Of a DNA stretch of 64,000 nucleotides, positions 1 through 64,000 are shown piece by piece. A program made the position numbers and the translations under genes. The DNA is from Gammaproteobacteria bacterium (GTDB taxonomy: Bacteria; Pseudomonadota; Gammaproteobacteria; Steroidobacterales; Steroidobacteraceae): positions 89,616 through 153,615 of the forward strand of contig PLET01000065.1 of assembly GCA_003137095.1 (NCBI GenBank), written 5' to 3'. The first letter of the stretch is position 1; every line of letters starts with the position of its first letter. Below the pieces are notes generated by a model. That model saw nothing but the letters and a program-made list of their open reading frames with translations, made no database searches and was not told the origin of the DNA.

Positions 1-1310
1 ATGCCGGCCGCGATCTGCAGGGTGCCGCAGATGAAATCGCTCGCGGGGGTGGCGGCATACACCAGTCCGCCGGTGATGTTGCGGTCGCGCAGTTTTTCGC
101 CGGGCGACAGGACGCCGCTGATCGGTGCGGTGCCGCTCTTGATGATCGAACCCATGGCCTTTTCGACGATGTTCGACAGGCCGCCCTGCTTGTTGCCGGG
201 CGTGGTGTTGGCGCTGCGGTCGGCGCGGCCCCTCTTCAGATAAGCGTCGTACCAGGCCATCTCGCCGATCATGGCGGCGGCGATCGCGGGATTGGCGGCG
301 CGCGCCGTCAATTGATCGATGCCGTCGCGCACCTCGGTGTTCTCGGAAAACATCACGGTGGCGCCGGCACGCACCAGCAGGTCCGTGCAAAAACCCACGG
401 CCGGGTTGGCTGTGACGCCGCTGAAAGCATCGCTCCCCCCGCATTGCACGCCGACGACCAGATGGCTGGCCGGCACGGTCTCACGGCGGCGCGCATCGAG
501 TCTCTGCAAATGAGTCCGGGCGGTTGCCATGATCGAATCGATCATCGACATGAACCCCACGTGTGCAGCGTCCTGCAGGCACACCACATCGGGTCCGGTG
601 CGCGCCTGCGCCCGGCCGCGCTCGTCCATGAGTGCGAACGTGCCCGGCGGCAGCAGCCGCGCCGGCGGCAGCTTCTCGCAGCCCAGGCTCACCACCATCA
701 CTTCATTGCCGAAATTGGGATTGAGCGAGATGTTGCGCAGTGTGCGGATCGGAATGACCGCGTCCGGTGCGTCGATGGCGACGCCGCAGCCGTAGGTGTG
801 TTCCAGTCCGATCACGTCATCGACATTCGGATACTGCGGAAGGAGCTCGGCCTTGATGCGCTTGACGGCATGCTCCACCACACCCGAGACGCATTGCACG
901 GTGGTTGTGATGGCGAGAATGTTGCGGGTGCCGACCGTTCCGTCGCGGTTTCGGTACCCTTCGAAGGTGTAGCCTTGGAGCGGCTCGGTTGCGGGCGGGG
1001 CGACCGTGGCGATGGGCAGCCCTTCGAGCGAGCGCGCCACGGGCATTTCGAGCAGACTTTCGTGCACCCAGCAGCCCGCGGCGATGGCGCGCGCCGCCCT
1101 GCCGATGGTGACGTTGTAGCGCACGACCGCGGCGCCGGCCGGCAGATCGATGAGCGCGAGCTTGTGGCCCTGCGGAATGGATTCGTGCAGGGTCAGGCCG
1201 GACGGGAACCGCGTGCCGGCAGGCAGTCCGCCGTCGTTGGCGACGATGGCAACATTGTCATTGGGGTGCATGGTGATGTGCACCGGACTGCGCGCTGCTG
1301 GCTCATGCAT
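1..1310 (-). CDS. garD: Galactarate dehydratase (GarD/UxaA family), 3' end beyond window edge
   Basis: Manual reverse translation gives [39 protein letters not shown]...[33 protein letters not shown]...[19 protein letters not shown]...SPGNKQGG-like segments, matching GarD throughout. The ORF runs off the left edge and overlaps the upstream MFS stop by 8 bp. Confidence 0.9.
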
Positions 1311-2619
1311 GTTGAAACCCCCTGAATTCGACCCGCTTGATGTCCTGCACGATGACCAGGTACGCGAAAATGGTGACCAGGGCGTTGGCGCCGACGAATA
1401 GCAGTGCGCCGTCGAAGGATCCGCTCGCCGCCAAAATATAGCCGATCGCGATCGGCGTGACGATTCCGGCCACGGCACCGAAGCTGTTGAACAGGCTGCC
1501 CGCCAGGCCGATCGCCTGTTTCGGCGCCACATCGGCCATCACCGCCCAGCCGAGCGCCCCGAGGCCCTTGCCGAAGAACGACAGCGCCATCAGGCAGACG
1601 ATGATCCAATCGGTGTCAATGTAGTTGCAGGTAATCATGCTCATGGACAGCAGCATCCCGGCGACGATCGGGGTCTTGCGCGCGACGGTGAGTGAGCAGC
1701 CGCGCTTCAACAGGGAGTCCGACAGTACGCCGCCGAGGATGCCGCCGAAGAAGCCGCACAGCGCCGGCAGCGACACCATGAAGCCGGCCCTGAGGATGGA
1801 CATGTGCCGCTGTTGCACCAGATAGACCGGAAACCAGGTGAGGAAGAAATAGGTCAGCACGTTGATGGAGAACTGACCGATGTTGATGCCGAGCAGCATG
1901 CGGTTGGTGAGCAGCTGCCGCAGCGCAGGACGCGTGGAATCGGACCGCGACGCGGGACGCTCCTGCAAGTCGACCAGGGCGCCGCCGGCCCGCAGATAAT
2001 CCAGTTCGGCGCGGTTCACGCCGGCGTGCCGCGCGGGTCCGCGCCCGGCCGTCAGCCAGGCCAGGGCGAGCAGCATGCCGAGCCCGCCCATGAGCACATA
2101 CACCCAGTGCCAGCCATACCAATGCGTCACCGCCGCCATCAGCGGCGTGAACACCACCGCGGCAAAGTATTGCGCCGCGTTGAAAATGGCCGACGCCGTA
2201 CCGCGTTCGCGGGTCGGAAACCAGCTCGCCACCACCCGGGCATTGGCCGGGAAGGCCGGCGCTTCGGCCATGCCGACCAGAAAGCGCAGGCAGAACAGGG
2301 CCGCGATCGCGCTTGCGGGGCTGCCGAGAATGCCGGTGCCGGCCTGCATCAGCGTGAACGCCGACCAGCCGAATATGCTGGCCGCGTACACCCGGCGCGC
2401 ACCGAAGCGGTCGATGAGCCATCCGCCCGGAACCTGCGCGAACACATACGCCCAACTGAATGCCGAAAATAGGTAGCCCATCCGGATCATGTCGAAGCCG
2501 AATTCCGCCTGCATCGACGGACCCGTGATGGACAGCGTGGCCCGGTCGGCGAAGTTGACCGTGGTGATGAGGAAAATCAGCGCGAGGATGCGAAAGCGCA
2601 CGTGGCTGCGTTTCTGCAA
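1303..2619 (-). CDS. MFS transporter, galactarate/glucarate (GarP/GudP, ACS family)-like
   Basis: 438 aa, 12-TM pattern; [60 protein letters not shown] is characteristic of GarP/GudP. Overlaps garD. Confidence 0.88.
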
Positions 2620-2655
2620 GACCGCTTGCGGCGTAATGGCCAGGGGCTTGCTCCG

Positions 2656-5355
2656 CTACTGACCCTGGGTCGCGGCCGGCTCGACGTCGATCGAGGAGAC
2701 GATCGCATCCCCGCTCGAACCCGCGAAATCGAGGTTCAGCGCACCGTTCGCCACGGTGGCCACGAAGCTTCGCTCCAGGGCCTTGAGCGGGCCGCCGGCG
2801 GCCGCGGCGACATCGAGATCGACGATGGCGGGTGCGCCGTTCGCCGTCACCGAAAATACCCGTGCGCCAGGGCCGTCCTCCGGTTCCACGAATCGCAGGC
2901 GGACGCGATACATTCCGTTGGCGAGGGGCAGCACGTAGGAGAAGCGCCCCTTGCGGTAGGTGTTGAGCAGCGCTTCGAACGGCGTACCGCTGATGTCCCT
3001 GTGGACCGGGGCAACGGCCGCACGCACCGGCATGAACGGATTGATGGCGGCGGCCGCGCCACCGCTGAAGAAATCGTCCGAGCCATGGGGGCCTTCGGGG
3101 CCCGGCATCCCTTCGATGGACCCGCAGTCGATGCGGTAAACCCCGGCACCGACGGTCAGCGTCCAAGAGACCGAGTCGGAAACCGTGCCGGAAGCGAACT
3201 CACCGGCCGCCTTCACCAAATTCGCGCCGGGCGCCAGTGCCACCGCCGGCCACCGGCAGATGCGCTGCGGACATTCCGTCAGGGCGCCGAGGCTGCGGCC
3301 GTTGATCCAGGCTTCGGTCGTACGGGCATTGCTGTAAACCTTGAGTTCAGTGAGCGGCAGCACGCGTTGTGTCTGCCGGCGGCTCGCGATGTACACCGTG
3401 GGCGCCGGATTCCAATTGGCACGGTAGAAGAAGAACGCGTCCTTGCGGGTTTTGCGGTCATAGCTCGCGAGGCCCTTGGTGTTGATGTTGACCGAGTCGC
3501 CCTCGGTGCGTCCCGGGGTCGAGAAATCGAACATGAAGGTGAGCCAACTGCCCCAGAGAAAGGGCTTCGCGGCGAGTATCGGCCAGGTCAGTTCATGCAC
3601 GCGGCTCTGGTATTCCTCCGGCTGCACATGGCCCCGGGGATCGACCGGACCGCCCAGAGGATTGTCCGTGTGCTGGACGATGGATGCGCCCGCTCCATAT
3701 TCGCTCACCGCCAGCGGTATCGAGGGATAAGCCGCACGCATCCGGTCGAGATCGGCGTTGAGGTCGGCGGGCACGGTGGTGTACCAGCCGAAGTATCGAT
3801 TCGCCCCATCGAGGTCCGCCGCATCGATCACGCTCGGCGACCCCGGCCTCCCGTAACAACAATTCGCGATGGTCGACGGGCGTCCGGGATCCTCCGCCTG
3901 AGCGGTCTGGCGCAGCAGGCCGAGCAGCGGCCGCGGATCGGTCTGCGCGTTGGTGCCGCCGCCGACCGCCGCGGGAATGACGCTGCCAAAATCGACCTCG
4001 TTGGCGAGGCCCCAGACGGCGATGGAGGCGTGGTTCGAGCTCTGGCGGATGAGTTCGACCATCTGCTGCTTGGCGTTGTCGATCAGTGCGTCCGTCGGTT
4101 GCGTGGCGCCGCCCAGAGTCCACTTGCTGACCAGCGGAATTTCCGCCCAGTTGAGCAGCCCGAGTTCGTCCGACAGGTCATTGAGGGTATCGGAATGCTG
4201 ATAATGGGTGAACCGGATGCTGTTCGCCCCCAAGTCCCGGATCATTTCCAGGTCTTCGCGCTGATCCGCTTCCGACACCGCCCAGCCCTTGCCCTCACGA
4301 TCCTGATGCAGGGCGACGCCGTGCAGCCGGATGCTTCTGTCGTTGAGAAACAGGCCGCGTTCCGGGTCGATGCGAATCTGGCGCACGCCGAATCGCTGCG
4401 TCACCCGGTCGAGCCGCACACCGGCGGGCGTGCGCAGTTCAAACGCGGTCTGGTACAGATAGGGATCATCGACGCCCTGCCAGAGATGCACATCGTGAAT
4501 CCTCACGGTGCCAGCCACGTCGGCGTCTCCATGAGCCCCGATGTCGAGCCGGCGGGTCAAGGATGCGACCACGCGGCCGCCCGAGTCCTTGAAGGTCACC
4601 GTGAGCACCACGGCGGCGCGCCGTCCCTGGTCATTGCGGATCTTGGTTTCCACGGCAATGTCGGCCGCGCCGTCGGCCAGCTTCTTCGTACTCAAGCCCA
4701 CGCCGGGCCCGCCGTGATCCAGCATGCCGATGTGCACGGGGGCGGTCGCGATCAGCGAAACCGGCCGGTACAGACCGCCGTAGATCCAGAAATCACCCGC
4801 GAGGGGCAGTATGTCGGCCGTGCTCGAACCCGGCGCGGGTGTGGAGTTATCGGTTTTCACCGCGAGGGTGTTGCGCTGCCCGGGCGACAAGGCCGCGGTC
4901 GCGTCCAGCCGGAAGCGCGAAAATCCGCCGCGATGCCCGCCCAGCCGCACTCCGTTCAACCACACGTCGGCGCGTTCGCTGGCGGCATCGAACTGCACGT
5001 AGACGCGCCGGTGGGCAAAGCGGCGGGGCACCTCGAATTGCAGGCGATACCAGCCCACTCCGCGCGATTGGTTGAGCGCCCGCGGCGCTCCGCCGGCGGC
5101 CGTGTCGGTGCCGACCCGGTTCCAGGTGTGCGGCACGCTGACTTCGGTCCAGGTGCCATCCGCATACGACGGGTCTTCGGCACCGGCTGGATCTGCCTGG
5201 AGAAAACGCCACCTGTCGGTGAGCATGAGGGTCTCGCGGGGGCTGGCGCGCGCGCTGGCTGCCGCGTCCGGCGGCTGCGCCCGCGCGGGCCGGCCGATCG
5301 CCAGGACCCCCGGCAGGCTGCAAATCATGCACAGGATGGGAACGGCGCGCTTCAA
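2656..5355 (-). CDS. Glycoside hydrolase family 2 protein with C-terminal malectin-like domain
   Basis: GH2 sugar-binding and TIM-barrel motifs: WYRLQFEVPRRFAHRRVYVQFDAASERADVWLNGVRLG; acid/base WGLANEVDF; nucleophile region AVSEYG; C-terminal YRIDCGS...FEALLNTYRKGRFSY...YRVRLRFVEPE resembles malectin. Start is a TTG overlapping the upstream stop (TTGA); an internal ATG at 5328 is an alternative. Confidence 0.85.
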   Translation of the reverse strand: MKRAVPILCMICSLPGVLAIGRPARAQPPDAAASARASPRETLMLTDRWRFLQADPAGAEDPSYADGTWTEVSVPHTWNRVGTDTAAGGAPRALNQSRGVGWYRLQFEVPRRFAHRRVYVQFDAASERADVWLNGVRLGGHRGGFSRFRLDATAALSPGQRNTLAVKTDNSTPAPGSSTADILPLAGDFWIYGGLYRPVSLIATAPVHIGMLDHGGPGVGLSTKKLADGAADIAVETKIRNDQGRRAAVVLTVTFKDSGGRVVASLTRRLDIGAHGDADVAGTVRIHDVHLWQGVDDPYLYQTAFELRTPAGVRLDRVTQRFGVRQIRIDPERGLFLNDRSIRLHGVALHQDREGKGWAVSEADQREDLEMIRDLGANSIRFTHYQHSDTLNDLSDELGLLNWAEIPLVSKWTLGGATQPTDALIDNAKQQMVELIRQSSNHASIAVWGLANEVDFGSVIPAAVGGGTNAQTDPRPLLGLLRQTAQAEDPGRPSTIANCCYGRPGSPSVIDAADLDGANRYFGWYTTVPADLNADLDRMRAAYPSIPLAVSEYGAGASIVQHTDNPLGGPVDPRGHVQPEEYQSRVHELTWPILAAKPFLWGSWLTFMFDFSTPGRTEGDSVNINTKGLASYDRKTRKDAFFFYRANWNPAPTVYIASRRQTQRVLPLTELKVYSNARTTEAWINGRSLGALTECPQRICRWPAVALAPGANLVKAAGEFASGTVSDSVSWTLTVGAGVYRIDCGSIEGMPGPEGPHGSDDFFSGGAAAAINPFMPVRAAVAPVHRDISGTPFEALLNTYRKGRFSYVLPLANGMYRVRLRFVEPEDGPGARVFSVTANGAPAIVDLDVAAAAGGPLKALERSFVATVANGALNLDFAGSSGDAIVSSIDVEPAATQGQ

Positions 5356-6257
5356 CGGGCGGTGGCGTAGCCGATGGAACTCATCCAGGCCACGAACTGC
5401 TCGAACCACAGATCCGTGGTCAGCCCCAGACTTCGCATGCCGAAACCGTGTCCGCCCTTGTTGTAGATGTGCAGTTCCACCGGGTGGCCGGCCGCACTCA
5501 GGGTCTGGTAGGCGCTCAGCACGGATTTGGACAGGGGATCGTCTGCGGCCACGGCGAGAAACATCGGCGGTGTATCGGCCGGCCATTTGACGCCGTCGTC
5601 GGCACCCATGTAGATCTGTGCGGCGAAATTTGGCCGTGCCGCAGCGTCGGCGCCGACCACGGCGGCATTCACCAGACGGCCGCCCGCCGAGAAGCCGACC
5701 GCGCCGACCCGATCGGGATCGAAACCCCACTGTGCCGCATGCGCCCGCACATAGCGGATCGCGGCGAGTCCATCGGCAATGGCCGTCTGCGGCGCCGGAC
5801 TCCGGGCGGCCGGATCGCCGGGCGTTTCGGCGCGCGCGGGCTGGCGCAGGTATTCCTCGTTCGTGTCCGCCGTATGCCTGACCCGGTATTTCAGAACGAT
5901 GGCGGTGTAGCCCTGGGCCGCCAGATGGCGCGCCACCTCGTAGCCCTCCCCATCGACGGCCAACCTGACGAAACCGCCTCCCGGCGCGATGACGATGGCC
6001 GTGCGGTTGGCCCGCAGCGGATTTGCCGGGTTGAACACCGTGAGGGTCGGCTGCACGACGTTGCGAATGCGGCGCGTGGACCCGACGGGCGTCACGATTT
6101 CTTTCCAGGTCCAGGTTTCGGAGCCGGGCGCAACACCCGGATACAGCGCCACCACCCGCGCCGCATCCGAGGGCTGTTCGGCATTCTGCAGTCCCTGCGC
6201 GTCCGCTGCGAGGGGCAGGCCCAGTAAAAGCGTCGCGGCTGCCAGTGATTTGATCAT
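5352..6257 (-). CDS. Secreted alpha/beta hydrolase (acetyl-xylan/carbohydrate esterase-like)
   Basis: 301 aa with signal peptide; AIVIAPGGGFVRLAVDGEGYEVARHLAAQGY, nucleophile elbow GFSAGG, C-terminal GGHGFGM. Confidence 0.82.
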   Translation of the reverse strand: MIKSLAAATLLLGLPLAADAQGLQNAEQPSDAARVVALYPGVAPGSETWTWKEIVTPVGSTRRIRNVVQPTLTVFNPANPLRANRTAIVIAPGGGFVRLAVDGEGYEVARHLAAQGYTAIVLKYRVRHTADTNEEYLRQPARAETPGDPAARSPAPQTAIADGLAAIRYVRAHAAQWGFDPDRVGAVGFSAGGRLVNAAVVGADAAARPNFAAQIYMGADDGVKWPADTPPMFLAVAADDPLSKSVLSAYQTLSAAGHPVELHIYNKGGHGFGMRSLGLTTDLWFEQFVAWMSSIGYATAR

Positions 6258-6280
6258 GTACCGCCCCGGTCAATTGTTGA

Positions 6281-9217
6281 TCACTTGAAGTTGACGCGCA
6301 CTCCCAGTTTCAGGTAGCGGCCAATCAGGTCGTAATACGCGTTGTTGTTCGCCGGCAGCGGCGGTGGACGGTTCATGACGTTATTCAGAACGAAGTACAC
6401 CTGCTCGCGGCCGCCCAATTTGCCGAAATCGTAGCTGCCGCCCAGATTGAACAGAGCATAGGATCCGATGTAGTTGTCGTTGATGCTGTTGCTCAAGGCG
6501 GGGCTGTAGGCGGGATTGTCCGGTCCGATGAAGCCGTTGTTCTGGTGACCGCTGCTGATGTAGCGCACCTGCACGTTGGCCGATAACCGCTCGAGGTTAT
6601 ACGTGGTGGTGACATTCCACAACCAGGACGGCAGTCCGGCCGGACCGCCGAAGCCTGCACCGGTCTGCCCCGCGCGGTTGATGCCCTCCGGAAACAGCGG
6701 CGAGACGTCCGTCGACGTCCAGTATTCGAACACCCGGGTACCCTCGGCGTTGACGATGACGTCGCCGGCCAGGCGCCCGTTCAGCTGGTCCAGCGGCTGC
6801 GTGAAGGTCAGCGCCAGGTCCACCCCATGCGTGCGGAACTGCGCCACATTGGCCGTCGTGCCCTGAACGGCCAGGATCTGGCCGCTCACGACATTGTTGT
6901 TGGCGAATGTGATGAGGGAGCAATACGGACCCCCGTTGTAGACGCCGCCCGTCAGACAATTGTTCACCACGGTCTGGGTGCTGGTCGCCGTGATGGCGTC
7001 ATTGATGACGATGCGGTAGTAATCGGCCGAAACCTTCAAGCGGCTGAAGAATTGCGGCTTGAACACCACGCCGAAGGTGGTCGTGTCGGACTTCTCCGGT
7101 TTCAGGTTCGGGTTTCCACCCACCGTGAAACCGGCGGCGTTGGTGGGCTGCACGATCCCCGGGCGCGGGTCGAGCGGCAGCGGCAACGATACCGTCTGCG
7201 GCGTGTACAGATCGACGAGATTGGGCGCCCGGATGTCGCGCGAACGCGTTCCGCGGAACAGGAAATCACTGGTCGGTTCCCAGGTCAGACCGGCCTTCCA
7301 GGTCGTGACCGAGCCGGAGGTGCTGTAATCGGTTTCGCGCACTGCGCCGTTGAAATCGGCCGACCGGGCCATCGGCAGATTTTTGAGCAGCGGCACCACC
7401 GTTTCGACATAGACTTCCTTCACATCCTCCTGGTGGTAGGGCAGATTCGAGACGTTGCCGCTGTACCATGCGGCGGCCTGTGACAGCGGGTCCACGCTGG
7501 TCTCCAGCGAATCGGTCCGATATTCCAGGCCGGATGCAATGGAGACCGGGCCCGCCCAATCGGAGAACGGTTCGCCCTGGAGGTTGGCGGTGGCGTCCTT
7601 CAACGTGGTCACGGTCTGTGCGGTCGGGGTGCCGAGCACATAGGCCAATGCCGCGGGACTTCCCGTGGTCGTGCCCAAGATGTCCAACGGCTGGCAGCCG
7701 GCGGCCTGGGCGGCAGCGCTGGCGCACACGACCTGGCCGCCGACCTGCACGGCATTGATGGCGTTCTTGAAATTGGCGTTGTTGAACGCGTTGTCCACAT
7801 GCCGGATGGCGTTGTTCCTCCCGTACTGGTACGAGGCATCCCATTTCCAGGTCTCGCCGAAGTGGCCCTCCAGTCCGGCGACAATCCGGCTCGTATCCTC
7901 GCTGATGTCATTGACGCTCGGTCCCAGCTGGTTGCTCAGGTAGCCGAGAGAAATTCCCTTTGCCGGCACCAGTGCCAGCTGGGCGGGGGTGAGCGCCTGC
8001 TGCAGATAGTAATTGCTCGGCAGAATGGTGAGCGCCGCGGTGCCGCCGCCGGCGCGGATCGCCGTGCCCGCATCCAGGGTGTCGATGTGTGAATAGAGCG
8101 GCTCGATGTAGACGGTCAAGTGATCGTTGAAGTCGAAACTCAGCTTGGAGAGGAAATTCGCGCGCTCGATGGCCGCATGCAACTGCTGGAAATTGCGGTT
8201 GTCGATGCCGGCCGCACTGTTGGCGGCGAGCTCGGCATCGGTGAAACCCGTTTTGACGAACGCAAAATTGCTGTCGAGATAGCCGGGGGTGAAGCGCGCA
8301 GTGGTCGTGCCGCCGTTTGCGCCCGGGACGAACGCCAGGCCCTGCAGGGGACCCGGCGTCAGGATCAGACCACCGGTGGTTGCGCTGCCAAAATAGGCGT
8401 CGCCACCCTGCAGGATGATGTTCGCCGGCACGCCCGCCGGTCGGGTCGAATAGGCCACCGAAGCCACCGACGACTGTCCCCAGGCGCGTTGATCGTTGTA
8501 GTAGCTGGTGCCGCCGTTGTTGTCGTATTCGCCGCCGGCAATGATATGTCCCTTGCCATCCGCAAAACTCGTGCCGCCGGCCAGACTGACGTACCGGTCC
8601 TTGTCGTCATCGTAGTTCGGGGTTTGGCCGTACTGCGCGGTTGCCTTTATGCCCTGCAGCTTGTCGTCGAGGATGATGTTGACCACACCCGCGACCGCAT
8701 CCGAACCGTAGTCGGCGGACGCGCCGCCGGTCACCACGTCAACGCTGCGGATCAGAGCCGTCGGGATGATGCTGAGGTCGGTGGTGCCGCCGACGGTCGT
8801 CGCCGGCAGATTGGTCGCTGGCAGCCGCAGCTTGTCGAGCAACACCAAGGTGCGCTGTGCCGTCAAGCCGCGCAGATCCGCAAGTTCCGCGCCCGAATTC
8901 CCGATGCCTCCCGATGCCGGGGTATTGGTGGCGCGAAACGCCGGCACCTCATCGAGCAGATCACCGATATCGACGGTGCCGCGCGCCTCCAAAGCCTGCT
9001 GGCTCAACACCACCGTGGGGGTGGGCGCGTTGAATCCCGCGCGATCGATGCGCGAGGCGGAGACCACGATTTCCTCAAGTGGCTGCGGCATCGTGTCCGC
9101 GGTTGCGGCCGCGGTTTGCGCCCGAACGGGCGTTGCGAGGCTGGCAGCCAGGGTGGTCAACGACAGCCCGACGACCGCCGTCCATCGATTGCAATGATTC
9201 GAGTTGTGGCTCATCAC
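6281..9217 (-). CDS. TonB-dependent receptor
   Basis: 978 aa; signal peptide; plug domain (EEIVVSASRIDRAGF...LRGLTAQRTLVLLDKLRLPA...VDVVTGGASADYGSDAVAGVVNIIL); NPNLKPEKSDTTTFGVVF; C-terminal Phe-type beta-barrel end (RYLKLGVRVNFK). Confidence 0.94.
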   Translation of the reverse strand: MMSHNSNHCNRWTAVVGLSLTTLAASLATPVRAQTAAATADTMPQPLEEIVVSASRIDRAGFNAPTPTVVLSQQALEARGTVDIGDLLDEVPAFRATNTPASGGIGNSGAELADLRGLTAQRTLVLLDKLRLPATNLPATTVGGTTDLSIIPTALIRSVDVVTGGASADYGSDAVAGVVNIILDDKLQGIKATAQYGQTPNYDDDKDRYVSLAGGTSFADGKGHIIAGGEYDNNGGTSYYNDQRAWGQSSVASVAYSTRPAGVPANIILQGGDAYFGSATTGGLILTPGPLQGLAFVPGANGGTTTARFTPGYLDSNFAFVKTGFTDAELAANSAAGIDNRNFQQLHAAIERANFLSKLSFDFNDHLTVYIEPLYSHIDTLDAGTAIRAGGGTAALTILPSNYYLQQALTPAQLALVPAKGISLGYLSNQLGPSVNDISEDTSRIVAGLEGHFGETWKWDASYQYGRNNAIRHVDNAFNNANFKNAINAVQVGGQVVCASAAAQAAGCQPLDILGTTTGSPAALAYVLGTPTAQTVTTLKDATANLQGEPFSDWAGPVSIASGLEYRTDSLETSVDPLSQAAAWYSGNVSNLPYHQEDVKEVYVETVVPLLKNLPMARSADFNGAVRETDYSTSGSVTTWKAGLTWEPTSDFLFRGTRSRDIRAPNLVDLYTPQTVSLPLPLDPRPGIVQPTNAAGFTVGGNPNLKPEKSDTTTFGVVFKPQFFSRLKVSADYYRIVINDAITATSTQTVVNNCLTGGVYNGGPYCSLITFANNNVVSGQILAVQGTTANVAQFRTHGVDLALTFTQPLDQLNGRLAGDVIVNAEGTRVFEYWTSTDVSPLFPEGINRAGQTGAGFGGPAGLPSWLWNVTTTYNLERLSANVQVRYISSGHQNNGFIGPDNPAYSPALSNSINDNYIGSYALFNLGGSYDFGKLGGREQVYFVLNNVMNRPPPLPANNNAYYDLIGRYLKLGVRVNFK

Positions 9218-9244
9218 GTCCCCCTGTCGATTCTTCGTTATGCC

Positions 9245-9261
9245 GATTCGTTGAACGAATC
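9245..9261. promoter_or_regulatory. Palindromic operator candidate upstream of TonB-dependent receptor
   Basis: GATTCGTT-G-AACGAATC: perfect 8-bp arms, 28 bp upstream of the TBDR start. Confidence 0.55.
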
Positions 9262-9270
9262 ACGTATACC

Positions 9271-9292
9271 CGTAATAACATTCGGTATTACG
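9271..9292. promoter_or_regulatory. Inverted repeat CGTAATA-N8-TATTACG, operator candidate
   Basis: Perfect 7-bp arms in the TBDR upstream region; the word CGTAAT recurs at 9463. Confidence 0.4.
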
Positions 9293-9555
9293 TAGGACAA
9301 AGATAGGACATAGCGGCGTGGACATCAAGCCGGCTGCGCGACAAATTCAGCATGAAATCATCAAAAGTGACGTTTTTGGGGGTTTTTACGGCCTCGCGGT
9401 TGGGGAATACCACGGTTTGCGTGAGGAATGATATCGCCGTGTAGCACGGTTTTACGCTATACCGTAATTACCTCGAGGTGGATGTGTCGCGGAGAAATCT
9501 GTCGTACGCGCAGATCCCACCTGCGGTTGACTGGTATCGACCACGAGGATTTTGG

Positions 9556-10734
9556 CTAGTAGGATTTTGGAAGGCCGAGCTCACGCTCGGCGATGTGACA
9601 AAGGATCATCTCCCTCGACACCGGCGCGAGCTGCGTGGCCACCATTTCGCGGAAGTATCGTTCGACATGATATTCGGCGGCATAGCCCATGCCGCCGTGG
9701 GTGCGGATCGCACGGTCGGCCGCCTTGAAGCCGGCGTCCGCCGCGAGAAATTTGGCGGCGTTGGCCTGCGCGCCGCACGGCTGGCCACGGTCCTGCAGGT
9801 CCGCGGCGTGCAACGTCATCAGTTCGGCGGCGTAGAGTTCCGACCAGCACTCGGCCAGCGGGTGCTGGATGGACTGGTTTTTGCCGATTGGTCGGCCGAA
9901 GACCACGCGCTCTCCGGCGTAAGCCACGGCCTTTTCGAGCGCCCGGCGTCCCATGCCGATGACCTCGGCGGCATTGATGATGCGCTCGGCATTGAGGCTG
10001 TCGAGAATATAGCGAAAACCTCTGCCCTCCTTGCCGATCAGGCGGTCGGCGGGCACGACCATGTTGTCGTAGAAAACCTGATTCGAATCGACGGCGTGGC
10101 GTCCCATCTTGGGTATTTCACGGATCTCGACCGCGCGGCGGTCCAGGTCTGCGTAGAACAGCGACAAGCCGTCCGTCGAACGGGTGCATTCCTCGATCGG
10201 TGTGGTGCGGGCGAGCAGCACCACCTTGTCGGCCTGCTGTGCGGTGGAGGTCCAGATTTTCTGGCCGCTGACCAGATAGTGGCCGCCGTGCCGGACTGCG
10301 CGGGTCTTGATCTTGCCGGTGTCCAGACCGGCATCCGGTTCGGTGACCCCGAAACAGGCGCGCGAACTGCCGTCGATGATGGACGGCAGCCATGCACGAC
10401 GCTGCGCGTCCGTCCCATGGCGGACGATGGAATGAAGGCCGAAGATATTGATGTGCACGGTCGAGCAGGCGGCGAATACACCGGCGGAATGTCCGATCTC
10501 CTGCATCATGATGGCGGCCTCCGTGACTCCGAGGCCGGCGCCGCCATAGGCTTCCGGCATGGAAATGCCGAGCCATCCGCCCTCGGCAACGGCGGCGGCA
10601 AACTCGAAGGGAAAGCTGTGCGTCCTGTCCTTTTCAGCCCAGTAAACATCGTCGAACCGATCGCAGATCGCGCGGATCGCATCGCGGATCGCCTCGCGTT
10701 CAGGTGTGTCGCAGAGGGGGGCGAACTGTTTCAC
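9556..10734 (-). CDS. Acyl-CoA dehydrogenase
   Basis: 392 aa; FPFEFAAAVAEGGWLGISMPEAYGGAGLG, CFGVTEPDAGLDTGKIKTRAVRHGGHYLVSGQKIWTS, RTHGGMGYAAEYHVERYFRE. Confidence 0.93.
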   Translation of the reverse strand: MKQFAPLCDTPEREAIRDAIRAICDRFDDVYWAEKDRTHSFPFEFAAAVAEGGWLGISMPEAYGGAGLGVTEAAIMMQEIGHSAGVFAACSTVHINIFGLHSIVRHGTDAQRRAWLPSIIDGSSRACFGVTEPDAGLDTGKIKTRAVRHGGHYLVSGQKIWTSTAQQADKVVLLARTTPIEECTRSTDGLSLFYADLDRRAVEIREIPKMGRHAVDSNQVFYDNMVVPADRLIGKEGRGFRYILDSLNAERIINAAEVIGMGRRALEKAVAYAGERVVFGRPIGKNQSIQHPLAECWSELYAAELMTLHAADLQDRGQPCGAQANAAKFLAADAGFKAADRAIRTHGGMGYAAEYHVERYFREMVATQLAPVSREMILCHIAERELGLPKSY

Positions 10735-10844
10735 GCATGGGCCTCGGTGGCGATCGATCTGGATCGCTATTGCGATATAGTATACGCTATAACGAATATC
10801 AGAGCGGCCCTTCGCCGGTCAACACATCTCCCCAGTCATTACTT

Positions 10845-11606
10845 ATGCCATTGTCCAAGATCGTCGGCCGCACACTCGACTTCCTAGAACTGTTCGCGGA
10901 TCAGAAGCGTCCGCTGTCGGTCTCGGAGACTGCGCGCCTGCTGGACTTGCCTGCATCGAGCAGCCACGATGTCCTGAAGACGCTGCAGGAGCGCGGTTAT
11001 CTCTATGAACTCACCGTGCGCGGCGGCTATTACCCGACACTGCGTCTCTACAACATCGCCAAGACCATCGCCGACCATGATCCCGTGGTGCTGCGGGCCG
11101 GCGGAGTGCTGACGTCGCTGCGCGACAAGATCGACGAAGCGATTTTGCTGTCCAAGGTCAACGGACTGAGCGCATCTTATTTGCTGGTGCTCGAGTCCTC
11201 GCACATGCTGGGGTTTCGCGCACGGGTGGGATACCCGCTGCGCAATCTGTACGCCACCTCGACCGGGAAGGCGATACTCGCGGGTCTCGGCGATGCGGAA
11301 CTCGGCGCCTTCCTGAAGAACACGACATTGACGCCAATGACCCGAAAGACGAATACCTCCAAGACGGCATTGCGCGCGGAACTGGTCGAGGGAAACCGCC
11401 GCGGGTGGTTCCTGAATCGCGAGGAGAGCGAGGAGGGAGTGACCACCTTGTCGGCGAGATTCAAGTGGATTTCTGCAACTTACGTCGTCACCATAGCCGG
11501 CCCCACCTCACGGATGGCCGGCAAGCTCAAGGAGGCGGCGGATCTGCTCACCGGTGTCTGCAGACTCCTGGAAGTCTCGCCGGTGCCCACGGTCGAAGAA
11601 CGTTGA
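10845..11606 (+). CDS. IclR family transcriptional regulator
   Basis: N-terminal wHTH (KIVGRTLDFLELFADQKRPLSVSETARLLDLPASSSHDVLKTLQERGYLY) and IclR effector domain (ATSTGKAILAGL). Divergent from the acyl-CoA dehydrogenase. Confidence 0.88.
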   Translation: MPLSKIVGRTLDFLELFADQKRPLSVSETARLLDLPASSSHDVLKTLQERGYLYELTVRGGYYPTLRLYNIAKTIADHDPVVLRAGGVLTSLRDKIDEAILLSKVNGLSASYLLVLESSHMLGFRARVGYPLRNLYATSTGKAILAGLGDAELGAFLKNTTLTPMTRKTNTSKTALRAELVEGNRRGWFLNREESEEGVTTLSARFKWISATYVVTIAGPTSRMAGKLKEAADLLTGVCRLLEVSPVPTVEER

Positions 11607-11699
11607 AATGACGGCGCCGGCTCAGAATACGCGATTCGCGGTGGTCGCGTCGGCGTCGGTGGTGCACCGCGGCTGGTGATGGTTTAGCATTCGCCGGTC

Positions 11700-12548
11700 A
11701 TGCCGGCCCTGCGCTTTCACATCGTCAATGTGTTCACTCGCGATCGCGGCGCGTTGACCGGCAATCCGCTGTGCGTATTTGAAAGCGGTGTGGGCTTGGA
11801 CGCGACCACCATGCAGGCGCTGGCGCTGCAGTTCAATCTGTCCGAGACTACATTTCTGCTGCCGTCCTCCCGTGCCGCGGCCCAGGTCAGAATCTTCACG
11901 CCGGCTTTCGAAATGCCCTTTGCCGGTCATCCCACGCTGGGCAGCGCACACATCTGCCGCGCGCAGCGCCTGGGGGGTGATTCGTTCACTCTGGAAATGG
12001 CCGGCGGCCTGATTGACGTGCAGGCGCAGGGCGACCGTTGGACCCTGCGCGCTCCGCCGCCGCCCGGTTGGCGCGAACCGGAACTGCCCCCCGCGGCACT
12101 GGCCGAAGTATTCGGTCTTGAGGCTGCCGATATCGGCGAGCGGCCGTTGTGGGTACGCACGGGCGGTACCGAACAATTGATGGTTCCCCTCGAATCGGCC
12201 GGAGCGGTGCAACGAGCTGCGCCCCGGGCTGCCGCCTTCACCGCGGTGCGCAATGACGCGGGCACCAACATGGCTTACCTGTTCGCCGACGAAGGTGGCG
12301 GAATGCTCAGCCGGTTCTTCTTTTCCCAGGGCGAGACCCTCCGTGAGGATCCCGCCACCGGCTCTGCCGCTTCCAACCTGGGGGCATGGTGCGTGGCCAT
12401 GCAACGGCCGCTGCCGCTTGCACTGGGCATTTCCCAGGGAGATCAAACCGGCCGGCCCTCCACGCTGCTTTTGACGGTGGACGCACAGCGGCAGGTATTC
12501 GTCGGCGGGGATGTGATCGAGATTGGATCGGGCACCCTCACCCTGTGA
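11700..12548 (+). CDS. PhzF family phenazine biosynthesis-like isomerase
   Basis: FHIVNVFTRDRGALTGNPLCVF, LSETTFLLP, PAFEMPFAGHPTLGSAH, DPATGSAASNLGAW are PhzF hallmarks. Confidence 0.93.
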   Translation: MPALRFHIVNVFTRDRGALTGNPLCVFESGVGLDATTMQALALQFNLSETTFLLPSSRAAAQVRIFTPAFEMPFAGHPTLGSAHICRAQRLGGDSFTLEMAGGLIDVQAQGDRWTLRAPPPPGWREPELPPAALAEVFGLEAADIGERPLWVRTGGTEQLMVPLESAGAVQRAAPRAAAFTAVRNDAGTNMAYLFADEGGGMLSRFFFSQGETLREDPATGSAASNLGAWCVAMQRPLPLALGISQGDQTGRPSTLLLTVDAQRQVFVGGDVIEIGSGTLTL

Positions 12549-12562
12549 TTCGGGTTGCGGGG

Positions 12563-13378
12563 CTATACGGCTGCGGACCTGCGACCCGGTTCACCCAGGA
12601 GCATCGAATCGCCGAACGCGTGCACCGTATCCATGATGGAGGCAGGCACCCGGGGTAGACGCTCGATGAGGGGCCGCGCAAACAGGTAGCCCTGGAAAAG
12701 ATGGACGCCGAGGGCGCGCAGCGCCGCGGCCTCCTCGATCGTTTCGATCCCTTCCGCGATGACGGAAATGTGCAAACTCCTGCACAGGCCGACTATAGCG
12801 CCGACGATCTTGGTCCTGACCTCATCCGTGTGGATGGAGCGGGTCAACGCCATGTCGATTTTGAGGACGTCGGGACGAAAGTCCGCGAGCATGTTGAGGC
12901 CCGAATGACCGGCACCGAAGTCATCGATCGCCGTGATCATCCCGTGGCGCTTGTATTCATTGAATATCGCCTGCAGATGGCCCACATCGCGGGATGGTTC
13001 ATTCTCGGTCACTTCGAACATCAGGTGATGCACTGGAAATTGCGCGCGTTTGGCGGCCTCGAATGTTCTCTGCAGGCAGGCGGCGGGCTGGTAGACGGCG
13101 TTTGGCAGGAAATTGATGCTCAAGAGCGTATCCATTTCGAGTCGCGCTGCCAGCTCGATCGCCTTCACCCTGCAGGCCTGATCAAAGCTGTATCGATTCT
13201 GCTCGTTGATCTGCGACAGGACATCCGCCGCGCTGCCGCCACCCGTCGGCCTCACCAGCGCCTCGTAGGCGTAAATGGCGATGCTGTCGATATCTACGAT
13301 CGGTTGGAACGCCATCGTGAAGGACGGGAGCGAGGCCTCCGATTTGCAGGCGCTACACTTCACTTTTGCGTTGGACAT
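12563..13378 (-). CDS. EAL domain protein, predicted cyclic-di-GMP phosphodiesterase
   Basis: FQPIVDIDSIAIYAYEALVRP, VTENE, AIDDFGAGHSGLNML, DVLKIDMAL, IAEGIET, QGYLFARP: catalytic motifs intact. Start chosen at MSNAKVKCSACKSEAS. Confidence 0.92.
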   Translation of the reverse strand: MSNAKVKCSACKSEASLPSFTMAFQPIVDIDSIAIYAYEALVRPTGGGSAADVLSQINEQNRYSFDQACRVKAIELAARLEMDTLLSINFLPNAVYQPAACLQRTFEAAKRAQFPVHHLMFEVTENEPSRDVGHLQAIFNEYKRHGMITAIDDFGAGHSGLNMLADFRPDVLKIDMALTRSIHTDEVRTKIVGAIVGLCRSLHISVIAEGIETIEEAAALRALGVHLFQGYLFARPLIERLPRVPASIMDTVHAFGDSMLLGEPGRRSAAV

Positions 13379-13602
13379 ACGGTCTTCCTTGAGGCTACAG
13401 ACGGTATCGGCGGGAGACACCTGCGCCCAAAGGGCGGAAGTCGGTGGATTGTGAGACGCCGGTCACAAAAACCGGGGCTGGATCAATGCGTCGAAAAAAA
13501 GCCTCTGCTCGCCCGCTTCGTGCTTGACATCCGCTGGGTCGTAATGTCTCATCGATTCTTGCGCGGTTTTTTGCCCTCCATCCGCGGACCCGATGAGGAA
13601 TC

Positions 13603-14766
13603 ATGTTTGCATCGCGCATATCGCCTCTGCGCCTTGGCCTGCTCACGTTGACCCTTGCCGGTATTTGCGCGTGCCCGGCCGGCGCACAGTCCCTCACCAC
13701 TGTCTCCATCGTCGACCCCGCCTACGGCATCAAGGCCTTCACCATCAGCATCCCTGCCGGCTGGAAGTTTGAGGGCACCGTTCTCCCCGGACCCGAATGC
13801 AGCCGCGTCCCCATGCCCGTCTTCCGCGCGTATTCTCCCGACGGCTTGACCGAGATGCGGCTGCTGCCCGCCTTCAACTGGACGTTTCATCCCGGCATCA
13901 AGGGATTCCGCCCGGTGAACGGCTGCCTGGCTTATGCCGGCCCCATGTCGGCGGAAGATTTCCTCAAGCATTACGTGGAAATGATCGCCGGCAACGGCAT
14001 GCACGTCGTCGGGCCGATGGCTCTCGGCGCCGCATACCAGCAACGGGTCGCCGGCGTCGCGCGGAACATGAACCGCATCGGTCCCAACATCCACGGCTCC
14101 GCCGACGCCGCGGCTGTCCGAATCGAAACCGTCAATGGCACCTTTGTCATCGAGCAGCGTCTGCGCGCCTACGTCGAATGCCGGATTGCCACCAGCGGGC
14201 CCGACGCCAACGGCGGCGGCTGTTCCGCACACGTGGATGTCGAGCGCGCTCCCAAGGGCAAGCTCGATGCCCTCTGTGGTCTGGTTGATGCCCATGATCT
14301 GGTCCGGACGCCGCACGAAGACGCCTGGCTGCAGCGCGTGCAACAGACGTTGATGCAGCGGGCTCGCGAGGATCAGGCCCGCCTGACCCGTCAGGAACAG
14401 GCCGGTCAGGCGATGCTCAAGCGGCAGTTCGATGACTTCATGGCCACCTCGCAGCGCAACCACGAGGCTTTCATGGCCCGGCAGGAGTCCTCATTTCGCA
14501 GTGCCATGAACAACGCCAACGCCGCCATGAACGCCCGCACCACGGCAGCATCCGACTGGGTCGACTACGCCCTCGACCAACAGACCGTTGTCGGTCAGGG
14601 CGGTTTGGCCAAGGTTTCAAGCTCGTATGCACACACCTGGTCCAGTACCGTCGGAAATCAGACACAGTGGTTCCAGACAAACGACGCCAATGCCAATCCG
14701 AACGGCGCCCTCTCCGGCAATTGGACCGAGGACACCAAGGTCCACGGCGATGGCCAAGTCCGGTGA
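13603..14766 (+). CDS. Secreted hypothetical protein
   Basis: 387 aa ORF with signal peptide (MFASRISPLRLGLLTLTLAGICACPAGAQS); Gln/Arg-rich coiled-coil-like middle; family not recognised. Confidence 0.7.
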   Translation: MFASRISPLRLGLLTLTLAGICACPAGAQSLTTVSIVDPAYGIKAFTISIPAGWKFEGTVLPGPECSRVPMPVFRAYSPDGLTEMRLLPAFNWTFHPGIKGFRPVNGCLAYAGPMSAEDFLKHYVEMIAGNGMHVVGPMALGAAYQQRVAGVARNMNRIGPNIHGSADAAAVRIETVNGTFVIEQRLRAYVECRIATSGPDANGGGCSAHVDVERAPKGKLDALCGLVDAHDLVRTPHEDAWLQRVQQTLMQRAREDQARLTRQEQAGQAMLKRQFDDFMATSQRNHEAFMARQESSFRSAMNNANAAMNARTTAASDWVDYALDQQTVVGQGGLAKVSSSYAHTWSSTVGNQTQWFQTNDANANPNGALSGNWTEDTKVHGDGQVR

Positions 14767-14794
14767 GATCAGCCGTGATTTTGTCCGACAGACG

Positions 14795-14819
14795 CCGGCG
14801 GTGGAGGATGAACCGCCGG
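14795..14819 (+). terminator. Stem-loop, possible terminator after the secreted hypothetical protein
   Basis: CCGGCGGT-N9-ACCGCCGG perfect 8-bp arms, about 30 nt after the stop; no strong T-tract. Confidence 0.35.
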
Positions 14820-14976
14820 GCGGCGCTTTATTGCATCCGATCGGGGCAGAAAGAGTGGAGGCGCTGGTTGCCGCTTTGCGCCGTTTTGATGTAGGTCGAT
14901 CTCGGCTTCAAAGGTGATCTGTCCGCAACGGCTAGCCGTCGACTTTCATGGATGTACTCGTGAGCGCGTATAAATT

Positions 14977-16242
14977 TCACTGTTCCGGCGTACCCCGAAA
15001 AATCACCCGGCCGGCTCGAATTGTATAACTCACGCGCGACAACGCGGAAAGATCAGTTGCCGGGTCGCCCCGGAACACCGTGAGATCTGCATCCATTTTT
15101 ACGGCAATCCGCCCGCTGTGGTCGGAAAAGCCGAAGCGGTGTGCAGGGTTCGTGGTCAAAGACGCGAGGATCTGGGGAAAGGTGAGCCCGGCTCGTTGCA
15201 TGAGAGCGTACTCCTCGGAGGTGTCGAATTGATAGATGTAACCGACATCCGTCCCAAACAGAATGTCGCCGCCGGCCGCGCTGTAGGCGCGGAGGCGTGC
15301 GACCGCACGCTCGACGATTTTTTGCTGAACGTCCGGGGGAGCGCCGCCCTTCTTCGCCTCGACATCGAACAAGGTCAGCGTCGGGATGAGCGACATATGT
15401 GCCGCTCGCATGCGTCCGATGAGCACGGGCGACCACGTTCCTCCGTCAGAGGTCAGATGGGCGAGAACGTCGGCGCCGCTGTCTAGTGCGATATTGATCC
15501 CCGCCAAGTTGGAGGGGTGAACAAAAACCGGCCGGCGGAGCCGATGCGCCTCCTGAACGATGGCCCGGGCGCGCCCCAAGGACATCAGCAACACGCCATC
15601 ACCTTCGATGGAACCCGCAAATATCTTGATGCCGTCCGCGCCGGCGCGAATTTCCCTTTGGACCCGCTCAACCGCATCGACCACAGTCACGTCATCAGGC
15701 AGGATGATGTTGTTCTCATCGAGATATTTCGAGACGTAACCCGGTACACCGTGCGGAGCGAAAAAAGGCTCGCCGGTGGTGAGAATACGTGGGCCGAGGA
15801 TCTCACCGCTTGCGATCCGGGTCCGAATGCCACTCGTGTTGGCGAGAACAGAGGCGACGTCGAAGACCGTGGTGAAGCCCCAGCGGGTCAGCATCGCTTG
15901 CAGCGCAACGGTGAGTTGCGACCCCGACTTCTTGTCGGCATGCAAAAGGTTTGCGGGAAGAATGTGAACGTGGCTGTTCCAGAGACCGGCGGTTACTGTC
16001 ATGCCGGTGCAGTCAATGACGGTGGCCGCGTGCGGCATCGGACCCGCAACTTTCGATGAGGCCTGCCTGAGCGATGCCACACGGCCATCCTGCACGACCA
16101 GTACGGCGTCCTCGAGCGGCGGCGCGCCGGGTGATGGATACACCCGTGCGTGCGTGAGAACGAGTACCGCCGCATGAACGCACGCAATACCGCATGCCAA
16201 TTGAAAAACCCATGCGGCTAAAATGCTTGTGAGGCGCATCAA
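14977..16242 (-). CDS. Secreted amidohydrolase family protein
   Basis: 421 aa; GMTVTAGLWNSHVHIL, VFVHPSN, DVLAHLTSDGG, DILFGTDVGY, HRFGFSDHSGRIAVKMDADLTVFRGDP. Confidence 0.88.
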   Translation of the reverse strand: MMRLTSILAAWVFQLACGIACVHAAVLVLTHARVYPSPGAPPLEDAVLVVQDGRVASLRQASSKVAGPMPHAATVIDCTGMTVTAGLWNSHVHILPANLLHADKKSGSQLTVALQAMLTRWGFTTVFDVASVLANTSGIRTRIASGEILGPRILTTGEPFFAPHGVPGYVSKYLDENNIILPDDVTVVDAVERVQREIRAGADGIKIFAGSIEGDGVLLMSLGRARAIVQEAHRLRRPVFVHPSNLAGINIALDSGADVLAHLTSDGGTWSPVLIGRMRAAHMSLIPTLTLFDVEAKKGGAPPDVQQKIVERAVARLRAYSAAGGDILFGTDVGYIYQFDTSEEYALMQRAGLTFPQILASLTTNPAHRFGFSDHSGRIAVKMDADLTVFRGDPATDLSALSRVSYTIRAGRVIFRGTPEQ

Positions 16243-16327
16243 GGGATCGCGCTTCGCAAAGTACGCAGATGCTTCGGCGGTGCAACCGCGGAACGTGGTC
16301 GGAGTTCGCGCAACGGCGAGCGCTCCG

Positions 16328-16711
16328 CTAGCTGAGTGCGCTGATCATCAGGTAATAACCATCCGGATCCTTGAGCGCAAACTCCATTGTTCCCGTGGCG
16401 GGGTTGACGTGAGGATCCTCCTCGAGTCGTGAAACAAGGGAGCGGGCTCTCCCTAGTGCCACGTCGAAGTCATCAACGCGGAAATACAAGAGCAGTCCGT
16501 TTCCAGGTTGCGCATCGTCCGGACTCATCAAGGACGGATGCTCGTGCGAGCCCCACTGGTGAAGACACAGCAAAACTGTTCCATCCGTGTCGCAGATCTG
16601 ACCCCAGTAGTCGTGATTCGGCGCCGTTGCGGGTTGCCCGAAGAGCGTTTGATACCACTTCAAGCTGGACGGCACTTCTCTGACGCCGATGATCGTCCAT
16701 GTGCGCTTCAT
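16328..16711 (-). CDS. VOC family (glyoxalase/bleomycin resistance-like) protein
   Basis: SLKWYQTLFGQP, LLLYFRVDDFDVALGRARSL, EFALKDPDGYYLMIS. Confidence 0.85.
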   Translation of the reverse strand: MKRTWTIIGVREVPSSLKWYQTLFGQPATAPNHDYWGQICDTDGTVLLCLHQWGSHEHPSLMSPDDAQPGNGLLLYFRVDDFDVALGRARSLVSRLEEDPHVNPATGTMEFALKDPDGYYLMISALS

Positions 16712-16797
16712 CGTACCTCACTCGCCGGTCATCAAAACGCAGCTTAACGTGCCAGAGCTCTTTCCTTTCACGCGTCGGGGATTCACGTCGTGCATAC

Positions 16798-17559
16798 TCA
16801 TGAATCCGATGCCGGCTTGCGGAACACGACGAAGTGCTGCATGGGAAGCCGCTCCGACGTGTGGTCCCAGACTAGCGGAAGTACGCTCATTTCCCGACGG
16901 ATCTGCGCTTCGCTCATTTTATGGAGGGTCTTGATCGGCACGTCCGGGTCCCCGGCGCGATATTCCACCAGTACCACCCGGCCACCGGGCTTGAGCGCCC
17001 GCACCAGACTGCGCATGACCTCGTAGGGGTAAGCGAGCTCATGGTAAACGTCAACCAACACCGCCAGGTCGACCGAAGCAGGCGGCAGTCTCACGTCGTC
17101 GGCGCCTCCTTGGATCGGCATGAGGTTCTTATACTCGGGTCGCTGCGACAACCGCGTGAGCAGCGCCACCATCTGCGGTTGCACGTCGACCGCGAAGACC
17201 CGGCCGGTTTGGACCAGGGGCGCCATGCGTCGCGATAGATAACCCGAGCCCGCGCCGATGTCGGCGACGGTCATGCCGGGCTGCAGGTGCAGTTCCTCCA
17301 CCAGCAGGTCGGGCCGCTCCTCACCGGCGCGGCTCGGCCGGTCGAGCCAAGGCGCGCCCTCGAAACCCATGACCGCGGCAATCTCGCGTCCCTGATAGAA
17401 CTTCCCGATGCCGTCCGGACTGCCGCGGCCCTGACGATATGGAGGCGTCGCGACGGAACTATCGGCGTTCGCCGGCGGCAGCGGTGCGGCGAACGCACCG
17501 AGCATCCAGCAGACGGAGGCGACAATCGACGACCTTCGAACGAATCGCGTCGCTGACAT
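16798..17559 (-). CDS. Exported class I SAM-dependent methyltransferase
   Basis: Signal peptide; PGMTVADIGAGSGYLSRRMAPLV, FAVDVQPQMV, DLAVLVDVYHELAYPYEVMRSL, LKPGGRVVLVEYRAGD. Confidence 0.87.
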   Translation of the reverse strand: MSATRFVRRSSIVASVCWMLGAFAAPLPPANADSSVATPPYRQGRGSPDGIGKFYQGREIAAVMGFEGAPWLDRPSRAGEERPDLLVEELHLQPGMTVADIGAGSGYLSRRMAPLVQTGRVFAVDVQPQMVALLTRLSQRPEYKNLMPIQGGADDVRLPPASVDLAVLVDVYHELAYPYEVMRSLVRALKPGGRVVLVEYRAGDPDVPIKTLHKMSEAQIRREMSVLPLVWDHTSERLPMQHFVVFRKPASDS

Positions 17560-17657
17560 GCCGGCAGTATGGCAGACGTCGCGCTGATGATCACACCCTT
17601 GGCAGAATTGGGTTGAAACCCCTATATTTGGAAATGCCCGTATTGGAGCCGATTCAT

Positions 17658-18287
17658 ATGTTTGGAACGCGGGATCTTTCCCTTTTCGTGGCGACCGGAT
17701 TGCTGCTGAACATCATGCCCGGGGCGGACACGATGTATATATTAGGCCGTTCCGGCGTGCAGGGCTTTCGGGGCGGATTATTGGCCGCACTGGGCGTGGG
17801 CGCGGGTTGTCTAGTGCACATCACAGCGGCGGTCCTCGGAATCTCCGCGCTGCTTGCCGCTTCGGCTGGCGCATTCGCGGCCATCAAGATGATTGGTGCG
17901 GTCTATCTGTTTTACCTCGGAATCTCTCTGCTGCGAAAGAGTGCAATGCCGCATTTGCCGGCCGCTGATTTGCCCAAGACGGCGGCGATGCGAATATTCT
18001 GGCAAGGATTCCTGACGAACGCGTTGAATCCAAAGGTCGCGCTTTTCTTTCTCGCGCTGCTTCCGCAATTCATTTCAGCCGAAGCCACGAACAAGCCGCT
18101 GGCGATGTTGTTTCTAGGCGTTCTGTTCGACTTCAACGGTACGCTTTGGAATATCCTCGTCGCATTCACGGCTTCAAGTTTGGCGAAACAATTCAAGCAC
18201 GCCGGTGCGATTTCGACGTGGCTCAACCGGACCGTCGGTGCGTTGTTCATCTATTTTGGCGTCCGGCTCGCCGCCAGTCGCAACTGA
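17658..18287 (+). CDS. LysE/RhtB family translocator
   Basis: LFVATGLLLNIMPGADTMYILGRSGVQGFRGGLLAALGVGAGCLVH, GAVYLFYLGISLLRK, FLTNALNPKVALFFLALLPQF. Confidence 0.92.
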   Translation: MFGTRDLSLFVATGLLLNIMPGADTMYILGRSGVQGFRGGLLAALGVGAGCLVHITAAVLGISALLAASAGAFAAIKMIGAVYLFYLGISLLRKSAMPHLPAADLPKTAAMRIFWQGFLTNALNPKVALFFLALLPQFISAEATNKPLAMLFLGVLFDFNGTLWNILVAFTASSLAKQFKHAGAISTWLNRTVGALFIYFGVRLAASRN

Positions 18288-18519
18288 ACAAGCTTTGGTG
18301 GATACACCTGGACGCGAGGTGTCCCATGAAACTCTCTCATTGTTGGTCTGCGGCCGCGCGCCTTGAATCCATCTTCATCACATCGTCCATGGCTGGTCCC
18401 GGACTGATTGTACCGATGTCTGAAGTGTGGGTGGTCAACAGGCGTTGCCGCTGCGACAATGGGCCGCCAGCATCACGCCGTTCACCCGGCCGCACCCCGA
18501 AATCGCCAAGGACACGCCC

Positions 18520-18888
18520 ATGATCGCGCACACGACCTTGCCCGTCAGCAACTATTCGCGCGCCAAGCGGTTCTACATTGCGGCGCTGAAGCCGCTGGGG
18601 TACTCCAACAATATGGAGTACGGCGAGAGCGCCGGCTTCAACGACGGCAAGAACACCGACTTTTGGATCAGCCATCGGCAAGCCATCGTCAAGTTGCACC
18701 TCGCGTTCGAGGCACGCAGCAGCAACGAGGTGAAGGCGTTCCACGAGGCGGCGCTCGCAGCCGGCGGTCGGGACAACGGCGGTCCCGGCTATCGCGATTA
18801 CTGGCCGGGCTATTACGCGGCCTTCGTGTACGATCCGGATGGGCACAACATCGAGGCGGTCTGGTACGACTACAGCAAGGAGAAGTAG
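18520..18888 (+). CDS. VOC family protein
   Basis: HTTLPVSNYSRAKRFYIAALKPLGY ... RDYWPGYYAAFVYDPDGHNIEAVWYD. Confidence 0.88.
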   Translation: MIAHTTLPVSNYSRAKRFYIAALKPLGYSNNMEYGESAGFNDGKNTDFWISHRQAIVKLHLAFEARSSNEVKAFHEAALAAGGRDNGGPGYRDYWPGYYAAFVYDPDGHNIEAVWYDYSKEK

Positions 18889-18923
18889 CCGCCGGTTTGG
18901 GCTTGCGAGTATCGGTATCAGAT

Positions 18924-19397
18924 ATGAAAATGAAGCCCATGAAGAAAATAGATCTTTCGACGGTCCCCGCGCAGACCGGCGGCACTTATCCGCACCCCTT
19001 CGATGCCCCCTGCAGCGATCAGTCCTGTCAACGGCTGGCGCGCAATGCAGGATTGACCCTTTTCGGCGTCAATCTGACCGTCATTCAGCCAGGCGCCTGG
19101 TCCAGCCAGCGTCACTGGCACAGCCATGAGGACGAGTTCGTCTGGGTCCTGGACGGCGAACTCACTCTGGTCACCGACGCTGGTGAAGAAATATTGCGTG
19201 CCGGGGATTGCGCCGCATTCAGGCATGGCGATTCCGAGGGCCATCACCTGATAAACAAGTCCGGCCGCGCCGCGAGAGTGCTGGAGATCGGCAATTCCGA
19301 TTCGCGGGACGTCTGCACATACCCGGACGTCGACATGATCGCCGATGCCAGCGGGTACACCCACCGGGATGGAACCCCCTATCCGTTGTCCAAATAG
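18924..19397 (+). CDS. Cupin domain protein
   Basis: QPGAWSSQRHWHSHEDEFVWVLDGELTLVTDAGEEILRAGDCAAFRHGDSEGHHLINKS cupin motifs. Confidence 0.88.
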   Translation: MKMKPMKKIDLSTVPAQTGGTYPHPFDAPCSDQSCQRLARNAGLTLFGVNLTVIQPGAWSSQRHWHSHEDEFVWVLDGELTLVTDAGEEILRAGDCAAFRHGDSEGHHLINKSGRAARVLEIGNSDSRDVCTYPDVDMIADASGYTHRDGTPYPLSK

Positions 19398-19432
19398 TGC
19401 GCGAAATCCAAAATCCGCAGAGCAACGTGACG

Positions 19433-19891
19433 ATGACCGGTCCCGGCATCCGCCCGCTCCGCCGCGACGACTATCCCGCCTGGAAAGACCTATGGGCCGG
19501 CTACAACGCCTTCTACGGCAGGATCGGACCGACGGCCCTTCAGCTTGAAGTGACCCGGACCACCTGGTCCCGCTTCTTGGACGACAACGAACCCATGCAC
19601 GCACTGGTCGCCGACAATGCCGGCCAGCTCCTCGGCATGGCGCACTATCTCTTTCACCGCAGCACGATTCAAATCCCGCCGACCTGCTACCTCCAAGACC
19701 TGTTCACCGCCGAAGACGCGCGTGGTCAAGGCGTCGGCCGCGCCCTTATCGAGGCCGTCTATGACCGCGCCCGAGCCGCCGGGTCTCCCAAAGTCTACTG
19801 GCAGACGCACGAGAGCAACACGACCGCATTGAAGCTCTACGATAAGATTGCCGAAAAATCCGGATTCCTGGTTTACCGCCGTACGCTTTGA
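19433..19891 (+). CDS. GNAT family N-acetyltransferase
   Basis: IRPLRRDDYPAWKDLWAGY..., LQDLFTAEDARGQGVGRALIEAVYDRARAAGSPKVYWQTHESNTTALKLYDKIAEKSGF. Confidence 0.92.
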   Translation: MTGPGIRPLRRDDYPAWKDLWAGYNAFYGRIGPTALQLEVTRTTWSRFLDDNEPMHALVADNAGQLLGMAHYLFHRSTIQIPPTCYLQDLFTAEDARGQGVGRALIEAVYDRARAAGSPKVYWQTHESNTTALKLYDKIAEKSGFLVYRRTL

Positions 19892-19991
19892 TGGTGCGTC
19901 TCACCTCGTTCGGCCAGCGCCCGTTGCCGGGGACTCCACGCATGGTCGAACCGGCAACCATACTCTCCATGACGCCGGGAGGAGTTTCTAC

Positions 19992-20606
19992 ATGCCCGTT
20001 CTTCATCAGATGCACATGTCAGGCAACTGCTACAAAATCCGCCTCGCGGCACGACAGCTCGGCGTGGCACTCACACTCAAGAATTACGGACTTCACGACG
20101 GCACCACGCGCAAGCCCGATTTTCTCGCCAAGAACCCGAACGGCCGTGTTCCGTTGCTGGAATTCGAGAATGGACGCACGCTCGCGGAGTCTGGGGCGAT
20201 CCTCTGGCATCTGAGCGAGGATACCTTTCTGCTGCCCGCCGACCGTTGGGCCCGCGCAGAGGCACTGCAATGGATGTTCTTCGAGCAATACAGCCACGAA
20301 CCCTATGTGGCAGTTGCGCGCTTCTGGCTTGCCTTCGCTCCGAAAGATGAGCTAGAGAAAAAGCGGCATCTGATTCCGGAGTGGCACGCAAAGGGCAATG
20401 CTGCGCTCGGCGTGATGCAATCTCACCTTGCACGGCACGACTGGTTCGCAGGCGGGCGCTACACGATCGCGGACATTGCCCTCTATGGATACACGCACTG
20501 TGCCGCCGACGGCGGATTCGATCTTTCCGCCTATCCGGCGGTGGGCGCATGGCTCAAGCGGATCGCGGGCGAGCGTAATCACGTGCCGCTGGAATTTGCC
20601 TGGTGA
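19992..20606 (+). CDS. Glutathione S-transferase family protein
   Basis: MSGNCYKIRLAARQLGVALTLKNYGL...NPNGRVPLLEFENGRTLAESGAILWHLSED...YTIADIALYGYTH. Confidence 0.9.
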   Translation: MPVLHQMHMSGNCYKIRLAARQLGVALTLKNYGLHDGTTRKPDFLAKNPNGRVPLLEFENGRTLAESGAILWHLSEDTFLLPADRWARAEALQWMFFEQYSHEPYVAVARFWLAFAPKDELEKKRHLIPEWHAKGNAALGVMQSHLARHDWFAGGRYTIADIALYGYTHCAADGGFDLSAYPAVGAWLKRIAGERNHVPLEFAW

Positions 20607-20762
20607 TGCCAAGCCCGCGTCTTCACGGTCAGCGCGATACACCGCCTCCCTGGGATATTCCTCTGATGGCGTGATTTGTCCGGTCTTTGTCCGGAACATG
20701 CATTCCATCATTTGAAGGGCGGGATATGCTTTATCCGCATCGCCCAACCATGGAGACAATAA

Positions 20763-21329
20763 ATGTCCGACACTGATACCGCTCTGCTGGTCATCGACGC
20801 GCAGGAATCGTTTCGCAGCCGACCCTATTGGCAAAACTCGGGTGTGCCGCCATTCATGAACCGCCTGCAGGCCCTGATCGACGGTGCCAAGGCGAACGGC
20901 ATCCAGGTCGTGCAGATATTCCACGTCGAGGATCACGGTCCGTTCTCGGAAACCTCGGGATTGGTCGTGCCGCTTGCGCCGATCTCCCTGAATCCGGACG
21001 CGGTTTTCAAGAAACGCCGCCACAGCGCCCTGGTGGGCTCGGGTCTCGACGTCTGGCTGACGCGAAAGCACATTCGACGCGTGATTGTTTCCGGGATCCG
21101 CACCGAACAGTGCTGCGAAACCACGACCCGCCACTGCTCCGATCTTGGCTACGCAGTGGACTTCGTGGCAGAGGCGACGCTGACCTTTGCGATGGTGGAC
21201 GCGGCCGGCCGCGAATGGAGTGCAGCCGAGATTCGCGCACGGACGGAGCTGGTCCTGGCCGGTCGGTTTGCTCGCGTCGCATCTGTTGAAGAGGCGCTGG
21301 CCGGCTCAGCGGAGCGGGTCGCCGCGTGA
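20763..21329 (+). CDS. Isochorismatase-family cysteine hydrolase
   Basis: TALLVIDAQESFRSRPYW; catalytic region RRVIVSGIRTEQCCETTTRHCSDLGYAVDFVAEAT. Confidence 0.9.
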   Translation: MSDTDTALLVIDAQESFRSRPYWQNSGVPPFMNRLQALIDGAKANGIQVVQIFHVEDHGPFSETSGLVVPLAPISLNPDAVFKKRRHSALVGSGLDVWLTRKHIRRVIVSGIRTEQCCETTTRHCSDLGYAVDFVAEATLTFAMVDAAGREWSAAEIRARTELVLAGRFARVASVEEALAGSAERVAA

Positions 21330-22357
21330 AAGGCCGGCCCGCATCAACTGCCGGGATTTCCGTGTTTGTCGTGGTTCCGCCGCGCGTGCTGCTGCTCGAC
21401 GTCGCGGGCCCGATCGAGGTGCTGCGCAAGACCAATCTCGAGCAGGAGGCCGTGCGGTTCGACGTGATTTACGTCGGGCCGCTACCGGAGGTGCGCTGTT
21501 CGATCGGCCTGGCAATTGCGGGAATCGCTCCGCTGCCGGAGCGCCTCCCGGATGGCGCGCTGGTGGTGATTGCCGGCAGCGCCGATCTGCCGCTGGGGGG
21601 TTCCAAGGCGGCCCGCGCTCTCGATGCCGTGCACGAGGCAAAGATCGTCGGCTGGTTGAAGCACGCGATTCGACCGGGCATCCGCCTAGCGTCGATCTGC
21701 TCCGGCGCACTCCTCGCAGCGCGCGCCGGACTCCTCGACGGCCACGACTGCACCACACATCACGCCTGCATCGCTGAACTCTCGCAATTGGCGCCCTGCG
21801 CCCGTGTCAAAGACAACCGGCTTTTCGTCGAGGATGGCGAACGTCTCACGAGCGCCGGGATCACGGCCGGAATCGACATGATGTTGCATGTCGTGGTGCA
21901 GCATGCCGGGCATCCGGTCGCGCTGGCGGTCGCGCGCTACCTGGTGGTCTACCTGCGCCGGGGCGCCGGCGATCCACAAATATCGCCCTGGCTGGAAGGC
22001 CGGAATCATATTCACCCGGCCGTCCACCGCGCCCAGGACGCCATCGCCGCCGATCCCACTCGCACCTGGTCGGTGGATAAACTGGCCGCCGTTTCGGCGT
22101 CAAGCGCACGCAATCTCTCCCGGCTGTTCAACGATCACGCAGGGATGAGCGTCATCGACTATGTGAGTCGCATGCGAGTCGCCCTGGCGCGGGAGATGCT
22201 GACGAACTCGAGACTCGGCATGGATACGATCGCCGAACGCGCCGGTTTTGGATCGGCCCGGCAAATGCGCCGCGTCTGGCGCCGCTTCCACGACGTGCCG
22301 CCGGGTAGGTTGCGCAATGCGCGACAACACGGGCACGCATCGACCGACATCGGCTGA
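21326..22357 (+). CDS. GlxA-type transcriptional regulator (DJ-1/PfpI + AraC HTH)
   Basis: N-terminal GATase1-like VFVVVPPRVLLLDVAGPIEVLRKTN...ASICSGALLAARAGLLDGHDCTTHH; C-terminal AraC HTH. GTG start overlaps previous stop (GTGA). Confidence 0.9.
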   Translation: MKGRPASTAGISVFVVVPPRVLLLDVAGPIEVLRKTNLEQEAVRFDVIYVGPLPEVRCSIGLAIAGIAPLPERLPDGALVVIAGSADLPLGGSKAARALDAVHEAKIVGWLKHAIRPGIRLASICSGALLAARAGLLDGHDCTTHHACIAELSQLAPCARVKDNRLFVEDGERLTSAGITAGIDMMLHVVVQHAGHPVALAVARYLVVYLRRGAGDPQISPWLEGRNHIHPAVHRAQDAIAADPTRTWSVDKLAAVSASSARNLSRLFNDHAGMSVIDYVSRMRVALAREMLTNSRLGMDTIAERAGFGSARQMRRVWRRFHDVPPGRLRNARQHGHASTDIG

Positions 22358-22408
22358 GCAGCCGGATGGAAGGCTTTGCCGTGCGCAGGAAACGTAATGC
22401 GCCGGCAT

Positions 22409-22927
22409 TCAGGCGCCGTTGCGCAAATCGCTCCTGCCGGACTCGGCGCCGGACGCCGGCGGCTTCGGCGCCAGGCCATGATTGACGATCATGTAAGCCC
22501 ACCTGACCACCGGCTGCAGACGAGGTGACACCATGCTGCGTGCCCTGTCGACGTCGACCCAGCGAGCCTCCTGGTGTTCGGGTATGCCGATTTCAGGGTT
22601 GACCAGCAGTTCCACATGCTCCTGCTTGCTGCGCGCGACGTAGTATCGGGAAATCTTGCCCTTGTTGTAAGGGCCGGTTTCCATGAACACCATGCCCCAG
22701 TCGAAGGAGATGTCGTCGAGGGTTGTCTCCTCGCGCACTTCGCGGATCGCGGCATCGATGGGATCCTCTCCCGGCTCGACCATGCCCTTCGGGAAATCCC
22801 AGTTGCGATAGGCGCGCAGCAGCAGGAATTTCAATTTGCGTTTGATGACACTGACCACCACCACGCCCGCGGACAATCTCGTGGATGGTGCCGGCGGAGA
22901 GTTCGGTGGCGGAGTGGACGATGTCAT
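22409..22927 (-). CDS. NUDIX hydrolase
   Basis: Nudix box GMVEPGEDPIDAAIREVREETTLDD. ATGA overlap with ahpD-like gene. Confidence 0.9.
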   Translation of the reverse strand: MTSSTPPPNSPPAPSTRLSAGVVVVSVIKRKLKFLLLRAYRNWDFPKGMVEPGEDPIDAAIREVREETTLDDISFDWGMVFMETGPYNKGKISRYYVARSKQEHVELLVNPEIGIPEHQEARWVDVDRARSMVSPRLQPVVRWAYMIVNHGLAPKPPASGAESGRSDLRNGA

Positions 22928-23460
22928 GCCGCCTGAGAATACTCCAATACGCCTGCCACGGCATGTATCACCGACGCGATTCGCACTGCGCTTTGGATCG
23001 CCTCGCGGCCGACTTCGTGCTGACGCAGAGTCTTGTCGTGCGCGGTAACGCACATGCCGCAGCCGTTGACGGCCGATACGGCAAGCGACAGCAGTTCGAA
23101 ATCGTTCTTATCCACGCCGGGATTGGCCAGAACGTTCATGCGCAGGCGCGCCGGCATGCTGGTGTATTCCTTGTCCTCGACCAGATGAACAAATCGATAA
23201 TAAATATTGTTCATCCCCATGATCGCCGCCGCCGCCTTGGCGCCGGTCAGGGTGGCCGCGTCGATTTTATCGCCGGCGAGTGCCTCGATCTGCCGGGCAA
23301 ATCGTACATTGCGCGATGCAATCGCGCTCGCCACCGCGATCGACCAGATCTGGCGCTCCGTCAGCCCCGGGGCGCCCTGCGCCGACAGCACGCTTCCCAG
23401 ATTCAGCTTCAGATCCTTGGCGTAATCCGGGATCTGATCCTTGATGTCATCGATGGTCAT
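22924..23460 (-). CDS. ahpD: Alkyl hydroperoxide reductase AhpD-like (carboxymuconolactone decarboxylase family)
   Basis: AVSAVNGCGMCVTAHDKTLRQHEVGREAIQSAVRIASVIHAVAGVLE: CxxC-His AhpD active site. Confidence 0.87.
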   Translation of the reverse strand: MTIDDIKDQIPDYAKDLKLNLGSVLSAQGAPGLTERQIWSIAVASAIASRNVRFARQIEALAGDKIDAATLTGAKAAAAIMGMNNIYYRFVHLVEDKEYTSMPARLRMNVLANPGVDKNDFELLSLAVSAVNGCGMCVTAHDKTLRQHEVGREAIQSAVRIASVIHAVAGVLEYSQAA

Positions 23461-23557
23461 CGAAATTCCTCGAGTATGGGGGTCCGCCCTCGCAGCGGCC
23501 CCCCCAGGGCCATAAGACGGGACGGCGCCCCGGGCGCTGGGCCGATGTTTGAGCCGA

Positions 23558-24097
23558 TCAGGCGACTTTCAGGGTTTCCTGGCCCTTCTGCCAGTTGCAG
23601 GGGCACAGCTCATCACTCTGCAGACCGTCGAGCACCCGCAGCACTTCTTCGGGACTGCGGCCGACCGACAGATCGGTGACATACACGAAGCGGATCACGT
23701 TCTGCGGATCGACTATGTAAGCCGCGCGCTGCGCGACGCCTTCGGCCGGATCCAGGATGCCGAGCGCCGAGGTGAGTTCGCGTTTGATGTCGGAGATCAG
23801 GGGAAAGGGCAGCGTCTTCAGCTCGTCCTTTTGCTGGCGCCACGCCAGATGGACGAATTCCGAGTCGGTGCTGCCGCCCAGTACGACGGCGTCCCGATCC
23901 GTGAAGGATTTGTTGAGTTTTCCGAAACCGGCGATTTCGGTGGGGCACACGAAGGTGAAATCCTTCGGGTAGAAGAAAATGATCTTCCACTTTCCCTTGT
24001 AACTGTCGAGGGATATGTCCTTGAATGCCGTCTTGATGTCGCTGGAAACGACACCCTTGAGGTTGAATGCGGGGAACTTCTGTCCAATGCCTAACAT
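23558..24097 (-). CDS. ahpC: Peroxiredoxin, AhpC (actinobacterial AhpC-like)
   Basis: GKWKIIFFYPKDFTFVCPTEIAGFGKLN; resolving region LQSDELCPCNWQKG; resembles mycobacterial AhpC. Confidence 0.93.
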   Translation of the reverse strand: MLGIGQKFPAFNLKGVVSSDIKTAFKDISLDSYKGKWKIIFFYPKDFTFVCPTEIAGFGKLNKSFTDRDAVVLGGSTDSEFVHLAWRQQKDELKTLPFPLISDIKRELTSALGILDPAEGVAQRAAYIVDPQNVIRFVYVTDLSVGRSPEEVLRVLDGLQSDELCPCNWQKGQETLKVA

Positions 24098-24197
24098 GGG
24101 ATGACTCCGTAATGGCGAATGATGAAATGGCTGGTGCCCGAACACACACTATGCCACGGATGGTTAATGAACGTTATTGATAATAATGTTGATTTTG

Positions 24198-24212
24198 ATA
24201 GACTTCCTCTAT
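24198..24212 (+). promoter_or_regulatory. OxyR-like half-site dyad ATAG-N7-CTAT
   Basis: ATAGACTTCCTCTAT in the divergent oxyR/ahpC intergenic region; matches the outer ATAG/CTAT of the OxyR consensus but not all inner positions. Confidence 0.4.
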
Positions 24213-24224
24213 GGGTGCAATGCA

Positions 24225-25121
24225 ATGAATCTCAAGGACCTCAAGTATCTGGTGGCGCTCGCGGACACCGGCCATTTCGGCAAGGCCGCCGAGCGCACCT
24301 TCGTCAGCCAGCCGACCCTCTCGGCACAGCTGAAGAAGCTCGAGGGGTATCTGGGGGTGAAGCTGGTGGAGCGTCAGCCGAAGAACGTACAGCTCACCGA
24401 CGTGGGCCGCGAAGTGGTGGTGCGCGCGCGGCGCATGCTGGACGAGGGCAATGCGATCATCGCACTGGCGCGCAACAATACCGACCCGTTCGCGGGCAAG
24501 CTCAAAGTGGGGCTGATACCCACCATCGGACCCTATCTGCTGCCGCGCGTCATGCAAAAGATCCGCAAGACGCTGCCCAAGTTGAGCCTGATGCTGTACG
24601 AGTACCAGACCGAGGATCTGCTCAAGCGTCTGCGCGACGGCGAGCTCGACCTTGGCATCATGGCTCTGCCTGCGCCGCAGGACGGTCTGGAGTCGCGCGT
24701 GCTGTACGTGGAGGACTTCACGGTCGCTCTTCCCAACAACCACCCGCTCACCGCCAAGCCGACGATCAAGGTGCAGGATCTCAAGGGGCATACGCTGCTG
24801 CTGCTGGAAGACGGACACTGCCTGCGCGATCAGGCGCTCGAGGTCTGCAGCCGAGTCGACGTGCGCGAGGCGGAGGACTTCCGTGCGACCAGCCTGGAAA
24901 CCCTGCGTCAGATGGTGGTTGCCGGCCTGGGCATCACGCTGCTGCCGGAGCTGGCAGTGGAACCGCCGTTCGGTTCGCAGCGCGGGCTCGCCACCCGCCG
25001 ATTCACCCATCCCGCGCCGTCGCGCAAGGTCGGTGCAGTTTGGCGCCGGTCAACCACGCGTGGCGAGGCGATCACCTCGCTGTGCGACGTCCTGGACCAA
25101 GCCATGAGCGGCAAGGCCTGA
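24225..25121 (+). CDS. oxyR: Hydrogen peroxide-inducible regulator OxyR (LysR family)
   Basis: MNLKDLKYLVALADTGHFGKAAERTFVSQPTLSAQLKKLEGYLGVKLVER; redox region LEDGHCLRDQALEVCSR with two cysteines; divergent from ahpC. Confidence 0.93.
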   Translation: MNLKDLKYLVALADTGHFGKAAERTFVSQPTLSAQLKKLEGYLGVKLVERQPKNVQLTDVGREVVVRARRMLDEGNAIIALARNNTDPFAGKLKVGLIPTIGPYLLPRVMQKIRKTLPKLSLMLYEYQTEDLLKRLRDGELDLGIMALPAPQDGLESRVLYVEDFTVALPNNHPLTAKPTIKVQDLKGHTLLLLEDGHCLRDQALEVCSRVDVREAEDFRATSLETLRQMVVAGLGITLLPELAVEPPFGSQRGLATRRFTHPAPSRKVGAVWRRSTTRGEAITSLCDVLDQAMSGKA

Positions 25122-25131
25122 CAGCTCCGAC

Positions 25132-26370
25132 ATGGCGCGCGCAATGCGATCCGGCCGGGGTGCCGATTGGGTGTTTCGGGCCGGCGACCGCGCGATTCTC
25201 GATGCGCTGGCCGGTGGCGGCCATCGCGCCGGTCTGCGGGAATATTTCGGAGCGCGCGCCCACGCGGAGCTGTCGCGCCTCGCAACGGCCGCCGCCGCCG
25301 CCAACCCCAGCGGCCCGCGGGTGCTGATACTGCCCGGCATCATGGGTTCGAGGCTCGGCGCGGCCGCGCGCGGCGGCGGCACGCAGGTGCTGTGGATAGA
25401 TCCGGTCCAAATCCACACCAGTGGGCTGATGAGCCTGGCGCTGCCGGCCGGCCGGGATCTGCGGCCGCAGGGGGTGCTGCTGTATTATTACGCGAAGCTG
25501 CTGCTCAGCCTGCGCTCGGTGGGCTGCGACGCGGAATTCTATCCGTACGACTGGCGCCTCGGCCTGGACGAACTTGGAGCGGCGCTGGCGCTGCACATCA
25601 AGGCCGAGGGCGGGCCGGTCAGCCTGGTCGCGCACAGCATGGGCGGACTGGTGGCGCGCATGGCGGTCGGCATGCTGCCGAAGTGGCGTGTGCGCCGGCT
25701 AATCATGCTCGGGACGCCGAATTTCGGATCCTTCGGCGCCGTGCAGGCCATCCGCGGTACCTATCCGTTCGTGCGCAAGGTGGCCCGATTGGATCCGCAG
25801 CACTCGCCGGAATTCCTGGCGGAAAACGTCTTCTGCAGTTTTCCCGGACTGTATCAACTGCTGCCCCCGAGGCGCCGGCTGAGGAGCGTGAATCTGTATG
25901 ACCCCGCCGGATGGCCCGCGGGTGCCGCACCCAACTCGGATCTGCTCTCGAGGGTGGCGGCGGTGCGTGCGGGTCTGTGCAAACCGGACTCGCGCATGGC
26001 CCAGATTCTCGGCATCAATCGACTGACGGTGATCGACCTGCGGCGCAAGGGCACGGGTTTCGAATACAAGCTGGGACTCAATGGCGATGGCTCCGTGCCG
26101 CTCGCCCTGGCGCGATTGCCCGGCCTGCCCACGTATTTCGTGGACGAGTCGCATTCCAGGCTGGCCAACAACGCCGGGGTGATCCAAACCGTCATCGACC
26201 TCATCCGCCGCGGGCGCAGCCTCGCCCTGCCACGGCGGTGGACCGGGAAGCGCACCCCGCCGATGCAGGTGCACGATGAGCAGCTTTGCGCCGGCGACAG
26301 CGGCAAGATCGACTGGCGCAAGCTGAGCCCGGCCGAACGCGCTTCGCTTCTCGCAGAATTGTACGAGTGA
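25132..26370 (+). CDS. LCAT-like alpha/beta hydrolase (lipase/acyltransferase)
   Basis: RVLILPGIMGSRLG, YPYDWRLGLDELG, VSLVAHSMGGLVARMAV, ...GDGSVPLA. Confidence 0.85.
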   Translation: MARAMRSGRGADWVFRAGDRAILDALAGGGHRAGLREYFGARAHAELSRLATAAAAANPSGPRVLILPGIMGSRLGAAARGGGTQVLWIDPVQIHTSGLMSLALPAGRDLRPQGVLLYYYAKLLLSLRSVGCDAEFYPYDWRLGLDELGAALALHIKAEGGPVSLVAHSMGGLVARMAVGMLPKWRVRRLIMLGTPNFGSFGAVQAIRGTYPFVRKVARLDPQHSPEFLAENVFCSFPGLYQLLPPRRRLRSVNLYDPAGWPAGAAPNSDLLSRVAAVRAGLCKPDSRMAQILGINRLTVIDLRRKGTGFEYKLGLNGDGSVPLALARLPGLPTYFVDESHSRLANNAGVIQTVIDLIRRGRSLALPRRWTGKRTPPMQVHDEQLCAGDSGKIDWRKLSPAERASLLAELYE

Positions 26371-26373
26371 CGG

Positions 26374-27918
26374 CTACCATGTGTAGCGCACCCGGTAGCG
26401 AACCGACTGCTCGCCGTCGGCCGCGACCCTCACCGGGAAGACGATGGTGCGTGCGTCGTCCTTGTCGAAATCCTGCGAACGGCTCTTGATCGTCCATTGG
26501 CTCCATCTAAGCAGCCGTTCGATGACCTGCACATCGACGGCTTCGGTTTTGTGGTTGCGGATCTTGACCTCGATTTCCTCCTCCATCCATCGGGCCTTGT
26601 TGTCGATGGTAAAATCCACCTGTCGCCTCTCACCCACGACGTCGAATGCGGAACCGAGTCTGACCCGCACCTTCTCGTTCTTCGGCGTGTGATCGATGAC
26701 GTCCTCACCGATGAATTCGAGTCCGTGATCGTCGGGGTCGACTTGCGACACCCTGATCCGCCCCTTCGGCAGCGGCACCCCGAGCCCGGATTTTTCCTCG
26801 TTTCTGAACTCCAGGAACACGTCGATTTTACCGTTGCCGACGGCGTCGTAGCCGCGATCGGTGTTGACCCCCGTCGAGTAATACGTGCCCGCCTGTCCGG
26901 CGTAGACCAGGGTTTTGCGGGCCGGCACGCGCCTCGCTGCGTCGAACAACTCGATCTGTTTGGTTGAATTGTTGGGCAGCGAGGTACGCCCGCTCAGCGT
27001 ATACAAGTGATACTCGAAAAACGGCTGCTCGGCGAAGGTAGCCGCTTCGGCGGAGTTTGCGCGTCTCGCCAGGGTCTGCGCCACGGGCCGCGGCGCCTGC
27101 GGCTGCACGCGCTGTACGTCGCCGGCGATGAGCTTCAGCCGCGCGTCGTCGAAATTGGCGCCGGACTGGTTGATGATGCTCACCCACGCGCCCACATCGA
27201 CGAACCCCGAATTCGCGTCCGCACCCTGCGCGTAGGTCAGATTGTAGTCGGCCCACCAGGTCATGCCGCCGGTTTGGTAGGACACGCGCACCGTCTGGGT
27301 TCCCGCCTTGCGGGCCGCGAGATCCCAAAGCAGCGTCGGGCGCGTGATCAACCCGCCCGGCAGTTCCGGAAAGCGCAGGTTGGAATATTGGCCGAGCGCG
27401 TGAATCTGGCCGTCCGCCCCGCGCAGCACCAGGCCATCGGCCGCGGCCAGCAGCACCCCCGTGATTTCGGTGACCTGATCACCCTGGGCCTGCTGCGCGG
27501 TGACGTTCTTGTCGATGTATCTGGACAGCAGTTTGGAGGTGCTGATCAGGTCGAATTGGAAGTTCTGCTCGATGACACGGGTGTTCTGCGGGTCGCTCAA
27601 CGACACGAATTGCACGGTGGTGGGGTCGATGAGCGCGGCGACGTCCGTGAAGCGCACCTGGCTGCGGCCGGCCGCCACCTCGACCTTGCGGTCCTGGCTG
27701 ACCATCGCATAGCCCGGCACATCGGCCGCACTCGGTGAACTTTCACCGGGCAACGGCCGATAATAGGCCGCCGCGAGCGCGCCGGGCTGCACCGAGCTGT
27801 AGATGGTCAGGGCGCTGTCGCCGTCGGCCGCCCGGGCAGCCGGCGCCAGGACCCACGCCGCGGCGCCTGCCGCGGCCAGAAGCTTGACGAGGTTCGGGGC
27901 ACTGGCTTCCCTGGTCAT
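26374..27918 (-). CDS. DUF4139 domain-containing exported protein
   Basis: Signal peptide; LTIYSSVQPGALAAAYYRP, SYQTGGMTWWADYNLTY, VGAWVSIINQSGANFDDARLKLIAGDV, C-terminal YRVRYTW. Confidence 0.8.
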   Translation of the reverse strand: MTREASAPNLVKLLAAAGAAAWVLAPAARAADGDSALTIYSSVQPGALAAAYYRPLPGESSPSAADVPGYAMVSQDRKVEVAAGRSQVRFTDVAALIDPTTVQFVSLSDPQNTRVIEQNFQFDLISTSKLLSRYIDKNVTAQQAQGDQVTEITGVLLAAADGLVLRGADGQIHALGQYSNLRFPELPGGLITRPTLLWDLAARKAGTQTVRVSYQTGGMTWWADYNLTYAQGADANSGFVDVGAWVSIINQSGANFDDARLKLIAGDVQRVQPQAPRPVAQTLARRANSAEAATFAEQPFFEYHLYTLSGRTSLPNNSTKQIELFDAARRVPARKTLVYAGQAGTYYSTGVNTDRGYDAVGNGKIDVFLEFRNEEKSGLGVPLPKGRIRVSQVDPDDHGLEFIGEDVIDHTPKNEKVRVRLGSAFDVVGERRQVDFTIDNKARWMEEEIEVKIRNHKTEAVDVQVIERLLRWSQWTIKSRSQDFDKDDARTIVFPVRVAADGEQSVRYRVRYTW

Positions 27919-27997
27919 ACTCGGCTCCTGCGACGGGCTGGTCGCACTCGTTGATCTGCGATTGATTTCACGTATCGTTGGAGCGGATACCGGCACC

Positions 27998-28765
27998 ATG
28001 GGCGACGAGGACCATCCGGCCATGAATGTTCACATCGAACCCGCTGAGAATCCGCGCTCCGAGGCGCCGCGCATCGATCGAAAGTTCATCGAGGATCATA
28101 GGCTGATCGACCGTTATCTGGAAGGCAAGCTGCCGTTCAAGGGCGCGCGCGACCTGGAGGACTGGTGCCGGGCGCACCCGCATTATCTCAGTGAGCTCAG
28201 ACTCGCCGAGCGCACGCATGCCAGCCTGCGCCTGCTGGAAGCCGGCGGCAGCCCGCAGGATTTGCGCGAGCCGCCGCCGCCCTGGTGGAGAACGAATTAT
28301 TTTCTGGCCGGCCTCGCCGCACTGGCGATTTCGAGCTTGATCGCCTCATGGGCTCTGGCCGGCAAGAATGCGCTGCTGCGCGGCGAGCTGGATGATGCGC
28401 GCAGCCGGGTGCGTCTCGGGTCGCTGCAGCCGCCCGCGACGCAGAGCATGCTGCGCGTGACGCCGGATCGCGCGGCCGCCGTGGGTCAGGCGCGGGTGGC
28501 GGTGAATCACGATTCGCCGCAAATGCTGGATCTGCGGATCGACATGAGCTATTCGGGCCAGCAGCAGTTTCGCGTCACCGTGGACAAGAGGGATCAGGGC
28601 CGTGTAATGGTCATCGACAATCTGCTGCGGGATTCCAACGGTGACGTCAAGCTCGCGTTCAACACGTCGGCCTTGAGCGCGGGACGCTACGACGTGCGCA
28701 TCGAGGCGCTGCCGCTGCTCGGTGCGCCGATCGCCGCAGGCTGGCTGACCCTCGATGTGCGTTAG
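27998..28765 (+). CDS. Single-pass membrane protein, unknown function
   Basis: 255 aa; cytosolic N-terminus (DHRLIDRYLEGKLPFKGARDLEDWCRAHP), one TM (YFLAGLAALAISSLIASWAL), extracytoplasmic beta-rich tail. Divergent from the DUF4139 gene with a 79-bp gap. Confidence 0.7.
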   Translation: MGDEDHPAMNVHIEPAENPRSEAPRIDRKFIEDHRLIDRYLEGKLPFKGARDLEDWCRAHPHYLSELRLAERTHASLRLLEAGGSPQDLREPPPPWWRTNYFLAGLAALAISSLIASWALAGKNALLRGELDDARSRVRLGSLQPPATQSMLRVTPDRAAAVGQARVAVNHDSPQMLDLRIDMSYSGQQQFRVTVDKRDQGRVMVIDNLLRDSNGDVKLAFNTSALSAGRYDVRIEALPLLGAPIAAGWLTLDVR

Positions 28766-28774
28766 GAGCGCGCC

Positions 28775-31264
28775 TCAGTCCTCGCGCAGCGTGACGATGG
28801 GCGGAGTATTGACCACGCGGCGCGTCGCCAGCGTGCCGCTGATGCCGACCAGCAAGGTGCCGCAAACCAATCCGACGACCCATACCCACGGATCGAGGGT
28901 GTACGGCAGCGAAAACAGCCGCCGCGCCAGCACCCAGCCGATCGAAGTTGCGCCGAACGCCGCCAGGGTGCCCGCCAGGAATCCGAGCGCCGAGAATTCG
29001 GCGGCCACTCCCTGCAGCACGGTCCGGCGGCTCGCACCCAGGGTCCGCAGCATCGCGCTCTCGTAGCGACGCTCGTCGCGCGTCGATTGCACTGCGGCGA
29101 GCAGCACCACCACTCCGGCCACCAGGGTGAACAGGAACACGTACTGAACCGCCAGGGACGCGCGGTCCATGATGCTGCGGATCTGCTTCAGGATGGAATC
29201 CACGTCGAGCACCGAAATGGTCGGAAAGCGGCGCACCAGATCCGCCAGGGCCGGCCGCTGGGCGGCGGTCAGGTACACGCTGGTCATATACGTGCCGGCG
29301 GCGCCGTCGAGCAGACCCGGCGGGAAAACCAGGAAGAAGTTCGGCCGGAAGCTGTCCCAGCGCACCTTGCGCACGCTGGCAACCGTGGCGCTGAGCGTCT
29401 CGCCGGCGATATCGAATGTCAGCTCGTCGCCGAGCTTCAGCTGCAGCGCCTCCTGGTATTCGGTCGATATGGAAACCAGGTGCTTGCCGTAGTCGGCACG
29501 CGTCCACCAGCGTCCCGCAACCAGCTGATTGTCCTCCATCAAGGGTCCGGACCAGGTGAGGTTCTGCTCGCGTTCGAGAAATGCGCGGCCATTCTCGGCC
29601 CTGAATCGGAGGGCATCGCCCGGCCGCCCGTTCAGCGCCGTGATCCGCGCCCGCACCATGGGAAACATCTGCGGTTCGCCGAAGCCGCGGGCCTTCAGGA
29701 ACTCCTGCAGCGGCATCAGCTCATCGGGGCGGATATTGATCAGAAAATTGTTCGGTACGTCGCTCGCCAGGCTTTGCCGCCAGTCAGCCAGCAGGTCGTT
29801 GCGCACCACCGCCAGCAGCAGCAGCACCATGATCCCCAGTCCGAAGGCCACGATTTGCACCACGCTCCCCGCGCCGCGGCGCGAGACGTTGGCGAGACCG
29901 TAGCGCCAGGCGACGCCCACGCCGCCGCGCAGATGGCCGGTCAGCCGCACCAGGGCAAAGCCGGCGAGGGTGAGCGCCAATCCCACTGCGAGCACGCCCG
30001 CCAGTACGCTCGCCACCAGTTCGGTGTCGCGCACCAGGCTCCACAGGATGGCACCAAGGGCCGCCAGCGCCAGCAGGTAGCTGGCACCGTAGCGCAGCGG
30101 GGGCGCCTCGACCGTCTTGCGCAGCACGCGTGCCGGCGGCGTATTTTTCAATTGCAGGAGGGGCGGCAGGGCGAAGCCGATGAGCATCGCCATGACCGTG
30201 ACCAGGGCGATGAGGACGGGCGAGAACGAGGCTGCGGGCAGATCGGCCGGGATCAGCCCGCGCAGCAGCCAGGTCAGTCCGCTCTGCGCGAGGTTGCCGA
30301 GCAGCGCGCCGGCGCCCACCGCCGCCGTCGCCAGCAGGCCGAGTTCGATGATCGATATGGCGAGAACGAAGCCCTGGGCCGCACCCATGCATTTCATCAG
30401 GGCCACCGTGTCGATGTGGCGGGCTGCGTAGCGGCGCGCGCCCATCGCCACGGCGACCGCGGCCAGCATGACCGAAGCGAGACTCGCCAGATTCAGGAAG
30501 CGGCTGGCGCGGTCGACGGCCGAATTGAGCTGCCGGCTGGATTCGTCGACTTCGCGCAGCCTCTCGCCGGCCGGCTTGACGGTATTGAGGTATTCGCGGA
30601 AGTCGCCGATCGCCGCCGCGGGTCCTGAGAACAATGCTGCATAGGTCACGCGGCTGCCGGGCTGGATCAGCGCCGTCGCCGCGATGTCCTCGATGTTGAT
30701 GAGCGCCGCCGGTGCGAGGTTCACGAAACCGGTGCCCTGATCGGGACGATAGTCGAGCACCTCGGTGACTCGGAACGTGCTTTCACCCACCTTGAGAGAG
30801 TCACCGAGCGCCACGTCGAGCTGCGCAATGAGGCGCGCGTCGACCCACATCTCCCCATGCTTGGGCACCTGATCAGTGTTTCGGGCCGTGCCGAAGGGCA
30901 TGTCGGCGATGCGCACGTGGCCGCGCAGCGGATAGGTGTCGCTGACGGCATGGATTGCCGTCAACTGGCTGGCATCACCGTTGAATATCGCGGTGGGAAA
31001 GGATACCACCTGCGCACTGCGCAGCCCGCGGGCCGCAGCCAGCTCGAAATAGCGCCGCGGCAGGGGCGCGGGCGATTCGATGCGCAGGTCTGCCGCCAAC
31101 ACCTCGGCGGCCTGGGCGCGCACGCCCTGTGCGATGCGGCTCGTGAAGAAACCCACCGCGGTCAGCGACAGCACGGCCACCGTCAGTGCAGACAGCAATA
31201 CGGCAAGCTCGCCCGATTTCAAATCGCGCCACAGATTACGCAGTGCAAATCGCAGGATGGGCAT
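28775..31264 (-). CDS. ABC transporter permease (YbbP/FtsX-like)
   Basis: 829 aa, two FtsX-type permease regions: RFALRNLWRDLKSGELAVLLSALTVAVLSLTAVGFFTSRI ... FLFTLVAGVVVLLAAVQSTRDERRYESAMLRTLGASRR. Confidence 0.93.
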   Translation of the reverse strand: MPILRFALRNLWRDLKSGELAVLLSALTVAVLSLTAVGFFTSRIAQGVRAQAAEVLAADLRIESPAPLPRRYFELAAARGLRSAQVVSFPTAIFNGDASQLTAIHAVSDTYPLRGHVRIADMPFGTARNTDQVPKHGEMWVDARLIAQLDVALGDSLKVGESTFRVTEVLDYRPDQGTGFVNLAPAALINIEDIAATALIQPGSRVTYAALFSGPAAAIGDFREYLNTVKPAGERLREVDESSRQLNSAVDRASRFLNLASLASVMLAAVAVAMGARRYAARHIDTVALMKCMGAAQGFVLAISIIELGLLATAAVGAGALLGNLAQSGLTWLLRGLIPADLPAASFSPVLIALVTVMAMLIGFALPPLLQLKNTPPARVLRKTVEAPPLRYGASYLLALAALGAILWSLVRDTELVASVLAGVLAVGLALTLAGFALVRLTGHLRGGVGVAWRYGLANVSRRGAGSVVQIVAFGLGIMVLLLLAVVRNDLLADWRQSLASDVPNNFLINIRPDELMPLQEFLKARGFGEPQMFPMVRARITALNGRPGDALRFRAENGRAFLEREQNLTWSGPLMEDNQLVAGRWWTRADYGKHLVSISTEYQEALQLKLGDELTFDIAGETLSATVASVRKVRWDSFRPNFFLVFPPGLLDGAAGTYMTSVYLTAAQRPALADLVRRFPTISVLDVDSILKQIRSIMDRASLAVQYVFLFTLVAGVVVLLAAVQSTRDERRYESAMLRTLGASRRTVLQGVAAEFSALGFLAGTLAAFGATSIGWVLARRLFSLPYTLDPWVWVVGLVCGTLLVGISGTLATRRVVNTPPIVTLRED

Positions 31265-31269
31265 GGTCC

Positions 31270-31959
31270 TCAGCTCACCGCGTGACCTGCGTCCAGTTCG
31301 AATGTGCGGTCGCAGCGCGCTGCCAGCGTGCGGTCATGGGTGACCAGCACTAGGGTGCTGCCGGAGCTGCGGTTCAGTTCGAACAGTAGATCCGTGACGC
31401 GCTGTCCGGTTGCCGTGTCGAGATTTCCCGTGGGTTCATCGGCGAACAGCACGGCAGGGTGCGTGACGAATGCGCGTGCGATGGCCACCCGTTGTTGCTC
31501 GCCGCCGGACAATTGCTTCGGATAGTGGGCCGCACGCGGCGTCAAACCGACCTGCTCGAGCGCCTGCGCCGCCAGGGCGCGGGCATCGGTGCGATTGCCG
31601 AGTTCCAGCGGCAGCATGACGTTTTCGATCGCCGTGAGCGATGGAATCAGGTGAAAGGACTGGAACACGAAGCCGACGTGGCGGGCACGGATGGCGGCAC
31701 GGCCGTCTTCGTCGAGTTCGGTCAAATCGACGCCGGCGATGAGCACGCGGCCCGTGCTCGGTGTATCGAGCCCCGCGAGCAGCGCCAGCAGCGTGGATTT
31801 GCCGGCACCCGAGGCACCGACGATGGCCAGGGATTCACCGCCGCGCACACTGAGGCTCACATCGGCGAGAATGGTGAGCGAACCCTCGGGGCTCGCCACG
31901 GTCTTGGTGATGTGGCGGGCTTCGAGTACGAACTGGTCATGAATCGTGGAATCCTGCAT
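31270..31959 (-). CDS. ABC transporter ATP-binding protein (YbbA-like)
   Basis: Walker A GASGAGKST, LSGGEQQRVAIARAFVTHPAVLFADEPTGNLD. Confidence 0.94.
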   Translation of the reverse strand: MQDSTIHDQFVLEARHITKTVASPEGSLTILADVSLSVRGGESLAIVGASGAGKSTLLALLAGLDTPSTGRVLIAGVDLTELDEDGRAAIRARHVGFVFQSFHLIPSLTAIENVMLPLELGNRTDARALAAQALEQVGLTPRAAHYPKQLSGGEQQRVAIARAFVTHPAVLFADEPTGNLDTATGQRVTDLLFELNRSSGSTLVLVTHDRTLAARCDRTFELDAGHAVS

Positions 31960-31973
31960 TGGGAGCGCCAGTG

Positions 31974-32597
31974 ATGCGACTTTTTGTCCTATTGCTCGTG
32001 ATTTCGGGCGTGCCGGCCGCTGCCGAAGCGCCCGCACCGCCCACGCTGCCCACGCTGCTCGTGTACGGCGACAGCATCAGCGCAGGCTACGGGATTCGCG
32101 TCGAGCAAGGATGGGTGGCCCTGCTGCAGGCGAAGCTGAAACAGGAAGGGTACGGGTACCAGGTCATCAATGCCAGCATCAGCGGCGAGACGACCGCAGG
32201 GGGGCTGGCGAGGCTGCCTCGGGCGCTCGCATTGCATCATCCGCAGGTGGTCATCCTCGAACTCGGCGGCAACGATGGGCTGCGGGCGCTGCCCGTCGCC
32301 CAAATGCGCGACAACCTCGCGCGCATGTGCGCCCTGGCGAAGTCGGCTGGAGCGCGCATTCTACTGCTCGGCATGCGGATCCCGCCCAATTATGGCCCGC
32401 AGTACACCGAGCAATTTCGCCTGGCGTTCAGCGATCTCGCCCATGCCGACAAGCTGCCTTTCGTGCCGTTCCTGCTCAATGACATCGCCCTGAATGCAAG
32501 CCTGATGCAGGCCGATGGATTTCACCCCAATGCGCTGGGGCAGCCCCGATTGCTCGACAACGTGTGGGCGGAGCTGGGCGGACTACTACACAGATGA
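31974..32597 (+). CDS. tesA: Arylesterase/thioesterase I, SGNH hydrolase (TesA-like)
   Basis: LLVYGDSISAGYGI, ELGGNDGLRALP, ADGFHPNALGQ; divergent from ybbA as in E. coli. Confidence 0.92.
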   Translation: MRLFVLLLVISGVPAAAEAPAPPTLPTLLVYGDSISAGYGIRVEQGWVALLQAKLKQEGYGYQVINASISGETTAGGLARLPRALALHHPQVVILELGGNDGLRALPVAQMRDNLARMCALAKSAGARILLLGMRIPPNYGPQYTEQFRLAFSDLAHADKLPFVPFLLNDIALNASLMQADGFHPNALGQPRLLDNVWAELGGLLHR

Positions 32598-32601
32598 CGC
32601 G

Positions 32602-32634
32602 GGCGGCGATCCCCCATACCCGGGGGACCGCCGC
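32602..32634. terminator. Bidirectional stem-loop between convergent tesA and DUF3761 genes
   Basis: GGCGGCGATCCCCC-ATACCC-GGGGGACCGCCGCC, strong GC stem between two convergent stops. Confidence 0.55.
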
Positions 32635-32657
32635 CTGCGCATCGTCCCGATATCAGC

Positions 32658-33065
32658 CTACTTGGTCAGGAACTCGGCAACTCCGCCGTGCTTCGAGCAC
32701 GCGCCGCTGTGAGTCTTGGCATGCGAGTACGTTCCGTCCTTGCACTTGGCGGTGGCACCCGTGGGATCCGTCGAGCTGGCCGAAGTCGTCGTAGCGGTCT
32801 TCGGAGCCGAGGTCTTGGTCGTGGTCGCCGCAGGCGCAGCAGCCGGCGCGGCGGTGGCGGCGGTCTCCGTGGCCTTCTTGGTCGAGGTCTTCGGCGCCTT
32901 CTGGACGCCGCCGTGTCCGCTGCAGGCACCCTTGCCCACGGTGGCCGACGTCGTGCCATCCTTGCAGGTCGTCGGTGCGGTGCCGTCCGCGGCGTAGGCG
33001 GGCAGCGCCAGCGTGAGGATCACCATCGGCGCGGCCACCAGGCTCATTATGTATCGATTATTCAT
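32658..33065 (-). CDS. DUF3761-like small secreted protein with two Cys-Gly-His repeats
   Basis: Signal peptide; CKDGTTSATVGKGACSGHGGVQK and CKDGTYSHAKTHSGACSKHGGVAEFL separated by an Ala/Thr/Pro/Lys-rich linker. Confidence 0.75.
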   Translation of the reverse strand: MNNRYIMSLVAAPMVILTLALPAYAADGTAPTTCKDGTTSATVGKGACSGHGGVQKAPKTSTKKATETAATAAPAAAPAATTTKTSAPKTATTTSASSTDPTGATAKCKDGTYSHAKTHSGACSKHGGVAEFLTK

Positions 33066-33142
33066 TGGAAAAGCACTCCCAGGTTTTGAACGCGTCCGGA
33101 TTGTAAACGGTATCCGCCCGGATCCTCCTTAAATGCGTGTCA

Positions 33143-33532
33143 TCAGTGCGCGTCGGCGATCGGCAGCATGCTCACCACGTCGAACACGAACCGGGTGTGC
33201 TGGCGCGGCGTGGCGGCCTCGAACAGCGAACCGTCCACCGTGACGTGGGAGTTCTCCCCGATATTCTCCGGGAACTGCGCCAAGCCGGTCATCTGCACGT
33301 CATTGACCGGCAGGCATTGATGACTCTGGGCCGGCGCATACACGTAGGCGGTCCGGTCCAAGGCCAGAATCGCCACATTGTCCACCCCGTCGGCGGCGGG
33401 ATAATCGCGAAAGTGTACGACGCCTTTGAGGCTGTTGCGGACGGGCTGGACGAACAGGCAATGGCCATAGCCGAAAACGCAGCCGGAAAGGGCCGCACAG
33501 GCGGTGAGAGTCAGCGTTCGCTTGATTTGCAT
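33143..33532 (-). CDS. Small predicted lipoprotein, unknown function
   Basis: 129 aa; lipobox-like LTACAALSGC; downstream domain not recognised. Confidence 0.6.
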   Translation of the reverse strand: MQIKRTLTLTACAALSGCVFGYGHCLFVQPVRNSLKGVVHFRDYPAADGVDNVAILALDRTAYVYAPAQSHQCLPVNDVQMTGLAQFPENIGENSHVTVDGSLFEAATPRQHTRFVFDVVSMLPIADAH

Positions 33533-33689
33533 TCGATTGGCACCCCTCGCAAGTCCATCCGACAGCCGCGACGGCCCCGCGTTCGCCCGGTTGCCTTAAG
33601 TATGCGCTCACCCGCACGCGCGGCCCCGGGTTTGCTGGCGGATTGAACCGGTGATATACACGCGGAACTATAAAAAGGAGCTGACCGGA

Positions 33690-35399
33690 GTGGACCGAAT
33701 CTGGCTGAAGCGCTACCCGCCGGGCGTCCCTGCGGATATCGACCCTGGTGAATATGCTTCGCTGCCGGCGCTGCTCGAGGAGGCCTTCGACCGATTCAAG
33801 GCGGCGCCGGCCTTCACCAACATGGGCGCCACCTTGAGCTTCACCGAGCTCGACGAGGGCAGCCGCGCACTGGCCGCCTGGCTGCAGAAGGCCGCCGGAC
33901 TCGCGGCCGGCGAGCGCGTCGCGCTGATGATGCCCAACATCCTCCAATATCCGCTGGCGCTGTTCGCGGTGCTGCGCGCCGGCATGGTCGTGGTCAATGT
34001 CAATCCCCTCTACACCCCGCGCGAACTCGAGCATCAACTGGTGGATTCCGGCGCAAAAGCCATCGTGATCCTCGAGAACTTTGCGCACGTCCTGCAGCAG
34101 GTGCTGCCGCACACCGCGATCCGGCACGTCCTGGTGACCCGAGTCGGCGATTATTTGAAGCCGGCGCGCGGCATGCTGGTGAACTTCGTGTTGCGGTATG
34201 TTCGCAAACAGATCCCCGCCTGGAGCATGGCCGGCGCGCTGCCGCTGCGCCGCGCGGTTTCGGCCGGGCGCCGCCTGGCCTTCGACCGGGCCGCGGTCGG
34301 TCCCGAGGACATCGCCTTCCTGCAGTACACGGGCGGCACCACGGGCGTCGCCAAGGGCGCGATCCTCACGCATCGCAACATGGTGGCGAACGTTCTGCAG
34401 GCGAGCGCGTGGCTCGCCCCGGCACTCGTTCCCGGCACTACGCCCATCGTGATCACGGCGCTGCCTCTGTATCACATCTTTTCGCTCACCACGAACGGCC
34501 TGGTGTTCATCCGGTTGGGCGCGCACAACGTTCTCATCACCAATCCGCGGGATTTCCCCGGATTCGTCGCGGAACTCAGGAAATTCAAGTTCTATTTCAT
34601 CAGCGGCGTGAACACGCTGTTCAATGCCCTGCTCCACACTCCGGGTTTCGACTCGCTGGACTTCAGTGCGCTGCGGGTGACCCTGGGCGGCGGCATGGCG
34701 GTGCAGGCCGTGGTGGCCGAGCGCTGGAAAAAGGTCACGCGCTGCATCCTCACCCAGGCCTGGGGATTGACCGAAACGTCGCCGGGCGCCTGCATCAATC
34801 CGCTCGACCTGGATTTCAACGGCTCCATCGGGCTGCCGATTTCCTCCACCGACATCTCCATCCGTGACGACGAGGGCCTGGAACTCGGGATCGGTGCGGT
34901 CGGCGAAATCTGCGTGCGCGGGCCGCAGGTCACGCGCGGCTATTGGAACCGGCCCGATGAGACGGAAAAGGTCATGCTGGGCGACTGGCTGCGCACGGGC
35001 GACATCGGACACATCGACGGCGAGGGCTTCGTCTTCATCGAGGATAGAAAGAAGGACATGATTCTTGTTTCGGGATTCAACGTCTATCCGAACGAGGTGG
35101 AGAGCGTCATGGCGGAACACCCGGGCGTACTCGAGGTCGCCGCCGTCGCCCAACCGGACGAGAACTCGGGTGAGGTGGTGGCGCTGTTCGTCGTCAAGAA
35201 GGATCCGAACCTGACGGCGGCGGCGCTGGTCGAACACGCCCACACCGAACTCACCGGCTACAAGGTGCCCAAGCACATCTATTTTCGCGCCGAGCTTCCC
35301 AAGACGAACGTGGGAAAAATCCTGCGGCGCGAACTGCGGGACGAATTGCGCGCCGCCGCCAAACCTCAATCCGTGGAGGATTCCGCTGCCGGTACGTAG
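33690..35399 (+). CDS. fadD: Long-chain fatty acid-CoA ligase
   Basis: GTG start with AAGGAG 9 nt upstream; [33 protein letters not shown] resembles the E. coli FadD N-terminus; [29 protein letters not shown]-like and [20 protein letters not shown]. Confidence 0.93.
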
Positions 35400-36442
35400 T
35401 TGCGCACGGTGTCCACGAGCAGGGCGACCTGCTGCGGATCGACCTCCGGGGTGATGCCGTGACCGAGGTTGAACACGTGTCCCGTGCCGGGACCGTAGCT
35501 TTCGAGCACGCTCAGGGTCTCGGCGCGCAGCACGGCGGGCGGCGCGAACAGGGCGGCCGGATCGAGATTGCCCTGCAGCGCTACGCGCCCGCCCACGGCC
35601 CGCCGGGCATCGCTCAAATCCGTGGTCCAATCCACGCCGACGGCGTCGCAGCCGATGGCCGCGATGGCGCCGAGCCAGGCGCCGCCGCCCTTGGTGAACA
35701 CGATGTTCGGCACCCGGCGCCCGTCGGCGTCGCGGATGAGCGCGGCCACCGCCTGCGCCATGTAGTGCAGTGAGAACTCCCGGTATTGCGCCGGGGTGAG
35801 CACACCGCCCCAGGTGTCGAACAACATCACGGCCTGCGCGCCCGCGGCGATCTGCGCGTTCAGATAGGCAATGGTCGCGCGGGCGAGCAAATCGAGCAGA
35901 CGATGCAGCTCGCGGGGCGCCTCGTACATCATGCGTTTGATATGCGCAAACGCCTTGCTGCCGCCGCCCTCGACCATGTACGAGGCGACGGTCCAGGGGC
36001 TGCCCGCGAAGCCGATCAAGGGAACCCGCCCGGCGAGTTCGCGGCGTATCAGGCTCACGGCGTCCACGACATATCGCAGCTCGCCGTGCGGATCCGGAAC
36101 GCCGAGCCTGTCGATGTCGGCGGCGCCGCGAACCGGCCGGGCGAACACGGGTCCCTCACCGGTGGAGAACTCCAGGCCCAGATTCATGGCATGTGGAATG
36201 GTCAGGATGTCCGAAAACAGAATGGCGGCATCGAGCGGATAGCGGTCGATCGGCTGCAGGGTCACCTCGCAGGCGATCTGCGGGTTGGTGCACATGGCCA
36301 GAAAATTGCCTGCGCGCGCCCGGGTCGCACGGTATTCCGGCAGGTATCGGCCGGCTTGGCGCATGAGCCAGACCGGCCGCCGCGGCGTCGGCTGGCGCAG
36401 CAATGCGCGCAGCAGCAGATCGTTCTTGAGCGCGCCGCTCAT
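35366..36442 (-). CDS. hemE: Uroporphyrinogen decarboxylase
   Basis: [72 protein letters not shown]. Confidence 0.97.
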
Positions 36443-37581
36443 GTGCTTTCCGACGGATCGAACAGTCGCGCATGCTCCAGAATGGCATAGCGGTCGGTCA
36501 TGCCGGCGATGTAATCGGCCACCGCGCGGGCACGGCCCACCGGGCCGTTCGGAGCTTCGCGGCCGCCCGCAGCGCGGCCTGGCATCAGCGACGGATCGGC
36601 GAAAAACGACTCGAACAGCTCGCGCACCACACGACGCGCCTTGGAAGTCATGCGCTGCACCTTGTAGTGCTTGTACAGATTGGTGCGCAGGAAGCTCTTC
36701 AGTCCCTGGTTCAATTCGCGGGTCCCGGGACTGAAGCCGATCAGCGCGGCCGGCTGGGATCTGACCTCCGCGATCGAGGCGACGCCGGCGGCGCGCAGGC
36801 GTTCGGCCGAGGAGTCGATGAGGTCGCTGACGAGGTGGTTGATCACCCGCCGTAGTATTTCATAAACCAGGCGCCGACCCGCGAGGTTCGGGTATTTCGC
36901 CCGCACCGCAGAGTGGTATTGGTCGAACAGCGGAACGGACTTGAGCTCCTCCACGGTGATCAGGCCCGCGCGGATGCCGTCCTCGACGTCATGGTTGTTG
37001 TAGGCGATCTCGTCGGCGAAGTTCGCAAGCTGCGCCTCCAGTCCCGGCTGCCGGCGATTGATGAAGCGCTCGCCCAGGCTCCCCAGCTTCAGGGCATTGC
37101 TGTACGAGCAGTGCTTGAGAATTCCCTCGCGGCACTCGAAGGTCAGGTTCAAGCCGTCGAATTCCGCGTAGTGCTCCTCGAGTTCGTCGACGACGCGCAG
37201 CGACTGCAGATTGTGTTCGAATCCGCCGAAGTCGGTCATGCATTCATTCAGTGCATCCTGGCCGGCATGTCCAAACGGCGTGTGTCCCAGGTCGTGCGCG
37301 AGGCAGATGGCCTCGGACAGCACCTCGTTGAGCTTCAGCGCCCGCGCGACGGTGCGCGCGATCTGCGCCACCTCGAGCGAATGGGTCAGACGCGTGCGGT
37401 ACAGATCGCCTTCGTGATTGACGAATACCTGCGTCTTGTAGACCAGCCTGCGAAACGCCGTCGAGTGCACGATCCGATCCCGGTCGCGCTGATATTCCGA
37501 ACGATAGGCCGGCGCGGGCTCGGGATGTTGCCGGCCGCGCGACTGCTCGTCATGGGCGGCATAGGGCGCGAGTTTGCTCAT
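36439..37581 (-). CDS. dgt: Deoxyguanosinetriphosphate triphosphohydrolase-like protein
   Basis: [65 protein letters not shown]. Confidence 0.94.
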
Positions 37582-38654
37582 CCGAAGTACTCCGCCAACG
37601 TGGCGTCGAGGACGCTCTTGTCATAATGGGCGATCACGCCGGCGCGGCCGGGTCCCTCCAGGACGACCAGACGCACGGCACCGGCGAGGACTTTCTTGTC
37701 CATTTGCATCAATTCGAGCGCCTTGGCCGCGCCGAAGCGCGGCGGCCGGGTGGGCAGCCCCGCCCGGCGCAGCAATCTCTGCAGCCGGTCGGGCGCGGCC
37801 GCATCGATCAATCCCAGCCGATGCGAGAAATCGGCCGCAATGAGCATGCCGATGGCCACCGCTTCGCCATGCAGATGGGCTTCATAGCCGGTCGCGGCCT
37901 CGATGGCATGGCCAAAGGTGTGGCCGAAATTCAAGATGGCGCGGATGCCGCCTTCGCGCTCATCCTTTGCCACCACCGCGGCCTTGATTTCGCAGGACCT
38001 GGCGATGATGTGCGTCAGGGCGTCCGCGTTGCGCGCCAGCACCGCCTCGAGGTTGCCCTCCATCCAGTCGAACAGCTCCGGATCCCAGACGCAGCCGTAT
38101 TTGATCACCTCGGCGATACCGGCGCGCAGTTCGCGGTCCGGCAGGGTGGCGAGGGTATCGGTGTCGGCCACCACCGCGATCGGCTGGTAAAAGGCGCCGA
38201 TGAGATTCTTGCCGCCCGGATGGTTCACGCCGGTCTTGCCGCCCACCGAGGAGTCCACCTGGGCGAGCAGCGTCGTCGGCAGCTGCACCAGCGCTACGCC
38301 GCGCTGGTAGCTGGCGGCGGCGAAGCCCGCCACGTCGCCGACCACGCCGCCCCCGAGGGCCAGCACCGTGGCATCGCGATTGAGTCTGGCGCCGACCAGG
38401 GCGTCGAATACGCGGCCCAGGGTCTGCAGGGTCTTGTGCCGCTCGCCATCCGGCAATACGCACTCCGCGACGCGCCGGCCGCCCAGGCCCGAGCGCAGCC
38501 GCTCGAGATACAGCGGCGCCACCGTCGCATCGGTCACCACGAGCACGGAGCGGCCGGGAATCGCGGTGTCCAGCACGGCGCGATTGCCCAGCAGCCCGGG
38601 GCCGATCGCGATCTGGTAGCGCGAGTGCCCGACGTCCACCTCGAGTGTTTTCAC
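37578..38654 (-). CDS. aroB: 3-dehydroquinate synthase
   Basis: [60 protein letters not shown]. Confidence 0.97.
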
Positions 38655-38673
38655 GGTGCGCAGTATACGAAGC

Positions 38674-39201
38674 TTAGGTCCAGAGCGCGCGCCGGAGCTC
38701 CTGGTGGATTTCCTCGGCCACCAGCTGCACGCGGCGGCCGTCGGTGGACACGGTCAGATCGGCGATCTCGGCGTACAGCGCCGCCCGCCGCAGCATCAAC
38801 TCGGTGAGCTTGTGTCCGGGATCGGTATCGTTGAGCAGCGGCCGGTGGCGGGCATGGCGCGTGCGCTCCAACTGTTGCTGTATCGAGGTCTCCAGGTACA
38901 CCACCAGGCCGCGCTCTGCCAGCACGCGCCGGTTGCCGTCGTCGATCACGGCTCCGCCGCCGGTGGCCAGCACGATGGAATCGAGCTGCGTCAGGCGTTC
39001 GATGGATTCCCTTTCGCGCACCCGGAAGCCGGCTTCGCCCTCTTTTTCGAAGATGAATTGGATGTCCACGCCGGTCCTGGCCTCGACATCCGCGTCACTG
39101 TCGTGGAAGGTGAAGCGCAGCAGCCGTGCCAGATGCCGCCCGACCGCGGTTTTCCCGGATCCCATCGGCCCGATCAGAAACACGTTCTTCTTGGAGATCA
39201 T
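38674..39201 (-). CDS. aroK: Shikimate kinase
   Basis: VFLIGPMGSGKTAVGRHLARLLRFTFHDSDADVEARTGVDIQFIFEKEGEAGFRVRE. Confidence 0.96.
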   Translation of the reverse strand: MISKKNVFLIGPMGSGKTAVGRHLARLLRFTFHDSDADVEARTGVDIQFIFEKEGEAGFRVRERESIERLTQLDSIVLATGGGAVIDDGNRRVLAERGLVVYLETSIQQQLERTRHARHRPLLNDTDPGHKLTELMLRRAALYAEIADLTVSTDGRRVQLVAEEIHQELRRALWT

Positions 39202-39308
39202 GGTAGCGGCCGATGTTAGTCGATCGGCCGGGCGTGCGCAGGCGCAGGACCCGCAAACGGGGGCGGGCACCCCGCGCAGGCCCACGCGCCGCGTTGCAAG
39301 CTTTGGCG

Positions 39309-41201
39309 CTAGTTCGCCAGCGGATAGCTGTAGGTGGTGACGATGCCGCCCGGCGTCGTCACCGTGATGTACAGCGTACCCGCGGTCGGAGTCGTGCTTT
39401 GATTCGACAGCGCAAAGCTCACGTGCTGGCCACCCACCGGGAAGGCGCACGGCCAGGTATAAGGCGTCCCGGCGACCACCGAACCGGCGGTGCCGGGCAC
39501 CACCGAGGCGGCCACGGTGGTGCCCGCCGGCATTTGCTGATCGCGATCATCCGCGATGTTGAACGTGAAGTTGGTGGTGCCCGCGCTCACCGAGTACGGT
39601 GCGCCCGTGGTCGGCGACACCACGGTGACATTGGCGGTGCTGCCCGACAGGATGATGACGTTGAAGGCACCGATGGCCACCGAGGTCTGGGTGGTGTTGC
39701 ACAACGGACCCTCGCACAATGGACCTTCGAAAAGGCCATCGGGGCCGTCGCGCTGGCCGTTGTTGTTGAAGTCGATGTACGGCTCGCCGAGCACGTAGGT
39801 CGGCGTGCCATAGGTGTCGTACAGCTCCCATTGGTTCAAGAAGGGCTCGGAGGTGTCGAACCAGGGCTTCGGCTGGCCGAGATTGGCGCCGCTGAGATAG
39901 TCGTTGTCGGCATCGGCGGCATCGAAGGCCACCGTGTCGCCCGGATCGAAAATGCCGTTGCCGTTGGCGTCGCGGAAGCTCTCCTCGCCGATGGCCGTCA
40001 CCATGATCGGGCTGCGGCCGTTGGTGGTGCCGTTGCACAGGTTGCCCGGACAATAGGCCGCATTGGCGCTGGCGTTGCCGGAGGTCGATTGCGGATTCCC
40101 GGACACCGTATACGGCGCCTTGCTGGACCAGTTGACGGTGCAGGATCCGGAACCGGAGGTGGGCGTGCCGGTCTGGCAGCTCGCCTGGATGCCGCCCAGG
40201 GTGGTCTGGAAATTCGCGGTGGTGCCGTCCGGGACGGGATTGCTGAACCGGTCCGTCATGCTGACGGTGACCGGCACGGTCACGCCGTCGATTTCCCAGG
40301 CCTCGACATTCGGACATTTCACGGCCAGCGAGATGTTCTGGCTGGTGGGAATGCCGGTCGAGACGGTCAGGGCGTTCGATTCGGTGGAAATCGTGGTGCC
40401 GCTGGAGGACGTGGTGGTCGCCGTCACCCGCACGGAGGTCGCCTGATTGCCTGAACTGACGATGGTCTGCACCTGCCCGTTCGCGCCGGTGACCGCGGAG
40501 GCCGGCGAGATGCTGATGCCGCCCACCGAGGTGTTGAGCGAGAAGGTCACCGTGGCGCCCGCCCGCGGACCGCCTGAGGTGTCGAGCACCTGGAAGATCA
40601 GGGTGGAGGTCTCAGAGCCGCCGGCGCTGCCCGTGCCCTTCAGGCTGATGCTGGAGGGGGTGGCCGACACGAACGAGATCGAGCCGATGGCGGCCTGCGC
40701 GATGGTCACGGTGCCGGTGGCCGTCAGCGTCTGGCTGTTGGCCGTGGTGGTCGCGGTGATGGCATCCGAGCCGCTGCAGCCCTTGGCCGCGTAGGTGGCA
40801 CTGGCGGTGCCGGTGCTGGTGGTCACGGTCGCGGTGCCGGTGGCGGCGCCGGTGACGGTGATGGTCGCGAGGTTGTTGCCCGCGCAGGTGGAACTGAAGA
40901 CGATCTGGGTCGGCTGGGTATAGAGCGTGCCGTTCTGATCCACCAGCGAGACCTCAAGGCTGGTGCTGCCGCCCGCGGACAGCGCGCTCGTGCTGACGCC
41001 GATCACGCCCGACTGAAAGCTCGAGCCGGAGCCGCTGCCCAGCGACAGTACGGTGGCGGCCGTCGTGCCGGTGCCGGTGGTGCCGGTGGTTCCGGTGGAG
41101 CTGCTGCTGCCTTCGGTGGAAATGGTCTTGGAGCCGCCGCCGCAGCCGGCCAGCAGAGCGGCACACATCCCAGCCATGATCGATAGTCTATGCATGTTCA
41201 T
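39309..41201 (-). CDS. Ig-like repeat lipoprotein, unknown function
   Basis: MNMHRLSIMAGMCAALLAGCGGGSK lipobox; Ser/Thr/Gly linker; several Big-type beta-sandwich repeats (SLVDQNGTLYTQPTQIVFSSTC..., VLDTSGGPRAGATVTFSLNTSVGGISISPASAVTGANGQVQTIVSSG). Confidence 0.75.
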   Translation of the reverse strand: MNMHRLSIMAGMCAALLAGCGGGSKTISTEGSSSSTGTTGTTGTGTTAATVLSLGSGSGSSFQSGVIGVSTSALSAGGSTSLEVSLVDQNGTLYTQPTQIVFSSTCAGNNLATITVTGAATGTATVTTSTGTASATYAAKGCSGSDAITATTTANSQTLTATGTVTIAQAAIGSISFVSATPSSISLKGTGSAGGSETSTLIFQVLDTSGGPRAGATVTFSLNTSVGGISISPASAVTGANGQVQTIVSSGNQATSVRVTATTTSSSGTTISTESNALTVSTGIPTSQNISLAVKCPNVEAWEIDGVTVPVTVSMTDRFSNPVPDGTTANFQTTLGGIQASCQTGTPTSGSGSCTVNWSSKAPYTVSGNPQSTSGNASANAAYCPGNLCNGTTNGRSPIMVTAIGEESFRDANGNGIFDPGDTVAFDAADADNDYLSGANLGQPKPWFDTSEPFLNQWELYDTYGTPTYVLGEPYIDFNNNGQRDGPDGLFEGPLCEGPLCNTTQTSVAIGAFNVIILSGSTANVTVVSPTTGAPYSVSAGTTNFTFNIADDRDQQMPAGTTVAASVVPGTAGSVVAGTPYTWPCAFPVGGQHVSFALSNQSTTPTAGTLYITVTTPGGIVTTYSYPLAN

Positions 41202-41230
41202 CCTCGCTCGACAGGAGTCGGCGTACGCGA

Positions 41231-43354
41231 TCAATACAGATTTGAACCCTCACGCAGAATTTTCGGCGTGATGAAGATCAAGAGTTCGGTCTTGTTGTTG
41301 ACATCGGTGGTGGTCTTGAACAGGTGGCCGAGGATCGGAATGTCGCCCAGATAGGGCACCTTGTCCGAAGACTTGGTCTTGGTCGTCTCGAGAATGCCGC
41401 CGAGCACCACGGTCTGGCCATCGTTGACCAGCACCTGGGTGATGATCTCGCGCGTGTCGATGGACGGCACCGTGCCGCCGGTGGCGCTTTGTACCAGGCT
41501 GCCGACCGAATCGTCGCTCACGTCGATGTCCAGGATCACGCGGTTGTCCGGCGTGATCAGCGGAGTGACCTTGAGCGACAGCACCGCCTTCTTGAACTGG
41601 GTGGTGGTCGCGCCGCTCGAGGCGGATTCCTGGTAGGGAATTTCCACGCCCTGCGCGATGCTCGCCTGTTTCTGGTTGGCCGTGATCACCCGCGGCGAGG
41701 AAACCACCTCGCCGCGGCCCTCGTTCTGCGCGGCCGACAGCTCCAGGTCGACCAGGTAGCTGCCGCCCAGCAGCGAGACGCCGAGAGTGCCCGCCGGCGT
41801 GGCGACAGGCAGGTTCACCTGATAGCGATTGGCGAGAGCCGGTGTGGTCACCGGCGTGGCCGGCAGACCCGCGGCCAGGTTCGCCAGCGCCGATCCCGTC
41901 ATGGTGTCGGCGCCGGCGCCGTTGCCGGTGACCGCCAGCAGGCCGTTGCTGCCGTTCGTGCGGGCCGAGGTGACGCCGAAGCGGGCGCCCAGATCGCGCT
42001 CGAAGGTGTCGTTGACGACCACGATGCGCGCTTCGATCAGCACCTGCCGCACCGGCACGTCGAGAGTCTGCACCAGACGCCGGATGTCGGCCAGACGCTC
42101 GGCGGTATCCTGAACCAGCAAGGTGTTGGTGCGCTCGTCGATGGACAGTGTGCCGCGCGTGGACAGCATGGACTCCTTCGAGCCGGCCGCCTTGATGAGT
42201 TTGGCGAGATCGGAAACCTTCGCGTAATTCACCTGCAGGAATTCCGTTCGGACCGGCGACAGCTCCTGCAGGTCCTTGCGGGCGGCGAGCGCGGCCTTCT
42301 CCCGCGCCGCGAGCTCCTCGGTCGGCCCGATGATGATCACGTTGTCCTCGCGGCGCTTGTCGAGGCCCTTGGTGCGCAGCACGATGTCGAGCGCCTGATC
42401 CCACGGCACGTTCTGCAGACGCAGGGTCAGATTGCCGGTGACCGAATCGCTGACGACGATGTTCTGGCCGCTGGTGTCCGCGAGCAGTTGCAGCACCGAG
42501 CGGACGTCGATGTCCTGGAAATTCAACGTGAGGCGCTCGCCCGTGTATTCCTTGCGCTCTTCGCCGGCCGCGCGTTTGGTCGACGGCCTGATCTCGATGG
42601 TGTACTGGGAGTCGGATTGATAGGCGAGCTGCTCGAAATCGCCCTGAGACGTGATCACCAGGCGCGAGCTGCCGTCCACCCGCAGGGCATCGACGCTCTG
42701 CACCGGTGTGGCGAAATCCGTCACGTCGAAGCGGCGCTGCAGATTCTTGGGCAATTGGGTGCCGGCGAAATCGACCACGACCTGGTTGCCCTCCTGGCGC
42801 ACGTTGACCGGAGTGCGTGAATCGCTCAACTGCACGATGACCCGGCCGGTTCCGTCGGATGCCCGACGAAAATCGATGCTGCTGATGCTGCGCTCCGACG
42901 CGGACGGGCCCGCAGTCGCACGCGCCACGCTCGGCGCCGTGACGGCGCCACCCGGCGCGCTGCCGAGGGTGACGACGATGGTGTTGCCGTCGACCTTGGT
43001 GGTATACGGCATCAGCGAATCGACGTTGACCACGAGACGCGTGCGGCCATTGGCTTCGGCCGCCAGCACGGTATCGACCCCGCCGGAGCGCACGTCGATG
43101 CGGCGGGAGGGCAATGCGATCGAGGTGTTGGGCAGATCCAATGCGATGCGCGCCGGCTTGTCGATGGTGAAGGCCATCGGTTCGGGCGCCGGCCCGGACA
43201 AATGCAGCTTCAGCTGCACCTGCTGGCCGGATAGGGACTGCACGTCGATGGATTCGAGCCTGTTGGGATCGGCGGCACGCGCCCCGAAGGTGGCCGCCAG
43301 TGCGGCCAGCGACATCGCCGCAATCATGGCCGATCTCTTGAAATTCAATGTCAT
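41231..43354 (-). CDS. pilQ: Type IV pilus secretin PilQ
   Basis: 707 aa; AMIN domains, RLTLNFQDIDVRSVLQLLADTSGQNIVVSDSVTGNLTLRLQNVPWDQALDIVL, secretin core VPYLGDIPILGHLFKTTTDVNNKTELLIFITPKIL. Confidence 0.97.
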   Translation of the reverse strand: MTLNFKRSAMIAAMSLAALAATFGARAADPNRLESIDVQSLSGQQVQLKLHLSGPAPEPMAFTIDKPARIALDLPNTSIALPSRRIDVRSGGVDTVLAAEANGRTRLVVNVDSLMPYTTKVDGNTIVVTLGSAPGGAVTAPSVARATAGPSASERSISSIDFRRASDGTGRVIVQLSDSRTPVNVRQEGNQVVVDFAGTQLPKNLQRRFDVTDFATPVQSVDALRVDGSSRLVITSQGDFEQLAYQSDSQYTIEIRPSTKRAAGEERKEYTGERLTLNFQDIDVRSVLQLLADTSGQNIVVSDSVTGNLTLRLQNVPWDQALDIVLRTKGLDKRREDNVIIIGPTEELAAREKAALAARKDLQELSPVRTEFLQVNYAKVSDLAKLIKAAGSKESMLSTRGTLSIDERTNTLLVQDTAERLADIRRLVQTLDVPVRQVLIEARIVVVNDTFERDLGARFGVTSARTNGSNGLLAVTGNGAGADTMTGSALANLAAGLPATPVTTPALANRYQVNLPVATPAGTLGVSLLGGSYLVDLELSAAQNEGRGEVVSSPRVITANQKQASIAQGVEIPYQESASSGATTTQFKKAVLSLKVTPLITPDNRVILDIDVSDDSVGSLVQSATGGTVPSIDTREIITQVLVNDGQTVVLGGILETTKTKSSDKVPYLGDIPILGHLFKTTTDVNNKTELLIFITPKILREGSNLY

Positions 43355-43374
43355 GCGTTGCTCTCCCTGTGGCC

Positions 43375-43890
43375 TCAGTCGCTCAATCCCAACGAGGCCG
43401 GTCGCTCGATGTAGCCGCCGAGACCGTCGGGGACGATCTCGACCAGGCTGATTTTGCTGCCCGTAATTTCAGTGATCTTGCCGTCGTTCTGGCCGAGATA
43501 ATTGCCCGGCTGGACCTTGTGCACGAGGCCGTCCTTCGATTGGACCAGCCCGTAGAAATTATTGCCGACTTTGAAGGTGCCCACCATCTTCAGCGTGTCG
43601 AGCGAGAAGCCTTCCAAAAATTCGCGGTTGCGGCGCGTGCTCGGCCGCAGATTCGCCTGGCCTGCGCTCGGGCCCTGCGGTTGGAACGGTGAACGCATGT
43701 TGCCGACGCTGTACACGTAGGTCTCGTAGGGCTTCACCTCGGGCAGCGGCTCGATGCGCCCGCCCGGCCGCTTCTTGGTCTCGGCGATCCACCGTTCGAG
43801 ATCCGACTGGCCGCCGGAGCAGCCCGCCGCGCACAGGTTGGCGGCGATCACGACGGTCATCGCGACCAGGCCCCGCGTGGCGCCGCTCAC
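43375..43890 (-). CDS. pilP: Type IV pilus lipoprotein PilP
   Basis: LCAAGCSGGQSDLERWIAETKKRPGGRIEPLPEVKPYETYVYSVGNMRSPFQP...VGNNFYGLVQSKDGLVHKVQPGNYLGQNDGKI. Confidence 0.96.
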   Translation of the reverse strand: MSGATRGLVAMTVVIAANLCAAGCSGGQSDLERWIAETKKRPGGRIEPLPEVKPYETYVYSVGNMRSPFQPQGPSAGQANLRPSTRRNREFLEGFSLDTLKMVGTFKVGNNFYGLVQSKDGLVHKVQPGNYLGQNDGKITEITGSKISLVEIVPDGLGGYIERPASLGLSD

Positions 43891-44540
43891 GTCGCGTCTC
43901 CCGGCTTCTTCTTGCCCGGTTTGGCCGCCTTGTCGGCGTTCTCATCTTCGATGTACCGGTAGGTCTTGGCGGTGACGTCCATGGTCAGATTGTCGAAGCC
44001 TGCGTCCTTGCCCGCGCCTTCGGGCTTGATCTCGATGTCGTGCAGCGTGACGATGCGCGGCAGGGCGGCGATGCCGCTGACGAAGTTGCCGAATTGGTGA
44101 AAACTGCCGACGAGTTTGATCTTGATGGGCAGCTCCGCGTAGAAGCCCTTGCTCTGTTCGCTGGCAGGCTGGAACAATTTTTCCTGCAGGCCGGCGGCGA
44201 GGCCGGTCTGGGAAATGTCGACGAGCAGATTCGGCACCTCGGTCTTGCCCGGCAACTGGCGCAGCATGGCACCGAAGGTGCGCTCCATTTCCGCCAGCTG
44301 ACCCTTGTAGGCATCGAGGTTCGCCGCACGCTGCTGCTTGCTCTCGAATTGGTTTCGAAGATCCATCTCCTCGGCCTCGGCCTGCTGCAAAACCGGGCGG
44401 TCCTCGTTCCAGACGAGCATGTACCAGGCGATGGCCGCGCACACGAGGAATATCACGCCGACGAAGAATCCGCGCACGGCCAGCGGCCAGCGGCCCGGAT
44501 CGCGCGGATCGAGAGTACGAAGCTGCTCGACAAAGTTCAT
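43887..44540 (-). CDS. pilO: Type IV pilus inner membrane protein PilO
   Basis: Position between pilN and pilP; TM plus coiled-coil; LPGKTEVPNLLVDISQTGLAAGLQEKLFQP; LPIKIKLVGSFHQFGNFVSGIAALPRIVTLHDIEI. Confidence 0.96.
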   Translation of the reverse strand: MNFVEQLRTLDPRDPGRWPLAVRGFFVGVIFLVCAAIAWYMLVWNEDRPVLQQAEAEEMDLRNQFESKQQRAANLDAYKGQLAEMERTFGAMLRQLPGKTEVPNLLVDISQTGLAAGLQEKLFQPASEQSKGFYAELPIKIKLVGSFHQFGNFVSGIAALPRIVTLHDIEIKPEGAGKDAGFDNLTMDVTAKTYRYIEDENADKAAKPGKKKPGDAT

Positions 44541-45127
44541 TTAGACGCAACCTTCTTGGAAGTTGAATCGCCGCCACCGTCGAGGTCGACTCCGACCGTA
44601 TCGGTAAAGAGCGTGAAACTCGAGCCGCCGGTCGGGGCATCCTTGGCGGCTTCGACCACCTGCAGCACCGGATTCGCCATCCACGTGGACGCGTCGATGT
44701 TGCGCATGAACGAAGACACCCGGGTGCTCGATTGGGCAATGCCGTGGATCTCGAGCTTGCGCCCGGTCTGCTTGATCGAGGTGAGATACACGCCCTCGGG
44801 CACGGTTTTCACCAGTTCATCGAACAAATGCACGATTTCCGGGCGGCTGCGCTGCAGCTTTTCGATGATCTCCATGCGTGCGATCAGGCGCTGCTTGCGG
44901 TTCTCCAGATCGAGGATGTCGGTGATCTGCGCCTCGAGCTTGACGATCTCCTTTTTCAGCAGATTGTTCTTCTCGGTCTGGGCGTCGATCCAGCTCGAAT
45001 ACATGAGCTTGCCGGCCAGCGCGAACATCACGGCGGCAATGACGGCGCCGCCCGCGGCGATGGCGAATTCACGGCGCCGGGTCTTGCGTTCCGACTCGCG
45101 CCAGGGAAGTAGGTTGATACGCGGCAT
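44537..45127 (-). CDS. pilN: Type IV pilus inner membrane protein PilN
   Basis: MPRINLLPWRESERKTRRREF; VPEGVYLTSIKQTGRKLEIHGIAQSSTRVSSFMRNIDAS. Confidence 0.96.
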   Translation of the reverse strand: MPRINLLPWRESERKTRRREFAIAAGGAVIAAVMFALAGKLMYSSWIDAQTEKNNLLKKEIVKLEAQITDILDLENRKQRLIARMEIIEKLQRSRPEIVHLFDELVKTVPEGVYLTSIKQTGRKLEIHGIAQSSTRVSSFMRNIDASTWMANPVLQVVEAAKDAPTGGSSFTLFTDTVGVDLDGGGDSTSKKVASK

Positions 45128-45134
45128 GTAACCC

Positions 45135-46199
45135 TCAGTCGAAACTACGCAGCGCCAGGCCGCACGCCGTCAGCAACGCCGTGGCGTCACGCCCCACGGC
45201 CTGGGCCTTGGCCTTCGAGGAGATCTTCATGTTGCCGAGGGGATCTCCCCGGTCGGCCGGCACACCCACGCGGCTCGAGATCACGTCCGCCACGCCCGGT
45301 ATGTTGGCGCAGCCGCCGCAGACCAGGATCTGATCCGGCTGGGAACGCCCGCTGCCGGAGGCCAGGTAGAACTGCAGCGATCGGCTGACCTGCTGGGTCA
45401 TGTCGTCGATGAACGGATCGAGCACTTCCGGCTGATAATTGCTCGGCAGACCGCCTTCCTTCTTGGCACGGCCGGCCTCCTCCATGGACAGTCCATAGGT
45501 GCGCATGATCTCTTCGGTCAACTGCTGGCCGCCGAAGGCAAAATCGCGGGTGTAAACCACCTTCAGATCGCGCAGCACGCTGAAGGTGGTGCTGCTGGCG
45601 CCGAAGTCGACCACCGCAATGGTGCGGTCCAGGCCGCCGTCGGGCATCTGATGGCGCATCAAGGCACAGGCGTTCTCGAGCGCGAAGGCCTCCACATCGA
45701 CGATCTGCGCGGTCAGGCCGGAGGCCTGCACCGCCGCCTGGCGCTGCTCGACGTTCTCGGTGCGGGTCGCTACCAGCAGAACATCGAGCATTTCCGGATC
45801 CTTCTCCGAGGGGCCCACCACTTGATAGTCGTAGCTGACCTCCTCCATCGGAAAGGGAATGTATTGGTCGGCTTGCATCTCGACCTGGCCCTCGAGCTCG
45901 TTCTCACCGAGATTCTTGGGCATCTGAATGACCTTGGTGATCGCCGCGTCACCGCTGATGGCGATCGCCGCCAGCCGGCTCTTGGCGCCGGAACGCTTGA
46001 CCGCGCGCCGGATGGCTTCGCCGACCGCTTCGGCGTCGACGATGGCCTTTTCATTGATGGCATTGTGCGGAGTCGGTTCCGCGGCATAGGATTCAACGCG
46101 ATATTGGCCACCGGACATCGTCAGCTCGATGAGCTTTACCGATGAAGTGGTTATGTCAAGTCCCAGCAGCGGACGATATCTTCTACTGAACGTCCACAC
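45135..46199 (-). CDS. pilM: Type IV pilus actin-like protein PilM
   Basis: LLGLDITTSSVKLIEL, MQADQYIPFPMEEVSYDYQVVGPSEKDPEMLDVLLVATRTENVE, LVCGGCANIPGVADVISSRVG. GTG start with AAGGA upstream. Confidence 0.97.
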   Translation of the reverse strand: MWTFSRRYRPLLGLDITTSSVKLIELTMSGGQYRVESYAAEPTPHNAINEKAIVDAEAVGEAIRRAVKRSGAKSRLAAIAISGDAAITKVIQMPKNLGENELEGQVEMQADQYIPFPMEEVSYDYQVVGPSEKDPEMLDVLLVATRTENVEQRQAAVQASGLTAQIVDVEAFALENACALMRHQMPDGGLDRTIAVVDFGASSTTFSVLRDLKVVYTRDFAFGGQQLTEEIMRTYGLSMEEAGRAKKEGGLPSNYQPEVLDPFIDDMTQQVSRSLQFYLASGSGRSQPDQILVCGGCANIPGVADVISSRVGVPADRGDPLGNMKISSKAKAQAVGRDATALLTACGLALRSFD

Positions 46200-46451
46200 A
46201 ATTTTTTCCTTTTTCGCTCAGTACCTTGGAGGCTCTTAACTGGTGCACGAGACTAACGATGCCTGACAAACTTAGCAAGAAACTGTTAAATAGAGCGTGA
46301 CCCCACTCACGGTAATTGTCGCCGGGGAGGGTCGGGCAACGCACAAAAGGGGGTCTACGCGTATATCGTAGCCATGTCGAGTAAGGCGTCGGCCGTCGAA
46401 TCATTCAGACCTCATCCATTTGCGCGCGCCGTGAGACGACGTCATCGTGGT

Positions 46452-46537
46452 CTGGCAACCCCGCTGTCCTAGGCTTCGAACCCGTAGACCGGTGGCTTTG
46501 CGTCCTCATCTTTCGATGAGTATGCCCATGTAACCAG
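46452..46537 (-). ncRNA. GEMM-I cyclic-di-GMP-I class riboswitch in pilM leader
   Basis: Minus-strand RNA: CUGGUUACAUGGGCAUACUCAUCGAAAGAUGAGGACGCAAAGCCACCGGUCUACGGGUUCGAAGCCUAGGACAGCGGGGUUGCCAG. P1 CUGGU/GCCAG; P2 CUCAUC-GAAA-GAUGAG with the GAAA tetraloop; invariant GGACGCAAAGCCxCCGG; 3' core GCGGGGUUGCC. These are the hallmarks of the Vc2-type GEMM aptamer. Confidence 0.87.
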
Positions 46538-46589
46538 CGGTAATATGCATGCCCAATTGTGCCGGTGCAATAAGTTAGAACGGTTTTCT

Positions 46590-49038
46590 GTGGCCAAACG
46601 TTACCTAGTTCTCATCTCGCGCATTTGCACGGTGCTGATCGGCTTGATCGCACTGTTCGCCTTCGCCAATGTCTGCGCATACGCCTACCTGAAGCCGGCG
46701 CTGCCGGACGTCGACACTCTGCGCGACGTGCAGCTGCAGGTGCCGCTGCGCATCTACACGCGCGACGGCAAGCTGATCCAATCCATCGGCGAGCAGCGCC
46801 GCATCCCGGTGAGCTACGATCAGCTGCCCAAGATGCTGATCCAGGCATTCCTCGCCACCGAAGACGACCGCTTCTTCCGGCATCACGGCGTCGACTGGCA
46901 GGGCATTCTTCGCGCCGCGGTGGCCAATATGAAGGCCGGGGGCATCCGCCAGGGCGGCAAGCACCATCACCATGCAGGTGGCGCGCGGCGTGTTCCTCAC
47001 GCCGCGCCGCGATATGAAGCGCAAGATGAGCGAAATCTACATCTCGCTGCTGATGGAGTCGGAATTCTCCAAGGAGGAAATTTTCTCGCTGTATGCCAAC
47101 AAGACCTTTCTGGGCCAGCGCGCGTACGGGGTGGGTGCGGCCGCCGAAGTGTATTTCGGCAAGACCATCGATCAGTTGAGCATTGCCGAAATGGCGACGA
47201 TTGCCGGCATTCCGAAGGCTCCCACGACGCAAAATCCGGTCGCCAGCGCCGACGGCGCCAGAAACCGCCGCTCCTACGTGCTGCGCAGGATGCTCGAGTT
47301 GGGCTTCATCACCCAGGCCGAGCATGATGCGGCGAACTCGAGCCCGATGGAGTCGCGCCTGCACGGGCCTTCGGTGGAGGTCGATGCGCCATACGTGGCC
47401 GAGATGGTGCGCGCCGACATGCAGGCGAGGTACGGTGACGATGTGTATACCGCGGGCTACAAGGTGTACACCACCATCGATTCGCGGCTGCAGCTGGCGG
47501 CCACCATTGCCCTGCGAACCGGACTTCTGGAATACGACCGCCGCCACGGCTACCGCGGCCCCACCGCCAAGGTGGAACTGCCGAAGGCGGCCGGCAGCGA
47601 GGATTGGGACGCGGAACTCGAGGAATTTCCGGTCATCGGCGGCCTGCGCCCGGCCATCGTCGACCGGGTCGAGGGTAGGAGCGCCCGCATCGTCGTCAAG
47701 GACCTCGGGCCTGTGACGCTACCCTGGGAAAAGCTGTCCTGGGCGCGTCGCGAGCTGCCGGACGAAAAGGTCGACCGTTCCCCCACCCAGGCGTCGGACA
47801 TCATGAGCCGCGGCGACGTGATCTACACGGCCGGCAACACGGCGGAGTCCCTGCAGTTCGTGCAGGTGCCGGAAGCGCAGAGCGCCATCGTCTCGGTGGA
47901 TCCGAAGGACGGCGCGGTGGTCGCGCTGGTCGGCGGCTTCGACTTCTTCCAAAGCAAGTTCAACCGCGTCACCCAGGCGCGGCGCCAGCCGGGCTCGGCC
48001 TTCAAGCCGTTCATATACTCGGCCGCTTTCGACAAGGGCTTCACGCCCGCGAGCGTGGTGCTCGACGCGCCCGTGGTGCTCGACCAGCCGGACACCGAAC
48101 AGGTCTGGCGGCCCGGCAACAGCACCAATAAATTCTATGGGCCCACCCGCCTGCGCGAGGCCCTGGTGCGCTCGCGCAACCTGGTGTCCGTGCGGCTGAT
48201 GCGCGAGATCGGCGGCGCATACACCTGGAATTACGTCACCCGCTTCGGCTTCGACAAGTCGCAGCTGCCCGATGACCTGACCCTCGCCCTCGGCACCGCC
48301 GAGTTGAGTCCGCTGCAGATGGCCACCGGTTATGCGACGTTCGCCAACGGCGGTTTTCGCGTGAGTTCCTACTACGTCGACCGCATCGAGGATTCCGCCG
48401 GCAAGGTGCTGTTTCAGGACCGGCCGGCGCTGGCCTGCTTCGATTGCAGCCGCGACCCCGATGCGGCCGAGCCCGCGCCGCCGCGCGCGCGTCCGCATTT
48501 GGACACCGGCGAGCCCGACGGCAAATCGATTATACCGGCGAAGGACCTCGCGCCGCAGGTCATCCGGCCGCAGGTGGCCTATCTTCTGGCCGACATGATG
48601 GCCGACGTCATCAAGCGCGGCACCGGCACCCGCGCGCGGGCGCTCAATCGCGACGACGTGGCCGGTAAGACCGGCACCACCAATGATCATCATGATGCCT
48701 GGTTCGCCGGTTTCAACGGCGATCTGGTGGCCATCGTGTGGGTGGGATTCGACCAGGACCGCTCCCTCGGCGACGGCGAGGAAGGCGGCCGGGTGGCGGT
48801 GCCCCCCTGGACGTATTTCATGCATGCGGCTCTGGCCGGGTCGCCGAGACGATCGGTGCCGGTGCCGGATGGTTTGGTCACGGTGCGCATCGCACCCGAC
48901 ACCGGTCTTCTGGCGAGCGCCGACAATCCGAACGGCATCATGGAGAAATTCATCGAAGGCAACCTGCCCAAGGCGGAGGTCTATGAAGGGCAGAGCAATG
49001 CCAATCCCCTGACGGTCGGCGACAAGCCGCTGTTCTAA
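46590..49038 (+). pseudogene. mrcA: Penicillin-binding protein 1A (bifunctional PBP), apparent +1 frameshift
   Basis: Frame 1 (46590-): VAKRYLVLISRIC...FLATEDDRFFRHHGVDWQGILRAAVANMKAGGIRQGG. Frame 2 (46972-49038): MQVARGVFLTPRRDMKRKMSEIYISLLMESEFSKEEIFSLYANKTFLGQRAYGVGAAAEVYFGK... SAFKPFIYSAA. Dropping one A at 46959/46960 restores GGSTITMQ. Confidence 0.9.
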
Positions 49039-49043
49039 ACGCC

Positions 49044-49658
49044 ATGGCAAAGAAATTTTCCCAGCGCGCGGAAGATCTTCGCCGCGCCCTCGCCCAGGAG
49101 GCCGCAAGGATCATGGCGGAGCACGGCATCGAGGATTTCCTCCAGGCCAAGCGCAAGGCCGCCGACCGCCTCGGCGTCAATGATGTGGCCGTGCTGCCGA
49201 AGAACGTCGAAATCGAGGCGGCGCTGCGCGCGCACCAGCGGCTGTTCGGACGCGATTCACACGTGCACAGCCTCAAGGAGCAGCGCCGCATCGCCCTCGA
49301 CGCCATGCGCCTGCTCGAGGAATTCCAGCCGCGGCTGGTGGGATCGGTGTTGACCGGCACGGCGACCGACCATAGCGACATCAACCTGCACCTGTTTGCG
49401 GACCGCCCCGAAACCGTCGCCATCCACCTGATGGAGATCGGCGTGCCGCACGAATTCTACGAACGCCGCGTGAAAATGGACGCCGAACGCAGCCTCACCT
49501 TTCCCGCGCTGCGATTCGGGGCGGGCGGGCGCATGGTTGATGCCACCGTGTTTCCGATCGACGGCATCCGTCAATCGCCCTATTCGCCGGTCGACGGCCG
49601 GCCCATGCGCCGGGCCGATGCGCGCGAGGTTTCAGAGCTGGTGGCCGGCACGGGCTAG
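49044..49658 (+). CDS. Nucleotidyltransferase-like protein of unknown function
   Basis: 204 aa; AKKFSQRAEDLRRALAQEAARIMAEHGIEDFLQAKRKAADRLGV; LVGSVLTGTATDHSDINLHLFAD resembles the pol-beta NTase GS-x-SDxD motif but with D-I-N. Confidence 0.6.
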   Translation: MAKKFSQRAEDLRRALAQEAARIMAEHGIEDFLQAKRKAADRLGVNDVAVLPKNVEIEAALRAHQRLFGRDSHVHSLKEQRRIALDAMRLLEEFQPRLVGSVLTGTATDHSDINLHLFADRPETVAIHLMEIGVPHEFYERRVKMDAERSLTFPALRFGAGGRMVDATVFPIDGIRQSPYSPVDGRPMRRADAREVSELVAGTG

Positions 49659-49673
49659 GCTGGCCGACAGCGG

Positions 49674-51224
49674 CTATGGCTGGCGCGGCTTGGCCGACGG
49701 CTTCGCCTGCCACACCTCCAGCGTGTCGGGCGAACCCTGTGCGCGCACGCCGTTGTCGGTGAGTATCTCCTCGGTGGCCGCCACCATGTCCTTGCGCGGA
49801 AACACCAGCGCTTCGCCGCCGTGCTGATCGAATTCGAAGGTCACGAACGGATCTTCGAGATCGCGCAGCAGCGCAACCAGGTGACGGAGACTGCGTACGC
49901 GCGCGCCGTTGACCGAATAGACCACCGCGCCGGCGGGACTCGAATACCCCTGCGCGAGCTTGTGCGGAAAGAAGGGTGACGGCACCACCACCAACTCCTC
50001 GGTGTCGCCGTCAGGCGCATCGAGTCCGCGCGTTATCAGCGGGTTCTTGACCAGGCTCAGACCACGCATGGCAGCGGGGTTGGCATAGAAGTGCGACACC
50101 AACTGCCATGACGCCCTGGAGAACACCATGGGCCCGTAGATGAAATACGACGGGTAGTCGCCGTTCAGATCGGTGATCAGCGTCGGCCAGTGCGCGGATA
50201 CCGGCAGCCGGATCTGACTGACCGCGCCCGCACGCACGATGGTGAGCGGAACCGTGCCGTTGGCGGCCACCTTCTGGATCAGGTACTGGAAACGAACCCG
50301 CAGATCCTTGCCCAGCCTGATCATCCCCTGATTGTCGATCGGCGTGTCCGCGATGTGGGTGATGACGTCCCATTCCCTCAGCGGATTGGCGTCGGTGCTC
50401 TTGTACGGCTGGTGGACGACCATACCCTCGACGGATTTGTCGAGACCGATGAAGCGGCGCAACGCGGGGTTTTCCAAGGTCTGCAGTTCGTCGTTCATGG
50501 CGGGCTTGCCGTCGTAGTGCCCGTCGGTGATGTCCTTGAGGAACAGATCGACTTCCTCGTTTGGAATGATGTAGCCGATGTTCTGGGTGTCTCCGCCCAG
50601 CTTGCTGAATGCCAATCCGATCATCTTATCGCCGGCAACGGCGGGTCCGCCGCTGTTGCCGGGATTTATCGCCGCGTCGATCTGCACGCGCAGTCCGGAG
50701 GTCAGGAAATTGTAGGGGACGAACTCGATGCGCGACACGATTCCCTTGGTGATCGACAGGGAAGAGCCGCCGGTGGGATAGCCGTAGGCGAGCACCGCGT
50801 CCTTGATCTGCGGCAGCTTGCTCGCACGCGCCACCGCCGGATGCGTGTCGAAGAACGACTCGTCGTCGAGCTTCAAGACCGCCAGATCAATGCCGGGCGC
50901 CACGGCCACCACGGTGGCCGCCACCTTGTCGCCCGCCTCGTTAGCCTGCACCTGCACCTGGCTGGCGTAGAGCACGACGTGGGCATTGGTCAGGATGCGC
51001 TTCCCCTCGATGACCACACCCGAAGCCGTCACGTCGCTCGGCGCCTCCTTGGTCCAGGGCTTGAACGGATCCGGATAGCGTAAGGTCGCAAACACCTTCA
51101 CCACCGAATTCTCGACCGTAGCCTGCGCGTGCACGGCGCCGGACGGCATCAGGCACGAACACAGCACTGCCAAAGCCGCCACCGCAGCCACCGCCGCCGA
51201 TTCCGTCGATGGTGCGCGACGCAT
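49674..51224 (-). CDS. Exported Deg-like trypsin-type serine protease (S1C) with PDZ-like regions
   Basis: Signal peptide; His TNAHVV, Asp GIDLAVLKL, Ser INPGNSGGPAVAGDKMIGLAFSKL; C-terminal PDZ-like region. Start ambiguous (51224 or 51248). Confidence 0.88.
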   Translation of the reverse strand: MRRAPSTESAAVAAVAALAVLCSCLMPSGAVHAQATVENSVVKVFATLRYPDPFKPWTKEAPSDVTASGVVIEGKRILTNAHVVLYASQVQVQANEAGDKVAATVVAVAPGIDLAVLKLDDESFFDTHPAVARASKLPQIKDAVLAYGYPTGGSSLSITKGIVSRIEFVPYNFLTSGLRVQIDAAINPGNSGGPAVAGDKMIGLAFSKLGGDTQNIGYIIPNEEVDLFLKDITDGHYDGKPAMNDELQTLENPALRRFIGLDKSVEGMVVHQPYKSTDANPLREWDVITHIADTPIDNQGMIRLGKDLRVRFQYLIQKVAANGTVPLTIVRAGAVSQIRLPVSAHWPTLITDLNGDYPSYFIYGPMVFSRASWQLVSHFYANPAAMRGLSLVKNPLITRGLDAPDGDTEELVVVPSPFFPHKLAQGYSSPAGAVVYSVNGARVRSLRHLVALLRDLEDPFVTFEFDQHGGEALVFPRKDMVAATEEILTDNGVRAQGSPDTLEVWQAKPSAKPRQP

Positions 51225-51231
51225 GCGTGCG

Positions 51232-53175
51232 CTACTTCGCAACCGCAAAAGCCAGCAACACGTTACCCGGTTGCCCGATCAGCCTTCCGTAACCGGAGTT
51301 GACGTACACCATGCCGTCGACGATGGTCGCGCCGCCGTGGTCCAAGGTGCCGCCGCTGGCCTTGACGCCATTGACGGTGGTGAAGTCCTTGGCCGTGTCG
51401 AAGTCCCAGACGATCTTGCCGTCGATGGTCGAATAGGCGCGCAAATGCCCGTCCATCGCCCCCGAGAAGGCGATGCCGGGCATGACCGACACCGCCTGGC
51501 GCTGTCCTATGTAGCAATTGCGCTCACCCCAGGCACAGGCCACCACCGGGGTGGGCGTGTACCAGCGTTTCGCACCGGTGGCCATGTCGAGCGCATCCAG
51601 GCCGACCGGACCCGGTCCGCCGGCATTCGCCGGCAGGTCACTGATGGCGACATACACGTTGTGATGGTCCGCGGCCGGCCCCCAGCCGACGCCGCCGATC
51701 GGCACGCCGCTACCGACGCGGGACTGCCACAGGAGCGCGCCGGCGTTGTCCGGATCCAGACCATACACATATCCGGATTTCTGGCCGGCGAGAATGATCT
51801 GTTTGCCGCTGGCGAGTCTGCGCAGAATGGGCGAAGCGCCGAAATCGAAGTCCGGTCCCACTTTGACCGGGCAATTGCCCACGCCCTGGCCCACGCAATG
51901 CCTGCCCTTCGGGCATTCATCCGGCGTCGCGGCGCAGCCGACGATCCAATTGTCGGTTGGCGTGACCTGCTTGACCCATCGAACCGTGCCGTTGGCGAGG
52001 TCCAGCGCAACGATGGCGTCCGACATCGGCGCATCGATGCTGGTGTAGGAGTTTCCGGTGCCCACGTACAGCAGACCACGCTTCGCGTCCACGGTGGGCG
52101 CCGACCATATCGCCACGCCCGCCGGACCGATCTGCTCGACCCCGGCCTCTGTGGTACGGTAGGGCTTGGGTTTGTCGGCCACCATGTAGGTCTTCCAGAC
52201 GACTTCGCCGGTGACGATGTCGAGTGCGACCACGCTGCCGCGGAAGGTGCAGCAGGGGTATTTCGGATTCGCGGCGGCGGGCTCCTCGACCGAGGACACC
52301 GGCACGTAGAGCAGACTCTTGTAGAGGATCGGCGATCCGGTGATGCGGGCGAGCGGGTGGGTGTCCGCCTGGACTTTCCACAGCAACGCACCCTTCTGCG
52401 CATCCAGTGCATAAACCGCGCCGGCGTCATCGCCGAAGAACACGGCGCTCGGCGGTTTCAGCGTCTCGATGTGGGCGTTTTTGGTCCGCGACCGCTTCGG
52501 CCGGTAGGGTTTCTTGGGCGGCGACAGCTCGCCCACCGAAATGGCGGTGCGCGTGCTCGCGGCGGCGTCGAACGTCCAATAGGTGCAGCCCGTGGATGCG
52601 TCGAGGGAATACACGCGGCCGGCCATGCTGGTCACGAACAATCGGCCATCGACCACGGTGGGCTGCCCGTAAGTGACCGGACTGCGGTAGCCGAAGGCCC
52701 ACTTGACCGTGAGTTTGGGCACGTCGGCGGCCCGCAGCGCCGGCTCGGGCTGATAGCGGGAATTGTCCAGGTCCCGGCCCCAACCGTTCCACTGCGCCGT
52801 GCCGACGGCCACGGGTCCGGCTGGATTGGGACACAGATTCGACTCTGCGGGCCGTCCGCCGAGTCCGGGTTGCCGCCCGGTGAGGAAGGTGGCCAGATTT
52901 GTGATCTCGAGGCCGCTCAATCCCGCCGCCTGCGTTTTCATGATCCCCAGGCTCAACGCCTGCACCACATCTTCCGGGGAGCGCTTGGACAGCTCATCAC
53001 GGGTTGGCACCCGCTCCAGACCCTTGTCGTGGCAAATTCCACAGCGGGCGGCGAACAGCCGCGACTCCGGCGAATCATCGTTGGCCGGCGCGGCGCGCGC
53101 CACGCCCCCCAACAGCAGCGCGGCAGATGCAACTGCCCCGATCCACATGCCCGCTCGCCCGTCGCTGATGGACAT
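51232..53175 (-). CDS. Exported cytochrome c / PQQ-type beta-propeller quinoprotein (polyvinyl-alcohol-dehydrogenase-like)
   Basis: Signal peptide; N-terminal heme c CGICHD; propeller repeats (WGRDLDNSRYQPEPALRAADVPKLTVKWAFGYRS, GRVYSLDASTGCTYWTFDA, GSVVALDIVTGEVVWKTY); vicinal Cys-Cys YPCCTFRG. Confidence 0.85.
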   Translation of the reverse strand: MSISDGRAGMWIGAVASAALLLGGVARAAPANDDSPESRLFAARCGICHDKGLERVPTRDELSKRSPEDVVQALSLGIMKTQAAGLSGLEITNLATFLTGRQPGLGGRPAESNLCPNPAGPVAVGTAQWNGWGRDLDNSRYQPEPALRAADVPKLTVKWAFGYRSPVTYGQPTVVDGRLFVTSMAGRVYSLDASTGCTYWTFDAAASTRTAISVGELSPPKKPYRPKRSRTKNAHIETLKPPSAVFFGDDAGAVYALDAQKGALLWKVQADTHPLARITGSPILYKSLLYVPVSSVEEPAAANPKYPCCTFRGSVVALDIVTGEVVWKTYMVADKPKPYRTTEAGVEQIGPAGVAIWSAPTVDAKRGLLYVGTGNSYTSIDAPMSDAIVALDLANGTVRWVKQVTPTDNWIVGCAATPDECPKGRHCVGQGVGNCPVKVGPDFDFGASPILRRLASGKQIILAGQKSGYVYGLDPDNAGALLWQSRVGSGVPIGGVGWGPAADHHNVYVAISDLPANAGGPGPVGLDALDMATGAKRWYTPTPVVACAWGERNCYIGQRQAVSVMPGIAFSGAMDGHLRAYSTIDGKIVWDFDTAKDFTTVNGVKASGGTLDHGGATIVDGMVYVNSGYGRLIGQPGNVLLAFAVAK

Positions 53176-54467
53176 CAGCGCTTTTCGATGACGAGGTAGT
53201 CGCGGCGCTTCGGGCCGGTGTAGAGCTGGCGCGGCCTGCCGATCTTCATCTGCGGATCCGACACCATCTCCTGCCAATGGGCGACCCAGCCGGCGGTGCG
53301 CGCGATGGCGAACATCACCGTGAACATGGATCGGGGAATCCCGAGTGCACTGTAGATGATGCCGGAATAGAAGTCGACGTTCGGATAGAGCTTGCGCGAC
53401 ACGAAGTAGTCGTCCTTCAGCGCGATTTCCTCCAGCCGCAGCGACAATTCGAACAGCGGATTGTCCGTCTTGCCGAGCTTTTCCAGTACGCGGTAGCACA
53501 TGCCGCGGATGATCTTGGCGCGCGGATCGAAATTCTTGTATACGCGGTGGCCGAACCCCATGAGGCGCACGCTGTCGTTCTTGTCCTTGACGCGCGCCAG
53601 GAATTTGTCGATGTTCGCCACGGTACCGATGCTGTCGAGCATGTCCAGCACGGCCTCATTGGCGCCGCCGTGCGCCGGGCCCCACAGGGCCGAAACGCCC
53701 GCGGAGATCGCCGCATACGGATTGGCGCCGGTGCTGCCGGCGAGCCGCACGGTGGAGGTGCTCGCATTTTGTTCGTGATCGGCATGCAGTATGAACAGCA
53801 GATCGAGCGCCTCGGCCGCCACCGGATCGATGGCATACGGCTCGCAGGGCACGGAGAACATCATGTTCAGCAGGTTCGCGCAATACCGCAGATCGTTGCG
53901 CGGGTAGACGCTCGGCTGGCCGAGCGAATGCTTGTAGGCCGCTGCGGCGATCGTCGGCAGCTTGGCGATGATCCGATGCGCGAATATCTCGCGATGGCGC
54001 GGATCGTAGATGTCGGTGGTGTCGTGATAGAAGGCCGCCATGGAGGCGACGATGGCCGAGACCATCGCCATCGGATGCGCATCGTGATGGAACCCCTGGT
54101 AGAAGCGCAGCAGCTGCTCGTTGACCATGGTGTGCCGGGTGATCGAATGCTGGAAGCTGTCGAGCTGTGCCTTCGTGGGCAGGCTGCCCGTGATCAAGAG
54201 GGTGGCCACTTCCAAAAAGCTCGATTTTTCCGCGAGCTGCTCCACCGGGTAGCCGCGGTACAACAGCACGCCCGCATCGCCGTCGATGTAGGTGATCTTG
54301 CTTTCGGTGCTGGCCGTCGCCATGAAGCCGGGATCGAACGTGAACACGCCCTGTTCCTTGACGAGCGCGGCGATATTGATCACGTCGGGACCGATGGTGC
54401 CCGAGATCGCGTCCATTTGAGTGGCTTTCGAGGTGGCGAGGTTTTTTAGCTCGTATTTCGTGCTCAT
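53175..54467 (-). CDS. gltA: Citrate synthase
   Basis: [103 protein letters not shown]. Confidence 0.97.
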
Positions 54468-54621
54468 ACGCTTTTTTCCGACGGGTGTGGAGCCTTGTTC
54501 GTTGATCTGCGGCAGCCTTGCACGGCCGTAGACCGGAATCAAGCTTGAGAACCCGGGCTTGAGAAGGCGGGCTCCTTCCTCGAACTCGAGGCGGTCAACC
54601 CGCGCGCCACCATCCAAGGAT

Positions 54622-54646
54622 CAGCCGGCGGGGTGTTCGCCGGCTG
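54622..54646 (-). terminator. Stem-loop downstream of rpmE
   Basis: CAGCCGGCG-GGGTGTT-CGCCGGCTG perfect 9-bp arms just past the rpmE stop; no T-tract. Confidence 0.45.
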
Positions 54647-54658
54647 CCACCGGAAATT

Positions 54659-55000
54659 TTACGCCTTGGATGCCGCCGGCGCGGCTTTTGACTCCGGCGC
54701 GGCCTTTGACGCCGGCGCGGCCTTTGACGCCGGCGAGGGCTTGGCGACCGACCCGGGCTTTGAGACCGGCTCGGGCTTGGGGGCCGGTTCGGGTTTGGCG
54801 ACCGTCGCGTACTTCTTTCGAAACTTGTCGACGCGGCCGCCGGTGTCCACGATTTTCTGCTTGCCGGTGTAGAACGGATGGCAATTGGAACAAACCTCGA
54901 CCTGCAGGTCGGTTCCGATCGTCGAGCGGGTCTGGAACTTGTTCCCGCAGGTGCAGGTGACGGTGATTTCTTTGTAATCAGGATGGATGCCGGCTTTCAT
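54659..55000 (-). CDS. rpmE: 50S ribosomal protein L31 with low-complexity C-terminal extension
   Basis: [64 protein letters not shown] then ~46 aa Lys/Pro/Ala/Glu/Ser-rich tail. Confidence 0.94.
54681..54806. repeat. Degenerate 18-bp tandem repeat inside rpmE 3' end
   Basis: Units GCGGCTTTTGACTCCGGC, GCGGCCTTTGACGCCGGC (x2, identical), then decaying copies; encodes the hexapeptide repeat of the L31 tail. Confidence 0.75.
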
Positions 55001-55179
55001 GTGAACCTCGAGTGCTCGTGCGGCAGAATCGACGAAGCCCATTGCGGTGTTCATCGCCACGCCAAGTGCTCGCGCGCTCCTTAAAGTCGGCGCCCGAGCG
55101 GGTCGCGGAGTGTAGCGGCTGCCCGCGGCACCCACAAGTGAGGCCCCGTAAGCCCTTCAATAGACAAGCGCTTGCAGTC

Positions 55180-55202
55180 TTGTCCACAACTCTTGTGGAT
55201 AA
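55180..55202. promoter_or_regulatory. Inverted pair of DnaA-box-like 9-mers
   Basis: TTGTCCACA (1 mismatch to TTATCCACA) - ACTCT - TGTGGATAA (perfect reverse complement of TTATCCACA). Confidence 0.5.
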
Positions 55203-55392
55203 GTCTGTGAATGACTCCGCGCGGCCATTCTGCGTGCCGCGGAAATTCGCATAAATGTTGCATTGGTCAAAAAATAGCCAGAGCAATTTATTTATATAAA
55301 TCAATATCTTATATGTTCTATTTGACCTAACGTAGCCGCAATATGCTGTAGGTATGCTGAAGGGTGGGATTGAGCGCGCAATGTGCATAAGC

Positions 55393-56547
55393 TCATTCCA
55401 GAAATCCCGCCTGCAGATCGTTTAGAAACCGCCTTCCCAGCTCCGTGGCGCGCCAGCCGTCGGCCGTCCGTTCGAGCAAGCCGCGGCCCACCGCCGCGGC
55501 GAATCTGCCCGCGAGACCCGCCACCGGCAGTCCGGTGCGCAGCTGATAATCGCGTTCGGCGAAGCCCTCGTTGAGTCGCAGGGAATTGAGCATGAATTCG
55601 AAGGGCAGCTGGGGTGGGGTCACGAATCGGCGATCGCCGATCGGCCCGGTTGCGCCGTGCATCAGCTGCAGATACTCGCGCGGCTGCTTCGGCTTGACGG
55701 TCCGCAACACGCGATCCGGCGCCGACACGGTGAGCTTGCCGTGGGCGCCCGCACCCAAGCCGACGTAGTCGCCGAATTGCCAGTAATTCAGGTTGTGCCG
55801 GCAACGGGCGCCGTCGCGCGCGTAGGCCGATACCTCGTACTGACCATAACCCGCCGCAGCCAGCAGTTCCTGACATTCGGTCTGCATGCGCCACACGTCC
55901 TCCTCGTCCGGCAGCTGCGGCGGCCGTGCGTGAAACACGGTGCCTGGCTCCAGGGTTAGCTGATAATGCGAGATATGCGCGGGCCCAAGGGCCAATGCCG
56001 ACTCGACATCCGACAGCGCCGCCTGCGGCCGCTGCCCCGGCAGGCCGTACATCAGGTCCAAATTGAAATTCCCGAGACGGGCGTCGCGCAGCTCATGCAC
56101 CGCGCGCAGCGTGTCGTCGGCCGAATGGATGCGGCCCAGCAGCTGCAATGCGCGCGGCTCGAAGGTCTGAGCGCCCAAGGACACCCGGTTGACGCCGGCG
56201 TCGCGGTAGCCCGCAAAATTTCCGCGTTCGACGGTCCCCGGGTTCGCCTCCAACGTGATCTCGGCGTCCGGCGTGAATTCGATGCGCTGCTTGAGCCCCG
56301 CCAGCAGATGCGCGAACTCCTCGGGCGCGAACAGGCTCGGCGTGCCGCCGCCGAAGAACACCGTTTGCACGCGCCGGTCGCCGAGCAGCGCCTTCTCCGT
56401 GTCGAAATCGCGCAGCAGCGCATCGATGTAATCCGCATCGGGCCGCCGGCCCTTCAACTGATGGGAATTGAAATCGCAATAAGGGCACTTGCGCACGCAC
56501 CATGGCATGTGCACGTACAGGGCGAGGGGCGGTGCGGGCGCAGTCAT
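55393..56547 (-). CDS. hemW: Radical SAM heme chaperone / coproporphyrinogen III oxidase-like HemW
   Basis: LYVHMPWCVRKCPYCDFNSHQLKG, TVFFGGGTPSLFAPEEF, EITLEANPGTVE. Confidence 0.95.
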   Translation of the reverse strand: MTAPAPPLALYVHMPWCVRKCPYCDFNSHQLKGRRPDADYIDALLRDFDTEKALLGDRRVQTVFFGGGTPSLFAPEEFAHLLAGLKQRIEFTPDAEITLEANPGTVERGNFAGYRDAGVNRVSLGAQTFEPRALQLLGRIHSADDTLRAVHELRDARLGNFNLDLMYGLPGQRPQAALSDVESALALGPAHISHYQLTLEPGTVFHARPPQLPDEEDVWRMQTECQELLAAAGYGQYEVSAYARDGARCRHNLNYWQFGDYVGLGAGAHGKLTVSAPDRVLRTVKPKQPREYLQLMHGATGPIGDRRFVTPPQLPFEFMLNSLRLNEGFAERDYQLRTGLPVAGLAGRFAAAVGRGLLERTADGWRATELGRRFLNDLQAGFLE

Positions 56548-57164
56548 GCGCCGCCCAATGCGTCGCGCAGGGCGAGAAGCGCCCGGCCCCGGTGGCTCAG
56601 GCGGTTTTTCTCCGTGATGTCGAGTTCTGCGGCCGTCCGGCCCAGGTCGGGAAGCCAGAAATACGGGTCATAGCCGAAGCCGGCCGCGCCGCGCGGCGCA
56701 TCGAGGAGCAGCCCCTCCCATGCGGCCACGGCGGTGAGCGGGGCGGGGTCGGCCGGGCCACGCACGAAAGCCAGGGCGCATCGATAGCGCGCGGTGCGCA
56801 CCGCAAGCGGCCTGCGCCCGAGTTCGGCCATCAGCTTGGCGTTGTTGGCGGCGTCATCCGCGGCCGGCCCCGCATAACGCGCGGAGTAGATCCCGGGCGC
56901 GCCTCCGAGCGCGTCCACTTCGAGGCCCGAATCATCGCCGATCGCCGCCATCCCGGTGATTGCGGCGGCATGGCGCGCCTTCAGGAGCGCATTTTCCGCG
57001 AAGGTGGCGCCGGTCTCGGCAACCGGCGCCACCTTCAAGTCGGCCTGGCTGGCGATGCGGAACGGCAATCCGGCGAGCAGCTCCCGAAATTCGCGCAGCT
57101 TGCCCGCATTGCCGGTGGCGACCACCAGCAGTTCATTGGGCGCGGGCGTCGAGCTGTGCGGCAT
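56544..57164 (-). CDS. rdgB: XTP/dITP diphosphatase (RdgB/HAM1)
   Basis: [63 protein letters not shown]. Confidence 0.95.
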
Positions 57165-57858
57165 GCAGTCGGGCGATGCCTTGGGTGGCGAGATCCAGCA
57201 GCTGATCGAGTTCATGGCGGCGGAACGCGTGTCCCTCCGCAGTGCCCTGCACCTCGATGAATCCGCCGCCGCTGTTCATCACCACGTTCATGTCGGTCTC
57301 GGCGTTGGAATCCTCGGCATAATCGAGATCGAGCACCGCCGTGCCGCGATAGATGCCCACCGAAACGGCCGCGACCTGCCCGTGCAGCGGGTTCTGTGCG
57401 ATGCTGCGCCGGCGCAACAGCACGTCGACCGCATCGGCCAGGGCCACGAATCCGCCCGTGATGGCCGCCGTGCGTGTGCCGCCATCGGCCTGCAGCACGT
57501 CGCAATCGATGGTGACGGTGCGTTCGCCCAACGCCTTCAAGTCGACGACGGCACGCAGCGATCGGCCGATCAGACGCTGGATCTCCTGCGTACGGCCGGA
57601 CTGCTTGCCGCGTGCGGCCTCGCGTGCGGATCGGGTGTGCGTGGCCCGTGGCAGCATGCCGTACTCGGCGGTAACCCAGCCCTGCCCCTGGCCGCGCAGG
57701 AACGGCGGAACGCCATCCTCGACGCTGGCCGTGCACAGCACGCGGGTATCGCCAAAACCGACCAGGACGGAACCCTCGGCGTGCCGGGTGTAGGCGCGGG
57801 CGAAGCTCAATTTTCGCAGTTCGTCGGGCGCCCGTCCGCTCGGCCTCGGGGCGTTCAC
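57133..57858 (-). CDS. rph: Ribonuclease PH
   Basis: [77 protein letters not shown]. Confidence 0.97.
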
Positions 57859-58643
57859 AGCGCCTGCCAGCGCAGCACGGCGGCGCTCGTGTTGTCGCTG
57901 TACGGCGCGGAGGCCTGCACCGCCTCGGCGCCGAGTTCCGCCAGCGATTCACGCAGCGCTTTGGGAGACGGCAATGCCAGCCTTGCAAAGTCCTGATCCT
58001 TGAGATTCGACCACAGGCCGTCCGTGCACAGCAGCAGCACATCGCCGGATTTCAGGCGCCGCCTCGAGGAGAGGCTCATTTCGGGAAGCGCCGCATCCCC
58101 GCCGAGGCAGCACTCGACGTAGTTGCGCATCGGGTGGCCTTGGACCTCGGCCTCCGTGATCAGCCCCTCGCGCAGCAGCACCTCGACGTGGCTGTGATCG
58201 CGCGTACGCTCGATCACCTGCGATTGGCGCAGCTGATAGACGCGGCTGTCGCCGACATGCGCCCAATACGCCGCCGAATCCTGCACCAGACACACGGCGC
58301 ACGTGGCGCGCGGCCGTGCCTCGACGCCGCGCCCCGCACCGAGCTTCACCACCTCGTCATGTGCCCGACCCAGAGACAGATGCAGAAATCCGAGCGGATC
58401 GAAAATCGGATGCGGCGCCTGCCAGAACGCCTCGAGCAAGGTGGCCAGTGCCGTCTCTGCCGCGCGCGCGCCCTCGGCGTGGCCACCCATGCCGTCGATC
58501 ACGGCCATGAGAACCGCCGATTCGTCGGCGGCGATCGCGACCCGGTCCTGATTTTCCTCGCGGTGGCCGATCAAGCTGACATCCGCGGTCTCGATCTGCA
58601 ATGAATGCTCCCGGCGTTCTGTTAAAATTCTTCGGATCGTCAT
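57855..58643 (-). CDS. PP2C-family protein serine/threonine phosphatase
   Basis: [59 protein letters not shown]. Start uncertain. Confidence 0.93.
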
Positions 58644-58694
58644 CCGTGTTCATCTTTGAAGGCCGATTATGGCCGATTTTCGGCTCAAACCCCT

Positions 58695-59558
58695 ATGATT
58701 CGCAGCATGACAGGCTTCGCCCGCCGCGAGCGGCAACTTCCCTGGGGACTGCTCACGTGGGAACTGAAAACCGTCAACCACCGCTTTCTCGAGATCGGCT
58801 GCCGTCTGCCGGAGGAATTCCGGGCGGCGGAGGCCGGGTTCCGCCAATCGGTCGCCGCCTCCGTGCGCCGCGGCAAGGTGGAATGCTCGCTGAATGTTCG
58901 GCCGGCGACGGCCGGTGCGTCGCTGGAGGTGGATGCGAATCTGCTCGCCGCACTCACGCAGCGCGCCCAGCAGATCGCCACGCAGGCCGGCGTCGCGGCG
59001 CGCATCGACGTCGTCGACCTGCTGCGCTGGCCCGGCGTGCTGCGCGACGGCACGCGCGATGCGGCTCCCATGATTGACGCGGCGAACAAGCTGCTGGAGG
59101 AGGCGCTCGCCGATCTCGAGCGTTCACGCGACAGCGAGGGTGCGCGGCTGCGCGACGCGCTGGAGCTGCGCTGCAAGGGGCTCATCGAATTCGCGGCGCG
59201 GGTTGCCGAGCGGCTGCCGGAGGTGCGTGCCCGCGTGCGCGTCAAGTTGCTCGAACGCATCTCGCAATTGGTGAGCGACGTGGACCACGAACGTCTCGAA
59301 CAGGAGCTTGCCATCCTGGCGCAGCGCCTCGATGTGGACGAGGAAATCGAAAGGTTGCGCGGCCACGTCAGCGAGGTGCGCAATACCTTCGACGGCCCCG
59401 ACCCGGCAGGCCGGCGGCTCGATTTTCTGATGCAGGAGCTCAATCGCGAGGCGAACACGCTGTCGTCGAAATCCCAGGACATCGAAACCACCCGCGCCGC
59501 GGTCGACATGAAGGTACTGATCGAGCAGATGCGCGAACAAGTGCAGAACATCGAGTAG
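58695..59558 (+). CDS. yicC: YicC family protein
   Basis: MIRSMTGFARRERQLPWGLLTWELKTVNHRFLEIGCRLPEEFR ... LDFLMQELNREANTLSSKSQDIETTRAAVDMKVLIEQMREQVQNIE. Confidence 0.97.
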   Translation: MIRSMTGFARRERQLPWGLLTWELKTVNHRFLEIGCRLPEEFRAAEAGFRQSVAASVRRGKVECSLNVRPATAGASLEVDANLLAALTQRAQQIATQAGVAARIDVVDLLRWPGVLRDGTRDAAPMIDAANKLLEEALADLERSRDSEGARLRDALELRCKGLIEFAARVAERLPEVRARVRVKLLERISQLVSDVDHERLEQELAILAQRLDVDEEIERLRGHVSEVRNTFDGPDPAGRRLDFLMQELNREANTLSSKSQDIETTRAAVDMKVLIEQMREQVQNIE

Positions 59559-60187
59559 TGGCCGCGCAAAGCGAGCGCGGGCGTTTGTTCGTCATTGCCG
59601 CGCCGTCGGGCGCCGGCAAGACCAGCCTAGTCAAGGCCCTGATGGAGCGCGAGCCGCAGCTGCGCTTCTCGGTCTCCTACACCACCCGCACACCGCGGGC
59701 GACCGAGCTCGACGGCGCCGACTATCATTTCGTGGATGAGCAGCACTTCCGGCGCATGATCGACGCCGGCGAATTCCTCGAGCATGCCCGCGTGTTCGAC
59801 AACAGTTATGGCACCGGCCTCGCCGCGGTTCGCGGGGCCTTGGCCCGAGGCGAGCAGCTGCTGCTGGAAATCGACTGGCAGGGGGCCGCGCAGGTGCGGC
59901 GGCGACTGCCCGAATCACACGGCATTTTCATCCTGCCGCCGTCGCGGCGTTCTCTCGAGGACCGCCTGCGGCTGCGCAGCACGGACTCGGATGCGGTGAT
60001 CGCGCGTCGGCTGCGCGATTCGGTGGGCGATATGGCGCATTGGCCGGAATTCGAGTATGTGGTCATCAATGAGAATTTCGAGCAGGCGGTGGCGGATCTG
60101 CAGGCCATTGTCCACGGGCGGGGCGACGCGCTGCGCGCGGAGCGGCCTGCGGTTGCGCGCCTCGCGGCCGATCTGCTGCGCCCGTAG
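59558..60187 (+). CDS. gmk: Guanylate kinase
   Basis: GRLFVIAAPSGAGKTSLVKAL, LRFSVSYTTRTPRATELDGADYHFVDEQHFRRMIDAGEFLEHA. GTG start overlaps the yicC stop. Confidence 0.97.
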   Translation: MAAQSERGRLFVIAAPSGAGKTSLVKALMEREPQLRFSVSYTTRTPRATELDGADYHFVDEQHFRRMIDAGEFLEHARVFDNSYGTGLAAVRGALARGEQLLLEIDWQGAAQVRRRLPESHGIFILPPSRRSLEDRLRLRSTDSDAVIARRLRDSVGDMAHWPEFEYVVINENFEQAVADLQAIVHGRGDALRAERPAVARLAADLLRP

Positions 60188-60228
60188 CACCGCCGCCTGC
60201 CAACCGATGTCCCGGTGCGCGGCAGTCT

Positions 60229-61623
60229 TCAATACTGTGCGTGCAAGCGCACGGCGACCACCCATACCGGACCGCGATCGGTGTTGTAGCCGGGATTCTC
60301 GACGTGTTGCAGGTCCAAACTGAGATGAATCCCTGAGCGGACGGCGAGGCGGTAATAGGTCTCCAAGATTTGCTCGGCTGCCGGATGCGGCAGACGGCCG
60401 TCACCGATCAGCACCCCGAGGCCCCCGGCGGCCAGGTACCGCTCGCGCACGGCGGAGATCCCGTTGTCGATGGCGACGATGCCGATAGTGTCGTCGTGCC
60501 GATGCCACCGCGTACCCTGAATCGCCGCGCCCACCTCGACCGAGCGGTCGATATCCGTGAACTCGTACACCTCGACGTTGCCCGCGGCCTTGCCGAGGCG
60601 TGCAAAGACGCCGAGATCGGCGCTGATGGTCTGTTCGACATCAAGACTCGCCCCCGGTCGACCGCGGTATTGTCGGACGTCCGCGGCATTCGGCACGGTG
60701 CCGGTCAGCGAAGCCAGCTGAAGGGCCTGGTCGAGCAGCCCCATGCGGCCGCGGCTGTCGAACAGGGTCAGCCGCAGGCTGCCCGTCTGACCGAAAAGCC
60801 CGTAGCGCCGCTCGAGTTCGCCGTCGTACTGGAATTCGTGAAAGCCGGGGTCCAGATGGGTGCTGTTCGGAATATTGGACAGATCGAAGATGCCCGCGCG
60901 CAGCGTCCACGGCCCGAGATAGCGCTCGACGCACGCGCCGAGCGTGTACCCCCAGGCGTCCGCGGCGTAATCGTAGACGCCGGCATCCACCGCCGCCCAA
61001 TTGAAGAAATCAGCCCGCGGGTCATGCGCATACCGGTTCGCGTCGAACACGTCGGTTACGCCGAATTTGCCGAGCGTCAGCACCCAGCGATCCTGGCTGC
61101 GCGAGCCGCGGAGTTGATCCGCATCCGCCTCCACGACTTCCCGCTCGTCCCCCGTATTGAAGGTCTGACGTATGAAGGCCCGCGGCAAACGCAGATAGGG
61201 CTGATTCTTGCCGACCTTATAAGCCTCGCCGCTCGTGAATCCCGCCACCCCGAGGGTGTCGTCGAGCCCGAAGCCCTGGTCGATTTCCGGCGTGATCCAG
61301 CCTTCGGCCCCGGGCCAGAGGCGTGCACCGACGTACAGGGTGGCATCCGCCGTCTCGCGGCCGCTGCTCGGCGACAAGCTGTTGGGTCCGCTGTAGGGTG
61401 CCGGGAAGGCGTCGGTCTCCTGTTCGACGTAGGTTGCCTGGGCGTGAACCGCCCAGCGCTCCTCGGGAATCGGTTGCCCGTCCGGGCCCGCCGACTCGTC
61501 CGCCCGCGCGGCAGACGACTGAAAGCCTGCCAGCCAGATGAGGGTCAACGTCGCACCCACGGAGAGCCGCGAATCGCGCCGCGCGTGTCGCGCGTGGAGC
61601 TGATCGAGATTGTTCAGCGGCAC
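60229..61623 (-). CDS. OprB-family carbohydrate-selective porin-like protein
   Basis: Signal peptide; RWAVHAQATYVEQETDAFPAPYSGPNSLSP..., LFDSRGRMGLLDQALQLA, C-terminal VWVVAVRLHAQY beta-barrel end. GTG start chosen just after the HD gene stop. Confidence 0.78.
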   Translation of the reverse strand: MPLNNLDQLHARHARRDSRLSVGATLTLIWLAGFQSSAARADESAGPDGQPIPEERWAVHAQATYVEQETDAFPAPYSGPNSLSPSSGRETADATLYVGARLWPGAEGWITPEIDQGFGLDDTLGVAGFTSGEAYKVGKNQPYLRLPRAFIRQTFNTGDEREVVEADADQLRGSRSQDRWVLTLGKFGVTDVFDANRYAHDPRADFFNWAAVDAGVYDYAADAWGYTLGACVERYLGPWTLRAGIFDLSNIPNSTHLDPGFHEFQYDGELERRYGLFGQTGSLRLTLFDSRGRMGLLDQALQLASLTGTVPNAADVRQYRGRPGASLDVEQTISADLGVFARLGKAAGNVEVYEFTDIDRSVEVGAAIQGTRWHRHDDTIGIVAIDNGISAVRERYLAAGGLGVLIGDGRLPHPAAEQILETYYRLAVRSGIHLSLDLQHVENPGYNTDRGPVWVVAVRLHAQY

Positions 61624-61651
61624 TTGCAGCGGGAGATCCGACGAGACGTGT

Positions 61652-62206
61652 TCAGGTGCCGCGCAGAATGCCCAACGACTCGATGAGCACGCGATGATCG
61701 GCAAGGCTCGCCGTCAGAAGTCCGGCGATCTTGCCCTGATCGTCCCAATGCCGCAGCCGCACGGCCTCGCGGAAGTGGCGCTCGGCCTCGAATGCGCGCA
61801 CTTCCGGCAGCGACATCGGACCGCCCTGCAACTTCAGGGTGATTGCGGAGGCCGGGCTCAACATCGCGGCATAACCCGGGTCGGTTGCACACAGATAGCG
61901 TTTGGCCGGCACGTGCAGGCGCACGGGTTCGCTGACCTCCGGCGCGAAGCGCTGCGCCAGCCAGCGGCTGCCGGTGATTTCATGCCGCGCGTCCCGGGTC
62001 CATTCGGCGATGTCGTTCGGCGCAGCCTGCAGCAGGTGGCCGATGTCGTGCAGCAGCGCGGCGGCCACCAGTCCCGGAGGCGCGCCCTCGAGCGCCGCGA
62101 AGTGCGCCGCCTGTAGACAATGTTCCGTGGTCGACACCACCTCGCCGTAATAGGCACTGTCGCCGGCTTCGCGGAATAGGGCGAACAACTCGTCGGCGAC
62201 GCTCAT
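61652..62206 (-). CDS. PhnZ-like HD-domain protein (predicted mixed-valent diiron oxygenase; phosphonate-degradation-associated HD family)
   Basis: [41 protein letters not shown]...AALLHDIGHLL...RHEITGSRWLA...VRLHVPAKRYL...RHWDDQGK. Y19-xx-E22, H29, H53-D54, H75, H98-xxx-K102 and D155 match the PhnZ active-site layout. Confidence 0.82.
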   Translation of the reverse strand: MSVADELFALFREAGDSAYYGEVVSTTEHCLQAAHFAALEGAPPGLVAAALLHDIGHLLQAAPNDIAEWTRDARHEITGSRWLAQRFAPEVSEPVRLHVPAKRYLCATDPGYAAMLSPASAITLKLQGGPMSLPEVRAFEAERHFREAVRLRHWDDQGKIAGLLTASLADHRVLIESLGILRGT

Positions 62207-63606
62207 GGGAGCCCTGCTTCTGCGGACAGCGGTTCCGGCGGCGGCACGAGCGCGGCCGCGGCGCGGGTGCCGAGGACATACAGCCAGCCGGCCCCGAATG
62301 CCGTCAAGGCGCTGACGGCGGCCAGTACCACGAACACACCCTGCCAGCCATAGGCCACGGACATTTTCCCGACGCTGTAGCCGCCCAAAACCGCACCCAG
62401 GTAGCCCACACCGTCGATCAGGCCTGATGACACCGCACCGGCCTGCTTGCCGCCGAAATCGAGCGCAAAGGCGCCGCCGAGATAGCTATAGGGCCCGAGC
62501 AGACAGAAGGCGATCAGACCGATGGCCGCCAGGGGCACGAGAGTGCCGGTGGTGCTCGAGTGCATGCTCATCAGCAATATGAGCGCCGCAGCCGTACAGG
62601 TGAGTCCCACGAACATGATCAATGAGCGCCCGTTCACCCCGAGGCGGTCGCTGAGCCAGCCCGACACCAGCACGGAGACGGCGCCGACGCCCGGAAAAAT
62701 CGCGCTCATGCCGGCGGCATTGCTCATGCTGTAGCCCAGATAATCGCGCAGATACATCGGTGTCCAGTCGTTGAAGGTTTCGCGGATGATGGTGCATCCG
62801 AGGGACAGGAAACAAACCAGGAGGAAGGCGCGGCTGCGCAGCAGCGGCAGCAGCAGCTCCTTCAGATTGGCCGGCCGCGACTCCGAGGCGGCGAACAGAT
62901 TGAGCGGATTCGGGATGGCCTCCGAAAAGCCTGCGCGCACGCGCGATTCCCGCAGAAACAGGTAATTCGCGACCAGCATGGTGCCGGCCACCGCCGCGGC
63001 AAGGAGGAACAACGAACGCCAGCCGTAGCCGCGCAGGATCAGCGCGCCCATCCATTCGCGCGCTGCAGCATCGCCGACCAGATAGCTGACGCTCAGAATG
63101 CCGATGATCGAGCCATACGAGGAAAAATCGAACCATCGCGACGACACCTTGACCAGACCGGCCCAGGCGACCGACTGGGTCAGCCGGTTGCCGATCCACG
63201 CCATGGTGAACAGCGGCAGGCCGACGCCCGACGCAAACAGCAGCGTGAAGGCCATGGCGCCCGCCAGTCCAATCAGGAAATTGATGCGCCCGCCCCAGAA
63301 ATCGCCGAGACCCGTCAGGAACAGTTTGCCGAGCGCGTAGGCGAGCACCCCGAGCGAGCTGATGGCGCCAATTCCCACGATCACGTCGTCGTGGGACAGG
63401 CCGCGCTTGCCCAATTCTTCCACCAACATCGGCGTCGCGACGGACAGGTCGGCGCGGCAGAAATACAGCGAGGCATAGCCCCCGAACAGGAGCAGAACCG
63501 TCACGATTTGGCGTTGGCGCAGGCCTCGGATCACGGCGTTCCTCTGTGGGATCTTCCTCAAGGGACCTCCCCTTGAAACCGGGTTGGCTCTCACAAAGGC
63601 TATCAT
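62203..63606 (-). CDS. MFS transporter, organophosphate:phosphate antiporter (OPA/GlpT-UhpC)-like
   Basis: [119 protein letters not shown]. Start ambiguous (63606, 63648 or GTG 63534). Confidence 0.85.
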
Positions 63607-63665
63607 CCCATTTGAGACAGGCGTATTTCTGCTATTCTTGTCCGTCAATCATTTGGAATGAATTT

Positions 63666-63944
63666 ATGGCTCGAATCACCGTCGAAGACTGTCTGCAGAA
63701 CGAACCGAATCTGTTCAACCTGGTGCTGTTGGCCGCGAAACGCGCGCGGCGCCTGGCGAACGGCGCGGAGGCCACGGTGGAGTGGGAAAACGACAAGCCC
63801 ACGGTGGTTGCTCTGCGGGAAATCGCGGCCGGCAACATCACCTTGGAAATGCTGGAAGAGCCCGAAGAGCCGCCGGCCCAGCCCGCGAACGAGCTGGACC
63901 TGCCCGCCGATTTCCGCGCCCCGCAGCTCGGGCTGGGTGACTAG
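63666..63944 (+). CDS. rpoZ: DNA-directed RNA polymerase omega subunit
   Basis: [56 protein letters not shown]. Confidence 0.95.
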
Positions 63945-63968
63945 AACCTAACAGCTCGCAGGGGAACG

Positions 63969-64000
63969 ATGGACTATGCGTCTTCCATACTTGGTTTCCT
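63969..64000 (+). CDS. Start of a further gene, possibly spoT/relA homologue (truncated)
   Basis: ATG preceded by AGGGGAACG; only MDYASSILGF visible. spoT proposed purely from the usual rpoZ-spoT order. Confidence 0.3.
   Translation, partial: MDYASSILGF

Follow-up and report, generated by a model that had tools for sequence, protein, structure and literature searches.

PhnZ and TmpB are known as the enzymes that act second in a two-step pathway. This locus raises the question of what a PhnZ/TmpB-like oxygenase gene might do beside a transporter gene and a porin gene, in a cassette that holds no hydroxylase gene for the first step. In the window (the whole stretch of DNA analysed, 64,000 nucleotides), the three genes MFS, HD and OprB are close-packed on the minus strand and flanked by plus-strand gmk and rpoZ, as listed here:

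59558-60187, plus strand: gmk, left flank, context only (PF00625)
60229-61623, minus strand: OprB-family outer-membrane porin, 464 aa, GTG start (PF04966, 155.1 bits)
61652-62206, minus strand: predicted PhnZ/TmpB-type HD-domain diiron oxygenase, 184 aa (TIGR03276, PDB, AlphaFold model)
62203-62206, minus strand: 4-bp ATGA overlap of the MFS stop and the HD start, the place of a tmpA-like gene in relatives
62203-63534, minus strand: OPA-type MFS transporter, 443 aa, ATG start (PF07690, TIGR00881 and PDB matches)
63666-63944, plus strand: rpoZ, right flank, context only (PF01192)

The order and spacing of the three genes given in an earlier note on this DNA, including the ATGA overlap and the 28-bp gap between the HD stop and the OprB GTG start, agree with these coordinates. 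An alternative TTG start for the MFS gene at 63648 would add a 38-aa extension, which lies outside the family match. The cassette contains no hydroxylase gene, as had been noted, and none would fit at the MFS-HD junction. Of the 19 genus relatives with a readable gmk locus, 18 have rpoZ directly after gmk; the cassette is thus an insertion specific to the lineage of the window, and was seen there only. No sigma-70-like promoter was found for the cassette, and a Pho-box scan revealed no Pho-box-like site within it, with matches elsewhere at chance level.

Identity of the three proteins

The HD protein scored 202.1 bits against TIGR03276 (phosphonate degradation HD-domain oxygenase), below the cut-off of 214.6. 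Two relatives (L038 and L052) likewise scored 202-208 bits, so the clade sits slightly under the TIGR03276 line. Scores against the TmpB equivalog NF049941 (164.9 bits) and the PhnZ1 equivalog NF052439 (143.5 bits) were well under their cut-offs of 300, and the protein fell below every curated NCBIfam cut-off. By these models it would be classed neither as a TmpB nor as a hydroxymethylphosphonate dioxygenase equivalog.

In a PDB sequence search the only good matches were TmpB (6npa, E 4e-33) and PhnZ (4mlm, 6e-27), with no match to MIOX or other HD hydrolases. The PhnZ-like residue layout given in the earlier note (Y19, E22, H29, H53, D54, H75, H98, K102 and D155) aligned to PhnZ at every named position and was invariant in 24-27 sequences. 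It comprises the diiron ligand set H...HD...H...H...D (H29, H53/D54, H75, H98, D155), the active-site lysine K102 and the YxxE lid (Y19-x-x-E22), reported as a feature of PhnZ and TmpB that MIOX lacks (PMC8177086). H57, S120 and R152 are also kept, so that all alignable substrate- and metal-site residues of PhnZ are retained. The AlphaFold model (pLDDT 94) had PhnZ/TmpB as its sole confident fold match (TM 0.82-0.86, E 1e-12 to 4e-11), compared with E 0.13 or worse for the next family, other HD hydrolases, and E >1 for MIOX. The PDB matches, the invariant site residues, the lid and the fold together point to a predicted oxygenase of the PhnZ/TmpB type, with which the protein also groups by phylogeny. 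The identity suggested in the earlier note is borne out in this sense, and the clustering with MIOX or ordinary HD phosphohydrolases that would have spoken against it was not seen.

It is very unlikely that the HD protein acts instead on some other substrate, for example an organophosphate or a polyol fed by the OPA transporter. The sub-cut-off scores would fit such a role, and three family members have HD fused to a HAD-type phosphatase domain, which hints at phosphate-ester chemistry close by. Against this stand the retained PhnZ substrate and metal residues, including H57, S120, R152 and the lid, and the neighbours of HD homologues elsewhere, which are PhnX, PhnR and phosphonate-associated FAD and alcohol dehydrogenases.

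The transporter matched the MFS Pfam family PF07690 (E 1e-30) and TIGR00881 (143 bits), and its best solved relatives in the PDB were SLC37A4 (8e-18) and GlpT (1e-14). Both phosphate-binding arginines of GlpT, in TM1 and TM7, are present as R27 and R251, without variation across 32-35 family members; R251 lines up with the GlpT TM7 arginine in ...R....DW.P. The scores were under all of the OPA subfamily cut-offs: PgtP (143 of 408 bits), UhpC (106 of 564), GlpT (86 of 633) and UhpT (61 of 497). The OPA-type call made earlier is thus upheld, and the protein is best described as OPA-like (GlpT/UhpT/SLC37A4-like), without a subfamily-level substrate call. AepP, a GlpT-related OPA permease, imports 2-aminoethylphosphonate (2-AEP) (PMC8316502). 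The window protein resembles it as a GlpT-related OPA-family MFS protein with the phosphate-binding residues kept and a candidate role in aminophosphonate import, a likeness taken from the published description of AepP; the linked genes are different.

The third protein scored 155.1 bits against PF04966, far above the gathering score of 22.9, and so belongs to the OprB family. Its gene lies on the same strand as HD and, given the 28-bp gap, may be and probably is co-transcribed with it at this locus. The earlier note had gone further, with a complete module in which a dedicated porin, the OPA antiporter and the oxygenase would have arisen together as an uptake and cleavage unit spanning the outer to the inner membrane. 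The short gap, the shared strand and the OprB family match are in line with that proposal. However, an OprB porin gene never adjoins HD among about 42 relative HD loci, and HD is absent from all eight porin loci examined. Porin homologues were found in 40 of 150 family genomes, where they are common, scattered stand-alone genes. Judged separately from the other readings, the full module is quite improbable, and the porin lies outside the conserved unit, with no sign of a shared pathway with HD.

The operon in relatives and its missing gene

The HD protein is carried by 30 of the 296 genomes surveyed from the order. Most of these loci have the order OPA-type MFS, a gene of about 380 aa and HD, and the same arrangement occurs in members of the genus. 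The middle gene encodes a TmpA-like 2OG oxygenase, for which the best PDB match is TmpA (2.4e-75); against NF049936 it scored 361 bits, with the cut-off at 400. The conserved trio is OPA-TmpA-HD and not OPA-HD-porin. Of the trio whose conservation the earlier note wished to see surveyed, the MFS-HD pair is co-conserved and the porin is not; its reading stands for the PhnZ/TmpB-type HD protein, the OPA transporter and the missing hydroxylase partner, and falls for the porin. No paper describing an OPA-TmpA-HD operon in this gammaproteobacterial family was found in the literature searched. The proteins of this operon that were tested lie slightly under the curated cut-offs and would consequently be given no specific name.

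Both window proteins nest among those of the complete operon and share as much as 77% identity with members of the genus. In the trees, HD falls inside a 33-row clade of this family (support 99/98) and the transporter inside the clade of OPA-TmpA-HD operon transporters (support 100/99). Since both do so, the simplest history suggested by the trees is a once complete operon from which tmpA has disappeared in the window. In one relative (L045) the TmpA/HD junction overlaps by 4 bp (9745-9748), the same as the MFS/HD junction of the window.

Two apparent irregularities among the relatives were set aside. The seeming OPA-TmpA fusion of 788 aa at L080 and L204 proved to be a frameshift, with the MFS end read out of frame, and L203 was left out for the same reason. 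A second HD copy in G225 (L040) was not counted as an OPA-HD locus without TmpA, as its transporter falls outside the OPA clade, at the end of a very long branch.

Candidate hydroxylases elsewhere in the genome

The genome of the window is a MAG that is 91.8% complete. A TmpA profile search of it found no TmpA-clade gene, and no convincing PhnY was found in it either. The sole TmpA homologue is encoded on another contig (C105) and reached 279 bits in this search, compared with 450-635 for members of the TmpA clade. The single PhyH match (on C80) lies among glycan-type genes and is not PhnY-like by context. Absence of the hydroxylase from the genome is therefore likely, at the stated completeness. 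Relocation of tmpA into the missing part of the MAG is unlikely, because TmpA adjoins HD in the relatives that possess it. A distant hydroxylase in that missing part is possible, and would count against use of a pre-hydroxylated substrate. Matches to the PEP-mutase family, one of whose settings is a methylcitrate-type cluster, do not point to phosphonate synthesis, and a search for PhnX gave HAD matches only, all under the cut-off.

These candidates bear on the suggestion that hydroxylation occurs in trans, the C105 protein, the PhyH protein of C80 or a 2OG oxygenase missing from the MAG making the 1-hydroxyphosphonate from a parent compound that the window genes import, and whose product they would then cleave. 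The TauD/TmpA-like C105 protein scored 354 bits against the TmpA model, near the 361 bits of the operonic hydroxylases, and two genomes without TmpA (G237 and G283) carry the same C105-type gene. That gene, however, lies outside the TmpA clade and has a partner of its own: the next gene encodes another HD protein, one that matches MIOX weakly, and the two form a conserved pair in at least five family genomes. Its other neighbours, named from their sequences and not by profile search, are of spermidine/putrescine transport, aminotransferase and aldehyde dehydrogenase type. Moreover, three genomes (G349, G227 and G235) retain HD without a TmpA homologue of either kind, and in relatives possessing TmpA it adjoins HD. 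Hydroxylation in trans is accordingly held to be an unlikely, if serious, alternative.

HD without TmpA and its proposed role

The search for PhyH-type hydroxylases covered the window's own genome, and TmpA-less calls for other genomes refer to TmpA homologues. On this basis, HD was accompanied by TmpA in 24 genomes of the order sample and stood without it in 6 of the 30 HD genomes (G000, G227, G235, G237, G283 and G285). TmpA without HD was seen in one of 25 genomes with TmpA, as a contig-end fragment. Within the genus, TmpA accompanies HD in 15 of the 17 genomes that carry HD and is missing from two (G000 and G349); no genome has TmpA only. HD without TmpA thus recurs in another member of the genus and in other lineages of the family, and the loss is asymmetric: HD is repeatedly found without TmpA, and TmpA without HD essentially never.

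Whether the remaining genes are simply on their way out was assessed from their sequences. The window HD has two deviations (F20Y and Y171H) at positions conserved in at least 90% of 41 sequences, which is within the range of its peers; F20Y lies in the lid and is also present in other sequences. The MFS protein has a single deviation at conserved sites. Both genes appear intact, with no decay evident in HD. Selection after TmpA loss is measurable in one lineage, the pair L046 and L051 that share a common loss. In this pair Ka/Ks was 0.41 for HD and 0.23 for MFS, with most neighbouring genes at 0.12-0.33 and a small gene (c34) at 0.52, as against 0.07-0.23 for HD in TmpA-bearing pairs. The HD value exceeds those of most neighbours and of the TmpA-bearing pairs, though it is below 1 (rough test, p ~0.01); constraint on HD persists after TmpA loss, with a hint that it may be relaxed. 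A transporter and oxygenase that are being lost after tmpA, and persist only for lack of time, would also explain the raised HD ratio as well as the patchy distribution. Such a relic is rather improbable given the intact window proteins, the Ka/Ks values below 1, particularly that of MFS, and the asymmetry of loss.

The explanation favoured here, which we hold at slightly better than an even chance, is that the cassette descends from the OPA-TmpA-HD operon in reduced form, without TmpA, and imports pre-formed 1-hydroxyphosphonates and cleaves them oxidatively, a possibility that the earlier note had also raised. The OPA-type antiporter would exchange phosphate for a small phosphonate from outside, and HD, an oxygenase with a mixed-valent Fe(II)/Fe(III) centre, would use O2 to split the C-P bond of the 1-hydroxyphosphonate, yielding phosphate and a carboxylate. 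With the hydroxylase gone, the substrate would most likely be hydroxylated before uptake; candidates include (R)-1-hydroxy-2-aminoethylphosphonate and N-methylated forms of it.

Several observations point the other way from this explanation, namely the presence of the C105 TmpA homologue of another subfamily, the HD Ka/Ks of 0.41, the HD scores under the cut-offs and the lack of a Pho-box or sigma-70 site in the cassette.

Among characterised systems, the TmpA/TmpB pair of Leisingera caerulea (6npb/6npa) is the closest, TmpB being, of the solved structures, nearest in sequence to the window HD and TmpA to the relatives' hydroxylase, and the two-enzyme order is conserved in those relatives. It differs in that the window has no TmpA-type gene, an OPA transporter precedes the pair in relatives, both proteins score under the TmpB/TmpA equivalog cut-offs and TmpB forms a clade on a branch of its own in the HD tree. 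The PhnY*/PhnZ 2-AEP pathway (4mlm, 4n71) shares the HD fold, diiron ligands, YxxE lid and lysine. Unlike that pathway, the window has no PhnY-like (PhyH) partner, and PhnZ is a distant branch of the tree with 35-36% identity.

PhnZ-type enzymes outside the usual hydroxylase pair are known from phnWX and phnWAY clusters, and for PhnZ beside phnWX a role in handling R-HAEP of natural origin has been put forward (PMC8154272). The window differs in having an OPA transporter as companion and an ancestral TmpA operon still visible in close relatives. Use of pre-formed R-HAEP by PhnZ is therefore already published, and the present case is a variant of that idea and not a new kind. R-HAEP has been found in an amoeba and HAEP in the lipids of Bdellovibrio, although the environmental abundance is poorly known (PMC8154272). 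Keeping the second enzyme and the OPA transporter after loss of the first amounts to a claim that free 1-hydroxyphosphonates suffice as a nutrient.

More tentatively, and with doubt outweighing confidence, OPA import with a lone Phn-HD enzyme may be a recurrent one-enzyme route for pre-hydroxylated phosphonates, reached through repeated hydroxylase loss in several phyla. If so, the environmental pool of free 1-hydroxyphosphonates would be large enough for dedicated scavengers. Outside the family, four genomes without a TmpA homologue have OPA-HD loci: two from Planctomycetota and one each from Acidobacteriota and Armatimonadota. In one of the two Planctomycetota, genes for a TIGR03364 FAD enzyme and a PhnX-like protein come next, and the Armatimonadota locus has one extra gene between OPA and HD.

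A second oxygenase pair in the same genome

On another contig of the window's own genome (C105), a 2OG enzyme of the TmpA/GBBH type is followed by an HD protein that matches MIOX weakly and the PhnZ/TmpB-type (Phn-HD) oxygenases only in part.

C105:13380-15097 (L063:8381-10098): TmpA/GBBH-like 2OG enzyme, then HD protein of roughly 190 aa

The two genes are kept together across the family, and also occur at L068, L069, L072 and L073; in the window's genome, genes of polyamine-transport type adjoin them. Such pairs possibly represent a separate hydroxylate-then-cleave pathway.

Genus loci

At the phoH-ybeY-corC-lnt locus, the HD gene is all that remains in G349 (L206), where OPA-TmpA-HD is present in another genus member (L080/L204). 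L217 (G253:C32) is the sole genus member where rpoZ is absent within about 1.5 kb of gmk; this gmk-adjoining spot may have received another insertion.

Domain fusions

In Kitasatospora species, TmpA-like and Phn-HD domains lie within a single continuous protein (529-616 aa), a bacterial counterpart of PhoF, the PhnY-PhnZ fusion of fungi. In three relatives, Phn-HD shares one protein with a HAD phosphatase domain that resembles beta-phosphoglucomutase; genes for a TmpA-like protein and a DctA-like transporter lie upstream.

L101:5939-7534, L134:5936-7525, L137:5675-7525: TmpA-like/Phn-HD proteins
L038:8394-9638, L041:4341-5585, L049:8164-9405: Phn-HD/HAD phosphatase fusions

Neighbouring genes

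Several relatives carry a CehA/McbA-family PHP metallohydrolase gene (cluster c5) upstream of the OPA gene. Its product has a signal-peptide-like N-terminus and could release substrate from an ester.

L045, L047, L046, L051, L035: CehA/McbA-family PHP metallohydrolase (c5)
L105, L112, L121, L087, L095, L057 and others: DUF5690 (PF18943) protein

In Planctomycetota and Sphingomonadaceae, the DUF5690 protein repeatedly adjoins genes for Phn-HD, a TIGR03364 FAD oxidoreductase and phosphonatase. A phosphocholine-type phospholipase C also adjoins the DUF5690/Phn-HD genes in Sphingomonas, which suggests that phosphonolipid headgroups are a source.
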